Source of the DNA: Oleiharenicola lentus
Lineage (GTDB): Bacteria; Verrucomicrobiota; Verrucomicrobiia; Opitutales; Opitutaceae
Assembly: GCF_004118375.1 (NCBI RefSeq)
Contig: NZ_SDHX01000001.1
Location: forward strand, 372,001-436,000
Direction of reading: 5' to 3'
DNA: 64,000 nucleotides
The translations under genes and the position numbers were made by a program. Within the stretch, counting starts at the first letter, position 1, and every line of letters starts with the position of its first letter. Below the pieces are notes generated by a model that did no database searches, was not told the DNA's origin, and saw only the letters and a program-made list of their open reading frames with translations. Of this stretch, positions 1-64,000 are shown one piece after another.

Positions 1-2697
1 GGCGAAAACACGCCCGGCTACCAGGAGGGCGAGCGGAAGTATCTCGTGCACTTCGTCAGCGAGCGGCCGGCCTCGCCCGACCAACCGGTGCGCGACGCCA
101 ACCCCGGCACGTTCTATTCGGCGATGAGCAACCTAGACATCGAGATCCGCGACGGCAATCCGGCCGCCGTGGGCGTACGTTCGCATTTCGCCCAGCACGG
201 TTTCCTCTCCCACATGGATTTCCACATCGGGCAGGGCCGCGCCGGCGTGGAGGAGGTGGGCAACGAGTTTTCGCACCTGCGGTTCTTCGGCGGCGAGTTC
301 GGCATCACCACGCACAAGCCGTCGCCGAGCTGGCCCTTTGTCCTGCTCGACACGCATTTCGAGGGCCAGCGCCGTGCCGCCATCGAGACCGAAGAGGGCG
401 GGCTCACGCTCATCCGGCTCTCCGTGAAGAACACGCCGACCGCCCTTCTCGTCCGCCCTGATCGCTGCGAGGAACTCTGGCTGGAGGATTCGCGCTTCGA
501 GAACCTCTCCGGTCCCGCGCTGGTCATCAGCGACGAGACCAGCGCGCGCACCTGGATCAATGTCCGCAACCTCTCCTGCGTGAACGTGCCGGAGTTTGCG
601 CATTTCCGCGAGAGCGGCCGGCGCGTGGAAGGGAAGGGGACACGCTACGTGGTGAAGGAATTTTCCCACGGCCTGCACCTCGACGACCTCGGGGCGAATC
701 CGGCCATCCGCACGACTTGGGACGCCACGGCCGTCGCCGCCGTGCCCGCGCCGGTGCCCAGCGATCTCATCCCGCTCCCGCCGATGGCGGAGTGGGTGAA
801 CCTCCGCACGCTCGGGGCGAAGGGCGACGGCGAGATCGACGACACCGCCGCGTTGCGCTCCGCCATCGCCCAGCACCGCGTGATCTATCTGCCGACTGGC
901 CGCTATCGCGTCACCGACACGATCACGCTCCGCCCCGACACCGTGCTCATCGGGCTCAACCCGATCACCACGCAGATCCTGATCCACGATTACACCCCGG
1001 CCTTCCAAAGTCCCGACGCCCCGCCCGGTCCGCCCGCCCCGCCGACGAATCCGCGCTGGGGCATCCCGCCGTCGTTCCCCGGCACCGCTGCTCCCATGGC
1101 CTTGATCGAGGCCCCGGCTGGCGGGTTGAACCTCGTCAACGGACTGGGTCTCGACACCGGTGGCGTGAACAACCGCGCGGTCGGCCTCAAGTGGATGGCC
1201 GGAGAAAAATCCAACGTGAACGACGTGCGTTTCCTCGGCGGCCACGGCACCTACGGCCCCGATGGCGTTTATCTGCGCATCTACAACGACACTCGCAGTG
1301 GCGATCCCGATTCGCGCCGCCGCTGGGACTCACAGCATGCGAGCCTGTGGGTGACGGCGGGAGGCGGTGGCGTGTTCAAGGGCATCTGGACGCCGAGCCC
1401 GTATTCGTCAGCCGGTTTATTTGTCTCCGACACCGCCACGCGGGGGCGCGTCTATGCGCTGTCGAGCGAGCATCACGTCCGCACCGAGGTGAAGCTCCGC
1501 AACGTGGCGAACTGGTCGTTCTACGCGCTCCAGACCGAGGCCGAGCGTCACGAGAGTCCGCGCATGCTGCCGCTGGAGATCGAGTCCTCGTCCGATCTGC
1601 TCTTCGCCAATTTCTTCATCTACCGCGTGGACACGCCGATCCCGTATGAGACCGGCATCCGCCTCGCCGACTCCCGCCGGTTGCAGTTCCGCGGCGTACA
1701 CGTCTACAGCCCCGGCAAGCTCAGCTACGACAACACGCTCGTGGACCGCACCACTGGAGCGGTTGTCCGTGCCCGTGAGATCGCTCGGCTCGATGTGTCG
1801 GGAAATGCCTCAGCCTGGAGGGCCCAGTTCCCGCTGGACCGCGGCACATCAGGAGAAGTGCCCTCCAACGATCCCCAAGCGGAGCTCACCCAAGTCGCCA
1901 CCGGTTTCACGAACGCCGACGGTCTCGTGACCGACGCGGCCGGGGTCGCGTGGTTCGTGGATCAAGCTGAAGGGCGTATCTTCCGCTGGTCGGCGGACAA
2001 AGGCCTGCTCCTCGCAACCGATGCGATTCCGCAGCCCGTGGCGCTCGTGCCCGCACGCAACGGCGACCTCCTCGTCGTTGCCCGGCACGGCAGCGTCTAC
2101 TCGTTCAATCCCGCATTGGGCGATGCGGGCATCACCGTGTTGAAACCCCAGCCCGCGGCCCCGCGTCCGGGCGCCACGGCCTGGCTGCCGCTCAATCGCT
2201 GGCGCGACGGCCACGATTGGCTCGACGCCAACACGCGCCGCGAGTCGCTGCACTACGTTTCGCCCGATGGTTCGGTGTTCATTCCCGCACCGGAGATCTT
2301 CACCAAGATTCCCGCCTCGGGCGGGCGCTGGTTTGGCACGATCGACATTGCTCGCGCCTACGCCTTCGGTCCGGCCCGCGCCAGCGAACCGTTCTACGTC
2401 TCCGACGAGTTCGGCCAGACGACGTGGCGTTTCACGCCCGACGCCGACGGCACGCTCGGTTCGCCTCAGCTGCACGCCGAGGAGGGCGAGGCCGGCACCG
2501 CCGTGGATGCGGCGGGCAACGTCTATGTCTGTGCGGGGCAGGTCTTCGTTTACGATCCCAGCGGCAATCCGCTTGGCGTGATCGAGGTGCCCGAGCGCCC
2601 CAGCGCGCTGGCCTTCGCCGGCGAGGACCGCCGCACGCTGCTGATTGCCGCGCGCGGCTCGCTTTACGCGATCCGCACCTCGGCGCCGGGACGGTAG
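1..2697 (+). CDS. Secreted-type beta-helix (pectate lyase 3-like) / beta-propeller protein, 5' partial
   Basis: The frame is open from the first base, so the true start and any signal peptide lie upstream; about 898 residues are visible. The first ~240 residues read like a parallel beta-helix. Around residue 265 a second helix opens with the typical Pectate_lyase_3 entry motif, LRTLGAKGDGEIDDTAALR, followed by YLPTGRYRVTDTI. Two tandem helices are the arrangement seen in GH55-type glucanases, but I see no proof of that activity. From about residue 627 to the end the sequence changes to short WFVDQAEGRIFRWS-like blades resembling an SMP-30/NHL beta-propeller. Likely an exported polysaccharide-binding or -cleaving protein. 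The next gene begins 57 bp downstream in the same direction and also looks like a glycosidase, so the two may act on one substrate. The substrate cannot be read from the sequence. Confidence 0.7.
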   Translation, partial: GENTPGYQEGERKYLVHFVSERPASPDQPVRDANPGTFYSAMSNLDIEIRDGNPAAVGVRSHFAQHGFLSHMDFHIGQGRAGVEEVGNEFSHLRFFGGEFGITTHKPSPSWPFVLLDTHFEGQRRAAIETEEGGLTLIRLSVKNTPTALLVRPDRCEELWLEDSRFENLSGPALVISDETSARTWINVRNLSCVNVPEFAHFRESGRRVEGKGTRYVVKEFSHGLHLDDLGANPAIRTTWDATAVAAVPAPVPSDLIPLPPMAEWVNLRTLGAKGDGEIDDTAALRSAIAQHRVIYLPTGRYRVTDTITLRPDTVLIGLNPITTQILIHDYTPAFQSPDAPPGPPAPPTNPRWGIPPSFPGTAAPMALIEAPAGGLNLVNGLGLDTGGVNNRAVGLKWMAGEKSNVNDVRFLGGHGTYGPDGVYLRIYNDTRSGDPDSRRRWDSQHASLWVTAGGGGVFKGIWTPSPYSSAGLFVSDTATRGRVYALSSEHHVRTEVKLRNVANWSFYALQTEAERHESPRMLPLEIESSSDLLFANFFIYRVDTPIPYETGIRLADSRRLQFRGVHVYSPGKLSYDNTLVDRTTGAVVRAREIARLDVSGNASAWRAQFPLDRGTSGEVPSNDPQAELTQVATGFTNADGLVTDAAGVAWFVDQAEGRIFRWSADKGLLLATDAIPQPVALVPARNGDLLVVARHGSVYSFNPALGDAGITVLKPQPAAPRPGATAWLPLNRWRDGHDWLDANTRRESLHYVSPDGSVFIPAPEIFTKIPASGGRWFGTIDIARAYAFGPARASEPFYVSDEFGQTTWRFTPDADGTLGSPQLHAEEGEAGTAVDAAGNVYVCAGQVFVYDPSGNPLGVIEVPERPSALAFAGEDRRTLLIAARGSLYAIRTSAPGR

Positions 2698-2754
2698 GTC
2701 GCACTGCGGGGTTGCAGGTTTGGCAAAGTCGGGAACATTGCTGCTCCCCGCCCC

Positions 2755-4926
2755 ATGATCCGTCTGCCCCTCTTTTTGTTCCTCGGCGTGCTCGCCGGGG
2801 CCGCCCCCATTGATCGCGAAGCGCTCGTGCGCCGGCACAACCCCGTCGTCCGCAGCGTGGACTACGACTCGCCGCTCACCGTCGGCAACGGTGGCTTCGC
2901 CTTCACGGCCGACATCACCGGCCTCCAGACCTTCGCCTACGACTACCACCGCCACGGCGTGCCCACCGAGACGCAGGCCCGCTGGGCCTGGGTCAGCGAC
3001 GAGAATCCGGAGAACTACACGCTGCAGGACGCCAACAAGGACTTCACGCTCCCTGACGGCCGCGTGCTGGGTTTCCCCACGCGTTCGTCCGTCCCCGCCG
3101 GTGACTGGCTGCGCAAGAACCCGCGCGCCTTCCCCGTCGGCCAGCTCCAGCTCGTGTGGAACAAGCCCGACGGCTCCGCCTTCACCCCCGCCGACATCCA
3201 GGAACCTGAACAGACCCTCGACCTCTGGACCGGCATCCTCACCAGCAAGTTCAAGCTCGGCGGCGTGCCGGTGACGGTGGTGACGGCGTGTGCTCCACCT
3301 CACGACAGAGGGGTTCGCGTAGACCGTGTGGCAGTGAAAATCGACTCACCCTTGATTGAGAGAGGAGAATTGAGCCTGCTACTGACTTTCCCTCGGGGTC
3401 ATGACATCAACACCAAGAATACGCCGGCTCTGGATTGGGCGCACCCAGAGGGGCATGTCTCGCGATTAAAGCACGGAGAGAACAGCAATACAGTGGAGCG
3501 TTCGGTGGGTGGACTCGAATACGTGGTATCGGTGTCCCATAAAAACAAGCTCAAGCCTGTCGGGGCACACCGGTTTCAGGTAAAAGCGTTGGAAGCTAGC
3601 GGCCGTATAGAGACTACGTTTCAGTTCTATCAAGGCTCAGAACGGATGGTTGCGCCCACCGCAGATGTGCTCGAGGCCAGCGCCGCCCACTGGCAGAAGT
3701 TCTGGCGCACCACCGCCGCCGTCGATTTCTCCGGCAGCACCAACCCGCTGGCGGAGAAGTTCGAGAAGCGCATCGTCCTCTCGCGCTACCTGACCGCCGT
3801 GCAGTCCGTGGGTGACGTGCCGCCGCAGGAGAGCGGGCTCACCTGCAACACCTGGTATGGCAAGCACCACACCGAGATGATCTGGTGGCACACGGCGCAG
3901 TTCGCGCTCTGGGGCCACGACGCCGCGCTGGCGAAGAACCTCGACTGGTTCATCCGCCAACTCCCCGCGGCCCGCGCGCTCGCGGCGAGCCGCGGCCTGA
4001 AGGGCGCGCGTTGGGCCAAGATGACCGGGCCCGAGATGCGCGAGAGCCCGGGCGGAAACCCGCTTATCATCTGGAACCAGCCGCACCCGATCTACCTCGC
4101 CGAGCTGCTCTACCGCAACTCGCCCACGCCGGTGACGCTCGCGCACTACCGCGACCTCGTCTTCGAGACCGCCGACTGCCTCGCGACGATGGCGCATTGG
4201 AACGAGGCCAAAAAACAATACGACCTCGGCCCGCCGCTCTGGATCGCGCAGGAAATTTACGACCAGGCCACGAGCCAGAACCCCTCCTTCGAGCTGGCCT
4301 ACTGGCGCTGGACGCTCGGCCTCGCCCAGCAGTGGCGTGAACGCCTCGGCCTGCCGCGCGATGAGAAATGGGACCACGTCATCGCGCACCTCGCCCCGAT
4401 TCCCGAAAAGGACGGCAAATATGTCGCCCTCGGCTCGCATCCCGACACCTGGGACAACATCGACAGCCGTCACGATCACCCGACGATGCTCGCCCCGATC
4501 GGCCTTTTGCCGCCGCAGGCGCCCTACACGGACCGCCCGACGATGGAGCGCACGCTCGATGCCGTGCTCGCGCATTGGGACTGGGCGGCGAAGATCTGGG
4601 GTTGGGATTACCCGATGATCGCCATGACCGCCGCGCGTCTCGGCCGGCCCGAGACCGCCGTGGAGATCCTGCTCCGCGATGGCCCCAACAACATCTACCT
4701 GCCCAACGGCCACGCCCCGGTGCGCAGCGACACGAAGGTTGACCCCGGCGCCCCGGCCGGCGCCCGCAAACGCGAGATCGCGGTCTATCTGCCCGCCAAC
4801 GGTTCTTTCCTCGCCGCCGCCGCCCTCATGATCGCCGGCTGGGACGGCAACACCGAGGAGTTCCCCGGCATTCCGAAGGACGGGACATGGAAGGTGCGTG
4901 CGGAAGGATTGAAGCGGCTGCCGTGA
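2755..4926 (+). CDS. Exported six-hairpin glycosidase-like protein (GH65/GH95-like fold), mosaic codon usage
   Basis: A 723-residue protein with a short signal peptide (MIRLPLFLFLGVLAGAAPID). The N-terminal part (about 25-300) reads as a beta-sandwich with the motif VGNGGFAFTADITGLQTF. The C-terminal half (about 330-700) is rich in Trp and has WYGKHHTEMIWWHTAQFALW, typical of alpha/alpha-barrel glycosidases related to GH65/GH95/GH15. It probably hydrolyses an oligosaccharide in the periplasm; specificity is unknown. It follows the beta-helix protein on the same strand. Codon use is strongly GC3-biased at both ends, but the segment 3283-3663 drops to about 59% GC3 (71 of 120 codons counted from 3301), against about 92% in flanking codons, with the frame intact. 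This suggests a recombined internal block in the C-terminal end of the sandwich domain. Confidence 0.6.
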   Translation: MIRLPLFLFLGVLAGAAPIDREALVRRHNPVVRSVDYDSPLTVGNGGFAFTADITGLQTFAYDYHRHGVPTETQARWAWVSDENPENYTLQDANKDFTLPDGRVLGFPTRSSVPAGDWLRKNPRAFPVGQLQLVWNKPDGSAFTPADIQEPEQTLDLWTGILTSKFKLGGVPVTVVTACAPPHDRGVRVDRVAVKIDSPLIERGELSLLLTFPRGHDINTKNTPALDWAHPEGHVSRLKHGENSNTVERSVGGLEYVVSVSHKNKLKPVGAHRFQVKALEASGRIETTFQFYQGSERMVAPTADVLEASAAHWQKFWRTTAAVDFSGSTNPLAEKFEKRIVLSRYLTAVQSVGDVPPQESGLTCNTWYGKHHTEMIWWHTAQFALWGHDAALAKNLDWFIRQLPAARALAASRGLKGARWAKMTGPEMRESPGGNPLIIWNQPHPIYLAELLYRNSPTPVTLAHYRDLVFETADCLATMAHWNEAKKQYDLGPPLWIAQEIYDQATSQNPSFELAYWRWTLGLAQQWRERLGLPRDEKWDHVIAHLAPIPEKDGKYVALGSHPDTWDNIDSRHDHPTMLAPIGLLPPQAPYTDRPTMERTLDAVLAHWDWAAKIWGWDYPMIAMTAARLGRPETAVEILLRDGPNNIYLPNGHAPVRSDTKVDPGAPAGARKREIAVYLPANGSFLAAAALMIAGWDGNTEEFPGIPKDGTWKVRAEGLKRLP

Positions 4927-4986
4927 GGGAAGGGAGTTCGTGAAAACTGAAAATCGGGGATCTAAAAACTAGAATTTTGTGGAGGG

Positions 4987-5002
4987 CCCAGCTCCAGCTG
5001 GG
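4987..5002. repeat. Intergenic hairpin CCCAGCT-CC-AGCTGGG
   Basis: A perfect 7-bp stem with a 2-nt loop in the 164-bp gap between the glycosidase-like gene and the next small exported protein. No T-run follows on either strand, so it is not a clear intrinsic terminator. It resembles the other palindromic intergenic repeats in this window more than a regulatory site. Confidence 0.4.
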
Positions 5003-5090
5003 ACCTTGTTGCTCCAGGTAGCCATCTCTTCACAAAACGCGGCTGGAAACCGCGGACGACTTGGTTTTTAGTAGGGGGGTGAAAGCTTGG

Positions 5091-5633
5091 ATGGCAGTCT
5101 GTGTGTTCCTGCTTGCGGCAACCGGCGGCCTCGCCGAGGCCTTCACCATCTTCAAGCTGCCCAACGGCGGGCGCCTAGAGTTGTTTCCCGTCGGGCGCTG
5201 GGCCCTCTCGAGCGAGGACGTGGGCGAGCTCAAAATCGTCCTCATGCCCGACAGTCCCAAGATCAACGCCCGCGCCATCTACAGCGTGGCGACCGAAGGC
5301 TCCGACGACTTTCCCACGGACGCAAAACTCCAGGAGCAGATGTATCGCGTCGCCGAGCGCATTTTGTCCTCGGGCGACTTCGTGGAACGCAAGCCGGTGA
5401 TCAAGCCGTTTTATCCGCCCAAAGGTTTCGGCTACTACGCCGTGATGACGGACCGCAAAATGGTCGGCCTGCCGCCCAAATCCGGTGAATACAAATTTTT
5501 CATGCTCGGGATGATTCGTCTGGCGCCATCGGTTTACCTGAAGGTCCAGATCATGGCCGACCACGAGGAGGGCGAGCCCTACCAGCAGCTCCTCGGCATG
5601 GCCGAGGGCGCGGTCTATACGCCGCCGCGGTAA
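5091..5633 (+). CDS. Small exported protein of unknown function
   Basis: About 180 residues with a signal peptide (MAVCVFLLAATGGLAEA) and no domain I recognise. The mature part has a conserved-looking core FKLPNGGRLELFPVGRW near the N-terminus and a later KGFGYYAVMTDRKMVGLPP. The ATG at 5091 is preferred because a GGGGGGTGA stretch ends about 8 nt upstream; a GTG at 5079 would add MKAW, giving a more basic n-region, and a TTG at 5061 is possible. It is not tightly linked to either neighbour. Its body resembles small periplasmic proteins of Verrucomicrobia, but I cannot give it a function. Confidence 0.6.
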   Translation: MAVCVFLLAATGGLAEAFTIFKLPNGGRLELFPVGRWALSSEDVGELKIVLMPDSPKINARAIYSVATEGSDDFPTDAKLQEQMYRVAERILSSGDFVERKPVIKPFYPPKGFGYYAVMTDRKMVGLPPKSGEYKFFMLGMIRLAPSVYLKVQIMADHEEGEPYQQLLGMAEGAVYTPPR

Positions 5634-5642
5634 GGGAGAGCG

Positions 5643-5782
5643 GTAGCCGCGCTGGAGCAAAGCCCCTCGATAGGCGCGGGGCCTTGAGCTTGTCGAAACG
5701 GCGACAGCGTGGCCGGGAACACGGCCGTGCCTGACAAAGGCCACGCTTTCGCCCCGCGGGCGTGGGGCTCAAACACGGCTAC
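5643..5782. repeat. Palindromic intergenic element with imperfect 9-nt inverted ends (copy 1)
   Basis: Bounded by GTAGCCGCG (5643-5651) and CACGGCTAC (5774-5782), whose complement is GTAGCCGTG. It contains several internal hairpins, including GGCC-GGGAACAC-GGCC. It also carries the 15-mer GGCCACGCTTTCGCC (5739-5753), the near-exact reverse complement of a motif in the element at 8637-8733. Its right end overlaps the stop codon of the minus-strand symporter gene. It looks like a non-coding MITE/REP-type element. Confidence 0.45.
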
Positions 5783-7161
5783 TTACCGGCCTTCCGCGCC
5801 TCGGCGCGCTTGGTCATCTCGTCCACGACCACGGCGGTCGTGACGTCGCAGCCGACGTTCGTGGCGGTGCGGCACATGTCGAGGATGCGATCCGTGCCCA
5901 GGATGATGCCGATGCCCTCGGGCGGGATGCCAAAGGTGATGAGCAGCCCCGCGATCAGCGGCAGCGAGCCGCCGGGAATGCCCGCGACGGCCACCGCGCT
6001 GAGCACGGAGAGCAACAGCAGCGTGACCTGCTGGCCGAGCGTGAGGTCGATGCCGAACACCTGCGCGACAAAGAGCACCACGCAGCCCTCGTAGAGGGCC
6101 GTGCCGCTCATGTTCATCGTGGTGCCGAGCGGCAGCACAAAGCCCGCCGTGCTGGGCGAGAGCTTCAGCTTCTCCGTGGCGTTCTGCAGCGCCGTGGGGA
6201 GCGTGGCGTTGCTGGAGCTGGTCGAGAAGGCCGTCACGATCACATCCTTGATCGCGGCGAAGTAGGCGCGCGGGCTCCACTGGGTCCAGAGCTTGAGCCA
6301 GAGCGACATCGTGCCGAAGAGGTGGATCGCCATCACGGCCGCGCAGCCGAGCAGGAACCAGATCAGCGCCCAGATGATGTCGAGGCCGGACTTCACCAGC
6401 ACGCTGTAGATGAGGCAGGGCACGGCGTAGGGCGCGAGCCGCAGGGCCAGGTGCACGATGCCGGTCATCAGCTCGGTCACCAGCTCCAGAGCGTCGAGCA
6501 GGCGGCGGCGCTTGGCGTCGGGAAAGGACATGCCGATCACGCCGACGAGAATCGCAAAGAGGATCAGCGGCAGCACGTCGCCGATGCGGGCCGTGCTCGA
6601 GCCGACGACGGCGGCGAGGAGGTTGGCGGGCATGAACATCTCGACAATCACCGTCAGCGAGAGCCCGCTCTGGCCGGCCTGCGTGGCCACGTGTTTCTGG
6701 GCGGCGCCGCCGAACTCGGCCATCAGCCGGGCCTTGGTCTCGGCGTCGATGTGTCCGCCCGGCTGCAGCGTGTTCATCATGATCAGTCCGAGCGCCACGC
6801 CGATGGCCATGTTGAGGAAGAACAGGAAGAACGTGCGCCCGGCGAGCGGGCCGAGCTTGTCGGGCCGGCCGAGCTGGACGACGCCGGTGGCCAGCGAGGC
6901 GAACACCAGCGGCACGATCACGAAGAACAGCAGCCGCAGGAATACGCGGCCAAAAGGATCGAGCAGCACGGTCGAGATCCCGCGCATGGCCTCAAGCAGG
7001 TTGGCCGAGGACTTGACGCCGACATGCACCAGCAACTCCTGCAAACCCGCCGGCAGCGGGAGCTTCGGTCCGGCGAGCAGGGTGACGACCCCGAGGACCA
7101 CGCCGACCGCCAGTCCGCGCAGGATGCGGTTGGCGAGCTGGTCGGAGGCGGGGGCGGCCAT
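5779..7161 (-). CDS. Dicarboxylate/amino acid:cation symporter (SDF/DAACS family)
   Basis: A 460-residue inner-membrane secondary transporter of the GltPh/DctA family, which moves C4-dicarboxylates or acidic amino acids with Na+ or H+. The family hallmarks are present: a serine-rich hairpin followed by NATLPTALQNA (SSSNATLPTAL), then PLGTTMNMSGTALYEG, the cation-binding NMxGT motif of TM7. Multiple hydrophobic segments cover the whole length and the size is normal. The start at 7161 gives MAAPASDQLANRILRG. The gene is divergent from the CNNM-CBS gene across a 109-bp gap. Its stop codon lies in the inverted end of a palindromic element. Substrate choice between malate, glutamate and relatives cannot be settled from sequence alone. 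Confidence 0.88.
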   Translation of the reverse strand: MAAPASDQLANRILRGLAVGVVLGVVTLLAGPKLPLPAGLQELLVHVGVKSSANLLEAMRGISTVLLDPFGRVFLRLLFFVIVPLVFASLATGVVQLGRPDKLGPLAGRTFFLFFLNMAIGVALGLIMMNTLQPGGHIDAETKARLMAEFGGAAQKHVATQAGQSGLSLTVIVEMFMPANLLAAVVGSSTARIGDVLPLILFAILVGVIGMSFPDAKRRRLLDALELVTELMTGIVHLALRLAPYAVPCLIYSVLVKSGLDIIWALIWFLLGCAAVMAIHLFGTMSLWLKLWTQWSPRAYFAAIKDVIVTAFSTSSSNATLPTALQNATEKLKLSPSTAGFVLPLGTTMNMSGTALYEGCVVLFVAQVFGIDLTLGQQVTLLLLSVLSAVAVAGIPGGSLPLIAGLLITFGIPPEGIGIILGTDRILDMCRTATNVGCDVTTAVVVDEMTKRAEARKAGK

Positions 7162-7270
7162 GGGGCGGAGCTTGGGACGGCGTCAGGCGTTGCGCAACAG
7201 GAACTTGGACAAAATTAATTTCCCGCTGGTTAGGCGGGGTCCGTCCGGTAGTCTGACCGGCCCTCGTACC

Positions 7271-8611
7271 ATGCAGACCATTTTCGGCATCACCCTCGAA
7301 CTCCTGATCATCTTCGGGCTGGTGTTGGCCAACGGTTTTTTCGTGGCCGCCGAGTTCGCGCTGGTGAAGGTCCGGGCCAGCCAGTTGCGGCCGCTGGCCA
7401 AGAAGGGCAAGGCCGGCTGGCGGCTCAACATGGCGCTGAAGGCCACCCAGCACCTCGATGCCGCCCTGTCGGCCACCCAGCTGGGCATCACGCTGTCGAG
7501 CCTTGGCCTCGGCTGGGTAGGCGAGCCGTTCCTCGCGCACCGGTTGGAGCCGTTGCTGGCCAATTTCGGCATCACCGACCCCAAGGCCGTGTCGTCCATC
7601 GCGTTCGCCGTGGCCTTCGGCATCATCACCTTCCTGCACATCGTGTTTGGCGAACTGGCGCCCAAGTCCCTCGCCATCCAGCGCCCCAAGGGCGTGTCGC
7701 TGTGGACCGCGGGTCCGCTGATGTTCTTCTATTACCTGTTCCTGCCGTTCATTTATGTCCTGAACGGCACGGCCAACCGCTTCCTCCGCTGGGCCGGCCT
7801 CGGGCCCGCGACGGAGGGCGAGCACGCCTTCAGCGCCGAGGAGCTCGAATACGTCTTCAGCCACGCCCGGCACACGCACCCCGGCGACGCCGCCATCAAC
7901 AAGCTCATGGTCCAGTCCCTGCGCGCCCGGCAGACCCAGGCGCAGCAGATCATGCGCCCGCGCGACCAGGTCACCGCGCTCTGGCTCGACAAGCCCCTCG
8001 CCGAGAACCTCCGCACCGCGCAGATCAGCGGCCACAGCCGTTTCCCCGTGTGCGACGGCTCGCTCGACAACGTCAAGGGCCTGCTGCTGATCCGCGAGTG
8101 GCTCTGGCAGATCAGCCTGCTCGGGCCCGATGCCACCTTCGAGCCGCTGATTCGGCCGGTGATCAAGTTCGAGCTCACGACCCCGCTGCACACGATGATC
8201 GAGAAGTTCCGCCTCTCGCGCAGCCATCTCGCCGTGGTGCTCGACGCGGAGCAGAAACTCGCCGGCATCATCACCTTTGAGGACGTGCTGGAGGAGATCG
8301 TGGGCGACATCCGCGACGAATTCGACATCGAGAGCGGCCCGATCTACGAGCGCACCGAACACGCCATCGTCGTGGCCGGATCGCTCACGATGCGCGAGCT
8401 GCAGGCTGAGACCGGCTGGCCGCTGGAATGGTCGCCGCGCGACACCGTTGCCACCTGGGCCCAGAAACTCTCCGGCGGGACCCTGCCGAAGCGCGGCGAC
8501 CAGTTTGCCTCCGGCGAATACCGCCTCGCCATGCTCGAGTGCAGCGCCGAACGCGTCCGCCGCGTCCGCGTGACCCGCGTGAGCGCCGAAGGCTCGACCC
8601 CGCCGATGTGA
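7271..8611 (+). CDS. Hemolysin-family CNNM/CBS/CorC_HlyC membrane protein
   Basis: A 446-residue member of the HlyC/CorC (CNNM-like) family, linked to Mg2+/Co2+ export or membrane ion homeostasis; the 'hemolysin' name is historical. Domain order: CNNM/DUF21 transmembrane domain (about 1-190, starting MQTIFGITLELLIIFGLVLA, with the small-residue motif NGFFVAAEFALVKVR); a CBS pair (about 200-325, ending GIITFEDVLEEIVGDIRDE); and a C-terminal CorC_HlyC domain (about 345-430, with GDQFASGEYRL-like strands). The ATG at 7271 is chosen because the protein then opens directly with TM1; an in-frame upstream extension is only the antisense of the symporter. It stands alone in its direction. Confidence 0.87.
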   Translation: MQTIFGITLELLIIFGLVLANGFFVAAEFALVKVRASQLRPLAKKGKAGWRLNMALKATQHLDAALSATQLGITLSSLGLGWVGEPFLAHRLEPLLANFGITDPKAVSSIAFAVAFGIITFLHIVFGELAPKSLAIQRPKGVSLWTAGPLMFFYYLFLPFIYVLNGTANRFLRWAGLGPATEGEHAFSAEELEYVFSHARHTHPGDAAINKLMVQSLRARQTQAQQIMRPRDQVTALWLDKPLAENLRTAQISGHSRFPVCDGSLDNVKGLLLIREWLWQISLLGPDATFEPLIRPVIKFELTTPLHTMIEKFRLSRSHLAVVLDAEQKLAGIITFEDVLEEIVGDIRDEFDIESGPIYERTEHAIVVAGSLTMRELQAETGWPLEWSPRDTVATWAQKLSGGTLPKRGDQFASGEYRLAMLECSAERVRRVRVTRVSAEGSTPPM

Positions 8612-8636
8612 GGTTGGGCCGCCGCCCCGCCGGCCT

Positions 8637-8733
8637 GTAGCCGCGCCTGGGCCCGCCTACGCGGGCGAAAGCGTGACCTTCCGCGCGCGCCAAGTCGCCC
8701 GGCCACGTTGTCACTTCGTTCCAACGCAGCTAC
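8637..8733. repeat. Palindromic intergenic element with imperfect 9-nt inverted ends (copy 2)
   Basis: Bounded by GTAGCCGCG (8637-8645) and CGCAGCTAC (8725-8733). The internal motif GGCGAAAGCGTGACC (8664-8678) matches, in reverse complement and with one change, the 15-mer in the element at 5643-5782. No coding potential. It fills much of the 299-bp gap between the CNNM gene and the Dabb gene. Confidence 0.45.
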
Positions 8734-8764
8734 GTCCTACTGGGCTTGCGCCTACGGGCGGCTT

Positions 8765-8839
8765 GATTCTTCGCTGCGCTCAGAATGACACGCTTCGGGG
8801 AGAGATATCCGTTCCTGTCATCCAGCGCAGTGAAGGATC
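8765..8839. repeat. Inverted pair of TGTCATYCTGAGCGNAGCGAAG-type repeats
   Basis: Two copies face each other. The left copy (8765-8790) reads on the minus strand as TGTCATTCTGAGCGCAGCG followed by AAGAATC. The right copy (8816-8839) reads on the plus strand as TGTCATCCAGCGCAGTGAAG followed by GATC, with a 2-nt deletion. Diverged copies occur at 34928-34953 and 45047-45072. All are intergenic. Confidence 0.65.
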
Positions 8840-8910
8840 GAGTCGGACCAGGACGGAGCCGTGCCCTCCCGGCTTGCCGATCCCCACAAAATCGCGAACC
8901 TGCTCCCACG

Positions 8911-9315
8911 ATGAACCCCGACCGCCGCACCTTCCTCGCCACCGCCGCCACCCTCGGAGCCGCCGCTGCGGCCAGCGCTGCCACCGGTGGTTCAGCCCAC
9001 ACGCCGCCCAAGCTCGTCCATCACGTGTTCTTTTGGCTGAAGAATCCGGACTCCAAGGAAGACCTCGCCAAGCTCCTCGCCGGCATCCGCGGCCTCGCCG
9101 CCATCGAGACCGTGCGCGGTATCCACGTCGGCGTTCCGGCCAGCACGGAGAAGCGTCCCGTCGTGGACAACAGCTTCAGTGCGTCGGAGATCTTGTATTT
9201 CGACGACGTCGCCGGCCAGGACGCCTACCAAGTCCACCCGCTGCACCAGAAGTTCGTATCCGAATGCTCCCACCTCTGGAGCAAGGTCATCGTTTACGAT
9301 GCGATGGCGGTGTGA
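8911..9315 (+). CDS. Tat-exported Dabb (stress-responsive alpha/beta barrel) domain protein
   Basis: A 134-residue protein. It begins MNPDRRTFLATAATLGAAAA, a twin-arginine signal (RRTFL), so export by Tat is expected. The mature part (about 33-134) is a Dabb-type ferredoxin-like domain, opening LVHHVFFWLKNP and ending SKVIVYDAMAV, with the usual pattern of a strand, a helix rich in DLAKLLAGI, and the HPLHQKFV segment. Such domains form dimeric barrels; their biochemical roles vary and are mostly unknown. The ATG at 8911 is preferred over upstream in-frame codons because it yields the clean Tat signal. No operon partner is evident. Confidence 0.8.
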   Translation: MNPDRRTFLATAATLGAAAAASAATGGSAHTPPKLVHHVFFWLKNPDSKEDLAKLLAGIRGLAAIETVRGIHVGVPASTEKRPVVDNSFSASEILYFDDVAGQDAYQVHPLHQKFVSECSHLWSKVIVYDAMAV

Positions 9316-9417
9316 TTTGCACAGATAGGTCTCGCCGAGGGAGGGCGACCCCGAGGCAATTTGTCGCAGTTTGGCTACAGTCGGCGGCGACTGTGCCGAT
9401 GGGAGGACACCCCCTCC

Positions 9418-10263
9418 ATGAGCTTGGGACGCGACACCATCATTTCACTCGGCAGCAAGCTGCCGCCGGCCCTCGGTATTTTCGGGCGTCTCCGTACGCT
9501 GCTGGACGACGCTGACTGCGATCTCGACGATATCGTCGAGCTGCTGCACGTGGACCCGGCCCTGACCTTCCAGATCATCAAGCTCAGCAACAGCGCCCTC
9601 TATGGCTTGAAGAGCCGGTGTCACTCGCTCGACGAGGCGGTGGCGCGCGTGGGTTTTGGCGAAATTCACCAACTGGTCGGCCTGATCGTGTCGCGCCAGG
9701 TGTTTCAGGGTGACCTGACCCACTACGGCATCCCGGCGGGGCGTCTCTGGGAAAACGCGGTGGCGGTCGGTGCCCTGGGGTCGTCTTTCGCATCCCGCGC
9801 CGGCGGCAACAGCGCGGGCGTTTATTCGGCCGGCCTGCTGCGCAATCTGGGCAAGATCATCTTCAACAACCACGCCGCTGCCGCCCGCTACCCCGGCGAA
9901 GAAGCCCAGCCCGATGTGTTCGCGTGGGAAAAATCTTTGCACGGCCTGAGTTCACCCGAGGCCACGGCCATGCTGCTCGACCACTGGCGCTTCCCCTTGG
10001 ATATTTCCGGGGCGGTCTGCACGCACACGCATCCGGCCGATGCCGGCGAGTTCACGGCCGGGGCGTCCACCCTGCATCTGGCATGCAGCTTCGCGGCCGA
10101 GTGGGGCTGCGCCCTGCCGGGCGAAGGCGCCGGGTTGTGGAAGCGCGACGATGCGCTGCTGGCCCTCGTCGGGCTTGATTCGGAGTTGCTCGAGGGCGCC
10201 GTTGCCGACGCCCGGCAGCAGTTTGGCCGGTTTGCGATGATCGAGTGGTCTCAGGCGGCCTGA
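9418..10263 (+). CDS. HDOD domain signalling protein
   Basis: A 281-residue cytoplasmic protein dominated by an HDOD domain (about 10-200), a catalytically empty relative of HD phosphohydrolases used in bacterial signalling. Visible hallmarks are the start ISLGSKLPPALGIFGRLRTL, the LLHVDPALTFQIIKLSNSAL segment and RVGFGEIHQLV. The HD dyad is absent, as is normal for the family. ATG 9418 is chosen because a GGGAGGA Shine-Dalgarno lies about 10 nt upstream; a TTG at 9361 would add an unconvincing leader. A 7-bp hairpin (ACAGTCG-GCGG-CGACTGT, 9377-9394) sits just ahead of the ribosome site. Its partner or signal is unknown. Confidence 0.8.
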   Translation: MSLGRDTIISLGSKLPPALGIFGRLRTLLDDADCDLDDIVELLHVDPALTFQIIKLSNSALYGLKSRCHSLDEAVARVGFGEIHQLVGLIVSRQVFQGDLTHYGIPAGRLWENAVAVGALGSSFASRAGGNSAGVYSAGLLRNLGKIIFNNHAAAARYPGEEAQPDVFAWEKSLHGLSSPEATAMLLDHWRFPLDISGAVCTHTHPADAGEFTAGASTLHLACSFAAEWGCALPGEGAGLWKRDDALLALVGLDSELLEGAVADARQQFGRFAMIEWSQAA

Positions 10264-10382
10264 GCGCCAACCCGGCAAACGCGGATCCCGGAGCAAGGTC
10301 CACCCCGAGCGGACGGTCAGGCTAGTGTTGGCCGATAACGGGAGTTGTCAGGCGGCCGGGCATCCGCATGGTGTCGGGCTTC

Positions 10383-10697
10383 ATGGCCACCCCGAACCCC
10401 CACGACGACCGGGTGCACAGCGAGGAATTCCTGCATACGCTGATGCGCCGCCAACTGAAGCTCTCCATCGCCTGCGCCGCCGCCTTTCTGGTGGTGCTGC
10501 TCGGCCTGCCGTTGGCCAACTACTTTGCGCCGGACCTGATGGCGACGCGGGTTTTCGGCTTCACGCTTACTTGGCTGATCCTCGGCGTGCTGTTTTTCCC
10601 GGCCGTCTGGGCCATCTCTTGGATCTTCATCCGCCGGTCCATCTGGCTGGAGGAGGATGAAGTGCGGCAAGTGAAATCCGAAACGGAGGCGCGCTGA
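10383..10697 (+). CDS. DUF485-like small symporter-associated membrane protein
   Basis: A 104-residue protein with two hydrophobic helices (roughly 29-50 and 61-85, the latter LTWLILGVLFFPAVWAISWI), a soluble N-terminus and a charged C-terminal tail (EEDEVRQVKSETEAR). This is the layout of DUF485/YjcH-type proteins, which are almost always encoded just before an acetate-type sodium:solute symporter. The symporter starts 2 bp after this stop codon, so the pair is an operon. ATG 10383 is preferred; an in-frame ATG at 10368 would add MVSGF. The function of the family is not established; a stabilising or regulatory role for the carrier is inferred from context. Confidence 0.7.
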   Translation: MATPNPHDDRVHSEEFLHTLMRRQLKLSIACAAAFLVVLLGLPLANYFAPDLMATRVFGFTLTWLILGVLFFPAVWAISWIFIRRSIWLEEDEVRQVKSETEAR

Positions 10698-10699
10698 CC

Positions 10700-12445
10700 A
10701 TGACTTCCCTGCTGCCTCTCGCCTTCATGGAGGGCGTCGATCCCTGGATCTTTGGTTTCTCCTTCATCACCGTGGTCGTGACCGTCTGGATGGGCTTCCG
10801 CTCCGCCAAGACCTCGAAGACCGCCAGCGACTTCTTTGTGGCCGGCCGCTCGGTGTCGGTCGGGTGGAACGCCTCCGCCATCTCCGGCGAATACCTTTCG
10901 GCCGCCTCGTTCATGGGCGTGGCCGGCATGGTGATGTCGAGCGGTTACGACGCGCTCTGGTATCCCGTGTGTTATGCCTGCGGTTACCTCTTCCTGCTGC
11001 TGTTCATCGCAGGCCCGTTGCGCCGGTTCGGCGCCTACACGATTCCTGACTTCGCCGAGGGCCGCTTTGACTCGCCGCTGTTCCGCAAGATCGCCGTCTG
11101 CTTCGTGCTGTTCATCGGTTTCTTCTACACGATGCCGCAGATGAAGGGCGCGGGCACGACGCTCGCCTACATCTTTCCGGGCATGCCCTACTGGGGCGGT
11201 GTGGTGCTGGTCGGCGCGGTGATCACGCTCAACGTCGCCCTCGGCGGCATGAAAGGCATCACGCTCGTGCAGGCCTTCCAGTATTGGATCAAGATGTTCG
11301 CGATCTGTGTGCCGATCTTCGTGGTGATGTCGGTTTACGGCTTCTACAACGCCCACCTCGGCGTCAACGACGGTCGCCCGGTCGCAGCCGGCGAACCCGC
11401 CGCCCTGGTGCAGACGGTCGAGCGCAAGCCGCTCAGCGAAAAGGCCCCGGCCGACACGCCGTGGATCTCGCCCTTCGGACCGCTGACGACGAAGGCCGCC
11501 AAGGCGGCCGGTCTCTCCGAGGAACAGGCCAAACCCTATTCGCTGCTCTACACCTACTCGCTGATCATCGCGCTGGTCTGCGGCACGGCCGGCCTGCCGC
11601 ACATCCTCGTGCGGTTCTACACCAACCCCGACGGCGTCGCGGCCAAGAAGACGACGATGTGGGTGATGATTCTGATCGGCGTCTTCTACGTGTTTCCGCC
11701 GGTGTTCGGTGTCATTGGACGAAACTTGATGCCCGAACTCTATGCCGCGACCGGGGCCAAGGGCACCGACAAGGTCGTGCTCGAGCTGCCGCGCGTGGTC
11801 GGCGGCGTGTGGGGCAGCATCCTGAGCGGCATCACCTGCGCGGGTGCGTTTGCGGCGTTCATGAGCACGTTCTCCGGCCTGCTGGTCTCGATGACGGGCG
11901 CGTTGGCGCACGACGTTTATGGGCGCATCCTCCGGCCGAATTCCACGCCGCAGGAACGCATGTTCATGTTCAAGGTCTCGGCCGTGATCATCGGTGCGGT
12001 GGCCATCGGGCTCGGCTCACAGGTCGAGCAGCTCCAGATCAACTTCATGGTCGGCCAGGCCTTCGCCATCGCGGCGGCGAGTTACTTCCCATTGCTCTTC
12101 ATGAGCGTGTGGTGGCGCGGCATGACGATGACCGGCGCGGCCACGGGCATGCTGGGCGGCGGCCTCGCGGCGCTGGCCTGCACGACCATCATCAACCTGA
12201 GCGACCTCAAGCTGGTCAATCTGGCGGACTTCTGGAAAGCCAACCCGCTGCTGCGCATCCTCTGCGAGCAACCGGCCATCTGGACCGTGCCGTTGGCCAT
12301 CACGCTCATGATCGTGGTTTCCAAGCTCACGGCCGCCAAGGTGCCGGGCGACATCCGCATGAAGATGCTGGTGTTGCACGCGCCCGAGAAGCTCGGCCTG
12401 AAACAGGAATACATCCAGGAGCATCAGGCCGGCATGGGTCATTGA
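10700..12445 (+). CDS. Sodium:solute symporter, cation/acetate (ActP-like) type
   Basis: A 581-residue inner-membrane carrier of the SSS family, probably importing acetate or a similar short monocarboxylate with Na+. Hallmarks: an N-terminal SAKTSKTASDFFVAGRSVS segment; GWNASAISGEYLSAASFMG in the first unwound helix; FGAYTIPDFAEGRF; and GGMKGITLVQAFQYWIK. A large hydrophilic loop near residues 220-265 lies between two transmembrane groups, and VCGTAGLPHILVRFYTNPDG is very typical of ActP-like members. It is preceded by its DUF485-like partner. A GC-rich hairpin follows the stop, then an Nramp-like gene, so co-transcription is possible. The exact substrate is inferred from family resemblance. 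Confidence 0.85.
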   Translation: MTSLLPLAFMEGVDPWIFGFSFITVVVTVWMGFRSAKTSKTASDFFVAGRSVSVGWNASAISGEYLSAASFMGVAGMVMSSGYDALWYPVCYACGYLFLLLFIAGPLRRFGAYTIPDFAEGRFDSPLFRKIAVCFVLFIGFFYTMPQMKGAGTTLAYIFPGMPYWGGVVLVGAVITLNVALGGMKGITLVQAFQYWIKMFAICVPIFVVMSVYGFYNAHLGVNDGRPVAAGEPAALVQTVERKPLSEKAPADTPWISPFGPLTTKAAKAAGLSEEQAKPYSLLYTYSLIIALVCGTAGLPHILVRFYTNPDGVAAKKTTMWVMILIGVFYVFPPVFGVIGRNLMPELYAATGAKGTDKVVLELPRVVGGVWGSILSGITCAGAFAAFMSTFSGLLVSMTGALAHDVYGRILRPNSTPQERMFMFKVSAVIIGAVAIGLGSQVEQLQINFMVGQAFAIAAASYFPLLFMSVWWRGMTMTGAATGMLGGGLAALACTTIINLSDLKLVNLADFWKANPLLRILCEQPAIWTVPLAITLMIVVSKLTAAKVPGDIRMKMLVLHAPEKLGLKQEYIQEHQAGMGH

Positions 12446-12450
12446 AGCGG

Positions 12451-12469
12451 GGCCGGTTTCCAACCGGCC
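12451..12469 (+). terminator. Hairpin between symporter and Nramp-like genes, weak terminator
   Basis: The stem GGCCGGTT / AACCGGCC with a 3-nt loop lies in the 37-bp gap directly after the symporter stop. There is no T-run, so it may only attenuate, or protect the upstream mRNA end, while the Nramp-like gene is still transcribed. Confidence 0.35.
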
Positions 12470-12482
12470 ATCTTGCCTCATC

Positions 12483-13817
12483 ATGGCATCTCAAGAATCA
12501 GTCCGCCTGCCGCCGCCGCGCTCTCTCGGCGGCGTGTTGCGGCAGATCGGACCAGGCCTGATCATCAGCGCGGTGATCGTTGGGTCGGGCGAACTGATCG
12601 TCACGCCCAAGCTCGGAGCGGAAGAGGGGTTCAAGCTCCTGTGGTTCATCATTCTCGGCTGCCTGTTGAAGGTTTTCGTGCAGATCGAACTGGGTCGTCA
12701 TGCCGTGCTGCGCGGACAGACGACGCTGGTCGGTCTGAACACGCTGCCCGGACCGCGGGCGGTGGTGTCGTGGGTGCTCTGGCTGTGGCTGGCGATGTAT
12801 CTGTCGCTGGTGTTTCAGGTCGCCGGCATGGTGGGCGGGGTGGCGCGGGTGTTTTCCCTCGGCGGGCTGACGCTGCCGGTCAACGCGCTGGCGGTGATCA
12901 TCGGCGGCTGCACGGCCGGGTTGCTCGTGATCGGTCGTTACCAGCTGGTCGAAAAGCTATCCACGGTGTTCGTGGCCCTGTTCACGGTGGCGACGCTCGT
13001 GGCGGTGGCCATGCTGCAGCGGACGGATTATGCGGTGACCGGTGCGCAGCTGGTGGAGGGCTTTGCCTTTGGGTTGCCGGACAAATTGGTGACGGCGTTC
13101 GCGGCCTTTGGCATCATCGGCGTGGGAGCGTCGGAGCTGATCTATTATCCGTATTGGTGCCTCGAGAAAGGCTATGCGAAGCACATCGGGCCCGATGACG
13201 GCACGCCGGCTTGGCGGGAAAACGCGCGCGGCTGGCTGAAGATCATGCGGGTGGACGCTTGGGTGTCGTTCACGCTCTACACGACCTCGACGCTCGCCTT
13301 CTACCTCCTCGGAGCGGCGATCCTGCACGCGAAACAGGTGAAGGTGGATAATTCCAGGATGATCGAGACGCTTTCGCTGATGTATCGCGAAGTGTTTGGC
13401 GAGTGGAGCTTCTGGATGTTTCTCGTCGGCGCGTTCGCCGTGCTCTATTCGACGATCTTCGGTGCGACCGCCTCGAATGCGCGTCTCGCGGTGGATGCGC
13501 TCGATCTCTTCAAGGTGAAGCACTACCGCGATCCCGCCGAGCGGGCCCGCTGGTTGAAATATGCCTGCGTGGCGCTGCCGGTGGCGTTCACGACGGTCTT
13601 CATTCTCGTCGGCGCGCCCGTGAGCCTGGTGTTTGTTGGAGCGGTCGGGCAGGGGCTGATGCTGCCGTTCTTGGCGGGCGCGGCGATCTACTACCACTAC
13701 ACGAACCCGCACCGCGATCTGCGGGCGGGCGGGTTGTCGGTGACCTGCCTGATCGTCGCGTCACTGCTGATGACGGCGCTGGGCGCTTATCAGGTCATCA
13801 GCGCGTTGCGCGGATAA
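12483..13817 (+). CDS. Divergent Nramp-family transporter lacking the DPGN and MPHN metal motifs
   Basis: A 444-residue protein with about 11 hydrophobic segments and the Nramp layout (GPGLIISAVIVGSGEL in TM1, GATASNARLAVDALDLF late). Canonical Nramp metal transporters carry DPGN in TM1 and MPHN in TM6. Here the corresponding stretches are GSGE (about 34-37) and GASE (about 215-218), each inside a VG[SA][GS]ELI motif, so the two pseudo-symmetric helices have matching acidic replacements. It is therefore Nramp-fold, but probably does not bind metal in the classical way; Mg2+, another cation or an organic solute are all possible. It follows the acetate-type symporter and converges with putA, whose stop lies 8 bp away. 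Confidence 0.75.
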   Translation: MASQESVRLPPPRSLGGVLRQIGPGLIISAVIVGSGELIVTPKLGAEEGFKLLWFIILGCLLKVFVQIELGRHAVLRGQTTLVGLNTLPGPRAVVSWVLWLWLAMYLSLVFQVAGMVGGVARVFSLGGLTLPVNALAVIIGGCTAGLLVIGRYQLVEKLSTVFVALFTVATLVAVAMLQRTDYAVTGAQLVEGFAFGLPDKLVTAFAAFGIIGVGASELIYYPYWCLEKGYAKHIGPDDGTPAWRENARGWLKIMRVDAWVSFTLYTTSTLAFYLLGAAILHAKQVKVDNSRMIETLSLMYREVFGEWSFWMFLVGAFAVLYSTIFGATASNARLAVDALDLFKVKHYRDPAERARWLKYACVALPVAFTTVFILVGAPVSLVFVGAVGQGLMLPFLAGAAIYYHYTNPHRDLRAGGLSVTCLIVASLLMTALGAYQVISALRG

Positions 13818-13825
13818 GCCAGGGG

Positions 13826-16807
13826 TCAGGTTTCTTCCGGCGGCGTGAAGCCGCGGCGCATCACGTTTTCGACGATCACGCGCGGGAACAGGAAGTTCTG
13901 CAGGTATTCCTTGCCGCCGGCCTTCGTGCCGCCGCCGGACATCTTGAATCCTCCGAAGGGATGACGCTCCACAATGGCTCCGGTGATGGCACGGTTGAGG
14001 TAGAGGTTGCCCACGAGCAGCTCCTGCTGCGCGCGCTCGAGGGCACGCGGACTGCGGGAGAACAGGCCGCCGGTCAGCGCGTAGTCGGTGCCGTTCACAA
14101 GCGCGAAGGCCTCGTCGAGGTCCTTGGCGCGCAGGATGGCGACGACCGGGCCAAAGATCTCCTCGCGGGCGATGGTGTGCGACGGCTTCACGTGGGTGAA
14201 AACCGTCGGAGGGACGAAGAAACCCTCGGCCGGTGCGGTGCCTTGAAAGGCGAGTTGGGCCTCCTTCCTGCCCTGTTCGATGAGACCGAGAATCTTCTGC
14301 TGCGCGTCGGGGTCGATGACCGGGCCGACGACGGTGCCGGGCAGCGCGGGATTGCCGACGGGGATGGCCGGGCAGGCGGAGAGGAAGCGCTCAACAAAGG
14401 CGTCGTAAACCTCGTCGAGCACGATGAGACGGGAGAGCGCGGAGCATTTTTGTCCGCTGAAGCCGAAGGCGCTGTAGAGCGCGGCCGGGATGGCTTCGTC
14501 GAGGTCGGCGTCGTTGTCGATGATCAGCGCGTTCTTGCCGCCCATCTCGCAGACCACCTTCTTGAGGTTGGCCTGACCGGACTTGGTGCGGCCGGCGGCT
14601 TCCCAAATTGCGCAGCCGACGGCGCGTGAGCCGGTGAAGGCGATAAAGTCCACGTCCTTGTGCCCGGTGAGATGCGCACCGATGTCCTCACCGTAGCCCG
14701 GGAGGAAGTTAACGACACCGGCAGGAAGCCCGGCCTCGATGAGAATGTCCATGAGCGTCGCGCCGATGACGGAGGTCTGTTCGGCGGGTTTCATGATGAT
14801 GCAGTTGCCGGCGACCAGCGGGGCGACCACGAGGCCGGTGAGGATCGCGAGCGGGAAGTTCCAGGGCGCGATGGCCACGCCGACGCCGCGGGGTGTCCAA
14901 GTCTGCACGCAGCGCTCGCCGGGCACGGCTTGAGTGACGGCCGGTTTCGCGAGCCTGCGCATCTCTACCGCGTAGAAGCGGCAGAAATCGATGGCCTCGG
15001 AGGTGTCGCCGTCGGCTTCGATCCAGGGTTTGCCGGCTTCAAGGATGAGGAGCGCATTCAGCTCGAGGCGGCGCGATTCCATCAGGTCGGCGGCGCGCTC
15101 GAGCAGCTTGGCGCGTTCCTCGACGGGCGTGGCGCGCCACTTGGGGAAGGCGGCTCGCGCGGAGGCGACCGCAGCATCAGCATCGGCGACGGTCGCGCGG
15201 GCCCAATGGCCGATGATCTGCGAAGGCTTGGCCGGGTTGACGGAGGCGACGTAGTCGCGGTCGGCGATCTTCTTGCCGGCGATGATGAGCGGCCATTTCC
15301 GGCCAAGCTGCCCGGACACGGTGGTGAGTGCGGACTTTTGTTTTTCGCGGTTGGCGGCCTGAGAGAAGTCCGTGTTGGCGGCGTTCACGAAGGAGCCGGG
15401 CGCGGGCGCCTTGCGCGAGAGCGGGCTCGGTGCGGCGGCGATCTGGGTGACGGGGTTGGCGAGCAGGGCGTCCTTGGTGGCCTCGCCCATGTTCTTGAGG
15501 CGGAGGAAGCCCTCGTTGGACGTGTTTTCCAGCAGACGGCGCACGAGGTAGGCCATGCCGGGCAGCAGCTCGCCGATGGCGCAGTATTCGCGGACGCGGT
15601 GCCCCATCTGCAGGAGCGAGAGCTTCAGCTCGTCGGCCATGCCGTAAAGGGCTTGGAACTCGTAGGCACGTGGATCGATCCCGAGGCGCTCGGCCTGGGC
15701 GATGGCGTGGGCGCAGGAGCGGACGTTGTGCGAAGCGAAGTTCGGGGTGACGAGGTCGATGTTCTCGAGGAGGAAGAGCGTGAGCTTCTCGTAGTTGGCG
15801 TCGGACTCGGGCTTCTTTTGCCAGACCGGAATGGGCCAGTCGCGCTGCTGGGCGACGATGGTCTCGTAGTCCCAGTAGGCACCCTTCACGAGGCGGATGC
15901 TGAGCGGGCGGTTGTGCTGGCGGGCCCAGGCGACGAGGTCGCGCAGGTCGCGCTCACAGTCGCGCAGGTAGGCCTGCATCGCGATGCCGATGGCTGGTTG
16001 CGAGCGGAACTCGGGTTCCTCGAAGATGGATTTGAAGAGCGCGAGCGTGAGGTCCTTCAGCTTGTAGCTCTCCATGTCGAAGTTCACCAGCGCACCGACC
16101 TCGGCCGCGCGACGGAGGATCGGACGAAAACGTTCCTTGAGCGCCACGATGGAGTTTTCCGGGTCGGCCGGGTGGACGTCGGGCGTGAGGGCCGAGATTT
16201 TGACGGAGAGGTTGAGGCGCGGGAGCGGGCCCTTGGGACCGAGGTCGCTGAACGCGGGCGCAGTTTCCTTGGCGAAGAACTTTGACACCGAGTCGAGCAC
16301 CTCGAGGTTGCGCTGGAGAAAGATGTCGGCCTCGGCGTCGCTCACGACGGTCTCGCCGAGCAGGTCAATGGTGGTGGCGAGTCCGAGCTTGGTGTTGCGG
16401 CGAAGTTGCTTGATGAGGTCGTCGCCGGATTCGCCGGCGACAAACTGGTTGGCCATGTCCACGATTTGCGCCTTCACCGGCGTCGCGACGAGAGCCGGGG
16501 CGAAGGACGAGGCAGCGAGGCCGGCCTTGAGCGCGGGGTTCAGCTCGACGGCCTTGTCGCCGAGGTATTCCTGCAGGTGGCGGACAATATCGCCGGAAGA
16601 CTTTAGCGTCGGCAGCACGTCCACGAAGCGGAAGAGCTGGGTCTTGAAAGCCGGGTCTTTCATGGACCACTCCATCAGGCGGGCGTAGGCGCCTTTCTTG
16701 GAGAACAGGGCCGGGGGCGGCTGCTGATCCATGAGGGCAAAGAGGCGCTCGCCCTTGGCTTTGATGGCGGCTTCGAGGGTGGGGTCGGGGGTCAGGAAGG
16801 CGGACAT
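13826..16807 (-). CDS. putA: Bifunctional proline dehydrogenase / L-glutamate gamma-semialdehyde dehydrogenase
   Basis: About 993 residues, the size of short PutA enzymes without a DNA-binding domain. The N-terminal half is the FAD-dependent proline dehydrogenase barrel (about 60-470), with RLVKGAYWDYETIVAQQ and the later LLPGMAYLVRRLLENTSNEGF. The C-terminal half (about 520-985) is the NAD-dependent aldehyde dehydrogenase, with VCEMGGKNALIIDNDADLDE and the catalytic cysteine in FSGQKCSALSRLIV. Together they oxidise proline to glutamate, channelling the semialdehyde. The start at 16807 (MSAFLTPDPTLEAAIKAKGE) matches family length; an upstream ATG at 16867 would add an implausible basic leader. 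It converges with the Nramp-like gene and diverges from the sigma factor gene. Confidence 0.93.
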   Translation of the reverse strand: MSAFLTPDPTLEAAIKAKGERLFALMDQQPPPALFSKKGAYARLMEWSMKDPAFKTQLFRFVDVLPTLKSSGDIVRHLQEYLGDKAVELNPALKAGLAASSFAPALVATPVKAQIVDMANQFVAGESGDDLIKQLRRNTKLGLATTIDLLGETVVSDAEADIFLQRNLEVLDSVSKFFAKETAPAFSDLGPKGPLPRLNLSVKISALTPDVHPADPENSIVALKERFRPILRRAAEVGALVNFDMESYKLKDLTLALFKSIFEEPEFRSQPAIGIAMQAYLRDCERDLRDLVAWARQHNRPLSIRLVKGAYWDYETIVAQQRDWPIPVWQKKPESDANYEKLTLFLLENIDLVTPNFASHNVRSCAHAIAQAERLGIDPRAYEFQALYGMADELKLSLLQMGHRVREYCAIGELLPGMAYLVRRLLENTSNEGFLRLKNMGEATKDALLANPVTQIAAAPSPLSRKAPAPGSFVNAANTDFSQAANREKQKSALTTVSGQLGRKWPLIIAGKKIADRDYVASVNPAKPSQIIGHWARATVADADAAVASARAAFPKWRATPVEERAKLLERAADLMESRRLELNALLILEAGKPWIEADGDTSEAIDFCRFYAVEMRRLAKPAVTQAVPGERCVQTWTPRGVGVAIAPWNFPLAILTGLVVAPLVAGNCIIMKPAEQTSVIGATLMDILIEAGLPAGVVNFLPGYGEDIGAHLTGHKDVDFIAFTGSRAVGCAIWEAAGRTKSGQANLKKVVCEMGGKNALIIDNDADLDEAIPAALYSAFGFSGQKCSALSRLIVLDEVYDAFVERFLSACPAIPVGNPALPGTVVGPVIDPDAQQKILGLIEQGRKEAQLAFQGTAPAEGFFVPPTVFTHVKPSHTIAREEIFGPVVAILRAKDLDEAFALVNGTDYALTGGLFSRSPRALERAQQELLVGNLYLNRAITGAIVERHPFGGFKMSGGGTKAGGKEYLQNFLFPRVIVENVMRRGFTPPEET

Positions 16808-17021
16808 GGGGATTTTTTGCCGCGAGTTTCCCGACGTGTCATAAATAGGCAAGGGCCGGCGGGCCATGGACTACGGCAGCATCGCGCCTAATCGGCGTGT
16901 TTAGGCCGACGTGGTTCAAACTCGGCGTGGCGAACGGGGTTATGAGTTATCGGCTTGGCTGGACGTTATTTGCGTGGCAGAAGGTTTCTGCAACTTGGTC
17001 GCGCGACGGCGTGTTCTGAAC

Positions 17022-17624
17022 GTGAATGACGATCCCACAGTGCAAGACTCTACCCAGGGAGTGATCCCGCCCGACTTCACCACGTTCATGCGCAACTACC
17101 AAGACATGGTCTATTCTACGGCCGTGCGGCTCATTGGCAACGAGACGCAAGCCGAGGATATTGCGCAGGAAGTGTTCATCAAAGCCCACGAGCACTTCGA
17201 CAACCTGCGCACCAGTCCGACGGCGGGCGGGTGGTTGAAGACCGTGGCGACCAACCTCTCGATCAACCACATCCAGCGCTACAAGAAGCGCTGGAGCTTC
17301 TTCTCCGATCTCGTCCACAAGAGCGACGAGGGCGAGGAGCGGGAGGTCGAGTTCGCCGCGCCCGACACGTTTTTCAGTGGCGTGGACAGCAGCGAACGTC
17401 GCGAGTGGGTCGAGCGCGCCCTGGAGAAACTGCCCGACCACCAGCGCATCCCGCTGGTGCTTTATCACTTTGAGGACCTGCCCTACGAGGACATCGCCAA
17501 AAAAACCGGCGTGTCGCTCAGCAAGGTGAAGACCGACATTCTGCGCGGCCGCGAAGCTCTCGCCAAGATTTTGGTGCGGAGCGGCGCCAGCCACGAAAAA
17601 TTTGAAACCGGAGGCGTGTCATGA
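17022..17624 (+). CDS. ECF-type RNA polymerase sigma factor
   Basis: About 200 residues with sigma-70 region 2 (MVYSTAVRLIGNETQAEDIAQ, then EVFIKAHEHFDNLR and GGWLKTVATNLSINHIQRYK) and region 4 (ALEKLPDHQRIPLVLYHFE, then DIAKKTGVSLSKVKTDILRG). No region 3 or N-terminal extension is seen, so it is an ECF/RpoE-type factor. The start is uncertain: GTG 17022 (MNDDPTVQDST) is chosen as the likeliest short leader, GTG 17040 is an alternative, and the frame stays open to 16911. Its stop overlaps the next start by 4 bp (ATGA), so it is translationally coupled to the anti-sigma-like gene. The signal it answers to is unknown, but the operon's third gene suggests an envelope or cytoskeletal role. Confidence 0.85.
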   Translation: MNDDPTVQDSTQGVIPPDFTTFMRNYQDMVYSTAVRLIGNETQAEDIAQEVFIKAHEHFDNLRTSPTAGGWLKTVATNLSINHIQRYKKRWSFFSDLVHKSDEGEEREVEFAAPDTFFSGVDSSERREWVERALEKLPDHQRIPLVLYHFEDLPYEDIAKKTGVSLSKVKTDILRGREALAKILVRSGASHEKFETGGVS

Positions 17625-18214
17625 ACCAAAAAATGACCCCTGAAGAACTGGAAAAATTCATCCACCGCGAGCTGCGGGCGCTCCCGCCGCGCAAGGCCCC
17701 GGCGGGCTTCGAAGCCCGCATGCAGGCTGCGCTGGCCAGCCGCACCACGCAGTCCGCCGCCGCGCCCGTGCGGCTCGAACAACTGGTCCACCGCGAGCTG
17801 CGGGCGCTCCCGATGCGCAAAGCCCCCGCCGGCTTCGAGGCCCGGGTGCTCGCCGAGATCGAGCGCCGCGCCGCCGTCGCCTGGTATCACAAGAGCTGGA
17901 GCTACTGGCCCGCACCGGTCCGGGCCGCGTTCCTCGCCGTCGGCACCGGGTTTGCCGCCGCGGCCGTCGCCACCTTCTACCTGCTCAGCCAGGGTGCCGC
18001 CGCCGAGACCGTGATGCAGGAAGTGGCCACGGGCTTCGGTTGGATCAGCCGGATCACCGGAGTCGTTTCCTGGACCTACCACTTCGGCCGTCAACTCGTC
18101 GCCGACCTTCCGCCACTCTGGCTTTACGGCGGACTGGCCTTCATTGCGGCCATGTATGCCACCTTCGTCGGCCTGGGGGCCGCCGCCTACCGCTACCTTT
18201 ATCGCAACAACTGA
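17621..18214 (+). CDS. Putative anti-sigma membrane protein with a duplicated N-terminal motif
   Basis: A 197-residue protein. Residues 10-38 (LEKFIHRELRALPPRKAPAG...) and 52-80 (LEQLVHRELRALPMRKAPAG...) are near-identical copies with a 42-residue period. Two hydrophobic segments follow (about 101-122 and 163-190), ending in a short RYLYRNN tail. Position right behind an ECF sigma gene with ATGA overlap, plus a cytoplasmic N-terminus before membrane helices, suggests an anti-sigma factor; there is no clear zinc-binding ASD motif. The APAGFEARV/M-type motif resembles the anti-sigma/DUF-type N-terminal segments seen after sigma genes in other Verrucomicrobia. The next gene starts 10 bp after its stop. 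Confidence 0.6.
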   Translation: MNQKMTPEELEKFIHRELRALPPRKAPAGFEARMQAALASRTTQSAAAPVRLEQLVHRELRALPMRKAPAGFEARVLAEIERRAAVAWYHKSWSYWPAPVRAAFLAVGTGFAAAAVATFYLLSQGAAAETVMQEVATGFGWISRITGVVSWTYHFGRQLVADLPPLWLYGGLAFIAAMYATFVGLGAAAYRYLYRNN

Positions 18215-18224
18215 GTTCCCTTTC

Positions 18225-20057
18225 ATGAAACCTTTCAGTCATTCCAAGTATTTTCTGTTCCTGCTGCTCGGCCTCGGGCTGATGCTCGGGAGCACCCTCC
18301 GCGCGCAAGAAGCGCCGCCGGTTCCTCCGGCACCCGCCGAAGCCGATAAGCCCGCGGCTCCGCCGGCGCCCGCGGTCGTGACCGATGAAGCCAAGGACGT
18401 CGCCGCTCCCGCCGTGGTGATTGAGGAAAAGGAGCCGGAGATGCGCGAGCTAACCGGCACCGAGGCCCCTCCCGCTGAAACTGCAGAAAAGGCGGAGACT
18501 GCGGACCAGCCAAGTGCGGGCGACGAAAAGCCGGAGCAGAATAACCATCGGCGCAACAGCGAACGCGTCAGTTTTGGCAGCAACAGCACCCTGACGGAAG
18601 GCGAGAGCGCGGCGGCGGTTATCTCCATCTTCGGTTCATCAACCAGCGCCGGCGAGGTGCAGGGTGAAGTGGTTTCGATTCTGGGCGGCAGTCGCGTGGA
18701 AGGTGGCACCGTCGGCGGAGAGGTGGTTTCAGTTCTCGGCAACACCTACATCAATGGCGAGGTGCGCGGCGAAGTCGTGACGGTGTTGGGCAATGTTGAG
18801 CTTGGCCCCAAAGCCATCGTGCACGGTGAAGTCGTGTGTATCGGCGGGCAATTCAAGCGCGCCGAGACGGCGGTGCTGAAAGGCAACATCCAGAACATCG
18901 CGATTGCCGGTCGGAACTTTGATTTCACGGCGCTGACCACCTGGTTCCACGAATGCCTGCTCTATGGCCGGCCGCTGGCGTTCCATCGGGATCTCTGGAT
19001 CTTCTGGTGCGTGGCGCTGGGATTGTTGGGTTTCTATGCGCTGATCGCCCTGATCGCGCCGACGGGGGTCAACAAGTGCGTCGAGACACTGGAGCAGCGC
19101 CCGGGCTCGTCACTGCTGGCCGCGTTGCTGACCCTGCTGCTCACGCCGGTCGCCTATATCCTGCTCTCGCTCACGCTGGCCATCGTCGTCGGGTTTCTGC
19201 TCATCCCGGTCCTCTCCCTCGGGCTCTTCTGCGCCTCGTTGTTCGGCAAGATCGTGATGCTGGCCTGGCTCGGTAAGCGCTTCACCCGCCTCTTGGGCGA
19301 CGGGCCGCTGGCGCACCCGGTTTTCGGGGTCCTTATCGGTGGCCTGCTGGTGCTGGGGCTCTACACGGTGCCGGTCGCCGGATTCATCATCTACAAGCTG
19401 CTCGGCATCCTCGGTCTGGGCGTGGTGGTTTACACCATCATCCTTCAGATCAAGGCCAGCCGTCCGCCCAAACCGGTGAAGCCGGTCGCCGCTGCGGTTC
19501 CGGCAGCGCCCATGGCAACCGCGCCCGCGGCCCCGATGGCTGTCGTCGCCTCCGGTGCCGTCAGTGAGTCGGTCGGAGTGCCGCCGACCTCCGCCGAGGC
19601 TGCCCCGCCGCCGGTGACTCCGCAGATGGGCGCGGTTTTGCCCGTGATCTCCGCGGTCACTTTGCCCCGGGCCGGATTCTGGATCCGCGTGGCCGCCTCG
19701 TTTCTGGACTGTATCCTCCTTGGCATCGTGACCGCCATGTCTTCGTCACTGCTTCATGGTTGGCTCACTCCGGGCGGCAGTCTGCCGTTCTGGTTCGCGG
19801 TTTATTGCGTGGTCATGTGGGTCACCAAGGGCACCACCATCGGCGGCATCATCTGCGGCCTGAAAGTGGTGCGAGTGGACGATCGCCCGCTAGACTGGGG
19901 CGTGGGCGTCGTGCGGGCGCTGGGCGGATTCCTGTCGCTGGCCGTGGCCGGGCTGGGCTTCATCTGGGTGGCGTTCGACGACGAAAAGCAGAGCTGGCAC
20001 GACAAGATTGCCGGCACGACCATCGTCAAAGTGCCGAAGGGCACGGCGCTGCTGTAA
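18225..20057 (+). CDS. Exported bactofilin-like / multi-pass membrane / RDD fusion protein
   Basis: About 610 residues. Order: signal peptide (1-27, ending LRAQ); a Pro/Ala/Glu-rich linker (28-110); a polymer-forming bactofilin-like solenoid (about 130-225) with repeated GEVVSILGG, GEVVSVLGN, GEVVTVLGN and GEVVCIGG strands; several membrane helices (about 257-435); an Ala/Pro linker; and a C-terminal RDD domain (about 508-605, starting RAGFWIRVAASFLDCILLG, with DKIAGTTIVKVPKG at the end). Bactofilins are normally cytoplasmic filament formers, so an exported one joined to an RDD membrane domain is unusual. It is the third gene of the sigma/anti-sigma operon and may be a regulated envelope protein. 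Start 18225 gives the clean signal peptide. Confidence 0.7.
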   Translation: MKPFSHSKYFLFLLLGLGLMLGSTLRAQEAPPVPPAPAEADKPAAPPAPAVVTDEAKDVAAPAVVIEEKEPEMRELTGTEAPPAETAEKAETADQPSAGDEKPEQNNHRRNSERVSFGSNSTLTEGESAAAVISIFGSSTSAGEVQGEVVSILGGSRVEGGTVGGEVVSVLGNTYINGEVRGEVVTVLGNVELGPKAIVHGEVVCIGGQFKRAETAVLKGNIQNIAIAGRNFDFTALTTWFHECLLYGRPLAFHRDLWIFWCVALGLLGFYALIALIAPTGVNKCVETLEQRPGSSLLAALLTLLLTPVAYILLSLTLAIVVGFLLIPVLSLGLFCASLFGKIVMLAWLGKRFTRLLGDGPLAHPVFGVLIGGLLVLGLYTVPVAGFIIYKLLGILGLGVVVYTIILQIKASRPPKPVKPVAAAVPAAPMATAPAAPMAVVASGAVSESVGVPPTSAEAAPPPVTPQMGAVLPVISAVTLPRAGFWIRVAASFLDCILLGIVTAMSSSLLHGWLTPGGSLPFWFAVYCVVMWVTKGTTIGGIICGLKVVRVDDRPLDWGVGVVRALGGFLSLAVAGLGFIWVAFDDEKQSWHDKIAGTTIVKVPKGTALL

Positions 20058-20084
20058 AACCAGGGATTTCAGGCCATGGCGCGA

Positions 20085-20108
20085 GGCGGGGTTTCAGCCC
20101 CGCCTTTT
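20085..20108 (+). terminator. Intrinsic terminator after the sigma-factor operon
   Basis: The stem GGCGGGG / CCCCGCC with a 6-nt loop is followed by TTTT, 28 bp after the stop of the bactofilin-RDD gene and ahead of purE. Confidence 0.7.
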
Positions 20109-20151
20109 CGTTTGCCGAGTCCGGCTTTTCTCCCCTACAGCCTTGTAGCCT

Positions 20152-20637
20152 ATGGCGAAAGCACTGGTCGGAATCATCATGGGCAGCTCCTCGGATTGGG
20201 AGACGATGCAGCATGCCGCGGCAACGTTGGATGCCCTGGGAGTTCCGTATGAGAAGCGCGTGGTGAGTGCGCACCGCACTCCGAAGCTTATGGTGACTTA
20301 CGCGGAGTCGGCCGAGAAGCGCGGCCTCAAGCTGATCATCGCCGGGGCCGGTGGTGCCGCCCACTTGCCGGGCATGACGGCCTCACTGACCACGCTGCCC
20401 GTGCTGGGCGTGCCGGTGGAATCGAAGGCGCTGAAGGGGCTCGATTCATTGCTTTCCATCGCGCAGATGCCGGGCGGCGTGCCGGTGGCGACCTTTGCCG
20501 TTGGCAAACCCGGGGCGATCAACGCCGCGCTGTTCGCGGCCTCACTGCTGGCCCAAAGCGACGGGCGCACGCAGCGCGCGTGGAGGAAGTTTCGCGCCGA
20601 CCAGACCAAGAAAGTTCTGAAAACCAAGTTGCCGTGA
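20152..20637 (+). CDS. purE: 5-(carboxyamino)imidazole ribonucleotide mutase
   Basis: A 161-residue class I PurE, which moves the carboxyl group of N5-CAIR to give CAIR in purine synthesis. Visible hallmarks: [20 protein letters not shown] at the N-terminus; the SAHRTP motif with the catalytic histidine; [11 protein letters not shown]; and the [20 protein letters not shown] stretch. Length is normal. It pairs with purK, whose GTG start overlaps the purE stop (GTGA), so the two are translated together. Use of PurK plus class I PurE points to the ATP-dependent bacterial route rather than direct carboxylation. Confidence 0.96.
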
Positions 20638-21776
20638 GCGAGGCGCAGGTGATTCCCGCAGGCAAAACCATCGGCGTGCTTGGTGGCGGCCAGCTTGGCC
20701 GGATGTTGGCCCAAGCGGCCAAACGGATGGGTTACCGCCTGCACGTGTTCGAGCCGCAGGCGAGGTGCCCGGCCGGAGCCGTTGCGGACATGGAGGTCAA
20801 CGCGGCCTACGAGGACATCGCGGTGCTGTCGGCTTTCGCCCGCGAGTGCGATGTCCTCACCTACGAATTTGAGAATGTGCCGTCGGCACCGCTGCGGGCC
20901 ATCGAAAGCCTGACCAAGCTTTGTCCGCATTGGAATGTGCTGGAAACCGCACAAAACCGTTCGCGCGAAAAGAATTGGCTGAAGCGGAACGGATTTCCCC
21001 ACGCGCGGTTCGCGGAGGTTGCGGCCAACGGTGACCTGCTGGCCGGCATCCGCGAGGCCGGGGTGCCCTGTGTGGTGAAAACGGCGGATTTTGGCTACGA
21101 CGGGAAAGGCCAGCTCAAGGTGATGACCGAGGCGGATGTGCCGGCGGCTTTGCAGCGTTTTGCCGGCCAGCCGGTGGTGATCGAGCAGTTCGTCAATTTC
21201 ACCTGCGAGGTGTCGGCGGTCGTGGCGCGCTCGGCCGCGGGGGAGATGGAGGTTTTTCCCGTGGCGGAGAACATCCACACCAATCACATCCTGGATTTCT
21301 CAATCGTGCCGGCGCGCGTGCCGGCTGCGGTGGCGTCGCGAGCCGAAGCCATGGCCCAGGAAATAGCCGAACGCATCGGGCTCGTAGGCGTGATGGGGGT
21401 GGAGCTTTTCGTCGGTCACGGCGGCGAGGTGCTGGTCAATGAGCTGGCGCCGCGCACACACAACAGCGGACACTACACGATGGACGCCTGCAACGTGTCC
21501 CAGTTCGAGCAGCAGGTGCGCGCGATCTGCGGCCTGCCGCTCGTGAAGCCGGCGCTGAGGTCACCGGTCGTGATGGTCAACATCCTGGGTGATGCCTGGG
21601 CCAAGGGTGAACCCGACTGGGCCGCCTTGCGGGCGCGTCCGGACACGCATCTGCATCTTTACGGCAAAGCCGAGGCTCGTCCCGGGCGGAAGATGGGGCA
21701 CTTTAACGTGCTGGCGGGAGACGTAGAGTCCGCTTTGGCCCGGGCCCGGGTGGCCAAGGCCGAGCTGTATCGCTAA
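20634..21776 (+). CDS. purK: 5-(carboxyamino)imidazole ribonucleotide synthase
   Basis: About 380 residues. PurK is an ATP-grasp enzyme that makes N5-CAIR from AIR, bicarbonate and ATP. Motifs: [20 protein letters not shown] at the N-terminus; [23 protein letters not shown] for ATP binding; and [18 protein letters not shown] in the metal/phosphate-binding region. The GTG at 20634 is chosen because it overlaps the purE stop by 4 bp; a further in-frame extension upstream would lie inside purE. It ends near a bidirectional gap where the minus-strand TonB receptor terminates. Confidence 0.95.
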
Positions 21777-21824
21777 ACTGCGAGTTCGCTTTGCGCCAAC
21801 GGCTCATGTGTCCGAAGCGGGCAC

Positions 21825-21855
21825 AAAAAAACTCCCGCCCTTGCGGGCGGGAGTT
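21825..21855 (-). terminator. Intrinsic terminator of the TonB-dependent receptor gene
   Basis: The stem AACTCCCGCCC / GGGCGGGAGTT with a 4-nt loop has an A-run on its left (21825-21831). On the minus strand this is a strong hairpin followed by T7, placed about 30 bp past the receptor stop. It may also stop purK read-through. Confidence 0.8.
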
Positions 21856-21882
21856 GAAGGTCAGACGGGATGACTGGTCGAC

Positions 21883-24840
21883 TTAGTAGTCGTAGCCAAA
21901 CGACAGACGGAAGTAACGCGGACGCTGCCAAGCGTTGGGCAGACCGTAGGTCGGTTCCAGACCGCCAGCGGAGGTCTCATAGGTCTCGACCGTCTCAAGA
22001 ACCGTGCGGCTGTTGAGAACGTTGAAGACATCAAGACCCATGGTCACGCGATCCTTGCCCCACTTCGGCTTGTAGAGGAAGGACAGGTTGGCGTTGAACT
22101 GCCAGTCGGAGGTGCCGGCGGCGCCGCGGTAGCCCATGAAGTAGTCGGGACCGTAGGCCGAACCCACCACGCGGTCCGGATAGTTGCCGAACTTGTTCTT
22201 CGGGCGACCGGAGGCCAGCAGCAGGTTGGCGCCGATGGTCCACTCGGAGTTCAGCTTGTAGGAGCCGAAAGCCTTGAACTGATGGCGGCGATCATTGGCC
22301 AGATATCCATCGCTGTTGAGAGTCAGGTCAGGCGTGTCGAACAGGATGGTGATACCGGCGTCGTCCTGACCGTTGTCGGACAGAACCCAGCCCTCGTAGT
22401 TACCGAAGGACTGCGACCAGGTGTAGGAGAGCTGGGCGTTCCACTTACCGTTCCAGACCTTTTCGAGGGCCACTTCCACGGCGTAGTATTTACGCTTGGC
22501 GGAGGGATAGCCGAGCATGTCCCTGGTGAGAACAGCCTCTTCGTTGGCGCTGATGTCGCCATCCTCGTTGAAGTCCCAGAAGGTGCGAATATCGCGACCG
22601 GGGTTGCCAAGCACGTAGTGATTGTTGCCCGCAGCGCTGTAGCCACCGAAACCGTTGGTCTGCGCCCAGTAGGTCAGGGCATGGTCAACGATCATGTCGT
22701 CAATGGCCGTGCCGTTGATCTGACGGGTGGTGAAGGCGACCTTGAGTGTGAGGTCCTTGTTGAGCGTGTGCTGGATACCGGCGATCCACTCGTCCTGATA
22801 CATCGGCTTGATGTCGAGGTCGACGATGGTGCGGGTGTCGGGAATCTGGCCGCTTGAGAAGACGGTGGTCGAACCGAGCTTGGCGCCGAGGGTCGGCAGG
22901 TTGTTGTTTACCGCCGTGAGGGCATACCACTCTTGGGTGAAGAACTCACCGCCGGCCAGACGGACGTTGGTGTTCGACGCGATCGGGAGGTGATAGCGGC
23001 CGAAGTTGGCGAAGATCTTGGTCTTCTTGTCACCCGTCAGATCGTAAGCCGCGGCGATGCGGGGGGCCTTCTGGCCGGTGACCTTGATGAACTGGTCGCC
23101 GGCGCCGTTGAGGTTCTCGAAGGACTCATTGCGGAGACCGAGGCGCAGGTTCAGGCGCTCGTTCATCAGGGTCCAGTTGTCTTCAACATACCACGCGTCG
23201 GACTTAACCTGGAAGCTGCCCGAGTTGCTGTATTTGCGCACGCGAACGGCACCGACGTTGGGGGTCGGGACCGTCACACCATTGATGAGGCCGCTGCCGG
23301 GTATCGCATAATAGCGGTAGTAGACGCCACCCGAATACTGAGCGAGGGAGGTGGAGACGTTTTCTTCGATGTCGTAACCGGCACGAAGACGATGGGCGCC
23401 GAACAGGTTGAACGAATATTCAAGGTCAAGGCGCTTGGCTTCACGGGTGTCAATGGCGGCATCCTCGTAGAGAATGTCAGGATTACCCTGAACATAGAGG
23501 AGACTGCCGGAGCGACCGTCGTAAACCGCGGGAATCAGGTCATCGCCGCTGACCGCCGTGCGGTTCTGGGTGCTCTCGCCCCACATGGCCGAAACCGTGA
23601 GGTTCTCGAAGAAGGTGCCGGTGTAACGGGCGATTTTGGTGTCACCACCGAAGTAGGTGAAGCTTTCGCTCAGATTGGTGCCGGTGATGGTCTTGTTGGC
23701 GAAGTTGTAATCAACTTCCTTGCCCAACTCGGTCTCTTCATCCGAGAACATCGTGAACTCGAAGTGGTGGTTATCCAGGGGGTAGAAGTCCAGTTTTACG
23801 CCCCAGAACGGATCATCGGAGGTGATGGTCGAGTGGCGGCCGCCAGAGCTGACCACATCTTCACGCTTGAAGTCGCGAATTTGATAGAGGCCGTAAAAGA
23901 AGAGCTTGTTGCGCAGCATGGGCAGAACCGGACCGCTGGCGTAAACGTTAGCGGTCAGATCCTGGCGGTAGTCGGCGCTGTTGTAGATATAAGGGGTGGC
24001 AGTGTTGCCATTCTGATAGACGTCCGGGCTGTTCTCGCGGCCAGCGTCAGCCTCGAAGTAGACGTTGAAGCCGGCGTGATATTCGTTGGAACCGCTCTTC
24101 GTGGTGGAGCTGATGACGCCACCGGTCGAGCGACCGAATTCGGCCGAGTAACCGCCGGTCTTGACTTCGAATTGGTTGTAGAACTCGAAGGGCACAGTAG
24201 CACCACCCAAACCGTTACGGAAATTGGTGATGTTCATGCCATTGACGTAATACGCATTTTCGGCGACCGAAGCGCCACCGAAGGAGGCGAGGTTGCCGAA
24301 AGCGGAGTCGCCAAGCGTGGTGCCAGGGGCGAGCAGGGCCACCGCGGTCGTGCTACGGGCGACCGGGAGGAGGTCGATCTGCTTCTCGTTGAAGATCGTC
24401 ACCGCTTCGGCGCTGCCGAAGTCGATGGGATTCACGGTAGAACCACCGACCGTGAACTTCTCGAGTTCAAGAACTTCGCTGCCCGATCCGACCAAGGTGT
24501 TAGAACCAATCGAAACGGAAACTTCCTTGGTCACGGGTTGACCATCTTGGGTGAACGTAACCTTATAGTTACCCGGGGGAAGCGAGCCGATACGGAAGTT
24601 GCCATCAGCTGCCGCCGTGACAGTGCGGGTGAAGCCGGTGTCTGCGCTCTCCGCAGTAATCGTGCTGCCGGCCGAGACTTTGCCGTAGAGGGCACCAGCA
24701 GTGCTTTGTGCGTAAACCGTGTTGCTGGTCACCGAGTAGGTGAGCGCAAGCACGGTCGCCATTGTAAAAGCACCCGCCATGTGGCGAATGCGCGTGAGTG
24801 CGCTAGGCACTCCGTTATTCCTAACGGAACGAGCGTTCAT
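21883..24840 (-). CDS. Oar-like TonB-dependent outer-membrane receptor with CarboxypepD_reg domain
   Basis: A 985-residue outer-membrane protein. A long signal region (1-45, ending NTVYAQS) leads into a carboxypeptidase-regulatory-like Ig domain (about 48-118, DGNFRIGSLPPGNYKVTFTQ). Next is a plug-like region (about 120-250, with YYVNGMNITNFRNG and GGYSAEFGRSTGGVISSTTK), then a long beta-barrel ending in the aromatic RYFRLSFGYDY typical of barrel insertion. This is the Oar-type layout, used for uptake or adhesion of large ligands, perhaps oligosaccharides or peptides. A GCCGCT-GAAA-AGCGGC hairpin lies in the 5' leader and a strong terminator follows. Codon use is less GC-rich than in neighbours. 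The ligand is unknown. Confidence 0.88.
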   Translation of the reverse strand: MNARSVRNNGVPSALTRIRHMAGAFTMATVLALTYSVTSNTVYAQSTAGALYGKVSAGSTITAESADTGFTRTVTAAADGNFRIGSLPPGNYKVTFTQDGQPVTKEVSVSIGSNTLVGSGSEVLELEKFTVGGSTVNPIDFGSAEAVTIFNEKQIDLLPVARSTTAVALLAPGTTLGDSAFGNLASFGGASVAENAYYVNGMNITNFRNGLGGATVPFEFYNQFEVKTGGYSAEFGRSTGGVISSTTKSGSNEYHAGFNVYFEADAGRENSPDVYQNGNTATPYIYNSADYRQDLTANVYASGPVLPMLRNKLFFYGLYQIRDFKREDVVSSGGRHSTITSDDPFWGVKLDFYPLDNHHFEFTMFSDEETELGKEVDYNFANKTITGTNLSESFTYFGGDTKIARYTGTFFENLTVSAMWGESTQNRTAVSGDDLIPAVYDGRSGSLLYVQGNPDILYEDAAIDTREAKRLDLEYSFNLFGAHRLRAGYDIEENVSTSLAQYSGGVYYRYYAIPGSGLINGVTVPTPNVGAVRVRKYSNSGSFQVKSDAWYVEDNWTLMNERLNLRLGLRNESFENLNGAGDQFIKVTGQKAPRIAAAYDLTGDKKTKIFANFGRYHLPIASNTNVRLAGGEFFTQEWYALTAVNNNLPTLGAKLGSTTVFSSGQIPDTRTIVDLDIKPMYQDEWIAGIQHTLNKDLTLKVAFTTRQINGTAIDDMIVDHALTYWAQTNGFGGYSAAGNNHYVLGNPGRDIRTFWDFNEDGDISANEEAVLTRDMLGYPSAKRKYYAVEVALEKVWNGKWNAQLSYTWSQSFGNYEGWVLSDNGQDDAGITILFDTPDLTLNSDGYLANDRRHQFKAFGSYKLNSEWTIGANLLLASGRPKNKFGNYPDRVVGSAYGPDYFMGYRGAAGTSDWQFNANLSFLYKPKWGKDRVTMGLDVFNVLNSRTVLETVETYETSAGGLEPTYGLPNAWQRPRYFRLSFGYDY

Positions 24841-24873
24841 AGTTAGTAGTAGTGTGTTGTGTTAGGACAGAAC

Positions 24874-24889
24874 GCCGCTTTTCAGCGGC
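24874..24889 (-). promoter_or_regulatory. GNRA-capped hairpin in the leader of the TonB receptor mRNA
   Basis: On the minus strand the leader carries GCCGCT-GAAA-AGCGGC, a perfect 6-bp stem with a stable GAAA tetraloop, about 34 nt ahead of the start codon. It could stabilise the message or modulate translation. No matching riboswitch class is recognised. Confidence 0.45.
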
Positions 24890-25004
24890 CGCTCTGTTGT
24901 GTGTTCGGTTAAGAACAAACACGGCTGTGTCATACATTCAACCTGAAATTTTAGCGTTTCGTCGCATATTTACCGCCGGCCGACACCGGCCAAAACACTA
25001 CTCT

Positions 25005-26921
25005 TTAGACTCTCGGCAGCTCCCAAACCGATGTTTTCTCGTCTTTTGCCACCAGCACGGGAAAACCCTGAGCTGGCGCGCGCCGACCCAAGCGCTTCCG
25101 TTTTGTGGCCGGCTGAAGGCGTTTTTGCATAGTGCCATTCGTCAGGGTTGCATGGCTAAACTGCACCTGGCCCACGCCCCCCATTCGTATTCTTAGGACG
25201 GCATCGCAGTTGGCAATCGGCACGGATAATTCGCGCCAGAGTTTGGTCTTGGCTCGGGCGGCATATGCACGGAACTCGATGGTATAACGGCCCATTAACT
25301 CTTCCCAAGAACCGTCGGCATTCCGTTGCTCGACAATCACTTTTTGGACAGCTGGGGCAAAATTGTGCACCCTCAGGTTCAGCTGCCAAGGGCCGCACAT
25401 CAGGTTGGGTCCGTTAACTAGGTCACGTTGCCGAGCCAACTTCCGGAGCCACCCCATCCAGGCGGTCAGACGACTTTTGTCGGTCTCCACGACCATTTGA
25501 TTTTGGCCACGGGTGGCGAGGCGGGTGCGACGCCCCATCGCGCGGGCGGCGTGCAGGCCTTTTCTGCAGTCTTGTGCAAAGGCCGCGCCGGCCAAGAGCA
25601 TTTGGCTTAGTTTGAGATCAAAGGCTTTTACCTCACCCCGCTTGAGCAGTCGCCGCAATCCAAACACATCGCGGGCGGCCTGCCGCACAAAAGCATCTCG
25701 CTTGGCCAGATAGAGCCGGAACGTGAGACTCAAGGAAAGGGCCGTTGGCCAGTCATAAGCGACGGCTCTCATTCTTTCGAAGAACTTAACCTCGGCGAAA
25801 TAGGGCTTGAGTGATTCCTCTCCCGCGAAGGCATCCCAGCGATCGTTGATCTGCCAACGGGCGTAGCCGGCGAAGGCATGGGCATCAGCGGCCAGCAGGG
25901 CGCGGGCTTGTGGCCGGGCCTGTTTCGAGCCGAGGGCTCGTTCCAGCCCCCGAGCGAGCATCGTGGTCGCATCATCGTGGTCGGCTTCAAGCCAAAGGGT
26001 GGCGGCGGCGGCGTCCACGACGGTGGTGGTCTCCAGCGCGAGCCGGTAGGGCTCCCAGGAGGTGATGAGCAGGCCGTCGGACTTCACTCGCTGGCAACGT
26101 TGCCACCACGAACGGATGTTGGCCAGACGGTCGCCGAAGACCGGCATCGGCTCGTAGCGGAAGGCGCCGTTCATCGGACAGCCGTAGTAACGGATGCCCT
26201 GTTTTTTCAGGGCGGGGTGCAGGTCGCGCTCGGCGAAATTGAAGAATTCCACGCGCGGCTTCCGTTTAAACGGGTAGTAATACCAGTCGTAGGCCGTGAT
26301 GCCGGCCGGGAGCTGCGGAATCGCCTCCGGCACGAAGTAGAGCATGTCGGCCCAAATTCCCATTTGCAGGCCAAGACCGCCGACGAGCTTGTGCAGCCGG
26401 TTGACATGACCGGCAAAGTGCCCGCCGAGGCCAAGGCGCGCCACTTCCTCGCGACAGCGCGGGCACTGGCCGAGGTGGAACGACTCGTCGAGGCCGACAT
26501 GGACCTTGCCCGCGGTGCAATACGGCGCCATGTCGCGCAGCAGTTTCTCGGCAACTCCCAGCGTGCGCGGGTGCAGCGGGCAGATCTGGCCGCTGGCGAG
26601 CGCGCCGCCGCGTTCGTCGCGCAGTTCGTTGAGGTCGCGCAGGCCGGGATGCTTGATGAGATACTGGGTGTGACCGAGCAGGTTGATGATCGGCACGACG
26701 CGGATGCCGCACTGGGCGGCGGTCAGCACCAGTTCGCCGAGCTCCTCATAGGTGTAGGCGTCATCGCGGCCGATGCCGGGCAGGGTGGGGTAGTGGACGG
26801 CGTCCTCCAAATGCAGGTAAAGCTCCTCGTAGCCCCAACGCGCGTAACGCGGGAGCAGTTTCTTGAGGAAATCGATACGCTCGACCTGCCGGGCGAGGTC
26901 CCACTGGAAAGCGCGGATCAT
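25005..26921 (-). CDS. GH20-family, hexosaminidase D-like glycosidase
   Basis: A 638-residue protein without a signal peptide, so probably cytoplasmic. The N-terminal ~330 residues form a TIM-barrel of GH20 type: YEELYLHLEDAVHYP; VPIINLLGHTQYLIKHP; and the catalytic Asp-Glu pair in HVGLDESFHLG (D145, E146), with an unusual CPRC nearby. The short MIRAFQWDLARQVER start resembles eukaryotic hexosaminidase D-type members, which lack the usual N-terminal domain. It probably removes terminal hexosamines. The C-terminal ~290 residues match nothing I know, and codon bias relaxes there (24 of 40 codons GC3 at the end versus 32 of 40 at the start). It lies downstream of tal on the same strand, but a terminator separates them. 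Confidence 0.72.
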   Translation of the reverse strand: MIRAFQWDLARQVERIDFLKKLLPRYARWGYEELYLHLEDAVHYPTLPGIGRDDAYTYEELGELVLTAAQCGIRVVPIINLLGHTQYLIKHPGLRDLNELRDERGGALASGQICPLHPRTLGVAEKLLRDMAPYCTAGKVHVGLDESFHLGQCPRCREEVARLGLGGHFAGHVNRLHKLVGGLGLQMGIWADMLYFVPEAIPQLPAGITAYDWYYYPFKRKPRVEFFNFAERDLHPALKKQGIRYYGCPMNGAFRYEPMPVFGDRLANIRSWWQRCQRVKSDGLLITSWEPYRLALETTTVVDAAAATLWLEADHDDATTMLARGLERALGSKQARPQARALLAADAHAFAGYARWQINDRWDAFAGEESLKPYFAEVKFFERMRAVAYDWPTALSLSLTFRLYLAKRDAFVRQAARDVFGLRRLLKRGEVKAFDLKLSQMLLAGAAFAQDCRKGLHAARAMGRRTRLATRGQNQMVVETDKSRLTAWMGWLRKLARQRDLVNGPNLMCGPWQLNLRVHNFAPAVQKVIVEQRNADGSWEELMGRYTIEFRAYAARAKTKLWRELSVPIANCDAVLRIRMGGVGQVQFSHATLTNGTMQKRLQPATKRKRLGRRAPAQGFPVLVAKDEKTSVWELPRV

Positions 26922-26962
26922 CGGTTGGATTCAGGCCGGGCACTTCGCGCGGCGCAATCAAC

Positions 26963-26987
26963 GAAAAGGGCCGGCATGCGCCGGCCC
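26963..26987 (-). terminator. Intrinsic terminator of the DUF423-cca-tal group
   Basis: The hairpin GGGCCGGC-ATGC-GCCGGCCC is followed on the minus strand by TTTTCGT, 26 bp past the transaldolase stop and just ahead of the GH20 gene start. Confidence 0.7.
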
Positions 26988-27012
26988 TCGAAAACTGCGG
27001 TGATGCGGGGGC

Positions 27013-27957
27013 TCAGCCGCGCTTCTGTGCGATGAGTTGCTCCAGCTTCACGATGTCGGCAGAGAAGAGGCGGATACCCTCGGCGGTCTTCTCGGTCGCC
27101 ATGGCGTCCTCGTTGAGCGCGAAGCGGAAACCCTTTTCGTCGAAGCTGACCTTTTTGAGGCTGGCGCTCGCGGAGGCCTTGGCGTCGAGCTTGCGGACGA
27201 CGGGGGCCTCGCTCTTGGCGAGTTCGGCGAGCAGCGTTGGAGCAATGGTGAGCAGGTCGCAGCCGGCGAGTTCGAGGATTTCGCCGGTGTTGCGAAAGGA
27301 CGCGCCCATGACCTCGGTCTTGTAGCCGAATTTCTTGTAATAGCTGTAGATCTGGGTGACGGAGATCACGCCCGGGTCCTTGGCGCCGGCGAAGTCGGCG
27401 GTCGGGGCCTTGGCCTTGTGCCAGTCGAGGATGCGGCCGACGAAGGGCGAGATGAGCTGGATGCCCGACTCGGCGCAGGCCACGGCCTGGGCAAAACTGA
27501 AGAGCAGCGTCAGATTGCAGTGAATGCCTTCCTTCTCGAGGGTTTCGGCGGCCTTGATGCCTTCCCAGGTGGAGGCGATCTTGATGAGCACGCGGTCCCG
27601 GGAGATGCCGGCCTTTTCGTAGAGCGAGATGATCTCGCGGGCCTTGGCGAGCGTGGCGTCGCGGTCGAAAGAGAGGCGTGCGTCCACCTCGGACGACACG
27701 CGGCCGGGGACGATCTTGAGGATCTCCAGGCCGAAGACGACAAGCAGGCGGTCAATCACCTGGTCGAGGCGGGCGGCGGCGCCTGCGTCCTTGATGGCCT
27801 TGTCGAGGAGGGCGGAGTATTCGGGCATCGCCGCGGCCTTGAGGATCAGGCTGGGGTTCGTCGTCGCATCGCGCGGGGCGAACTGCTTCATGCTGGCGAA
27901 GTCGCCGGTGTCGGCGACGACCGTGGTGAATTGCTTAAGCTGGTCGAGTTGGTGCAT
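27013..27957 (-). CDS. tal: Transaldolase
   Basis: A 314-residue class I aldolase of the pentose phosphate pathway that transfers dihydroxyacetone between sugar phosphates. Hallmarks: [20 protein letters not shown]; the [13 protein letters not shown] motif; the Schiff-base lysine in [16 protein letters not shown]; and [19 protein letters not shown]. Length matches TalB. The start codon lies inside the end of the cca gene (23-bp overlap), so the two are probably translated in series. A terminator follows. Confidence 0.95.
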
Positions 27958-29377
27958 GGCGTGGGAGGGGAGTCTTTACGGCTTCGGGATGGGCGCGTAA
28001 ATAGTTTCGCATCCATTCGATCCCGGACAGTTCGTCATAAAAGGCGCCGTCAAGTTGGGATTCAAAGGCGGCATCGAGCGCAGGTTTGAAGTGCGGGCCG
28101 GGATGGCAACCAAGCCCAATCAGGTGCCGGCCGAGCACAAGCGGCTTGGGCGCAGCATGTTCGAGTGCAAGTTTCTGGGCTCCGAGACGCAGGAACCCCA
28201 GCCGCTTCTCGGTCTCGGCGGAAACGAGCGGCGGGCGGCCAAGGTGATCGGAGCGCATCACGGCCATGAGGTCGTCGAGGGTGGCGGGGGCGACTTTGCG
28301 GGCGAGTCTCCGCACCGTGGTGTCGCGGTATTCGGAAGGACCGTCGTGGTGGAGCAGATGGTTCACGACGAGCGGGCGGACGTGCTCGATCAAGTCGTGC
28401 GGCGCGCCAATGCGCTGCAGGAAGGCCTCAGCCAGCGGGCCGCCGGCGGCTTCGTGTTCGGGGCTGGTCCAGCGCAGCTTGCCGCGGCGTTCGGCCTGTT
28501 TGGTCGTCACGGCCTTGCCAAAGTCGTGAGCCAGCACGGCGAACGACAGCAGCCGGCGCGTGGCTGGGCCGCCCTGCTGCCAGGAGTCGAGTTTGACCAA
28601 CGCATCGAGGCAGTGGCCGGTATGGACGAACACGTCGCCTTCCGGGTGCCATTCCGGCTCCTGGGGCAGGCCGTCGAGCGCGGCGATTTCCGGGAAATGT
28701 TTCAGCCAGCCGGTCTGTTTCAGCACCCCCAGGCCGAGCGAGGGCTTTGCGGACTTGAGGGCCCACTTGTCCCATTCGCCCCAAACGCGTTCCAGGGCCA
28801 GCTCGCCATAGGTGTCGGAGATTGAGCGACAGAGGGCGGCGGTTTCCGTCGCCAGGGTGAACTCGAATCGCGCGGCAAACTGGAAGGCCCGCAGCACGCG
28901 CAACGGGTCTTCGGTGAAGGCTGCGCTCGTGTGCCGCAGCACCTTTTTCTTCAGGTCGTCGGCACCACCGTGGAAATCCAGCGTCCGGCCCTCGATCGGG
29001 TCGTAGGCGATGGCGTTGACCGTGAAGTCGCGCCGCGCTGCCGCCTCGGCTTCGGTAAGGTTTGAGTCCGGCGAAACGGCAAATCCACGGTGGCCGGCGC
29101 CGGTCTTGGATTCGCGACGGGGTAGCGAGAAGTCGTATTCCGTGCCCCCGATCCGCACTTTCAGCACGCCAAAGCTGCGACCCACGAGGTCGGTCGAACC
29201 AAACGGTCCGAGTGCCCGGCCCAACGCCTCGTAGTCCAAGCCATAGACCTCGATGTCGAAGTCCTTCGGTTCGAGCCCGAGCAACCAGTCACGCACACAA
29301 CCCCCGACCAAGCGCGGCCGTCCGCCGGCTGAACGCAGGGCAGCCAGGGCGGCGTGCAGGGGTGGGGGAATTTTCAT
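27935..29377 (-). CDS. CCA tRNA nucleotidyltransferase family protein with HD domain
   Basis: A 480-residue nucleotidyltransferase of the class II CCA-adding/poly(A) polymerase superfamily. The N-terminal head has [20 protein letters not shown] followed by DIEVYG, with the catalytic Asp pair in DFDIE, and a [13 protein letters not shown] motif. A neck region follows ([18 protein letters not shown]), then an HD-type phosphohydrolase segment ([10 protein letters not shown]). It probably repairs or adds CCA to tRNA 3' ends, although one tRNA in this window already encodes CCA. It overlaps DUF423 upstream by ATGA-type coupling (3 bp) and tal downstream by 23 bp. Confidence 0.88.
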
Positions 29378-29745
29378 GCGTCAGCTTTGCGCCAGGCTGA
29401 CCAAGCCAGCATGGCCCAGCCGATCAGGAGCAGAAGGCCGCCAAACGGTGTCACCGGCCAGAGAAACTTAACCGGTCCGCCCAAGGCTATCCAGTAGAGC
29501 GACCCGGAGAAACAGAGGACCCCCGCCAGCCAACACCCCCCGAGTTTGGCGAGGGAAACGGGCTTTCCGGCGATCGCCAGCAGGGCCACGGCATGGACCA
29601 ATTGGTAAAAAACCGCCGTCTTCCAGTTCTCCAGCTGATTGCCGGCCTCCAAGGTGGCTTTCAGTCCGTGGGCGCCGAACGCACCCAAGGCCACCCCGGT
29701 GAAACCGAGCAAACCTGCGATCAGGAGAAGGCGCTGAGACGTCAT
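29374..29745 (-). CDS. DUF423 family small membrane protein
   Basis: A 123-residue inner-membrane protein with four hydrophobic helices. The family signature is clear: GFTGVALGAFGAHGLKATLE, then NWKTAVFYQLVHAVALLAIA and CFSGSLYWIALGG near the C-terminus. The function of DUF423 is not established. It is the first gene of a three-gene minus-strand group; its stop overlaps the cca start. It diverges from the ribosomal protein genes. Confidence 0.88.
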   Translation of the reverse strand: MTSQRLLLIAGLLGFTGVALGAFGAHGLKATLEAGNQLENWKTAVFYQLVHAVALLAIAGKPVSLAKLGGCWLAGVLCFSGSLYWIALGGPVKFLWPVTPFGGLLLLIGWAMLAWSAWRKADA

Positions 29746-29897
29746 GGAAGCGACGGTGGGGAGGCCGGCGGCAAAAACAAACCCGCTTTGCGGTCGAAAT
29801 TGTGAATAACAAGCTCCGTTCCAGCCGCCATGGCGGTTCTGATTGGCCCAGTCTCGGATTAATTCAGCGGTCGCACGAAAAATGTGAAAGCTTGGGG

Positions 29898-29903
29898 TTG
29901 ACA
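29898..29903 (+). promoter_or_regulatory. Possible -35 box (TTGACA) for rplM-rpsI
   Basis: A perfect TTGACA lies 40 bp before the rplM start. No convincing -10 box is found at the standard 17-bp spacing, so this is a weak call. Confidence 0.25.
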
Positions 29904-29942
29904 GGGGTAGGACGAATCTTTCCCTTGGGCCCCTTTCCGCAA

Positions 29943-30365
29943 ATGAAAACCTATCTGGCCAAGAAAGAGACCGTGCAGCCCAAGTGGTATCTGATCGATG
30001 CCGAAGGCAAAGTGCTGGGCCGTCTCGCCGTTAAAGCCGCCAACATCCTCCGCGGCCGTCACAAGCCCACTTACACGCCCCACGTCGATACCGGTGATTA
30101 CGTTGTCGTCATCAACGCGAGCAAGGTCGTCCTCACCGGCAAGAAGGAAGCTGTCACCGAGTATATGTCGTTCTCCGGCTATGTCGGCGGCGAGAAATAC
30201 CGCAAGCTGGCCGATGTCCGCTCCAAGAAGCCCGAGTTTATCATCAAGCAGGCCGTCAAGGGCATGCTCCCGAGCAACCGCCTCGCCGACAAGATGCTGA
30301 CCAAGCTCCGTGTTTTCCCGGGCGCCGCCCACGACCACGAGGCCCAGAACCCCGTTAAGATCTAA
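29943..30365 (+). CDS. rplM: 50S ribosomal protein L13
   Basis: A 140-residue ribosomal protein. It begins [20 protein letters not shown] and carries the family motifs [34 protein letters not shown] and [22 protein letters not shown] 29943 is chosen because it gives the standard N-terminus; upstream codons extend into non-coding sequence. It forms the usual pair with rpsI, which starts 8 bp after its stop. Confidence 0.97.
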
Positions 30366-30373
30366 GTTTTTCC

Positions 30374-30772
30374 ATGAGCGCTGAATCCTCTGTTTACCTC
30401 GGCACCGGCCGCCGCAAGACCTCCACGGCCCGCGTCCGCCTCGTCGCCGGCTCCGGCCAGCTGTCCGTCAACGACCGCAAGTTCGAGACCTACTTCACCC
30501 ACGAAAATTTCGTGCGCCGCGCCGTCGCCCCGCTGACGACCGCCGATGCCAAGGAGAAGTTCGACGTGTTCGTGAACGTTGCCGGTGGCGGCATCAGCAG
30601 CCAGTCGGGCGCCGTCGCCCACGGCATCGCCCGCGCCCTCCTCAAGTTCAATCCCGAGCTCCGCGTCACCCTCAAGAAGGCCGGTCACCTCACCCGTGAC
30701 CCCCGCGAGAAAGAGCGCAAGAAGGCCGGCCAGCCCGGCGCCCGCAAGCGCTTCCAGTTCTCCAAGCGCTAA
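30374..30772 (+). CDS. rpsI: 30S ribosomal protein S9
   Basis: A 132-residue ribosomal protein. It carries [20 protein letters not shown] at the N-terminus, [19 protein letters not shown] in the centre and ends in the basic [11 protein letters not shown] tail that reaches the P-site tRNA. It follows rplM by 8 bp, and a strong terminator closes the operon. Confidence 0.97.
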
Positions 30773-30796
30773 GCGCTTACTGGAATCCCCTCACCC

Positions 30797-30827
30797 AAGC
30801 GGAGCGCCTCGCGGCCTCCGCTTTTTT
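30797..30827 (+). terminator. Intrinsic terminator of rplM-rpsI
   Basis: The stem AAGCGGAG / CTCCGCTT with an 11-nt loop runs directly into a T6 tract, 24 bp after the rpsI stop. Confidence 0.85.
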
Positions 30828-30897
30828 GTTGGCGCACGGTCACACGGAAACTTCTCGATTCCCCCGCGGGAATTCTTAACTCTCTTCGCTCACTTAC

Positions 30898-31929
30898 ATG
30901 AATGTCGGCATTGTCGGCGCGTCGGGTTACTCCGGCGAAGTTCTCGTCAAACTCCTCCTCGGTCACCCGTCCGTCAAACTGACGGCGGTCACGTCACGGC
31001 AGCACGCAGGCAAGGCCGTGGCCTCCGTGATCCCCGCGCTCCGCGGCACCGCGGCCGAGCAGCTGAAGTTCAGCGATTCCGACGCCGCGACCGTCGCCGC
31101 CCGCAACGACGTGGACCTCTGGTTCCTCGCGCTGCCCCATGGCGCCGCCGCCGACTTCGCCAAGGCCCTCGTGCCCGCGGGCCGCAAGGTCGTGGACCTC
31201 AGCGCCGACTTCCGCATCGCCGACCTCGCGACCTACGAAAAATACTACGGCCACCACCATGCGCCCGAGTTGCTGCCGAACGCTCGCTTCATTCTGCCTG
31301 AACTCACGGACCCGAAGTGGAAGTCCGAGATCAAGCTCGCCGCCGCCCCCGGCTGTTACCCGACGAGCACGATCGTGCCGCTCGCCCCGCTGCTCAAGGC
31401 TGGCGTCGTCGCCAAGGACCACATCGTGGTGAATTCCTTTTCCGGCGTCAGCGGCGCGGGCAAGAAGGCCGAGGAGCAATACCTCTACGCCGAACGCGCC
31501 GAGAGCGCCAAGGCCTACGGCCTCACCAAGCACCGGCACCTTGCCGAGATCGAGGAACAGCTTTCTGGCTTCGCCGGCGCCAAGGTCGTCCTGCAGTTCA
31601 ACCCGCACCTCGCTCCCATGCGGCGTGGCATCATCACGACGACGACCGTGCCCGCCGCCCCCGGCGCGACCATCGAGTCGCTCTACGCCGCGTGGCGGGC
31701 CGCCTTCGCCGGCAAGCCCTTCGTTTCGATCCTCGCCTCCGGCGAGACGCCCGACTCCGCCTACGTCACCGGCACCAACCGGCTCGATCTCTCCGCTGTC
31801 CACGACGCCCGCACGGGCAACTTTGTCATTACCTCCGCGGTGGACAACCTCGTCAAGGGCGCCAGCGGCCAGGCCGTGCAGATCATGAACCTGTGGCTGG
31901 GCCTGCCCGAGACCGCGGGGCTGGTCTGA
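30898..31929 (+). CDS. argC: N-acetyl-gamma-glutamyl-phosphate reductase
   Basis: A 343-residue NADPH-dependent enzyme, third step of ornithine synthesis. It opens with the nucleotide-binding MNVGIVGASGYSGEVLVKLL, has VVDLSADFRIADL, the catalytic cysteine C153 in AAPGCYPTSTIVPLAPL, and the KKAEEQYLYAERAESAKAYG stretch typical of the family. Length is normal. It heads the arginine cluster; argJ begins 40 bp after its stop. Confidence 0.96.
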   Translation: MNVGIVGASGYSGEVLVKLLLGHPSVKLTAVTSRQHAGKAVASVIPALRGTAAEQLKFSDSDAATVAARNDVDLWFLALPHGAAADFAKALVPAGRKVVDLSADFRIADLATYEKYYGHHHAPELLPNARFILPELTDPKWKSEIKLAAAPGCYPTSTIVPLAPLLKAGVVAKDHIVVNSFSGVSGAGKKAEEQYLYAERAESAKAYGLTKHRHLAEIEEQLSGFAGAKVVLQFNPHLAPMRRGIITTTTVPAAPGATIESLYAAWRAAFAGKPFVSILASGETPDSAYVTGTNRLDLSAVHDARTGNFVITSAVDNLVKGASGQAVQIMNLWLGLPETAGLV

Positions 31930-31969
31930 CCCCTTTCTGCACGCCGCGAAGCATCCCGATTTGTTCCTC

Positions 31970-33202
31970 ATGAGCCAACTGACCGTTACCCCTGACAGCG
32001 CCGGCATCACCGACGTCCCCGGCTTTGAGGCCGCGGGCGTTGCCTGCGACATCCGCGACAAGAACGACCTCAAGCGCCTCGACCTCGCGCTTCTCTTCTC
32101 GCTCCGTCCCTGCACGGCCGCCGGCACCTTCACGACCAACCAGGTCAAGGCCGCCCCCGTGCTGCTCTGCCAGAAGCACCTCGCCAACGGCGGTCCCTTC
32201 CACGGCATCGTGGCCAACTCCGGCAACGCCAACGCCTGCACCGGCCCCGAGGGCCTGAAGGACGCCCAGCTCACCGCCACCCGCATCGCCGCCTCGCTCA
32301 ACCTGAAGCCCGAGCAGTTCTTCGTGTGCTCGACCGGCCGCATCGGCCAGCCGCTGCCGATGCCGAAGCTCCTTAAGGGTCTCGAGCGCACCGTCACCGA
32401 CAAGGGCCGCACCGCGGAGCACGGCACCAAGGCCGCGAATGCCATCCTCACTTCCGACACGAAGCCCAAGACCGTCACGGTGAGTTTCACCTACGACGGC
32501 AAGAAGCACTTCGTTTCCGGCATCGCCAAGGGCGCGGGCATGATCCAGCCCAACATGGCCACGATGCTGGCGTTCCTCGCCACCGACTTCTCCGTGCCGC
32601 GCAGCTTCCTGCAGAAGACGCTTTCCGAGGCCGTCGCCGGCACTTTCAACTGCATCACCGTGGACGGCGACATGAGCACCAACGACACCGTGCTCATGCT
32701 GGCCAACGGCCACTCCGGCGTCAGCGTGGGCGACAAGAGCCCGCGTGAGCTGCGCGTGTTGTTCGCGGAGGCCGTGTGGAAGGCCTGCGAGGCGCTCGCC
32801 GAGAAGATCGTGTCCGACGGCGAAAAGATCACCAAAGTAGTCGAGCTGAAGGTCCTCGGCGCCGCCTCCACCGAGGATGCCGAGAAGGTCGCCCGCGCCA
32901 TCGGCAACTCGCTGCTCGTGAAGTCGTCCTGGTATGGCGAGGACCCCAACTGGGGCCGTCTGGCCGACGCCGCCGGCTACGCCAAGGCCAAGCTCGTCGA
33001 GGCGAAGCTCGACATCCTTTACAACGACACGCCCGCGATGACGGCCGGCAAGCCGCACCCCGAGCTGAAGCCCAAGTGGAAGGAGATCGTGAAGGCCAAG
33101 CGCTTCACCATCACGCTCAACCTCCATCTCGGCAAAGCCTCGTTCCGCCTTCTCGCCAGCGACCTCACCGAGGGCTACGTGAACTACAACAAGAGCGAGT
33201 GA
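31970..33202 (+). CDS. argJ: Bifunctional glutamate N-acetyltransferase / amino-acid acetyltransferase
   Basis: About 410 residues. ArgJ transfers the acetyl group from N-acetylornithine back to glutamate, releasing ornithine. The self-cleavage site is visible as KGAGMIQPNMATMLAF, with nucleophile T198 after A197, and the HGIVANSGNANACTG motif is typical. Because argJ recycles the acetyl group, no separate argE is needed here. ATG 31970 is chosen over a TTG three codons upstream. It is followed by a palindromic repeat and then the polyamine genes. Confidence 0.95.
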   Translation: MSQLTVTPDSAGITDVPGFEAAGVACDIRDKNDLKRLDLALLFSLRPCTAAGTFTTNQVKAAPVLLCQKHLANGGPFHGIVANSGNANACTGPEGLKDAQLTATRIAASLNLKPEQFFVCSTGRIGQPLPMPKLLKGLERTVTDKGRTAEHGTKAANAILTSDTKPKTVTVSFTYDGKKHFVSGIAKGAGMIQPNMATMLAFLATDFSVPRSFLQKTLSEAVAGTFNCITVDGDMSTNDTVLMLANGHSGVSVGDKSPRELRVLFAEAVWKACEALAEKIVSDGEKITKVVELKVLGAASTEDAEKVARAIGNSLLVKSSWYGEDPNWGRLADAAGYAKAKLVEAKLDILYNDTPAMTAGKPHPELKPKWKEIVKAKRFTITLNLHLGKASFRLLASDLTEGYVNYNKSE

Positions 33203-33220
33203 CGCTCGATGTTCCTCCGG

Positions 33221-33280
33221 TGTAGGGTCGTCGCTTGCGACGACCTCGCACGTTAGGTCGGCGCAAGCACCGACCCTACA
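33221..33280. repeat. REP-like palindromic doublet TGTAGGGTCG...CGACCCTACA
   Basis: A perfect 10-nt outer inverted repeat (33221-33230 and 33271-33280) encloses two hairpins: GGTCGTCGC-TT-GCGACGACC (33226-33245) and GGTCGG/CCGACC (33256-33275). It sits 18 bp after the argJ stop. A simpler TGTAGGG-led palindrome occurs at 45009-45035. It may act as an mRNA 3' stabiliser between argJ and hss. Confidence 0.65.
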
Positions 33281-33447
33281 GGCCAAGCGGTCAGCACCGC
33301 CGGCTTTCCGCCACCAGTTCGTCACTCACTAATCGCTTGCCCTCGCGAGCGCTTCGTCTCCACTTTCACGAATAATTTTCCGATGCCACGCGTGCGTTTT
33401 TCGTGCGCGCCACACATCGGGATCACCGCAAAACCCAGTCACAAATC

Positions 33448-34899
33448 ATGCTTAGCTTCACCAACAAGATCCTGTTCGTCGGTTATGGCGCCGTTGCCGA
33501 GTGCACGCTGCCCATCCTCTTCAAGCACCTCAAGGTGCCGGCGAAGAACGTGACCGTGATGGATTTCGCGGACAAGAAGGAGAAGCTCGCGAAGTGGATC
33601 AAGAAGGGGGTGCGCTACGTGAACGACCGCGTCACCGAGAAGAACATGACGACGCTGCTCGCGAAGCACGTCGGTCCCGGCGACATCCTCATCGACCTCG
33701 CCTGGAACATCGACGCCTGCGAGATCCTCCAGTGGTGCCACGACAACGGCGTGCGCTACATCAACACCTCGACCGAACTCTGGGATCCCTACAAGTCCGG
33801 CAGCCACCCGACCGAGAAGACCCTTTACTGGCGCCACATGAACCTGCGCCGCATGACCAAGAAGTGGAAGGAGAAGGGCCCGACCGCCGTCATCGAGCAC
33901 GGCGCCAACCCCGGCCTCATCTCGCACTTCGTCAAGCAGGGCCTCATCGACATCGGCAACAAGCTCATCAAGGACGGCAAGGCCAAGGGCAAGCGCGCCG
34001 AGAAGATCCAGGGCCTCATCGCCGCCGGCTCGTTCAACCTCCTCGCCCAGGAACTCGGCGTGAAGGTCATCCACTGCTCCGAGCGCGACACGCAGATCAC
34101 CGACAAGCCGAAGCAGGTGGACGAGTTTGTGAACACGTGGTCCATCGAGGGCTTCCGCGAGGAAGGCACCACGACCTCCGAAATGGGCTGGGGCACGCAC
34201 GAGAAGACGCTCCCGAAGCACGCCTTCACCCACAAGGAAGGCCCCAAGAACCAGATCTGCCTCGCGCAGATGGGCATCAATGTCTGGGTCCGCTCCTTCG
34301 TGCCGAACTGGAACATCCTCGGCATGGTCGTCCGTCACGGCGAAGCCTTCACCATCTCCGACGCCCTCACCGTCTGGAAGAACGGCAAGGCCGTGTATCG
34401 CCCGACGATGCACTATGCCTACTGCCCGTGCGACGAGGCCATCGCCTCGCTGAACGAGATGCGCGGTTACAACTACCACCTGAACGAAAACCAGCGCATC
34501 ATGAACGACGAGATCACGGACGGCGCTGACGTGCTCGGCGCACTGCTCATGGGCCACGAATACAACTCGTGGTGGGTCGGCTCCGACCTCAGCATCCAGG
34601 AGTCCCGCCGCCTGGTCCCGCACCAGAACGCCACCACCATGCAGGTCGCCATCTCCGTCGTCGCCGCGACGATGTGGATGATCGAGAACCCCGAGGAAGG
34701 CGTGGTCGTCCCCGACCAGATGCCGCACGACTACATCCTCAAGATCTCGAAGCCCTACCTCGGCAAGTGGATCTCCAAGCCCTACGACTGGACCCCGCTC
34801 AAGGGCCGCGACACGACCTTCGACAAATACAACAAGCCCGACCTCGACCGGAAGGATCCGTGGCAGTTCAAGAACTTCCTGGTCACCGACGCCGGGTAA
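33448..34899 (+). CDS. Homospermidine synthase
   Basis: A 483-residue enzyme of the saccharopine-dehydrogenase superfamily that joins putrescine units (or putrescine and spermidine) to sym-homospermidine, using NAD+ internally. The Rossmann start is KILFVGYGAVAECTLPILFK. Other hallmarks are DLAWNIDACEILQWCHD, EHGANPGLISHFVKQGL and EMGWGTHEKTLP. W231 and E239 have the same spacing as the Trp/Glu pair described for the Blastochloris enzyme; this is from memory. Start 33448 gives MLSFTNK. It is followed by an ornithine-type decarboxylase, which would supply its putrescine, and both sit inside the arginine cluster. Confidence 0.9.
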   Translation: MLSFTNKILFVGYGAVAECTLPILFKHLKVPAKNVTVMDFADKKEKLAKWIKKGVRYVNDRVTEKNMTTLLAKHVGPGDILIDLAWNIDACEILQWCHDNGVRYINTSTELWDPYKSGSHPTEKTLYWRHMNLRRMTKKWKEKGPTAVIEHGANPGLISHFVKQGLIDIGNKLIKDGKAKGKRAEKIQGLIAAGSFNLLAQELGVKVIHCSERDTQITDKPKQVDEFVNTWSIEGFREEGTTTSEMGWGTHEKTLPKHAFTHKEGPKNQICLAQMGINVWVRSFVPNWNILGMVVRHGEAFTISDALTVWKNGKAVYRPTMHYAYCPCDEAIASLNEMRGYNYHLNENQRIMNDEITDGADVLGALLMGHEYNSWWVGSDLSIQESRRLVPHQNATTMQVAISVVAATMWMIENPEEGVVVPDQMPHDYILKISKPYLGKWISKPYDWTPLKGRDTTFDKYNKPDLDRKDPWQFKNFLVTDAG

Positions 34900-34927
34900 C
34901 GACCGACCCGTTGATGAACCGCCGGTT

Positions 34928-34953
34928 TGTCACCCTGAACGCAGTGCAGCATC
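34928..34953 (+). repeat. Diverged TGTCAYYCTGA-type intergenic repeat copy
   Basis: It reads TGTCACCCTGAACGCAGTGC followed by AGCATC, matching the 26-nt repeat at 45047-45072 and the pair at 8765-8839. It lies between hss and the decarboxylase gene. Confidence 0.5.
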
Positions 34954-35037
34954 CGCAAGGACGCGCACTGCGTTTTGTGCTTCGGTGATCCGCCGGTCGT
35001 CCCAACCGATCCACCACCGCTCCGTTTTCACCACGCC

Positions 35038-36177
35038 ATGATCTCCCAAGCCCGGCTCCAGCAGCTCGCCAAGCAGCACGGTACCCCGCTGTTTATCATC
35101 GACCACGACGCCCTGCGGAAGGCCTACCGCGAATTCCGCAAGCACCTCCCGCGCATCCAGGTCTATTACGCCGTCAAGGCCAACCCCGACCCGATGATCG
35201 TGCGCACCCTGTTCAAGGAGGGCGCGAGCTTCGACGTCGCCTCGATGCCGGAGTTCAAGATCGTTTACGACAACATCAAGAAGATGCCGGCGAAGCAGCG
35301 GCAGCAGTGGATCTGGGACAAGATCATCTACGCCAATCCCACGAAGCCGACCGACACGCTCGAGGAGCTGAACAAATACAAGCCGCTCGTCACCTTCGAC
35401 AACCTTGAGGAGATCCATAAGATCAAGCAGCACGCGCCGAATGCCGGCCTGTGCCTCCGTCTCAAGGTGCCCAACACCGGCGCGATGGTGGAGCTCTCGT
35501 CCAAGTTCGGCGCCATGCCGGGCGAAGCCGTGGACCTCATCCTCGAGGCCGACCGCCAGGGCCTGACGGTCGAGGGCATCAGCTTCCACGTCGGCAGCCA
35601 GACGACCAACTTCGAGAACTACGTCCAGGCGCTCAGCCTCACGGCCAACATCTTCCAGGAGGCGAAGGATCGCGGTTACCACAAGATGAACCTGCTCGAC
35701 ATCGGTGGCGGCTTCCCGGCCCCGTATGATTCGTCGGTGCGCCCGTTCAAGGAGCTGGCCAAGGTCATCAACACCGAGCTGGACCGCCTTTTCCCGAAGG
35801 ACATCCAGGTGCTCGCCGAGCCCGGCCGCTTCCTCGCCGCTGTCACCGGCACGAGCGTCTCGTCCATCATCGGCAAGGTCGTGCGCGAGGGGAAGACGAG
35901 CTACTACATCAACGACGGCGTCTATCACACCTACTCCGGCGTGATCTTCGACCACTGCAAGTATCCGGTGCTGTCGTTCAAGAAAGGTCCGACCAGCATC
36001 TGCTCGGTCTTCGGCCCGACCTGCGACGCGCTCGACGTCGTGTCGATGGCCGAGAACCTGCCCGACCTGCAGCGCGGCGACCTTGTTTACAGCGTCAACA
36101 TCGGCGCCTACAGCCACGCTTCGGCGACCTATTTCAACGGCTTCCCGCCGGCGAAGGTCGTGCACGAGAATCTCTGA
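35038..36177 (+). CDS. Ornithine/lysine-type PLP decarboxylase (group IV, alanine racemase fold)
   Basis: A 379-residue enzyme. The PLP lysine is K47 in [11 protein letters not shown]. The phosphate and active-site motifs follow: [40 protein letters not shown] and [11 protein letters not shown], where the Cys-Asp pair is the hallmark of ornithine decarboxylases; carboxynorspermidine decarboxylases are the main alternative. It probably makes putrescine from ornithine. The homospermidine synthase upstream would use putrescine, and the surrounding arg genes make ornithine. ATG 35038 gives the standard N-terminus. argB begins 8 bp after its stop, so this gene links the polyamine and arginine halves. 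Confidence 0.87.
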
Positions 36178-36185
36178 TTCCTCCC

Positions 36186-37067
36186 ATGGACATCCCCGCG
36201 CTCATCGCGAAGGCCAAGATCCTCCACGAGGCTCTGCCCTACATCCAGGACTTCCGCGGCTCCACGTTTGTCGTCAAATACGGCGGAAGCTTCATGGACG
36301 ATCCGGATCCGACCGCGCGCCAGCGCGTCGCCACCGACATCGCCTTCCTCGCGGCCGTGGGCATCAACGTCGTCGTGGTGCACGGCGGCGGCAAGGCCAT
36401 CAGCCGCGCGATGGAAGGCTCGGGCCTGAAGGCCAATTTCATCAACGGCCTGCGCGTCACCGACGAGGCGACCATCGCCATCGTCAAGAAGACCCTCGAC
36501 GAGATCGTGAACAAGGACGTCTGCGACGTCCTCACCGCCGTCCGTGCCAACCCTAAGGGCATGGCGGGCGACAGCGTGCTGGTTTGCGAAAAGCTCACCG
36601 TGGACGACGACGGCAAGCCCGTCGATCTCGGCTATGTCGGCGACGTGACCGAGGTGAAGGTGAAGATGATCAAGAAGGAGATGGCCGACGGCTTCATGCC
36701 TGTCATCTCGCCCGTGGCCGAGGGCCTCGACGGCAAGCCCTACAACGTGAACGCCGACGTCGCCGCCGGCCGCGTCGCCAGCGCCCTGCGCGCCCGCCGG
36801 CTGGTTTACATGAGTGACGTGCCCGGCCTGCTCGAGGACTACAAAAATCCTGACACCCTCATCTCGACCGTGAAGATCGCCGACGTCGAGGGCCTCAAGA
36901 AGCGCGGCGTCATCGACAAGGGCATGCGCCCCAAGGTCGCCAGCGCCGTCCGCGCCCTCCAGGAAGGCGTGCAGCGCGTCCACTTCATCGACGGCCGCAT
37001 GCCCCACAGCCTGCTCCTCGAGATCTTCACCGACAAAGGTGTGGGGACCGAAATTGTCCACGGCTGA
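36186..37067 (+). CDS. argB: Acetylglutamate kinase
   Basis: A 293-residue amino-acid kinase that phosphorylates N-acetylglutamate, normally the feedback-regulated step. Motifs: [47 protein letters not shown]; and late [20 protein letters not shown]. The long N-terminal helix ([20 protein letters not shown]) is of the type seen in arginine-sensitive hexameric enzymes; this is inference. It follows the decarboxylase by 8 bp. Confidence 0.95.
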
Positions 37068-37078
37068 TACTAGTTTTT

Positions 37079-37138
37079 GATTTTCAATTCTCGATTTTGG
37101 ATTGGCTGAAACGAGAATCGGAAATCGGGAATCCAATA
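37079..37138. repeat. AT-rich imperfect inverted repeat between argB and argD
   Basis: The left arm (from 37079, GATTTTCAATTCTCGATTTT) and the reverse complement of the right arm (to 37138, GATATTGGATTCCCGATTTC) agree at roughly 70% of positions. The 77-bp spacer is strikingly AT-rich for this region. A related string, CTAGTTTTTAGATC in reverse complement, lies at 4958-4972. It might be an attenuator-like structure or a degraded repeat. Confidence 0.35.
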
Positions 37139-37144
37139 TCAAAA

Positions 37145-38362
37145 ATGTCCCTTCCTTCCATCGTCCGCACCAACACCGCCGAGCTTTATGATGCCTATGT
37201 CATGAAGAATTACGCGCGTCCGGCGCTGACGCTGGTGCGCGGGCAGGGCGTGTCGGTCTGGGACGACACCGGCAAGGAATACCTCGATTTCACCTCGGGC
37301 GTGGCGGTCGCCGCGCTCGGCCATTGTCATCCGGTCTGGGTCGAAGCCATTCGGCGGCAGGCGGGCGAGCTGATCCACGTCAGCAACCTTTTCCGGCATC
37401 CCAACCAGGGCGAGCTCGCGCGGCGCATCGTGCAGCACGCCGGTCCTGGCCGGGTGTTCTTCTGCAACAGCGGCGCCGAGGCCAACGAGGGCCTCATCAA
37501 GCTCGCGCGCCTGCACGGCATGAAGAAGGCCGGCGAGGAGGGGAAGTGCATCAAGATCATCTGCGCCAAGAACGCGTTCCACGGCCGCACCTTCGGCGGC
37601 ATGAGCGCGACGCCGCAGGAAAAAATCCAAAAGGGCTTCCGCCCGCTCGTACCCGGTTTCGCCTTTGGCGAGATCAACCATCTCCAGAGCTTCGTGGACC
37701 TCGTGGACGCGGACACCGCGGCGATTTTCGTCGAGACCGTGCAGGGCGAGGGCGGCGTCAATCCCTGCACCGACGAGTTCCTGTGGGGCCTGCGCCAGCT
37801 GTGCGACCAGCACAACCTGCTGCTCATGCTCGACGAGGTCCAATGCGGCCTCGGGCGCACGGGGACTTTCTACGCCTTCCAGGCCTCCGGCATCCGCGCC
37901 GACGCGGTCGGCATGGCCAAGGGCATCGCCGGTGGCTACCCGATGGGAGCCATCTGGACCGCCGAGAAGCACGCCGAGCTTTTCACGCCCGGCACGCACG
38001 GTTCAACCTTCGGTGGCACCCCTCTCGCCTGCGCCGCCGCGCTGGCCGTGCTCGACGTGATGGAACGCGAAAACCTGCTCGAAAAGGTCCGCACCCTGGG
38101 TTCCGCGTGGAAGACCGAGTTGGAGAAGCTCATCACCGATTTTCCGAAACACGTGCGCGCCGTCACCGGCCGCGGTTACATGCTCGGGCTCGCAATGCAC
38201 GGCGACCCGGCGCCGTACCTCGCCGCCCTGCGTGAGGCCGGCCTGCTGGCCCCGAGCGCCGGCGGCAACACCATCCGGCTCCTGCCTCCGCTCATCGCGA
38301 CCAAGGCCGACCTTGACCGGGCCACGGCGCTCATCCGCGGCGTGCTGGCCGCCCAGAAGTGA
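37145..38362 (+). CDS. argD: Acetylornithine aminotransferase family protein
   Basis: A 405-residue class III PLP aminotransferase. Motifs: YLDFTSGVAVAALGHCHP; VFFCNSGAEANEGLIKLAR; LMLDEVQCGLGRTGTF with the aspartate that binds the pyridine nitrogen; and the PLP lysine in VGMAKGIAGGYPMGA, then HGSTFGGTPLACAAALA. In this cluster it converts N-acetylglutamate semialdehyde to N-acetylornithine. Related subgroups act on other omega-amines, but the position between argB and argF decides the call. ATG 37145 gives MSLPSIVRTNTAELYD; an upstream extension would be coded by the AT-rich inverted repeat. Confidence 0.92.
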   Translation: MSLPSIVRTNTAELYDAYVMKNYARPALTLVRGQGVSVWDDTGKEYLDFTSGVAVAALGHCHPVWVEAIRRQAGELIHVSNLFRHPNQGELARRIVQHAGPGRVFFCNSGAEANEGLIKLARLHGMKKAGEEGKCIKIICAKNAFHGRTFGGMSATPQEKIQKGFRPLVPGFAFGEINHLQSFVDLVDADTAAIFVETVQGEGGVNPCTDEFLWGLRQLCDQHNLLLMLDEVQCGLGRTGTFYAFQASGIRADAVGMAKGIAGGYPMGAIWTAEKHAELFTPGTHGSTFGGTPLACAAALAVLDVMERENLLEKVRTLGSAWKTELEKLITDFPKHVRAVTGRGYMLGLAMHGDPAPYLAALREAGLLAPSAGGNTIRLLPPLIATKADLDRATALIRGVLAAQK

Positions 38363-38372
38363 GGACCGAACC

Positions 38373-39299
38373 ATGCGTCACTTTCTCAAAGAAACCGATT
38401 TCTCCCGCGCCGAGGTGGCGAAGCTTTTCACGAGCGCCCGGGAGCTGAAGCGGAAACGCGGCCGGCACGCGAAGCCGCTCGCCGGCCAGACTTGGGCGAT
38501 GATTTTCGCCAAATCAAGCACCCGCACCCGGGTGTCGTTCGAGGTCGCCATCCACGAGCTCGGCGGCAATCCGCTTTTTCTCAACACGAACGACATCCAG
38601 ATCGGTCGCGGCGAGACCATCGCGGACACGGCGAAGGTGCTGTCGCGTTTTGTGCATGGCCTGGTCGTGCGCACCTATGCGCAGTCGGACCTGGAAGAAC
38701 TGGCCGCGCACGGCGGCCTGCCGGTCATCAACGCGCTCACCGATTACCTGCATCCCTGCCAGATCTACACCGATGCCTTCACCGCGGCGGAGCGCTGGGC
38801 CGGTCCGAAGGGCGACCTGCTCGCCTCGCTGCGTGGGCGCAAGGTCGCCTTCCTCGGCGACACGCGCTTCAACATGGCCAACTCGTGGATTCTCGGTGCG
38901 CACCTCTTCGGCATGAAGGTCGCGCTCGCCGGACCCAAGGGTTACGAGCCCGGCGCGACGATCATGGAGGAGGCCATGCGGATCGGGGCGGAGTTTGATT
39001 TCACCACCGATCCTTACGAGGCGGTGGCAGGCGCCGACGTTGTCTATACCGACGTGTGGACGAGCATGGGCCAGGAAAAGGAGAGGGCGAAACGCCAGAA
39101 GCTGCTCCAGCCCTACCAGGTGAACGGCAAACTTTTCGCCGCGGCGAAGAAAGACGCGCTCTTCATGCACTGCCTGCCCGCCCATGCCGGCGAGGAGGTC
39201 ACGCAGGAGGTGCTCGACAACCCGCGCTGCATCATTTTCGACGAGGCCGAAAATCGCCTGCACATGCAGAAGGCCATCCTTGGAAAATTGTCCTCCTGA
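38373..39299 (+). CDS. argF: Ornithine carbamoyltransferase
   Basis: A 308-residue transferase that joins ornithine and carbamoyl phosphate to citrulline. Carbamoyl-phosphate motif SSTRTR at 48-53; HPCQ at 127-130; and the ornithine-side HCLPA motif near residue 265. ATG 38373 starts 10 bp after the argD stop. The carbamoyl phosphate donor would come from CarAB; carB lies at 59.9 kb. Confidence 0.96.
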   Translation: MRHFLKETDFSRAEVAKLFTSARELKRKRGRHAKPLAGQTWAMIFAKSSTRTRVSFEVAIHELGGNPLFLNTNDIQIGRGETIADTAKVLSRFVHGLVVRTYAQSDLEELAAHGGLPVINALTDYLHPCQIYTDAFTAAERWAGPKGDLLASLRGRKVAFLGDTRFNMANSWILGAHLFGMKVALAGPKGYEPGATIMEEAMRIGAEFDFTTDPYEAVAGADVVYTDVWTSMGQEKERAKRQKLLQPYQVNGKLFAAAKKDALFMHCLPAHAGEEVTQEVLDNPRCIIFDEAENRLHMQKAILGKLSS

Positions 39300-39326
39300 C
39301 GAAGAAGTTCTCCGGCCCCGTGGGGC

Positions 39327-39812
39327 TTATTCTTGGAGGATGAAACTGACCCGGTTGGCGGCGATTTTTCGGAATGAGCCGGTCGTCAGGTCGCCGTCAT
39401 CGAGTTTGGCATCTATCTCGATGAGCTGTGCATCCGTGACCGTAAAATTGCTCACGGAAATTCCGGCCTGGAATGCGAAGTTGTTATAATCCCAGTTCCA
39501 TCGGCCACCGATCGAGTTGGGATTGGCCGTCCAGGCGTCGGCCTTGAAGTCGCCGCTCATGCCCACGGGGATCACACCCGCGCCGGCGTTGGGGGGCCAG
39601 GAGCCGTTCTGGGTGTTGTAAACCTCGAAGGCCTGGGCAAAAATGCGAAAGTCGTTCACGGCCCTGGCGTTTTGACTGGCGCGCTGGTTCCGCTGAAAGG
39701 CCGGGATGGCGAGGGCGGCCAGCAAACCGATAATCACCACGACCACCATGATTTCCACCAGCGTGAAGCCGCGGTGGGCGGGGCGAAGGAGCCTAGGTAG
39801 GGCGCAGTTCAT
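39327..39812 (-). CDS. Type IV prepilin-like protein
   Basis: About 161 residues. The type III signal is clear: a basic leader ending HRG before FTLVEIMVVVVIIGLLAAL, with Glu at +5, the classic prepilin peptidase site. A pilin-like helix continues AIPAFQRNQRASQNARAVND, then a globular part rich in Trp, Asn and Gly (GGRWNWDYNNFAF). It could be a pseudopilin or minor pilin; PVC bacteria carry many such single proteins. The start is uncertain: ATG 39812 (15-residue leader) is preferred, ATG 39830 is close. It lies on the opposite strand between argF and argG and so is an intruder in the cluster. The PilC-type protein at 57.3 kb could be part of the same machinery. Confidence 0.75.
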   Translation of the reverse strand: MNCALPRLLRPAHRGFTLVEIMVVVVIIGLLAALAIPAFQRNQRASQNARAVNDFRIFAQAFEVYNTQNGSWPPNAGAGVIPVGMSGDFKADAWTANPNSIGGRWNWDYNNFAFQAGISVSNFTVTDAQLIEIDAKLDDGDLTTGSFRKIAANRVSFILQE

Positions 39813-39936
39813 AGAGCCGAACGGCAGCATCTGACTAATCCGGCCAAAAGCAATCCTGCTCACGTCCATTAGGATGTAATATGCGTTTTTTACTTTGCCG
39901 CCTCCGAACTGCCGCGCCAACACTCGCACCCTTACC

Positions 39937-41163
<1,227 letters not shown>

Positions 41164-41174
41164 GACCTTGGGGG

Positions 41175-41195
41175 AACCTGCGCCCCGCGCAGGTT
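41175..41195 (+). terminator. Hairpin after argG, weak terminator
   Basis: The stem AACCTGCG / CGCAGGTT with a 5-nt loop lies 12 bp after the argG stop. Only TT(T) follows. The rest of the 205-bp gap holds a second GC hairpin (CCCGCGC-GGA-GCGCGGG) and nothing coding that I can support. Confidence 0.4.
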
Positions 41196-41368
41196 TGGGG
41201 AGAGCCGCGCTGCGCACCCACCGCAAGCCCGCGCGGAGCGCGGGCTCCACCATGACGCTTCCTGCTCCCGCCTGCGGTTCAGCGCGCCGATTTGGCGCTT
41301 CGTCGCACCGGCGTGGACACCGGCCGCGCTCCCGTTGTGGGGTGCGGCACGTTGCGTTGATTTGTCCG

Positions 41369-43048
41369 ATGGACAGCAATCGCGATAAACCCATGAACAC
41401 CGCGCCGCGCGTTCCCTGGTGGACCGTCTTCGCCATGACCGGCGCGGGCGTGTTCATGCTGGCACTGTTCTTGGGACCCCGGAACGACCTGGCCGTGCTG
41501 CCTCGTCCCGTGGCGGATCGGGATGTGTTGCGCGTGGCTTACGTCCAGCAGCTGACACCCGATCCGCACGTCTGGACCTTTCCTTTGCCGGTGAACAACC
41601 AGTTCATCCTCTCGCTTTGGGAACCGCTGATCGAGTGCGATCCGGAGAATGGACAGCCCCAAGCGGCCGCGGCGGTGAGCTGGCGGTGGTCTGAGGATCG
41701 GCTGTCCCTTGAGCTTCGCCTGCGGGCCGATGGGCGGTGGTGCAACGGCGAGCCGGTCACCGCCCATGACTTTGTGCGCGGCTGGCGGCGTCTGATCCGC
41801 CAGAACCTCGACTGCGCAGCCGTGTTGTTTCCCGTGAAAAACGCCGAGGCCATTCACCGCGGGGAGCTGGCCGACACCAGTGCGCTGGGCGTAGAGGCGG
41901 TGGATGATTTCACGCTGCGCATCCAGCTCAACGCCGTGCGCTCGACCTTTGTGGCGGAGCTGGCCGATCCGCTCCTCGTGCCCTTGCACGCCACAACGGC
42001 GGCGGTCCTGGAAAACAAGCCCTACCGGACCGCTCCCGGCACCCTCATCACCAACGGCGCGTTCCGCCTCGTGCAAGCGAAAGCCGAGGGCTACCGCCTG
42101 GCGCTCTCGCCCCACTACCGGGACCGGAACACCATTCTGCTCTCCGGCGTCGAGTTCATCCGGGCGGATGGCGCCGCGATGGCGCGGCTGCTGGTCGCGG
42201 TCGGCCGGGCCGACCTGGCCAACCCACCTGCCATCGGCGCGCCGGCCGGTCTGCCCACCGCGCGTTGTGTCACCGAGGAGACAGAAATGGCGATGTCGGT
42301 GGTCTCGCTCGATCTTAATGTGGCGCGCGGTCCGTTGCGCGATGTGCGGGTGCGCCGCGCGCTGGCGCTGGCCATGAACCGGGCCGGCTCCATAGCCGAG
42401 GCTGATGCCGACCGTTTGGTCCCGGCCTATTCGTGGGTGCCTGACATGCCCGGCCGGCCTGGCCTGCCGCTCATGCACGAGGACGAAGCGGAAGCCCGCC
42501 GTCTCCTGGCCGAGGCCGGCTATCCCGGCGGCAAGGGGTTTCCCGTGCTCATCCTGCCGGTCAACCAGCGCCGGCCGAATTTTGGTTACCTGCAGGTCTG
42601 GACCGAGCGTTGGTATCGCGTGCTGGGCGTGCGCACCTATCTGGCCTTTGATCCCCCCGAGAAGCACAAGCTTCGCTACACGCGCGGGGAGTTCGACGTC
42701 ATGCAGGGCGGGCTCATGGCCACGGTGCCGGACGCGGGCGACCTGCTGGGCCTATTCGCCCATCCCGAGCGGTTTGACGCCCCCCATTGGGCGAACCCGG
42801 AAATCACCCGCCTGATGGCCGAGGCCAACCGCAGATCCGGTTTGGAGCGACTGGCCCTGCTGGAGCGGATTGAACGGAGCGTGATGGAGGACGTGCCCAC
42901 GATTCCCATGATCTTCGAGCGCCGTCGCACGCTGCTGGGCGTGGAGGTCGCGGGCTGGTATGCGGATCCTCTCGGCCGGCAGGCTTTCAAGCGCCTCGCG
43001 ATCACTCCGGTCGAACACGGGGAATTTCACGCCGGAGGCCCGCCGTGA
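41369..43048 (+). CDS. Membrane-anchored peptide-type solute-binding protein (SBP_bac_5/OppA-like)
   Basis: About 559 residues. An N-terminal hydrophobic stretch (about 17-35, WWTVFAMTGAGVFMLALFLG) is not a lipobox, so it is either a signal peptide or a membrane anchor. The body is an OppA-type SBP: VLRVAYVQQLTPDPHVW, WNGEPVTAHDF-like WCNGEPVTAHDFVRGWRR, and DVRVRRALALAMNR. No permease or ATPase genes are nearby. Instead its stop is overlapped by the GTG of a LytS-type kinase, so it may sense rather than import peptides. Start 41369 or 41393 are both possible. Confidence 0.8.
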   Translation: MDSNRDKPMNTAPRVPWWTVFAMTGAGVFMLALFLGPRNDLAVLPRPVADRDVLRVAYVQQLTPDPHVWTFPLPVNNQFILSLWEPLIECDPENGQPQAAAAVSWRWSEDRLSLELRLRADGRWCNGEPVTAHDFVRGWRRLIRQNLDCAAVLFPVKNAEAIHRGELADTSALGVEAVDDFTLRIQLNAVRSTFVAELADPLLVPLHATTAAVLENKPYRTAPGTLITNGAFRLVQAKAEGYRLALSPHYRDRNTILLSGVEFIRADGAAMARLLVAVGRADLANPPAIGAPAGLPTARCVTEETEMAMSVVSLDLNVARGPLRDVRVRRALALAMNRAGSIAEADADRLVPAYSWVPDMPGRPGLPLMHEDEAEARRLLAEAGYPGGKGFPVLILPVNQRRPNFGYLQVWTERWYRVLGVRTYLAFDPPEKHKLRYTRGEFDVMQGGLMATVPDAGDLLGLFAHPERFDAPHWANPEITRLMAEANRRSGLERLALLERIERSVMEDVPTIPMIFERRRTLLGVEVAGWYADPLGRQAFKRLAITPVEHGEFHAGGPP

Positions 43049-44181
43049 ACGGCCACGGACTGCTGCGCTGCTGTCTGCGCGACTGGCGTTGCTGGCTGGG
43101 GCTGTGGGCTGTCGTCCTGCTTGGCACCACGGGGTTCCTGGTCTGGGACGCCCGGGGCTGGCTGCTCGGGTCGGCCGACGCCTCCTTCCGATACACGAAG
43201 CTCAACCAATGGCCGGTCTGGCTGCTCTGGTGGGTCGTGGCACCGGCGGTGCTCTGGCTGCAGCACCGGCTCACGCTCCTGGACCGGCACTGGCCGTGGG
43301 CCATCGGTCTGCACACGCTGATGGCGTTTCTCATCACGGGCTTTTTCATCCTCGTGGGCGCCGTGCGCCTGCTCCTGGCCAACCACCTGCCCGGGTCCTT
43401 CCTGCCGGTGATCCTGAACGACCTGCGCGAGGCCGGCCGCTGGAACTACACGCCGCTGCTCATCTACTTCATGGTCGTGTCGGTGCTCTACGCCGCCGGT
43501 TACCACCGCCAGTGGCGGGCCGGGCAGCTGCTCACCGGCGAACTGCGCGTGGCCAACGCCCGGCTCGAAACCCGCCTCGTGCGCGCGAGCCTCGATGCCC
43601 TGAAGATGCAGCTGCACCCGCACTTCCTCTTCAACACGCTCAATTCCATCACCAGCCTCATCCGCAACGGCCGTGCCCGCGAGGCTGAGGAGGTGGTCGC
43701 GGGCCTCGGCGAACTGCTGCGCCGCTCCCTCGAACACCGGCAGGAGGCGCAGGACACGCTGGCGCACGAGCTCGAGTTTCTCCGCCGTTACTTCGAGATC
43801 GAGAGCATCCGATTCCAGGACCGCCTGCGGGTCGAATACGACATCCCTGCCGAATGCCTCCCGGCCCTCGTGCCCTGCCTGATGCTCCAGCCGCTGGTGG
43901 AAAACGCCATGAAGCACGGCATCTCCCGCGACCCCGAGGCAAAGCTCCTGCGCCTGAGCGCGCGGCGCGATAAGGATCGGCTCGTGCTCTCGGTTTACAA
44001 CGACGGGCCGCCGTTGCCGCGGGACGAGTTGATCGGCAGCTCCGGCATCGGCGTGCAGAACACCCGCACGCGCCTCCACATGCTCTACGGCGACGAGGCC
44101 CGCTTCGAGCTGCGCGACCAGCCGCCGCGCGGTGTCCTCGCCCGGCTGACCCTGCCTTTCACGAACCCTTCCACGCCATGA
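43045..44181 (+). CDS. LytS/YehU-type sensor histidine kinase
   Basis: A 378-residue kinase. Four hydrophobic segments (about 17-34, 57-72, 90-111 and 137-153) form a membrane sensor with no large periplasmic domain. The cytoplasmic part has the His_kinase (PF06580-type) box MQLHPHFLFNTLNSITSL, with H193 as phospho-acceptor, then the ATPase motifs LMLQPLVENAMKHGI and GSSGIGVQNTRTRLHMLYG. The GTG start overlaps the upstream SBP stop (GTGA) and its own stop overlaps the next ATG, so the three genes are translated together. The SBP may be its sensor input. Confidence 0.88.
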   Translation: MNGHGLLRCCLRDWRCWLGLWAVVLLGTTGFLVWDARGWLLGSADASFRYTKLNQWPVWLLWWVVAPAVLWLQHRLTLLDRHWPWAIGLHTLMAFLITGFFILVGAVRLLLANHLPGSFLPVILNDLREAGRWNYTPLLIYFMVVSVLYAAGYHRQWRAGQLLTGELRVANARLETRLVRASLDALKMQLHPHFLFNTLNSITSLIRNGRAREAEEVVAGLGELLRRSLEHRQEAQDTLAHELEFLRRYFEIESIRFQDRLRVEYDIPAECLPALVPCLMLQPLVENAMKHGISRDPEAKLLRLSARRDKDRLVLSVYNDGPPLPRDELIGSSGIGVQNTRTRLHMLYGDEARFELRDQPPRGVLARLTLPFTNPSTP

Positions 44182-44993
44182 CCACGACCACCGCCCTCAT
44201 CCGCACCCTCATCGTGGACGACGAAGTCCTCGCCCGGCAGAATGTCGAGGCCCTGCTTCGCTCCGATCCCGACATCTCCATCGTCGGCCAAGCCGGCAAC
44301 GGCCTGCAGGCCGTCGAGGCGATCAAGGAACACAAGCCCGACCTGCTTTTCCTCGACGTGCAGATGCCCGGCATCTCCGGCTTCGAGGTGCTCGCCAAGC
44401 TTCCGCCCGCCCTGCTCCCGCAGACGGTGTTCGTCACCGCGCACGACCAGTTCGCGCTGCAGGCCTTCGAGGTCCACGCCGTGGACTACGTGCTGAAGCC
44501 CTTCAACCGCGCCCGCTTCAACGCTGCGCTCACCCGCGCCAAGACCGCGGTGCGCAGCCTCGACCGCGAGGAACTCGCCCGCCGGCTCGGCGACATCATG
44601 ACGGCCCTCCACCGGCTCAAGGCCAGCGGCGCGACCGACGAGGGTCTCGCGGCGTCGCGTCCGCGCGAGGATGACCAGCGGCTCTTCATCCGCTGCGACG
44701 GCGAGATCCACATGCTTGCCCCGGGCGACATCCTTTGGATCGAGTCCGACGGCGACTACGTGCGCCTGCACTCGACCGACAAGTCGCGCTTCGTGCGCAT
44801 GTCGCTCCAGAAGATGATGGAGCGGCTCGACCCGAAACACTTCGTGCGCATCCACCGCTCCACGATCGTCAACCTCCGGCACATGAAGAAGGCCGGTCCC
44901 GCGCTCTACGGCGAATACAGCGTTGAACTCACGAACGGCACCAAGCTCCGTGTTAGCCGCACCTTCGTGCACGAGCTGAAAGCGCATCTGTGA
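44178..44993 (+). CDS. LytTR-family response regulator
   Basis: A 271-residue two-domain regulator. The receiver domain (1-125) has D14-D15, the phospho-acceptor D60 in LLFLDVQMPGISGFEVL, and K107 in DYVLKPF. The LytTR DNA-binding domain (about 171-270) has ILWIESDGDYVRLHS and FVRIHRSTIVNLRHM. It is coupled by ATGA overlap to the LytS-type kinase, its obvious partner. Targets are unknown; LytTR proteins usually bind direct repeats near promoters. Confidence 0.92.
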   Translation: MTTTTALIRTLIVDDEVLARQNVEALLRSDPDISIVGQAGNGLQAVEAIKEHKPDLLFLDVQMPGISGFEVLAKLPPALLPQTVFVTAHDQFALQAFEVHAVDYVLKPFNRARFNAALTRAKTAVRSLDREELARRLGDIMTALHRLKASGATDEGLAASRPREDDQRLFIRCDGEIHMLAPGDILWIESDGDYVRLHSTDKSRFVRMSLQKMMERLDPKHFVRIHRSTIVNLRHMKKAGPALYGEYSVELTNGTKLRVSRTFVHELKAHL

Positions 44994-45008
44994 CAGATGT
45001 TGGTTGCT

Positions 45009-45035
45009 GTAGGGCGGGATCGCCGCATCCCGCCT
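45009..45035. repeat. TGTAGGG-led palindrome
   Basis: TGTAGGGCGGGATC is followed by a perfect stem GGCGGGAT-CGCCGC-ATCCCGCC (45014-45035). The leading TGTAGGG matches the REP-like doublet at 33221. It lies 16 bp after the LytTR gene. Confidence 0.5.
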
Positions 45036-45046
45036 TGCTCCGGTCT

Positions 45047-45072
45047 GTCATCCTGAGCGAAGCGAAGGATCC
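45047..45072 (+). repeat. TGTCATCCTGAGCGAAGCGA-type repeat, best-conserved copy
   Basis: A 26-nt unit reading TGTCATCCTGAGCGAAGCGA then AGGATC. Other copies are at 8765-8790, 8816-8839 and 34928-34953. It sits directly after the TGTAGGG palindrome. Confidence 0.65.
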
Positions 45073-45162
45073 AAAGGAAGGAGGAGGGAGGGGGGGCGGC
45101 TATTCACAGCGCTTCGTCGTCGTGACGTTGCCTCACTCTAAAACTACGGCCACACTCACCGC

Positions 45163-45657
45163 ATGAAAACCACCGCCGCCCTCGTTGCGTTGCTTCTCGT
45201 TTCCCTCCTCTCCGCCCAAACGCCGCCGGCGCCGCCGCCCGAGGCGCGCCAGTTTGATTTCTGGGTCGGCGACTGGGAGGTGTTTTCGCCCGACGGCAAG
45301 AAGCAGGGCGAAAACCGGATCGAACGGATGGCGGACGGCTGGGGGCTGCTGGAAAACTGGACGGCGGCCAACGGCACCACCGGCAAGAGCCTGAACACCT
45401 GGACCCCGCGCACGAAGCGCTGGCAGCAATTTTGGGTCTCCGCCGGCGGCGCACTGGAACTCACCGGCGGCCTGAACGACATGGGCGAGATGGTGCTTGA
45501 GGGTCGTTTTATCCGCCGCGACGGCCAGGAGCAGGTCAACCGCATCACCTGGATCCCGAATTCCGACGGCACCGTGCGCCAGCTCTGGCAATCTTCGACC
45601 GATGGCGGCGCGACTTGGGCCACGGCGTTCGACGGGCTATATCGGAAGAAAGGTTAG
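45163..45657 (+). CDS. Exported DUF1579-like lipocalin-type protein
   Basis: A 164-residue protein with a signal peptide (MKTTAALVALLLVSLLSA) followed by QTPPAPPPEARQFDFWVGDW. The FDFWVGDWEV motif and a series of alternating strands (LLENWTAANGTTGKSLN, RWQQFWVSAGGALELTG) look like the DUF1579 or similar lipocalin-like beta-barrel. Function is unknown. It is single and not part of a visible operon. Confidence 0.65.
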   Translation: MKTTAALVALLLVSLLSAQTPPAPPPEARQFDFWVGDWEVFSPDGKKQGENRIERMADGWGLLENWTAANGTTGKSLNTWTPRTKRWQQFWVSAGGALELTGGLNDMGEMVLEGRFIRRDGQEQVNRITWIPNSDGTVRQLWQSSTDGGATWATAFDGLYRKKG

Positions 45658-45667
45658 CATAACGGGC

Positions 45668-45694
45668 AAAAAAAGGGCGTCGCAAGCGACGCCC
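45668..45694 (-). terminator. Intrinsic terminator of the Mla-like operon
   Basis: The stem GGGCGTCG / CGACGCCC with loop CAAG (45675-45694) has an A7 run on its left, i.e. T7 on the minus strand. It lies about 42 bp past the MlaD-like stop and may stop read-through from the plus strand as well. Confidence 0.75.
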
Positions 45695-45735
45695 CTCCAA
45701 TACCTCCGGGCGGGGGTGCCCCGGCTGCAATTGTA

Positions 45736-46728
45736 TCAGAAGAGCGACTGCGCGGCGACGCCGACGGCGGTGATGGGGCCCTGGTCGCCGAGGCCGTCGA
45801 TCATGCGGTCGGCTTTCTTGAGCGTGCTCTGCAGGTCGGTGTAGAGCGACTCGTCGGAGATGAGTTTGCCGAGCGTGCCCTGGCCGCTGTTGATCTTGTC
45901 GGAAAGCTCGCGGAGGTTTTTTGCGGTGACCTTGATGCTGTTGGCGGTGGCGTCGTCGTAGAGCAGCACGCCGAGCGTGCCCTTGCCGGCCTTCACGTCG
46001 GCCACGATGCCCTTGGTGTCGTTCATGAACACGCGGGCGTCGGAGGCGGCCTGCTTGATCTCGCCGACGGTCACCAGCAGTTCATCGTGCAGCTTGGGAT
46101 CGTTCACCAGTTTCCCGAGCGTGCCCTCGGCAGATTTGATCTTGGCGGTGATGTCCTGGAGATTGGCGACCGTCTCGGTGAGCTTCGGACCGTTGTCGGT
46201 CACGAGCTGGTCGAGCTTGTTGAAGAGGGACTGCGAGCCGCTTTCGCCACCGCCGAGGGCCTTGCTCACGCCGTCGGCGACCTGTTCGAGTTTGGCGCCG
46301 AGCTGGCCGAGCTGGGAGATGACCTCGCTCATGTCCACGGTGTTCTTGGTCTTCACCTCGTCGCCGTCCTTGAGGTAGGTGGGCGAGTTGCCGAAGCTCA
46401 CGGCGAGGTGCTGGGAGCCGAGCAGGCTGGAGGTCTCGACGGAGGCGATGGCGTCGTTGGGGATCTGCACCTTGGGATCGATGGAGAGCACGGCTTCGAC
46501 GCGCTGGTTGCCGAGGCGGGTGGTGGCGACGGAGCCGATCTTCACGCCGGCCATGAGGATGTCGTCGCCGGTCTTGAGGCCCTTGAGGTTGGCGAAGGGC
46601 GCGACGAGCGTGTAGCCCTTGGGCTTGAAGATCTGGCCGCCGCTGAGCGACTCGAAGGTGATCCAGGCAAGCGCGCAGCCGAGGAGGAAGAAGAGGCCGA
46701 CGCGGACGGCTTGTTGGTTGTTATTCAT
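45736..46728 (-). CDS. MlaD/MCE-family substrate-binding protein
   Basis: A 330-residue protein anchored by one N-terminal helix (VRVGLFFLLGCALAWITF). The MCE domain follows (about 38-118), with YTLVAPFANLKGLKTGDDI and AGVKIGSVATTRLG. A long helical tail holds three GTLG repeats (GTLGKLVNDPKLHDEL, GTLGVLLYDDATANSI, GTLGKLISDESLYTDL), as in other MlaD-like proteins of this type. It probably shuttles phospholipid across the periplasm. Its start overlaps the ATPase gene end by 8 bp. Confidence 0.88.
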   Translation of the reverse strand: MNNNQQAVRVGLFFLLGCALAWITFESLSGGQIFKPKGYTLVAPFANLKGLKTGDDILMAGVKIGSVATTRLGNQRVEAVLSIDPKVQIPNDAIASVETSSLLGSQHLAVSFGNSPTYLKDGDEVKTKNTVDMSEVISQLGQLGAKLEQVADGVSKALGGGESGSQSLFNKLDQLVTDNGPKLTETVANLQDITAKIKSAEGTLGKLVNDPKLHDELLVTVGEIKQAASDARVFMNDTKGIVADVKAGKGTLGVLLYDDATANSIKVTAKNLRELSDKINSGQGTLGKLISDESLYTDLQSTLKKADRMIDGLGDQGPITAVGVAAQSLF

Positions 46729-47536
46729 GGGAGTTCTCCAGTTGTTTGAAGCGGGGATTCTTGAGGTCGATGACCGGGCTGAGGAAGTTGGCGATGTCCG
46801 GGTCGGTCGGGTGGCGGAAGTCGTCGGGCACGCCGAGGGCGCGGATGCGGCCGTCCATGATGATGCCGATGCGGTCGGCGATGCTCAGGGCGAGCGAGCG
46901 GTCGTGCGTGACGACGATGCTGGTGACGGCGGTTTGTTCGCGGAGCGTGGCGATGATCTCGCTGATGGTCGCGGACATCACGGGATCGAGCTCGGAGGTG
47001 GGTTCGTCGTAGAGGAGCAGCTGGGGCTCCATCACGAGGGCGCGGGCGATGGCCACGCGCTTCTTCATGCCGCCGGAGAGCTCGGAGGGAAATTTCTTCA
47101 CGGCCTTCTCCAACGAGAGGATGGAGAGGGCGTTCATCACGCGCTCGCGGATGCCGGCCTCGTCGCACAGGCGGTGTTCGCGCGGGTAGAGCGCGAGGTT
47201 GTCGTAAACCGAGAGCGAGTTGAAGAGCGCACCGGCCTGGAAGACGAGGGCGAGGTGCACCTTGTCGCGCGTGTCGGGATCGGAGGCGTCGTGTTCGCCG
47301 ATGCGCACCTCGCCGCTGGTGGCGCGTTCGAGGCCGGCGATGTGTTTCAGGAGGACGCTCTTGCCCGAGCCGCTGGGACCCATAAGGCAGAAAATTTCAC
47401 CGGGCCGGACCTCGAGGTTGATGTCGCGCAGGACCGTGCTGCGGCCGAACTGCTTGGTCAGACCCTTGACCGTGACGCCGAAGGTTTTCCCGATGAACGG
47501 GGTGGCGGTGAAGCTGGAGGCGGAAGGCGTGCTCAT
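46721..47536 (-). CDS. MlaF-like ABC transporter ATPase
   Basis: A 271-residue ATPase. Walker A is GPSGSGKSVLLKHIAG; the signature is LSGGMKKRVAIARALVMEP; Walker B is LLLYDEPTSELDPV; the switch His is in VVTHDRSLALS. The FRHPTDPDIANFLSPVIDL tail is typical of MlaF. ATG 47536 is 2 bp after the permease stop. It powers lipid transport with MlaE and MlaD. Confidence 0.92.
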   Translation of the reverse strand: MSTPSASSFTATPFIGKTFGVTVKGLTKQFGRSTVLRDINLEVRPGEIFCLMGPSGSGKSVLLKHIAGLERATSGEVRIGEHDASDPDTRDKVHLALVFQAGALFNSLSVYDNLALYPREHRLCDEAGIRERVMNALSILSLEKAVKKFPSELSGGMKKRVAIARALVMEPQLLLYDEPTSELDPVMSATISEIIATLREQTAVTSIVVTHDRSLALSIADRIGIIMDGRIRALGVPDDFRHPTDPDIANFLSPVIDLKNPRFKQLENSHE

Positions 47537-47538
47537 GG

Positions 47539-48291
47539 TCAGAGGAGGGCCTTGGTGACGAAGTAGTCGAGCACCAGGATGAGGATGAGGGAGGTGACGA
47601 CGGCCTTGGTGACCGAGGCGCCGATCTCGCGGGGGCCGCCGCGGGTGGAGAGACCGATGTAGCAGCACACGAGCACGATCACGAAGCCGAAGACCTGCGC
47701 CTTGAGCAGGCCGTCGATCACGTCCTGGTTCTTCATGTAGGCCTTCAGCGCGGCGAAGTAGGCGGCGTTGTCCACCGAGATGGAGTGGGTGTATTCGCTG
47801 ACGAGCGCCCCGCCATACCAGCCGCAGAGGATGCCGATGAGGGTGAGCGGCGGCATCATCACGAAGATCGCTGCGAGCCGCGGCAGGACGAGGATGCGCT
47901 CGGGGGGAATGTTCATGGTCTCGAGCGCGTCCACCTCCTGGAAGACCTTCATCGAGGCCAGCTCGGCGGCGATGGCGGAACCGACGCGGCCGGCGATGAG
48001 GATGGCGACCATGACCGGGCCGAGTTCGCGCACCATCGAGAGGCCGACGAGGGTGCCAATGAACTGCTTGGCGCCGAAATTCTCCATGCTGTAACCGCTC
48101 TGGAGCGCGAGCACGCTGCCGATGAAGAAGGTCAGGATCGTGACGATGGGCAGCGAGGTGAACCCGATGATGTAGCACTGCTCGATGACGCGGCGGGACT
48201 GGCCGGGCAGCGTGCCGAAATATTTCAGCGAGCGCGCCAGCAGGAGCACGGTGCCCCCGATGTGGCCGAGGATGGCGTTGAGGAAAGTCAT
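47539..48291 (-). CDS. MlaE-like ABC transporter permease
   Basis: A 250-residue membrane protein. Family motifs: GFTSLPIVTILTFFIGSVLA; QSGYSMENFGAKQFIG; LGPVMVAILIAGRVGSAIAAEL; and MKVFQEVDALETMNI. It is the inner-membrane core of the phospholipid ABC system. Its start overlaps the stop of the upstream WP[FL]-repeat gene by 4 bp, so the two are coupled. Confidence 0.92.
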   Translation of the reverse strand: MTFLNAILGHIGGTVLLLARSLKYFGTLPGQSRRVIEQCYIIGFTSLPIVTILTFFIGSVLALQSGYSMENFGAKQFIGTLVGLSMVRELGPVMVAILIAGRVGSAIAAELASMKVFQEVDALETMNIPPERILVLPRLAAIFVMMPPLTLIGILCGWYGGALVSEYTHSISVDNAAYFAALKAYMKNQDVIDGLLKAQVFGFVIVLVCCYIGLSTRGGPREIGASVTKAVVTSLILILVLDYFVTKALL

Positions 48292-49739
48292 GGCGAGGCG
48301 GCTTGGTCAGCCTTCATGGCGGCTTTGGACGGAAAATCGAACAGGAAGAGGTGCCAGCGTTGGCCGGCCGCGCGACGCCAGCCGATCAGGCCCCGGCCCA
48401 GTGCGAAACGGCGCTCGTTGGCGTCGGCGCGGTAGCCGGCGAGCGGGCCGAGGTGAAACTCGCGTTCCTCCGGACCGCGGCGCCAGGTGACGGCGTTCCA
48501 GAGCAGGGCGTGGCGCTCGGAGCGGTCGGCCTGCCGGTCGAAGCGGTAGAGCGCGAAGAGCGGCGACCAGAGCCGGCGCACGGTGTCGTTGCGCGGGAAA
48601 AACACCTCGAAGGGGCTGAGCGCCTGCACCTGCCGGCGGCCGGCGCCGTTGTCCCACGCGCTGAACAGCGGCCAGAGGTGGGTCTTGTGCGCGGCGGCGA
48701 CCTCGCGGTCGGGGCTGCGCTGCTCCAGTGACCAATAGAGGAAGAACAGGAACGTTGTCTTGTCCTGCGCGAGGCCGTCGGCGGTCCAGCGCTGGTTGCG
48801 GTAGAGCGGCCAGAGCAGCCAGGTCTTGTCGGTGCCTTTGATGACGGAGTGCGTGTAGAACGGGCCCCAGCGGTTCACCATCCGGTCGTCGCCGCGCCCC
48901 TGCACGAGGAAGGGCCAGAACCAGCGGGTTTCGTGGTAGCGGTAGGGAAGGGTGCGGTCGGAGTAGCCGAAAAAGGGCCACGCGTAGTTTTCGTTGATAT
49001 AGCCGGGGCTGGTCTCGCGCGAGTAGAACGGCAACACGCCGAACTGCTTGGTCGGCTCGGGTTCGGAAAGGTTGCGCACCGACTTGTAGCCGAAGGGCCA
49101 GAGCCAGAACTGGCGCTCGTAATCGCCCTCGCGGGCCACGTGGCCGTAGAACGGCCAGAACTCAAAACCGTCGTGGCCGTCGCCCTCGATGAAGCGCAGG
49201 AACGGCCAGGGGGCGTGCGTGACGTGGCGGCCGGCCTTCTCCGTGTGCGAATAGAGCGGAAACGCGGAGAAGCGGATGCGGTCGCGTCCGAAGCGGTTCT
49301 TGATCGTGCCGTGCAGCGGGAAGAGCGCCCGGTAGCTGGTCTCGGCGTCGCCGGTGTCGCGGGAGAACCAGAAAGGCCAGACGTCGAAGCGTTGATCGGC
49401 CTGCCCGCCGGCGGTGTAATCACTGCGGTTGTTGAGCAGCTGAAAGAAACTGAAGGTCTGAAAATCCGGCTGACGGCGCCAGGTGAAGAAAGGATAGAGG
49501 AAGCTGCCCTCAGTCGTCTCGCCGGTGGTGGTTTCCAGGTAGAGCGGGCGCAGGCCCTCCTGCGTGTAGCCGTCCGCCGTGTTGCCGAAAAACAAGGGAC
49601 CGAGAATCTGCCAGGATTCCGTCGTGCCGTCCGCCTTGCTGACGTAGAGCGGCCAGACGTTGTCCTCCCCGGCCCGGAGCGGGACGAAGGCGAGCAGCAG
49701 GCAGGCGGCGGCCAGCCGGGCTAGACGGCGGAAATTCAT
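48288..49739 (-). CDS. Exported WP[FL]-repeat protein, first gene of the Mla-like operon
   Basis: A 483-residue protein with a signal peptide (MNFRRLARLAAACLLLAFVPLRA) and no domain I recognise. Nine WP[FL] motifs (NVWPLY, DVWPFW, APWPFL, EFWPFY, WLWPFG, YAWPFF, WFWPFL, LLWPLY, HLWPLF) recur every 25-45 residues, separated by Arg/Asp-rich turns. This aromatic periodicity suggests a large beta-structure, either an outer-membrane barrel or a propeller. It overlaps mlaE by 4 bp. MlaA, MlaB and MlaC homologues are absent from the cluster, so it may be the outer-membrane or periplasmic partner. This is inference from position only. Confidence 0.65.
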   Translation of the reverse strand: MNFRRLARLAAACLLLAFVPLRAGEDNVWPLYVSKADGTTESWQILGPLFFGNTADGYTQEGLRPLYLETTTGETTEGSFLYPFFTWRRQPDFQTFSFFQLLNNRSDYTAGGQADQRFDVWPFWFSRDTGDAETSYRALFPLHGTIKNRFGRDRIRFSAFPLYSHTEKAGRHVTHAPWPFLRFIEGDGHDGFEFWPFYGHVAREGDYERQFWLWPFGYKSVRNLSEPEPTKQFGVLPFYSRETSPGYINENYAWPFFGYSDRTLPYRYHETRWFWPFLVQGRGDDRMVNRWGPFYTHSVIKGTDKTWLLWPLYRNQRWTADGLAQDKTTFLFFLYWSLEQRSPDREVAAAHKTHLWPLFSAWDNGAGRRQVQALSPFEVFFPRNDTVRRLWSPLFALYRFDRQADRSERHALLWNAVTWRRGPEEREFHLGPLAGYRADANERRFALGRGLIGWRRAAGQRWHLFLFDFPSKAAMKADQAASP

Positions 49740-49929
49740 GCTTGGTTGTCCGGGTAAGGCATTGCCTTTGGTCGGCGGGGAAGTCAGTCAGGTCAGGATG
49801 ACTTTCCACCGCAGCGGAGAGAATAGTTCATGGGTGCAGGGCGCAAATGCTATGTTTCAACCGGCGCTCTCGCAAATGGTTCCGTCCAACCGGCTCAGAA
49901 ACGCCTGATTAGCCCTCTTCTAGCAAATA

Positions 49930-50511
49930 ATGCGCATTACTGGAGGCAAAGCCCGGGGTATTCCACTCCACCTACCCAAAGGCGACGCGGTGCGGCCGGC
50001 CACCGATGCGATGCGGCAGGCCGTGTTCTCCAGCTTGGCGGCCAGGGTGGAGGGCGCGCGTTTTCTGGACCTTTTTGCCGGTAGCGGAGCCTATGGGCTG
50101 GAGGCGTTGAGCCGCGGGGCCGCCGGCGGGGTGTTTGTGGAGAAGGACGGACGCACCGCCGGGTTTATTCGCCAAAACCTCGCCGCCGTGTGCAAGAGCC
50201 TCGGTCGGCCCGCCTCCGATCTCACGGTCATCAACGCCGACGCCACCACGGTGACGCCCTCCGGCGGGGTGCCCGACTTGGTGTTCATCGATCCGCCTTA
50301 CGAAATCATCGCCGAGATCGCGCCCAAACTTTTCGCCCGTTTGGATGGGTTGCTGAAGGACCATCCCGATCCGGTGATCGTGTTTGAGCTGCCCGGCGAA
50401 TGTGAGCTGAGCCCGGCCGGCTGGACCTGTGTGAAACGGCTCGGCAAGGGTGCACGGCAGCCGACCGCGGCGTTTTTTAGGAAAGCCCCAGTTTCGCCCG
50501 CAGCAGGCTGA
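49930..50511 (+). CDS. rsmD: 16S rRNA (guanine966-N2)-methyltransferase-type RsmD
   Basis: A 193-residue SAM-dependent methyltransferase. It begins MRITGGKARGIPLHLPKGD and continues RPATDAMRQAVFSSLAARVE and FLDLFAGSGAYGLEALSRGA (SAM site). The catalytic motif is DPPY in LVFIDPPYEII. It methylates G966 of 16S rRNA during 30S assembly. It converges with rsmE, the two genes sharing 35 bp at their ends. The 190-bp gap upstream is shared with the divergent WP[FL]-repeat gene. Confidence 0.92.
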   Translation: MRITGGKARGIPLHLPKGDAVRPATDAMRQAVFSSLAARVEGARFLDLFAGSGAYGLEALSRGAAGGVFVEKDGRTAGFIRQNLAAVCKSLGRPASDLTVINADATTVTPSGGVPDLVFIDPPYEIIAEIAPKLFARLDGLLKDHPDPVIVFELPGECELSPAGWTCVKRLGKGARQPTAAFFRKAPVSPAAG

Positions 50512-51196
50512 TCGCGGCGACGCACGCGGTCTCGGTGCGAAGCACCCGTTCGCCAAGATGAACGAACAAAAATCCGCGCCGCAGCAACAAGTCGCGCTCC
50601 GTCGCCGTCCAGCCGCGTTCCGAGCCGATCGCGATTGTCACCTGCGCTCCGGCCGGCAGGCCCACGCGGCTCAAGGGTTGCGACGCCTCGTAATTGTCCA
50701 GCGCGAGCCGCGCGCCTTGCGCAGGTGCAGCCAGAGCCTCGGCGAGCGTGTGCCCATGCCGCACGACGGGCAGTCGCGTGCAAAATGCCTGCGCGGCCCC
50801 GGTGGTAAGCAGGGTTTCCCACTCGCGGGAAGACCAGAGCGAACTCTGCGCGTAGGAGGGCTCGCCACGCTCCGTGCGCACGAATTCCATCGCCTCTATT
50901 CCCAGCGAAGCACCCTCGCGCAGGATGTCACGGGCGGTCTGCGGACGCGGCAGGCCGACGAGCAGACGGATCGGCGCGAGGGGGGCGGGCTCTGCGCCCC
51001 AGGCAAACGACAGGTGCAGCGCGCCATCGGCGCCGATGGCCTCAAGCGTGGCCTTGCCGCGTGGACCGTTCACCAGTCCGGCATCGAAGCTGTCGCCGGC
51101 TCCGCGCTTGAGCACCGTGAGAATATGACGGGAACGGGCATCGTTCCCTGACAGGGGAAGCTCGACTTCCGCGGGATGAAAAAGAATGATGTTCAC
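50477..51196 (-). CDS. rsmE: 16S rRNA (uracil1498-N3)-methyltransferase RsmE
   Basis: A 239-residue SPOUT methyltransferase. The N-terminal PUA-like part reads HILTVLKRGAGDSFDAGLVN. The SPOUT knot has IRLLVGLPRPQTARDILREG, and IGSERGWTATERDLLLRRGF is the SAM-binding loop; it ends in a LRTETACVAAISLL motif typical of RsmE. The start is taken as GTG 51196 (MNIILFHPAEVEL), since further upstream codons are implausible. The 3' end overlaps rsmD (35 bp). It is divergent from a NarL-type regulator and their 5' ends meet. Confidence 0.92.
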   Translation of the reverse strand: MNIILFHPAEVELPLSGNDARSRHILTVLKRGAGDSFDAGLVNGPRGKATLEAIGADGALHLSFAWGAEPAPLAPIRLLVGLPRPQTARDILREGASLGIEAMEFVRTERGEPSYAQSSLWSSREWETLLTTGAAQAFCTRLPVVRHGHTLAEALAAPAQGARLALDNYEASQPLSRVGLPAGAQVTIAIGSERGWTATERDLLLRRGFLFVHLGERVLRTETACVAAISLLRAKLGLS

Positions 51197-51239
51197 ATTG
51201 AGGCAGGAGGAGCTTGCCGAAAACTTGCGCCCAGACAGA

Positions 51240-51956
51240 ATGACTAAACGCGTGAAAATGCCCGACACAACACCAGGCATGGATGGAGGTGCCGCATGCA
51301 TCGGCCGGGTTGTGATCGTCGAGGATCAGCGGCTCGTGGCGGAGTTCCTGCAGTTTCACTGCCGCGACCTGCGGTTGGAGGTTTTGCAGCATGCGACGGG
51401 CTATCGCGAGGGGCTGGCGTCGATCCGCCAGCACCGGCCCGATCTGGTCCTGCTCGACATCTCCCTGCCCGACGGGGACGGCCTCGACCTGGCGCGACAG
51501 ATCATCGAGGAGCAGCCCCGCGTGAAGATTCTGGCCATTTCCTCGCACCACGATCCCTGGACGATGTTGCAGGTCCAGCGCATCGGCATCCATGGCTTCG
51601 TGGACAAGACCGACCAGCGGCCGAACGTCGTCTCGGAAGCCATTCACGCCGTCCTGGGCGGCCGCGTTTTCTACACGCAGATCGTCAATCAATCGAGCGC
51701 GGCGATCCGACGCGACCCGAAGTCCTTTGTGCGCGTGTTGTCGGATTACGAGATGCGCATCCTCTCCATGATCGGCGAGTCCAAGTCGGACGACGAAATT
51801 GCCAACACGCTCAACGTCGCGTCGGCGACGGTGCAGTCGCGCCGGCGGGACATCATGCGCAAGCTGGACATCCACTCCACCCCGAAGCTGATCCACTATG
51901 CGATCGTGAACGGGCTTACGCGGGCGGAACAGCTGGGCCGGAAGAAACCAACCTAG
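51240..51956 (+). CDS. NarL/LuxR-type response regulator
   Basis: About 238 residues. The receiver domain has GRVVIVEDQRLVAEF, the phospho-acceptor Asp in DLVLLDISLPDGDGLDLA and the Lys in HGFVDKTDQ. The C-terminal LuxR-type HTH has LSDYEMRILSMIGESKSDDE followed by IANTLNVASATVQSRRRDIM. Start uncertain: ATG 51240, ATG 51258, TTG 51225 and ATG 51186 are in frame, and an AGGAGGAGC lies at 51207. It is probably the output of the convergent hybrid kinase; their 3' ends overlap by 41 bp. Confidence 0.82.
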   Translation: MTKRVKMPDTTPGMDGGAACIGRVVIVEDQRLVAEFLQFHCRDLRLEVLQHATGYREGLASIRQHRPDLVLLDISLPDGDGLDLARQIIEEQPRVKILAISSHHDPWTMLQVQRIGIHGFVDKTDQRPNVVSEAIHAVLGGRVFYTQIVNQSSAAIRRDPKSFVRVLSDYEMRILSMIGESKSDDEIANTLNVASATVQSRRRDIMRKLDIHSTPKLIHYAIVNGLTRAEQLGRKKPT

Positions 51957-54900
51957 CGCGCAGCGCTGCGATCGACGTCAGGAAACACGGCCAGAGCGTC
52001 TGTAGCTCGGGCCAGCGGCCCTTGGTGGAATTCTCCTCCAGGCGGCGGCACAGCCCGGCGAGCTCTTTTTCGTGGATGAAGTTGAAGCGACCGCAAAGGC
52101 GGTGGGCATAGCGCGCGCCATCGGCGTTGTGCCGGTTCCGGATGGCCTCCTCCAGCAATCCGACCTCTTCCTGCATTTCCGCGAGGTAGAGCGCGACTTC
52201 GTCGGCGAAGCGCACCTGCTTCTTGGTGGCGAGCAGGCGGAGGTTGGCCAAGCCGTCGGAATCGGGGGCCGGTTTCTCCTCCGCGGCCGCCACAATCACG
52301 CGGGCTGCGACCAGGGCCTTGCGGAGGCGATCCGGGGTAACGGGTTTGCCGAGGAAGGCGTCCATGCCCGCCTCGCGGCATTCGCGTTGTTTTTCCGGGG
52401 TGTTGAACGCGGTGGTGGCGAAGATCCGCGCCCGGGCCGAACCGCCGGGCAGGGCGCGGAGGCCCCGGGCAACATCGAGGCCGCCCAGGCCGGGCAGGTC
52501 GTAGTCGAGGAAGACCAGTGCATATTCGTGCCGGGTAGCGAGTGCCATCGCTTCGGTTCCGTCGCCGACGGTATCCACGGCGTAACCGAAGCGGGCGAGC
52601 AGGTCGGCGAGGACCACACGGTTGTATTCCTGGTCGTCCACCACCAGGGCGCGACCGGCGGGAGCGTGCGTGGCGGGAGCCGCGGCGGTCGGCTGCTCGT
52701 CCGGTTCGGGTGCGAGTTGGAGCGGCACGCTGAAGTTGAAACATGAGCCCCGGCCGGGTTCGCTTTCGAGCCAGATGCGCCCGCCCATTTTCTCGGCGTA
52801 GCCCTTGCAAAGTGCGAGGCCGAGGCCGGTGCCGGCCACCCGTCCGCCGCGGGCGGCGGCCCCGCGTTCAAAACGGCGGAAGAGCCGCTGCTTTTCCTCG
52901 GCAGAAATACCCGGCCCCTCGTCGGCGACGGCAAAGAAGACCTCGGTGCGCTCGGGACCGGCCGGCTGGCACCATACGGTGACCTCGACCGTGCCGCGAC
53001 CGGAGAACTTCAGGGCGTTGCTCACAAAGTTGAGCAGGATCTGACGGATGCGACGGGGGTCGCCGCGCAAGTGACGCGGCACGCCCGGGGAGACCGCGAT
53101 TTCCACGGGGATGCGGCGCTGCTCGCTGTCGGCCGCGGTCATGGCCGCCACCGAATCCACCAGGGCGTGCAGATCGAAGGGCCTGGACTCGATCTCGACG
53201 ACACCGGCCTGCATCCTGGAGAGGTCGAGCAGGTCCTCCAGCAGCGAGGCGAGGTGGTCGGCGCAGGCCCGCAACAGGCCGAACTTGCGCTGACTCTCGG
53301 GATCGAGCCCCACTGTTGGCAGGGATTCGGATATGCCGATGACACCGTTCATCGGGTTGCGGATCTCGTGGCTCACGCTCGCGAGAAACTCATCCTTGGC
53401 CGCGTTGGCCTTCACGAGTTCGGCGGTCCGGAGCCGGACGGTGTTTTCAAGTGCCTCCTGCTGGGTGCGACTGCGGCGCTCGCGCACCCGGATGGTCAGC
53501 CACACGCCGGCAGCCAGCAGGAGTCCATAACTGGCGTAAGCTCCCTTGGAGCGATACCAGGGCGGGAGAATGCGGAAGGAGAAAACCGCAGGGATGCTGG
53601 TCTGCCCCGCCGGGTTTACGGTGCGGGCCTCAAGCTGGTAATTGCCCTCGGACAGGTTGGACAGGTCTTGGCTCAGGCGGCGGGAAGGGACGGACCAGTC
53701 GCCGTGGGGCGCAACCCGGGTTTGCACGAGCCAGTGCCGGGCCGACATGGGATCGCCGGTGAAAATGCGAAAGCCCACACGGTGGCGGGAGAATGGAAAA
53801 TCCGCGCCTTCCGGGCGGGCGGGCGGGCTCGAAATCGCCCGGTCCAGATGAATGGACGGAGGGGAAGGGGGCGCGAGTGGAGGCACGCTGGCGAAGTCGA
53901 GGCGCAGCAGACGCTCGGAGCCGCCGACCCAGAGCACGGGTTGGGCGTGTTCCTGGGTAAAGGTGAGTGTTTGCACGAGACCGACAGATTCCAGCGCCGG
54001 AACGTCCAGTTCCATCCAGGTGGCCGAACTGTCGGCGTGGTGGATAATGCGACCCAGGCCTTCCGATTCGAACTCCGTGCCGGGGGCTCGCAGCCGGGTG
54101 AAAGCGACGAGCGTATCCCGGGTGCCGGGGATCGGAGTGGCGAATCGTGGCGAGATGCCGGGCAAAACCAGCAAATCGTGCAGCTGCCGGCTGCTTGGGT
54201 CCGCGAGGAAGACCCGTTCACTGGCAAAAACAAGCAGTTGTGCGGGGGCGTCACCGAAACAAATCTGCCCGCGAGTGGGCAGACCGGTGGTCGGATCACT
54301 CAACCTCTGGGTCTTGCCACTGACCGGATCAACCGTGAACACGCCCTCGCTGGCGGTGCCGACCCAGACCGTCCCTTGTGAGTCTTCAGCGATCCACCGG
54401 CCGAAGCCCGGAATCTGTCCGAATTGCCGCACCGCGAAACTACCGTCCTCCTTCGCGCTCAGCTCGGCCAGGGTGTCTCCCTCGGAGAGGTAATAGGTTT
54501 TCGCCCGGACACGCGAGGCCGTGATGGCATAAACCCCCTTGGCCAGGACTTGATAAATATTGCCGGGTTGTCCTCCCGCCCATTGGTCGATGCCACCATG
54601 CCGGGCGAGCAGCAGCCGGTCGGGGGTCGCGTGCATCCGGGTGTAGCGTTCGTTCAGCTCGGTAACCGGGGCAATCCGGGCGGCTTCGCCGAAGCCGGGC
54701 TTTAGCCGATAGATGGCGTTCTTGTTGGTGAGATAGATTTCCTCGCGGGTGCAGACGAAATCCTGCACGCCGCCTTCGAGCCCATTGCGCTCGGTATGCA
54801 AGGTGGCGGTGCCAGTCGGCTCCACCCGGAAAATGCCGTCGTAGGTCGAGCACCACACGGTGCCATTTGGTAGCCGGTGGAGGGTTTGGATACCGGCGAC

Positions 54901-55785
54901 GGCCGGATGGTCGGAGAGGCTGATCCGGCGCACCAGTTTGCCCGCCGGGTCGATCACAAGGAGCCCGCCGTTGAGAGTGCCGACCAAGATGTTCCCATCG
55001 GGCAGTTCAACGTAGCCGATCAGGCGGTTCGCGACGATGAGCTGCTGAAGTTCCGGCCCGAAAACAGCCTCCGGGGGATCGCCGGGTCGGAAAAATCCCA
55101 GACTGCTTACCACGGTCAGCCCGCGGTCATCGCGGCGCAGTCCGAAGAGGCCTCCGGCAGGCAAATGTTCGGCCGCGATCTCGAGGACGGGACCGGAGGT
55201 CGTCAGGCGATACAGACCGGACTCGAGATGATGAAACCAGCTTTCGCCGCCGAACTTGAACGGGAAAAGCCGGCCCTTCCCCGGGAAGGTCCAGATGCGA
55301 AACCGGGAGCCGTCCCAGCGATAGACCTTCGCGGTGCCGATGAAAAAAACCTGATCCCCCGCCAGGCCGCTGCCCCAGATGTGCTCCACGTTACGCTCGT
55401 CTGCCGGCAGTCGATCCAGCAGAGAGTGATAGTGGAAGCGACCGACCGTTGGTTCGGTGAGATAGCCGATTTCGTTGAGCGCACCTGCCCAGAGCCGCCC
55501 ACCCGGTCCAAACTCGATCGTCCGGAGGGCTGTCAGTTCTTTCGCGGCGTGCACGGTCCAGGATTGTCCGTCGAATACGGCCAGTCCGTTGCCTCCCACG
55601 AGGAGGCGACCCAAGGGATCCTGATGCACGAACCAGTTGTAGGCATAATCGAATCCCATCTGGCGGGGTAGGTAGTGTTCCACCCAGGCCAAGCCGGCGG
55701 TTTGGTCTGTCCACGTGCCTCGCACCGGGCCGGCGATAAGACACGGGAGAAGCAGAATCGGGTATAAAAAGCGTTTAGGACTCAC
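51916..55785 (-). CDS. Hybrid sensor histidine kinase with periplasmic beta-propeller sensor, receiver and Hpt
   Basis: About 1289 residues. Order: signal (VSPKRFLYPILLLPCLIAG); a long two-propeller sensor (about 25-640) with blades such as GRLLVGGNGLAVFDGQSW; a Y_Y_Y-like Ig domain (about 650-730); one TM helix (about 745-765); HisKA with H806 in VSHEIRNPMNGVIG; HATPase with NFVSNALKFS and GTGLGLALCKGYAEKMGG; a receiver with D1094 in ALVFLDYDLPGLGG; and an Hpt-like end with H1228 in YAHRLCGRFNF. Such sensors usually detect sugar oligomers in gut and soil bacteria, but the ligand here is unknown. GTG 55785 has a TCAGGATC Shine-Dalgarno; GTG 55815 is an alternative. Its 3' end overlaps the NarL-type regulator, probably its partner. 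Confidence 0.88.
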   Translation of the reverse strand: MSPKRFLYPILLLPCLIAGPVRGTWTDQTAGLAWVEHYLPRQMGFDYAYNWFVHQDPLGRLLVGGNGLAVFDGQSWTVHAAKELTALRTIEFGPGGRLWAGALNEIGYLTEPTVGRFHYHSLLDRLPADERNVEHIWGSGLAGDQVFFIGTAKVYRWDGSRFRIWTFPGKGRLFPFKFGGESWFHHLESGLYRLTTSGPVLEIAAEHLPAGGLFGLRRDDRGLTVVSSLGFFRPGDPPEAVFGPELQQLIVANRLIGYVELPDGNILVGTLNGGLLVIDPAGKLVRRISLSDHPAVAGIQTLHRLPNGTVWCSTYDGIFRVEPTGTATLHTERNGLEGGVQDFVCTREEIYLTNKNAIYRLKPGFGEAARIAPVTELNERYTRMHATPDRLLLARHGGIDQWAGGQPGNIYQVLAKGVYAITASRVRAKTYYLSEGDTLAELSAKEDGSFAVRQFGQIPGFGRWIAEDSQGTVWVGTASEGVFTVDPVSGKTQRLSDPTTGLPTRGQICFGDAPAQLLVFASERVFLADPSSRQLHDLLVLPGISPRFATPIPGTRDTLVAFTRLRAPGTEFESEGLGRIIHHADSSATWMELDVPALESVGLVQTLTFTQEHAQPVLWVGGSERLLRLDFASVPPLAPPSPPSIHLDRAISSPPARPEGADFPFSRHRVGFRIFTGDPMSARHWLVQTRVAPHGDWSVPSRRLSQDLSNLSEGNYQLEARTVNPAGQTSIPAVFSFRILPPWYRSKGAYASYGLLLAAGVWLTIRVRERRSRTQQEALENTVRLRTAELVKANAAKDEFLASVSHEIRNPMNGVIGISESLPTVGLDPESQRKFGLLRACADHLASLLEDLLDLSRMQAGVVEIESRPFDLHALVDSVAAMTAADSEQRRIPVEIAVSPGVPRHLRGDPRRIRQILLNFVSNALKFSGRGTVEVTVWCQPAGPERTEVFFAVADEGPGISAEEKQRLFRRFERGAAARGGRVAGTGLGLALCKGYAEKMGGRIWLESEPGRGSCFNFSVPLQLAPEPDEQPTAAAPATHAPAGRALVVDDQEYNRVVLADLLARFGYAVDTVGDGTEAMALATRHEYALVFLDYDLPGLGGLDVARGLRALPGGSARARIFATTAFNTPEKQRECREAGMDAFLGKPVTPDRLRKALVAARVIVAAAEEKPAPDSDGLANLRLLATKKQVRFADEVALYLAEMQEEVGLLEEAIRNRHNADGARYAHRLCGRFNFIHEKELAGLCRRLEENSTKGRWPELQTLWPCFLTSIAALRARLVSSGPAVPPA

Positions 55786-55953
55786 GGCGATCCTGATCGA
55801 CGGGAGGTTTATCACGCAAGCCGCTGTCAGGCAAACGACATTCGCACCAGAAATCAGGCTTAGGACAGGAAAGCCGAGCCGGGCTGTAGAGGCTGCATTT
55901 CAGGCGGTTTCCGTCGTCATATTTTTGCCCGGCCAGGCGATATTTGGGACGTT

Positions 55954-56136
55954 ATGAAAATCATCACCACCCTCTTCTGCGGGCTCTCTTCGAGCCTTTG
56001 TCTCAGCCTAGGTCTTGTTCGTTTGGCCCAGAAACTCGATCCGCTTTCCTGGACCGGTCATGAATGGGCTGCGACCGCCCACGGTGCGTCTCTCACCAGC
56101 ATGTGCATTTTCCCAACCCGGCGGGAGTCGGTTTGA
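55954..56136 (+). CDS. Possible 60-residue peptide directly upstream of the YcaO-like gene
   Basis: A short frame beginning MKIITTLFCGLSSSLCLSLG, with a Ser/Leu-rich hydrophobic N-terminus, three cysteines (C9, C16, C51) and a Ser/Thr-containing C-terminus (HGASLTSMCIFPTRRESV). Only a weak ribosome site (GGGA at 55946) precedes it. Its stop codon overlaps the GAGGAG Shine-Dalgarno of the YcaO-like gene, so translation of the two could be coupled. GC3 is about 65% (39 of 60), lower than its neighbours. A precursor peptide for YcaO modification is conceivable; the hydrophobic start also fits a signal peptide or a non-coding coincidence. Treat as a candidate only. Confidence 0.3.
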   Translation: MKIITTLFCGLSSSLCLSLGLVRLAQKLDPLSWTGHEWAATAHGASLTSMCIFPTRRESV

Positions 56137-56151
56137 GGAGCAATCGTCATC

Positions 56152-57051
56152 ATGTTCAGTCTGGCGGCATACCGCTTCCGCGATGTCCTGACCGTAGCCG
56201 GCGGCCCCGTGGAGCGTTTGCAGCTGGCTGACATGACGGTGTTGGGCCGGCGGGCGTTTCTCGCCAATGCCTTTCTGAGGGATGGGCTGGTGGGGCACTC
56301 TTGGCGCGACCAGGTGTTCAACCCGGCACATGGCACCGGCACCGCCGCGTCACCGATGGTGGCGCGCTTCATGGCCATATCCGAGTCCATGGAGCGCTGG
56401 GCCCACTGGCAGTTGCACAATTCTGCCGCGCGATCGCGTTACGGCTTCGACGTGGATCCTTCCAGCAACGGGATGGCTGCTTTCCCGGGACTTTGCACCC
56501 GGCAAGCGAGGGTCGCCGTCTTGCTGGAGGCGACGGAGCGGCACAATCTGCTGCACTGGTGGGAAGGGCATCTGCCGGCGGCCGAGTCTGACAGCCAGTG
56601 GCCCGGAGTGAGCGTGGCGACGATCTGTTCGGAGTTGCCGGCGGTCACCGTGGTGCTTTTCCGTCGCACAGCTGATGGGTTCGTGGCCTATGGCCATGCG
56701 GCGGCACCGGACTTTGCGGGAGCCTGCCGCAAGGCGGCCATCGAGATGGAGCGGCACGCCCTGATCATCGCCAGGTTCGCAGCCTGTCATGCCGGGCGAC
56801 TCACTGACGGCCTGCCCGAGAGCGCGCATCCGATCGAGCGGCGGTGTTTGTTCTTCGCTACCGAGACCGGTCATGAGCTCTTTCTTGAGCGGTTGCGGTC
56901 GGCCCACAAAAAACCTGCTGCTCGACCGAAGCTGGTGTTCGATGGAGCAGTGCCCGGGCCCTGGTCCCGCTACGCCGACGTCTGGCGGGTGGTCTTTGCC
57001 CCGCCCAGCGACCGCTTCCTCGGCGACGAGGAGAACTATTTCTTCTGGTGA
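56152..57051 (+). CDS. Compact YcaO-like protein
   Basis: A 299-residue protein with the ATP-site pattern of YcaO enzymes, which activate peptide amide bonds using ATP in RiPP and thioamide formation. Visible parts: HGTGTAASPMVARFM; an E78-x-x-E81 pair in AISESMERWAHW; SSNGMAAFPGL (104-114); and the ExxER box (E126, E129, R130) in LLEATERHNLLHWWEG. Usual YcaO proteins are 400 residues or more, so this is a short version, and it lacks the Pro-rich C-terminus of azoline-forming members, ending YFFW. A GAGGAG ribosome site lies 11 nt upstream and overlaps the stop of a 60-codon frame. It is divergent from the hybrid kinase and ends at tRNA-Gly. A catalytic role is not proven. Confidence 0.7.
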   Translation: MFSLAAYRFRDVLTVAGGPVERLQLADMTVLGRRAFLANAFLRDGLVGHSWRDQVFNPAHGTGTAASPMVARFMAISESMERWAHWQLHNSAARSRYGFDVDPSSNGMAAFPGLCTRQARVAVLLEATERHNLLHWWEGHLPAAESDSQWPGVSVATICSELPAVTVVLFRRTADGFVAYGHAAAPDFAGACRKAAIEMERHALIIARFAACHAGRLTDGLPESAHPIERRCLFFATETGHELFLERLRSAHKKPAARPKLVFDGAVPGPWSRYADVWRVVFAPPSDRFLGDEENYFFW

Positions 57052-57065
57052 TTATTCACGGAAGC

Positions 57066-57139
<74 letters not shown>

Positions 57140-57256
57140 GAAACGGGGGTGAGCGTGGCCCGGGAGCAGACGCGTTCAAGCTTTTGTTCGGTCACGGAAG
57201 GTCGCGGCCGAAAAGGGATTGCCCGCCCCCACAATAATCCCTTACTTCCCCGCACC

Positions 57257-58432
57257 ATGGCGACACCTGCTACCTCCGGGAAACAACAATCCAATGTCAG
57301 GGCGGCCCAGGCGATGGCCAAGCAGAAGGCCCTCGAGAAGAAAGCGAAGACCTACAAGCTCGACCTCGGGGAGCTCTCCCTCTTCACCAGCCAGCTCGCG
57401 TCGCTGCTCCAGGCTGGTCTCCCGCTCGTATCCTGTCTCGAAGCCCTGCAGGACCAGACCGAGGACCAGGTATTCCGCATCGTGATCCGCGATGTGCGCA
57501 ACGACATCTCGACCGGCACCTCCTTCTCCGCCGCGGTCAAAAAATTTCCCAACTCCTTCAATTCGCTGTTCGTCTCGATGGTTGAGGCCGGTGAAGCGTC
57601 GGGCGGTCTGGCCGAAATTCTCGGCAAGGTGGCCAGCTACTTCGAGTCCACCGTCAAGCTCACCAAGAAGGTAAAGTCCGCCATGACTTACCCCATCGCC
57701 GTCATCGGCCTGGCGATCGCGCTGGTGAACGTGCTGCTGATCTTCGTGATTCCGGTGTTCGCGGCGATGTTCAACGACTTCGGTGCCAAGCTGCCGGCCC
57801 CGACCCAGATGCTCATTGAGCTAAGCAATTTCCTCAAGCCGGACATGAGCATCCCCGGCATCGTTACCAAGATCAGCATCCTCCACCTGGGTGTGCTCGG
57901 CTACATCGGCTGGATCTTCTTCAACAAATACACCGCCACGCCCAACGGCCGTCGCCAGTGGCACCGCTTCCTCATCCGGGCCCCCATTTTCGGCAACCTC
58001 GTGCACAAGATCGCGCTTTCCCGCTTCTGCCGCACCTACGCCACGCTCATGCGCTCCGGCGTGCCGATCCTGCGCACGCTGGAGATTGTCTCGGCGGCGA
58101 GCGGCAAGGTGCAGGTCGAGGATGCCTGCGTCGAGATCGCCAAGCACGTCAGCCAGGGCGGACAGGTTTCCGACATCATGGCGGCCAACCAGTTCTTCCC
58201 GCCGATGATGAAGCACATGGTCAAGGCCGGTGAAACCACCGGCAACGTGGACGGCATGATGAACAAGATCGCCGATTTCTACGACACCGAGTGCGACGCC
58301 ACCGTGGCCGCGCTCACCTCGCTCATCGAGCCCATGCTCATCGTGTTCCTCGGCGTGGTGGTCGGCGGCATCGTCATGGCGATGTTCCTCCCGATCTTCC
58401 AGCTGGGCGCGGTTGCGGGCGGCATGCAGTGA
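57257..58432 (+). CDS. Type IV pilus / type II secretion inner-membrane protein, PilC/GspF family
   Basis: A 391-residue protein. It has the tandem T2SSF domain pattern: LSLFTSQLASLLQAGLPLVS and LFVSMVEAGEASGGLAEILG in the first copy; LSRFCRTYATLMRSGVPILR and MKHMVKAGETTGNVDGMMNK in the second; and large hydrophobic helices near residues 150-175 and 355-380. ATG 57257 is chosen as the first codon after the tRNA. It forms the inner-membrane platform for pilus or pseudopilus assembly. An NtrC-like regulator follows 71 bp later. No other pil genes are adjacent. Confidence 0.9.
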   Translation: MATPATSGKQQSNVRAAQAMAKQKALEKKAKTYKLDLGELSLFTSQLASLLQAGLPLVSCLEALQDQTEDQVFRIVIRDVRNDISTGTSFSAAVKKFPNSFNSLFVSMVEAGEASGGLAEILGKVASYFESTVKLTKKVKSAMTYPIAVIGLAIALVNVLLIFVIPVFAAMFNDFGAKLPAPTQMLIELSNFLKPDMSIPGIVTKISILHLGVLGYIGWIFFNKYTATPNGRRQWHRFLIRAPIFGNLVHKIALSRFCRTYATLMRSGVPILRTLEIVSAASGKVQVEDACVEIAKHVSQGGQVSDIMAANQFFPPMMKHMVKAGETTGNVDGMMNKIADFYDTECDATVAALTSLIEPMLIVFLGVVVGGIVMAMFLPIFQLGAVAGGMQ

Positions 58433-58503
58433 TCGCGGAGGCGGTTTTTGGAAAGTCGCTTGCGTGCCGATAATGAGCACGCAAGCTGACCCTTCCTTTT
58501 CCC

Positions 58504-59760
58504 ATGGCCTCCATCCTCATCGTCGACGACCTCATCTCCATCCACGAGATGCTGGAGGCCGTGATCCAGCCGAGCGGCCACAAGACCTCCTTCGCCACCG
58601 ACGGGGAAAAGGCGCTGGTGCGCTACAAGGCCGAAAAATTCGACCTGGTCCTGTGCGACATCGACATGAAGCCGATGGACGGCATCACGTTGCTCAAGCA
58701 GCTGAAGCTGTATGACCCGGGCGCGGTGGTCGTGATCATGACGGCCTACGCCAGCACCGAGAGCGCCATCCAGGCGCTCAAACACGGCGCCTTCGATTAC
58801 CTGCAGAAGCCTTTCAAGGTGGACGAACTGATGAGCGCGCTGAAGCGCAGCCTCGAGTTCCGCCGCACGGTCACCGAGCGCGAGACCCACGGCCCGGTGG
58901 AGGCGGTCAAGAGCGGCGACTTTGAGGCCCGCTTGGTCGGCCAAAGCCCCAAGATCAAGCGGTTGACCGCCCAGCTCAAGAAACTGGCGACCGCCCACAC
59001 GCCTGTGCTCATATCCGGCGAGGCCGGCACCGGCCACGAGATTGCCGCCGAACTGCTGCACGCCTCGGGCCCGGCGGCGGACAAACCGATGGTCCGTATC
59101 GACTGCCGCCTGAGCAGCATGGAAAGCCTGCGGAGCGGCCTGCTGGGTGAAAACGGCGCCGGCGGCACCTGGGTGCAGCAGGCCAAGGGCGGCACCCTGT
59201 TCCTGACGCACCTCCAGAGCCTGCCCAAAGAGGCCCAGTCCGAACTGATTTCCGTCATCCGCAACAACGCGCACAATTTCCGCCTCATCTGCGCTACCGA
59301 GGAGGACTTGGAGAAGCTTTCAGAAGCGGGCGCGTTCAACGAGGAGCTCTTCTACCGGATCGCCGCCCTGCCGGTGGAGATGCCGCCCATGCGGGAGCGC
59401 ACGGAGGACATTCCGCTCCTGCTCAAGAGCATCGCCGCCAAGGTTTCCAATCCGCAGATCGACCCCCGGCTCGTGGAGTTTTCCGCCGACGCTCTGGCCA
59501 CGCTCCGGACTTGTCGCTGGCCGGGCAACCTGGACGAATTTACCCAGGTCATCTCCCAGATTCTCACCACCACGGAGGCCCGGGTGGTGACCTCGGCCCA
59601 GCTGCCGCTCCGGCTGCATGAACTGAAAGACTGGCCCAAGCTCTCCGACTACCTCGCCGGTCAGGAAAAACTCTACATCACACGGGTGCTCAACGCCTGC
59701 CAGGGTGACAAGGCCAAGGCGGCCAAGATCCTCGGCGTCGATCCCGCGCAGCTGGACTGA
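58504..59760 (+). CDS. NtrC-like response regulator with degenerate AAA+ domain and truncated HTH
   Basis: A 418-residue protein. The receiver is intact: D8-D9, D52 in LVLCDIDMKPMDG, T80 and K102. The central AAA+ domain (about 143-375) keeps the NtrC outline but has lost its catalytic residues: Walker A is GEAGTGHE (H178 for Lys), Walker B is TLFLTHLQ (Thr-His for Asp-Glu), the GAFTGA loop is replaced by GENGAGG, and sensor II PGNVRE is PGNLDE. The Fis-type HTH stops early, KAAKILGVDPAQLD. It probably cannot activate sigma-54 and may act as a phospho-switch that binds partners. The neighbour is a pilC gene. Confidence 0.85.
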   Translation: MASILIVDDLISIHEMLEAVIQPSGHKTSFATDGEKALVRYKAEKFDLVLCDIDMKPMDGITLLKQLKLYDPGAVVVIMTAYASTESAIQALKHGAFDYLQKPFKVDELMSALKRSLEFRRTVTERETHGPVEAVKSGDFEARLVGQSPKIKRLTAQLKKLATAHTPVLISGEAGTGHEIAAELLHASGPAADKPMVRIDCRLSSMESLRSGLLGENGAGGTWVQQAKGGTLFLTHLQSLPKEAQSELISVIRNNAHNFRLICATEEDLEKLSEAGAFNEELFYRIAALPVEMPPMRERTEDIPLLLKSIAAKVSNPQIDPRLVEFSADALATLRTCRWPGNLDEFTQVISQILTTTEARVVTSAQLPLRLHELKDWPKLSDYLAGQEKLYITRVLNACQGDKAKAAKILGVDPAQLD

Positions 59761-59854
59761 GCGGTTTGCGGGAAACTGCGGCGTCCCGCGTCACGGATGC
59801 TTTACCGCTTGCCCCGCCCTAGGGGGGTAGCAAGCCTCGCGGGCGCTCACGCCC

Positions 59855-63094
<3,240 letters not shown>

Positions 63095-63110
63095 GCCCGC
63101 CGCCTTTGCC

Positions 63111-63965
63111 ATGAGCCCCCCCGCCACGCTCGTCGCCCTCCTGCACGGTCCGGATCAACCCGGACTCGTGGCGAAGACGTCGGGCTGGATCTACGCCCGG
63201 CAGGGCAACATCCTGCACGCCGATCAGCATCGCGACATGGAGGGCGGTGAGTTCTTCCAGCGCATCGAGTGGGTGCCGGCCGGCGGCAACCCGGCGGCTG
63301 CGGCGGAGGAACTGCGCGTTTTCGCCGCCTCGCTCGGCATGGCGGCCAAGGTCGCCGTTTCCACGCACCGGCCGAAGGGCGCGCTCTTCGTTTCGAGGGA
63401 GGACCACTGTTTTCACGACCTCGTGCTGCGCTGGAAGGCGGGCGAGTTTGCCGGCGATTTCGGCTGCGTGGTGTCGAACCACACCGTGCTCGCGGATGCC
63501 GCGAAGCACTACGGTCTGCCGTTCCACCATATCCCGGTCACGGCCGGCACGAAAGCCGAGGCCGAGCGGCAACAGCTGGAAATCCTGCGAGCCACCGGTT
63601 CGGAGTTCGTCGTGCTGGCGCGCTACATGCAGGTGTTGTCCGCGGATTTTCTGCGCCATTGCGGCCAGCCGGTCATCAACATTCACCACTCATTCCTACC
63701 GGCCTTCGCGGGCGGCAAGCCCTACCACCAGGCGCATGAGCGGGGCGTTAAGCTCATAGGCGCCACCGCCCATTATGCGACCGCTGTGCTCGATGACGGT
63801 CCGATCATCCAGCAGGATGTCGTGCGCGTCACCCACCGGCACGGGGTTGAGGATCTCGTCCGCAAGGGTCGTGACCTGGAAAAACTCGTGCTCGCGCAAG
63901 CCCTTCGCTGGCACTTGGAAAACCGCATCCTGGTTTACGGCAACAAGACCGTGGTATTTGACTGA
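63111..63965 (+). CDS. purU: Formyltetrahydrofolate deformylase
   Basis: A 284-residue enzyme that releases formate from 10-formyl-THF. An ACT domain at the N-terminus (about 5-80, LHGPDQPGLVAKTSGWIYAR) precedes a formyl-transferase domain (about 85-280), with the motifs VVSNHTVLADAAKHYGLPFH, VLARYMQVLSADFLRHCGQP and INIHHSFLPAFAGGKPYHQA, including the catalytic His/Asn region. It begins 16 bp after carB and may be co-transcribed. A terminator follows. Confidence 0.94.
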   Translation: MSPPATLVALLHGPDQPGLVAKTSGWIYARQGNILHADQHRDMEGGEFFQRIEWVPAGGNPAAAAEELRVFAASLGMAAKVAVSTHRPKGALFVSREDHCFHDLVLRWKAGEFAGDFGCVVSNHTVLADAAKHYGLPFHHIPVTAGTKAEAERQQLEILRATGSEFVVLARYMQVLSADFLRHCGQPVINIHHSFLPAFAGGKPYHQAHERGVKLIGATAHYATAVLDDGPIIQQDVVRVTHRHGVEDLVRKGRDLEKLVLAQALRWHLENRILVYGNKTVVFD

Positions 63966-63977
63966 GCGGGCAGGGTG

Positions 63978-63995
63978 GGCGGCATCCGCCTTTTT
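63978..63995 (+). terminator. Intrinsic terminator after purU
   Basis: The stem GGCGG-CAT-CCGCC is followed by T5, 12 bp after the purU stop and 5 bp from the end of the window. Confidence 0.7.
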
Positions 63996-64000
63996 CCTTG

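Follow-up and report, generated by a model that had tools for sequence, protein, structure and literature searches.

A 64,000-nucleotide stretch of the genome of Oleiharenicola lentus (hereafter the window) holds a gene for a YcaO-like protein, a 60-codon frame directly upstream of it and a large hybrid kinase gene on the opposite strand. The question raised by this locus is whether the short frame encodes a precursor for the YcaO-like protein and, if so, what the resulting peptide is for. We addressed it by means of profile searches, structure prediction and comparison with related loci and genomes (numbered L and G, respectively).

The YcaO-like gene (56152..57051, forward strand) runs from an ATG at 56152 to a stop codon ending at 57051 and encodes 299 aa, and the 60-codon frame runs from an ATG at 55954 to a TGA at 56134-56136, as the sequence-only reading had placed them. 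The TGA lies inside TGAGGAG, and the GAGGAG, which from its sequence is the ribosome-binding site of the YcaO gene (56135..56140, forward strand), overlaps the stop codon 11 nt ahead of the YcaO ATG. The ATP-site motifs noticed earlier are all present (E78/E81, SSNG at 104-107 and E126/E129/R130), and the description of a short YcaO with a C-terminus that is not Pro-rich holds as well, the chain ending in ...YFFW. In an alignment of 67 distinct YcaO proteins (L004 and L079 represent one gene) E78 is kept in 67, E81 and E126 in 66 each, and E129 and R130 in 64 each; the aromatic C-terminus has the consensus YFFW, with F297 in 66/67 and W299 in 56/67. The relatives, of about 288-302 aa, further have in common GGP17-19, E78xxERW, S104xNG, E126xxER, WW136-137, E198xxR, ERR229-231, W271 and VWR277-279. 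In an hhalign alignment with E. coli YcaO (E 9e-5, probability 60), E126/E129/R130 correspond to E199/E202/R203, K194 to R286 and E198 to E290, residues which we take to form the ATP site of the E. coli protein. The YcaO of L077 (genome G010) carries A, K, H and A at positions 81, 129, 130 and 198 and may be a non-catalytic or altered YcaO.

The expected match to the YcaO profile PF02624 was found, marginal for the window protein as a single sequence (27.3 bits, cutoff 25.7), and a six-frame PF02624 search of its own genome gave zero matches at E<=0.001. This marginal assignment is settled by the relatives, 56/63 of which match PF02624 at E<=0.01 (best E 4.4e-12), and by the fold. The AlphaFold model has a pLDDT of 93 and a pTM of 0.90 and derives from 63 sequences (alignment A1, 63 of 66 references, with L092, L093 and L097 excluded, and L087, which contains X, excluded earlier). 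Foldseek alone gave zero matches to the model at E<=0.001, with YcaO absent among the best 50, and phmmer and profile searches of PDB sequences did not find YcaO. When the Foldseek candidates were aligned with VIA-align, rows 1-14 were YcaO-domain entries (Z 16.8-9.2) and the next row was unrelated (Z 6.0); they include McbD (16.8), LynD (16.3), M. kandleri YcaO (16.1), 7u58 (15.4), M. jannaschii YcaO (14.8), E. coli YcaO (12.5) and TruD (9.2). The NCBIfam SagD-family model scores 19.8 bits on the window protein, far under its cutoff of 219.25, and matches 45/63 relatives at E<=0.01. A misprediction of the YcaO is ruled out by the PF02624 matches of the relatives, the AlphaFold model and the structural matches. 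On this profile and model evidence, we assign the 299-aa protein as a compact YcaO.

Azoline-forming YcaO proteins have a Pro-rich C-terminus. The window protein resembles the azoline-forming McbD, LynD and TruD in fold (Z 16.8, 16.3 and 9.2), and the tails of its associated precursors mostly contain Cys, but its C-terminus is not Pro-rich and it is shorter than the matched chains, which have at least 361 residues. A TfuA-type thioamidation pair was considered and rejected, TfuA (PF07812) being found in 0/20 carrier genomes; nor was it found in 13/14 controls, while the positive control, M. acetivorans, was detected. TIGR03882, a cyclodehydratase partner and the sole partner model used, was over its cutoff in 0/20 carrier genomes; matches below the cutoff occurred in 7/20 carriers, none of them at the locus, and likewise in 5/14 controls. 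The stand-alone YcaO proteins (E. coli YcaO, the streptamidine family and ItfB) are alike in fold and ATP-site motifs, with TfuA not found and no partner gene recognised, but the window differs from them in its 299 aa, its aromatic C-terminus, its hydrophobic-leader precursor and its kinase linkage. E. coli YcaO thioamidates uL16 directly (PMC13063428), and stand-alone YcaO proteins are linked to amidines in the streptamidine family (PMC8442711) and in ItfB (PMC10352776). Since the E. coli protein thioamidates uL16 directly and TfuA was not found in the carriers, a TfuA-free thioamide is possible, and thioamidation by the window YcaO may be among its reactions.

YcaO matches were found in 67/200 genomes of the host family, 28/273 of the order and 14/387 of the phylum, these samples overlapping, and all 14 carriers of the phylum sample fall within one order. 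A further scan of genome contigs gave 7 loci, from Verrucomicrobiota, Opitutia, Opitutus, Oleiharenicola or Opitutaceae. The comparisons below rest on 68 loci (97 minus the 30 short stretches L008-L037, plus the window), which span 59 of the 67 YcaO-positive family genomes and the 7 genome-contig loci; the YcaO-positive genomes outside this set are G036, G068, G086, G114, G123, G129, G142 and G186.

The 60-codon frame (55954..56136, forward strand) is, by profiles and pN/pS, a precursor peptide gene for 60 aa with a leader of about residues 1-30 and a variable tail with Cys51. It had been described as rich in Cys/Ser/Thr; instead, it consists of a hydrophobic leader and a variable tail, with Cys at 9, 16 and 51. 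Its predicted conservation upstream of YcaO is borne out: a leader profile built on the first ~32 residues matches 62/68 loci, and the window precursor itself at E 3.3e-14 (E 7.7e-20 with the genome profile). As for a frame broken in close relatives, the six loci that do not match (L076, L077, L088, L089, L090 and L093, the last beginning at a contig edge) are not close relatives. All 65 matches of the leader profile at E<0.01 lie on the YcaO strand, and 64 of them directly or at most 733 nt upstream of YcaO; that of L005 extends 4 nt into the YcaO gene. Among 22 order-level loci, eight match at E<0.01, eight more weakly at the same place, and six have no match. L064 carries a second precursor copy downstream of YcaO, and L060 and L096 have two precursor-like genes each, in tandem upstream.

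The precursors have the form M(K/N)..., a hydrophobic GLxSSLLLxxGFxRAA and LDP, followed by the variable tail (alignment A3 comprises 16 precursors). Cys makes up 6.2% of tail residues versus 0.8% of leader residues and occurs in 58/61 tails, several of which have a single Cys, and in 3/61 none is present. The last Cys is preceded by Pro in 32 of these 58; an additional Cys stands four residues before it in 22 tails and three before it in 10, and CX2-4C is found in 35/61. Seven precursors contain tandem cores, five in L007, four in L040, three each in L002, L112, L118 and L123, and two in L052. The cores of a side branch (L076, L077 and L088) are Cys-poor, which suggests that an azoline at Cys is not the sole option. 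By ad hoc rules of our own, the upstream frames of L077 and L088 contain two copies of another, mostly Cys-free motif.

Purifying selection on the frame is observed as well, with a constrained leader (pN/pS 0.36), a far less constrained tail (0.66) and a value of 0.18 for YcaO in the same pairs; these figures are rough, as they were pooled over the 40 most similar pairs, partly overlapping and with YcaO identities of 72-99.5%, and pS is near saturation. The precursor profile matches at E<=0.01 in 64/200 family genomes, namely 63 of the 67 YcaO-positive ones versus 1 of the 133 YcaO-negative ones (Fisher p 6e-46), the latter being G100 with E 0.004. In the four YcaO-positive exceptions (G010, G034, G042 and G056) other short frames with hydrophobic starts occupy the precursor position. 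The congeners G113 and G130 are without precursor and YcaO jointly, both at the locus and genome-wide, and retain the flanking genes on both sides, the kinase, the regulator and a tRNA-Gly (loci L130 and L131); these two loci are natural deletion controls. A chance open reading frame is ruled out by the leader profile, pN/pS and the genome co-occurrence: what lies upstream of YcaO is a genuine precursor gene, conserved and with a hydrophobic leader and a variable tail. Profile matches, the fold, co-occurrence, selection and the tandem cores thus support the suggestion of a coupled precursor and YcaO modifier, and the locus has the RiPP feature of a genetically coupled precursor with a conserved leader and a variable core.

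A permissive (-3,-1) signal-peptide rule accepts 59/62 leaders, no better than shuffled sequences (mean 56, max 61). With a strict rule, A/V/S/T-x-A before A/D/E/Q at positions 20-28, a site is present in 33/62 leaders versus a shuffled mean of 4.8 (max 10), and the window leader is among those without one. K or R occurs within residues 2-8 in 55/62 leaders, a count that stands without a shuffled comparison. On these sequence rules about half of the leaders are likely Sec signal peptides, for which bufferins are a precedent among RiPP precursors, such signals being otherwise rare (PMC12452194).

Upstream and divergent lies the gene of a hybrid histidine kinase (51916..55815, reverse strand) of 1299 aa with a GTG start, in which Pfam and AlphaFold identify a propeller sensor, HisKA, HATPase, receiver and Hpt. 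Its start at 55815 is 138 bp from the precursor ATG, and not about 170 bp as first given. Convergent with it, and overlapping its 3' end, is the gene of a 238-aa response regulator (51240..51956, forward strand) with, by Pfam, a receiver (PF00072) and a LuxR/GerE DNA-binding domain (PF00196). A divergent member of the kinase cluster (single linkage) is the nearest upstream gene of at least 150 aa in 60/68 loci. Of the eight exceptions, three (L092, L093 and L097) start at a contig edge, and the stretch of L066 breaks off within a kinase fragment. In L073 the kinase was called too long and runs into YcaO, in L046 it lies 2 kb away, and a called kinase is missing from L096 (within 1.8 kb) and from the stretch of L059. 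Within 5 kb of YcaO the kinase cluster is present in 67/68 loci and the regulator cluster in 51/68, and no cluster besides kinase, YcaO and regulator lies within 5 kb in more than 12/68 loci (45/68 have 5 kb on both sides). An opposite-strand kinase match was found upstream in 21 of the 22 order-level loci, and in 24/68 loci the next downstream gene of at least 150 aa belongs to the same kinase cluster. The divergent kinase belongs to the same conserved unit as precursor and YcaO, and the locus thereby exceeds what the sequence-only reading had described.

The AlphaFold model of the kinase sensor (pLDDT 91; alignment A2, 40 of 53 sensor references) is a double propeller that Foldseek matches to the periplasmic domain of BT4663 (E ~1e-24), whose ligand, per the title of its structure entry, is heparin/heparan sulphate. 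Reg_prop is over its cutoff in the kinase; Y_Y_Y is over it in L038 and below it in the window. The window kinase resembles the BT4663 propeller hybrid systems in double-propeller sensor, HisKA, HATPase, receiver and Reg_prop, but the DNA-binding domain sits on a separate LuxR-type regulator, to which the signal presumably passes via Hpt, and its sensor is fast-evolving and linked to a peptide gene.

Between the divergent genes of the window, a degenerate copy (ACCAGAAATCAGGC) of an operator-like palindrome ACCT-N6-AGGT (55846..55859), picked by eye from its position and half-site, has its centre ~101 bp from the precursor ATG. In 47 loci the precursor lies 40-400 bp from a kinase called at >900 aa. 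A strict ACCT-N6-AGGT or TACC-N8-GGTA occurs between the two genes in 17 of these, versus a mean of 0.09 (max 2) in random stretches of the loci of the same length, and is absent from the other 30, the window included; these regions also served to choose the motif, and loci that are related do not count as independent observations. From the centre of the palindrome to the precursor ATG there are 98-100 bp in eight loci, 55-57 in six, and 79, 96 and 119 in the rest. The peptide-less G130 retains ACCTGAATTTAGGT upstream of its kinase. As a guess, the palindrome could be a site for the LuxR-type regulator.

Comparison of near relatives reveals a fast-changing segment. In several pairs strong divergence affects the sensor half of the kinase, the precursor and YcaO (in part or entirely), against mostly 80-100% identity in the kinase half and the flanks; the pattern, seen in comparisons between species only, is clear in L043/L045, L040/L007, L007/L002, window/L001 and L038/L039, and weak in L041/L081. 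L043 and L045 share 82-100% per 50-aa block in the kinase half, but 26-54% in the sensor up to residue 700 and 64-70% for 700-800; their precursor tails differ, YcaO is 47-53% identical in its first 60 residues and 80-100% beyond, and the next gene is 98% identical. The DNA identity of their flanks is ~0.8-0.97, dropping to ~0.45-0.6 in between. Between L040 and L007 the regulator is 98% identical, kinase blocks 801-1050 are at 92-100%, the sensor at 26-58% to residue 700 and YcaO at 50-79% throughout. L002 and L007 are two alleles from one MAG, with kinase domains 99%, sensors 45% and YcaO 65% identical; the MAG holds either two strains in one bin or two separate loci.

Across five congeneric genomes the locus kinase averages 46.6% identity in the sensor versus 75.2% in the kinase domain, whereas a paralogous propeller kinase from these genomes averages 57.1% and 62.2%; this contrast points the same way in 10/10 pairs, the pairs not being independent of one another. 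A second paralog is in line with this, having 58-61% in the sensor and 69-80% in the kinase domain in three comparisons, and three G000 regions were dropped as controls because they are not propeller kinases. A partial Mantel test over 50 loci, corrected for kinase and YcaO, revealed no overall link between tail and sensor similarity (r 0.02, reached by 385/999 permutations); in the 26 closest pairs alone, which are not independent, the two are linked (rho 0.62). The sensors of L041 and L081 are 86% identical, yet their tails are dissimilar (0.36). Compared with the peptide-less G113 and G130, the window sensor is 46% and 35% identical (kinase domain 74% and 73%), and compared with peptide-bearing relatives 39-47%; since the sensors of G113 and G130 are equally diverged, sensor divergence is not tied to having a peptide.

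Modifier, pre-peptide, kinase and regulator thus occur together at a conserved locus (precursor in 62/68 loci, kinase in 60/68, regulator within 5 kb in 51/68), a set with a general likeness to agr-type peptide pheromone systems and to comQXPA. With the latter the locus shares a modifying enzyme, a short variable pre-peptide and a protein with a variable sensor and a conserved kinase part, and the window regulator is, like ComA, a receiver with PF00196. It differs in that YcaO stands in the place of the isoprenyl transferase ComQ, in its Gram-negative lineage, and in a kinase that is divergent, hybrid with receiver and Hpt, and equipped with a double-propeller sensor instead of transmembrane helices. 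The fast-changing segment resembles what is reported for comQXPA, where the C-terminus of ComX is most variable, and the N-terminus of ComP is variable compared with its conserved cytoplasmic domain (PMC4008528).

We propose, with a probability of roughly 55%, that signal and receptor are encoded side by side here, the signal being a YcaO-modified peptide pheromone and the receptor the neighbouring kinase. The hybrid kinase, seen in the sequence-only reading as a possible regulator only, may thus be the receptor of the peptide, and the locus would then serve mainly signalling. A fuller version, which we hold tentatively and at somewhat less than even odds, is that of a YcaO-dependent RiPP pheromone with pherotypes in Gram-negative, Opitutales-type bacteria, where an exported, YcaO-modified and hypervariable peptide would be recognised by a propeller hybrid kinase, and modifier, peptide and sensor would pass from lineage to lineage as a specificity cassette between conserved flanks. 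For core chemistry, export, sensing and feedback we infer the following course. Unaided by any E1-like or TfuA protein, the YcaO would bind the precursor and spend ATP on activating an amide of the core backbone; the (P)C motif or a position next to it is the probable site, and a thiazoline, thioamide or amidine would result. The hydrophobic leader would serve export, probably by Sec, the peptide reaching the periplasm and being trimmed there, and the product would bind the propeller sensor of the divergent kinase. A phosphorelay via receiver and Hpt would then reach the LuxR-type regulator, which would bind the palindrome between the divergent genes and raise the expression of precursor and YcaO, besides other targets. 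Two observations, the outcome of the shuffled control for signal peptides and the divergence of the sensor in the peptide-less congeners, lower our confidence in both proposals.

The same congeners bear on another reading, in which the product is a RiPP effector, such as an antimicrobial, that responds to the environment: the kinase would sense a glycan or other cue and switch on the YcaO-modified peptide. That G113 and G130 retain kinase and regulator without the peptide, with the sensor equally diverged, agrees with such a role, as does the match of the sensor fold to the glycan-sensing BT4663. However, an effector finds no widely conserved export or immunity gene here, given that no other cluster lies within 5 kb in more than 12/68 loci; in the locus kinase divergence is far greater in the sensor than in the kinase domain, which is not the case for the two paralogous propeller kinases, and in 24/68 loci a further kinase-cluster gene comes next downstream. 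We consider an effector rather unlikely, although it deserves serious weight.

In a further reading the YcaO-like protein does not modify peptides and has, for example, a YcaO fold but no catalytic activity, and the short protein would be an unmodified secreted or membrane peptide. The ATP-site positions of the YcaO-like protein are nearly invariant (n=67) and it is coupled to a precursor family that includes tandem cores, which makes this reading improbable despite the marginal single-sequence Pfam score, the null six-frame search, the missing partner protein and L077 with its lost equivalents of E81, E129, R130 and E198. A metal-binding or stress RiPP, an exported Cys peptide chelating copper or another metal in the manner of bufferins, could explain the hydrophobic leader and the paired Cys (CX2-4C) of 35/61 tails, but we judge it about as improbable, as the tails are hypervariable, several have a single Cys and 3/61 are Cys-free, and no further widely conserved neighbour lies within 5 kb. 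Bufferins give a precedent for Sec-exported RiPPs (PMC12452194), and their Cys-bearing precursors with an export-type N-terminus likewise adjoin a modifying enzyme; they are MNIO-modified and Sec-exported, whereas the window has a YcaO, a variable core and a less sure Sec signal.

The proposed signal-receptor pair would link a YcaO enzyme to cell-cell signalling and give a propeller hybrid kinase a candidate peptide ligand. Furthermore, the locus offers dozens of natural sets of precursor, enzyme and receptor, with 1 to 5 cores, in which to study the action of a stand-alone, TfuA-free YcaO on a peptide and the evolution of specificity in modifier, signal and receptor. Among the matches listed from the open-licence literature, none was recognised by title or abstract as treating YcaO peptides or pheromone peptides of Verrucomicrobiota, or this locus, which is weak evidence of novelty.

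Some minor features of the neighbourhood were also observed. In L069, L071, L072, L075, L086, L091, L092, L093 and L095 a protein of 74-80 aa is encoded downstream of YcaO; it has no Pfam match (L072 searched) and is followed by a short (~250-270 aa) protein of the kinase cluster, in which, for L072, a HATPase domain but no sensor was recognised. About 2 kb with several small open frames separate kinase and YcaO in L046 and L049. Directly behind the YcaO gene of the window lies a tRNA-Gly (TCC) at 57066-57139, and the same tRNA was seen in 10/10 further loci checked, including L130 and L131, which are without precursor and YcaO.
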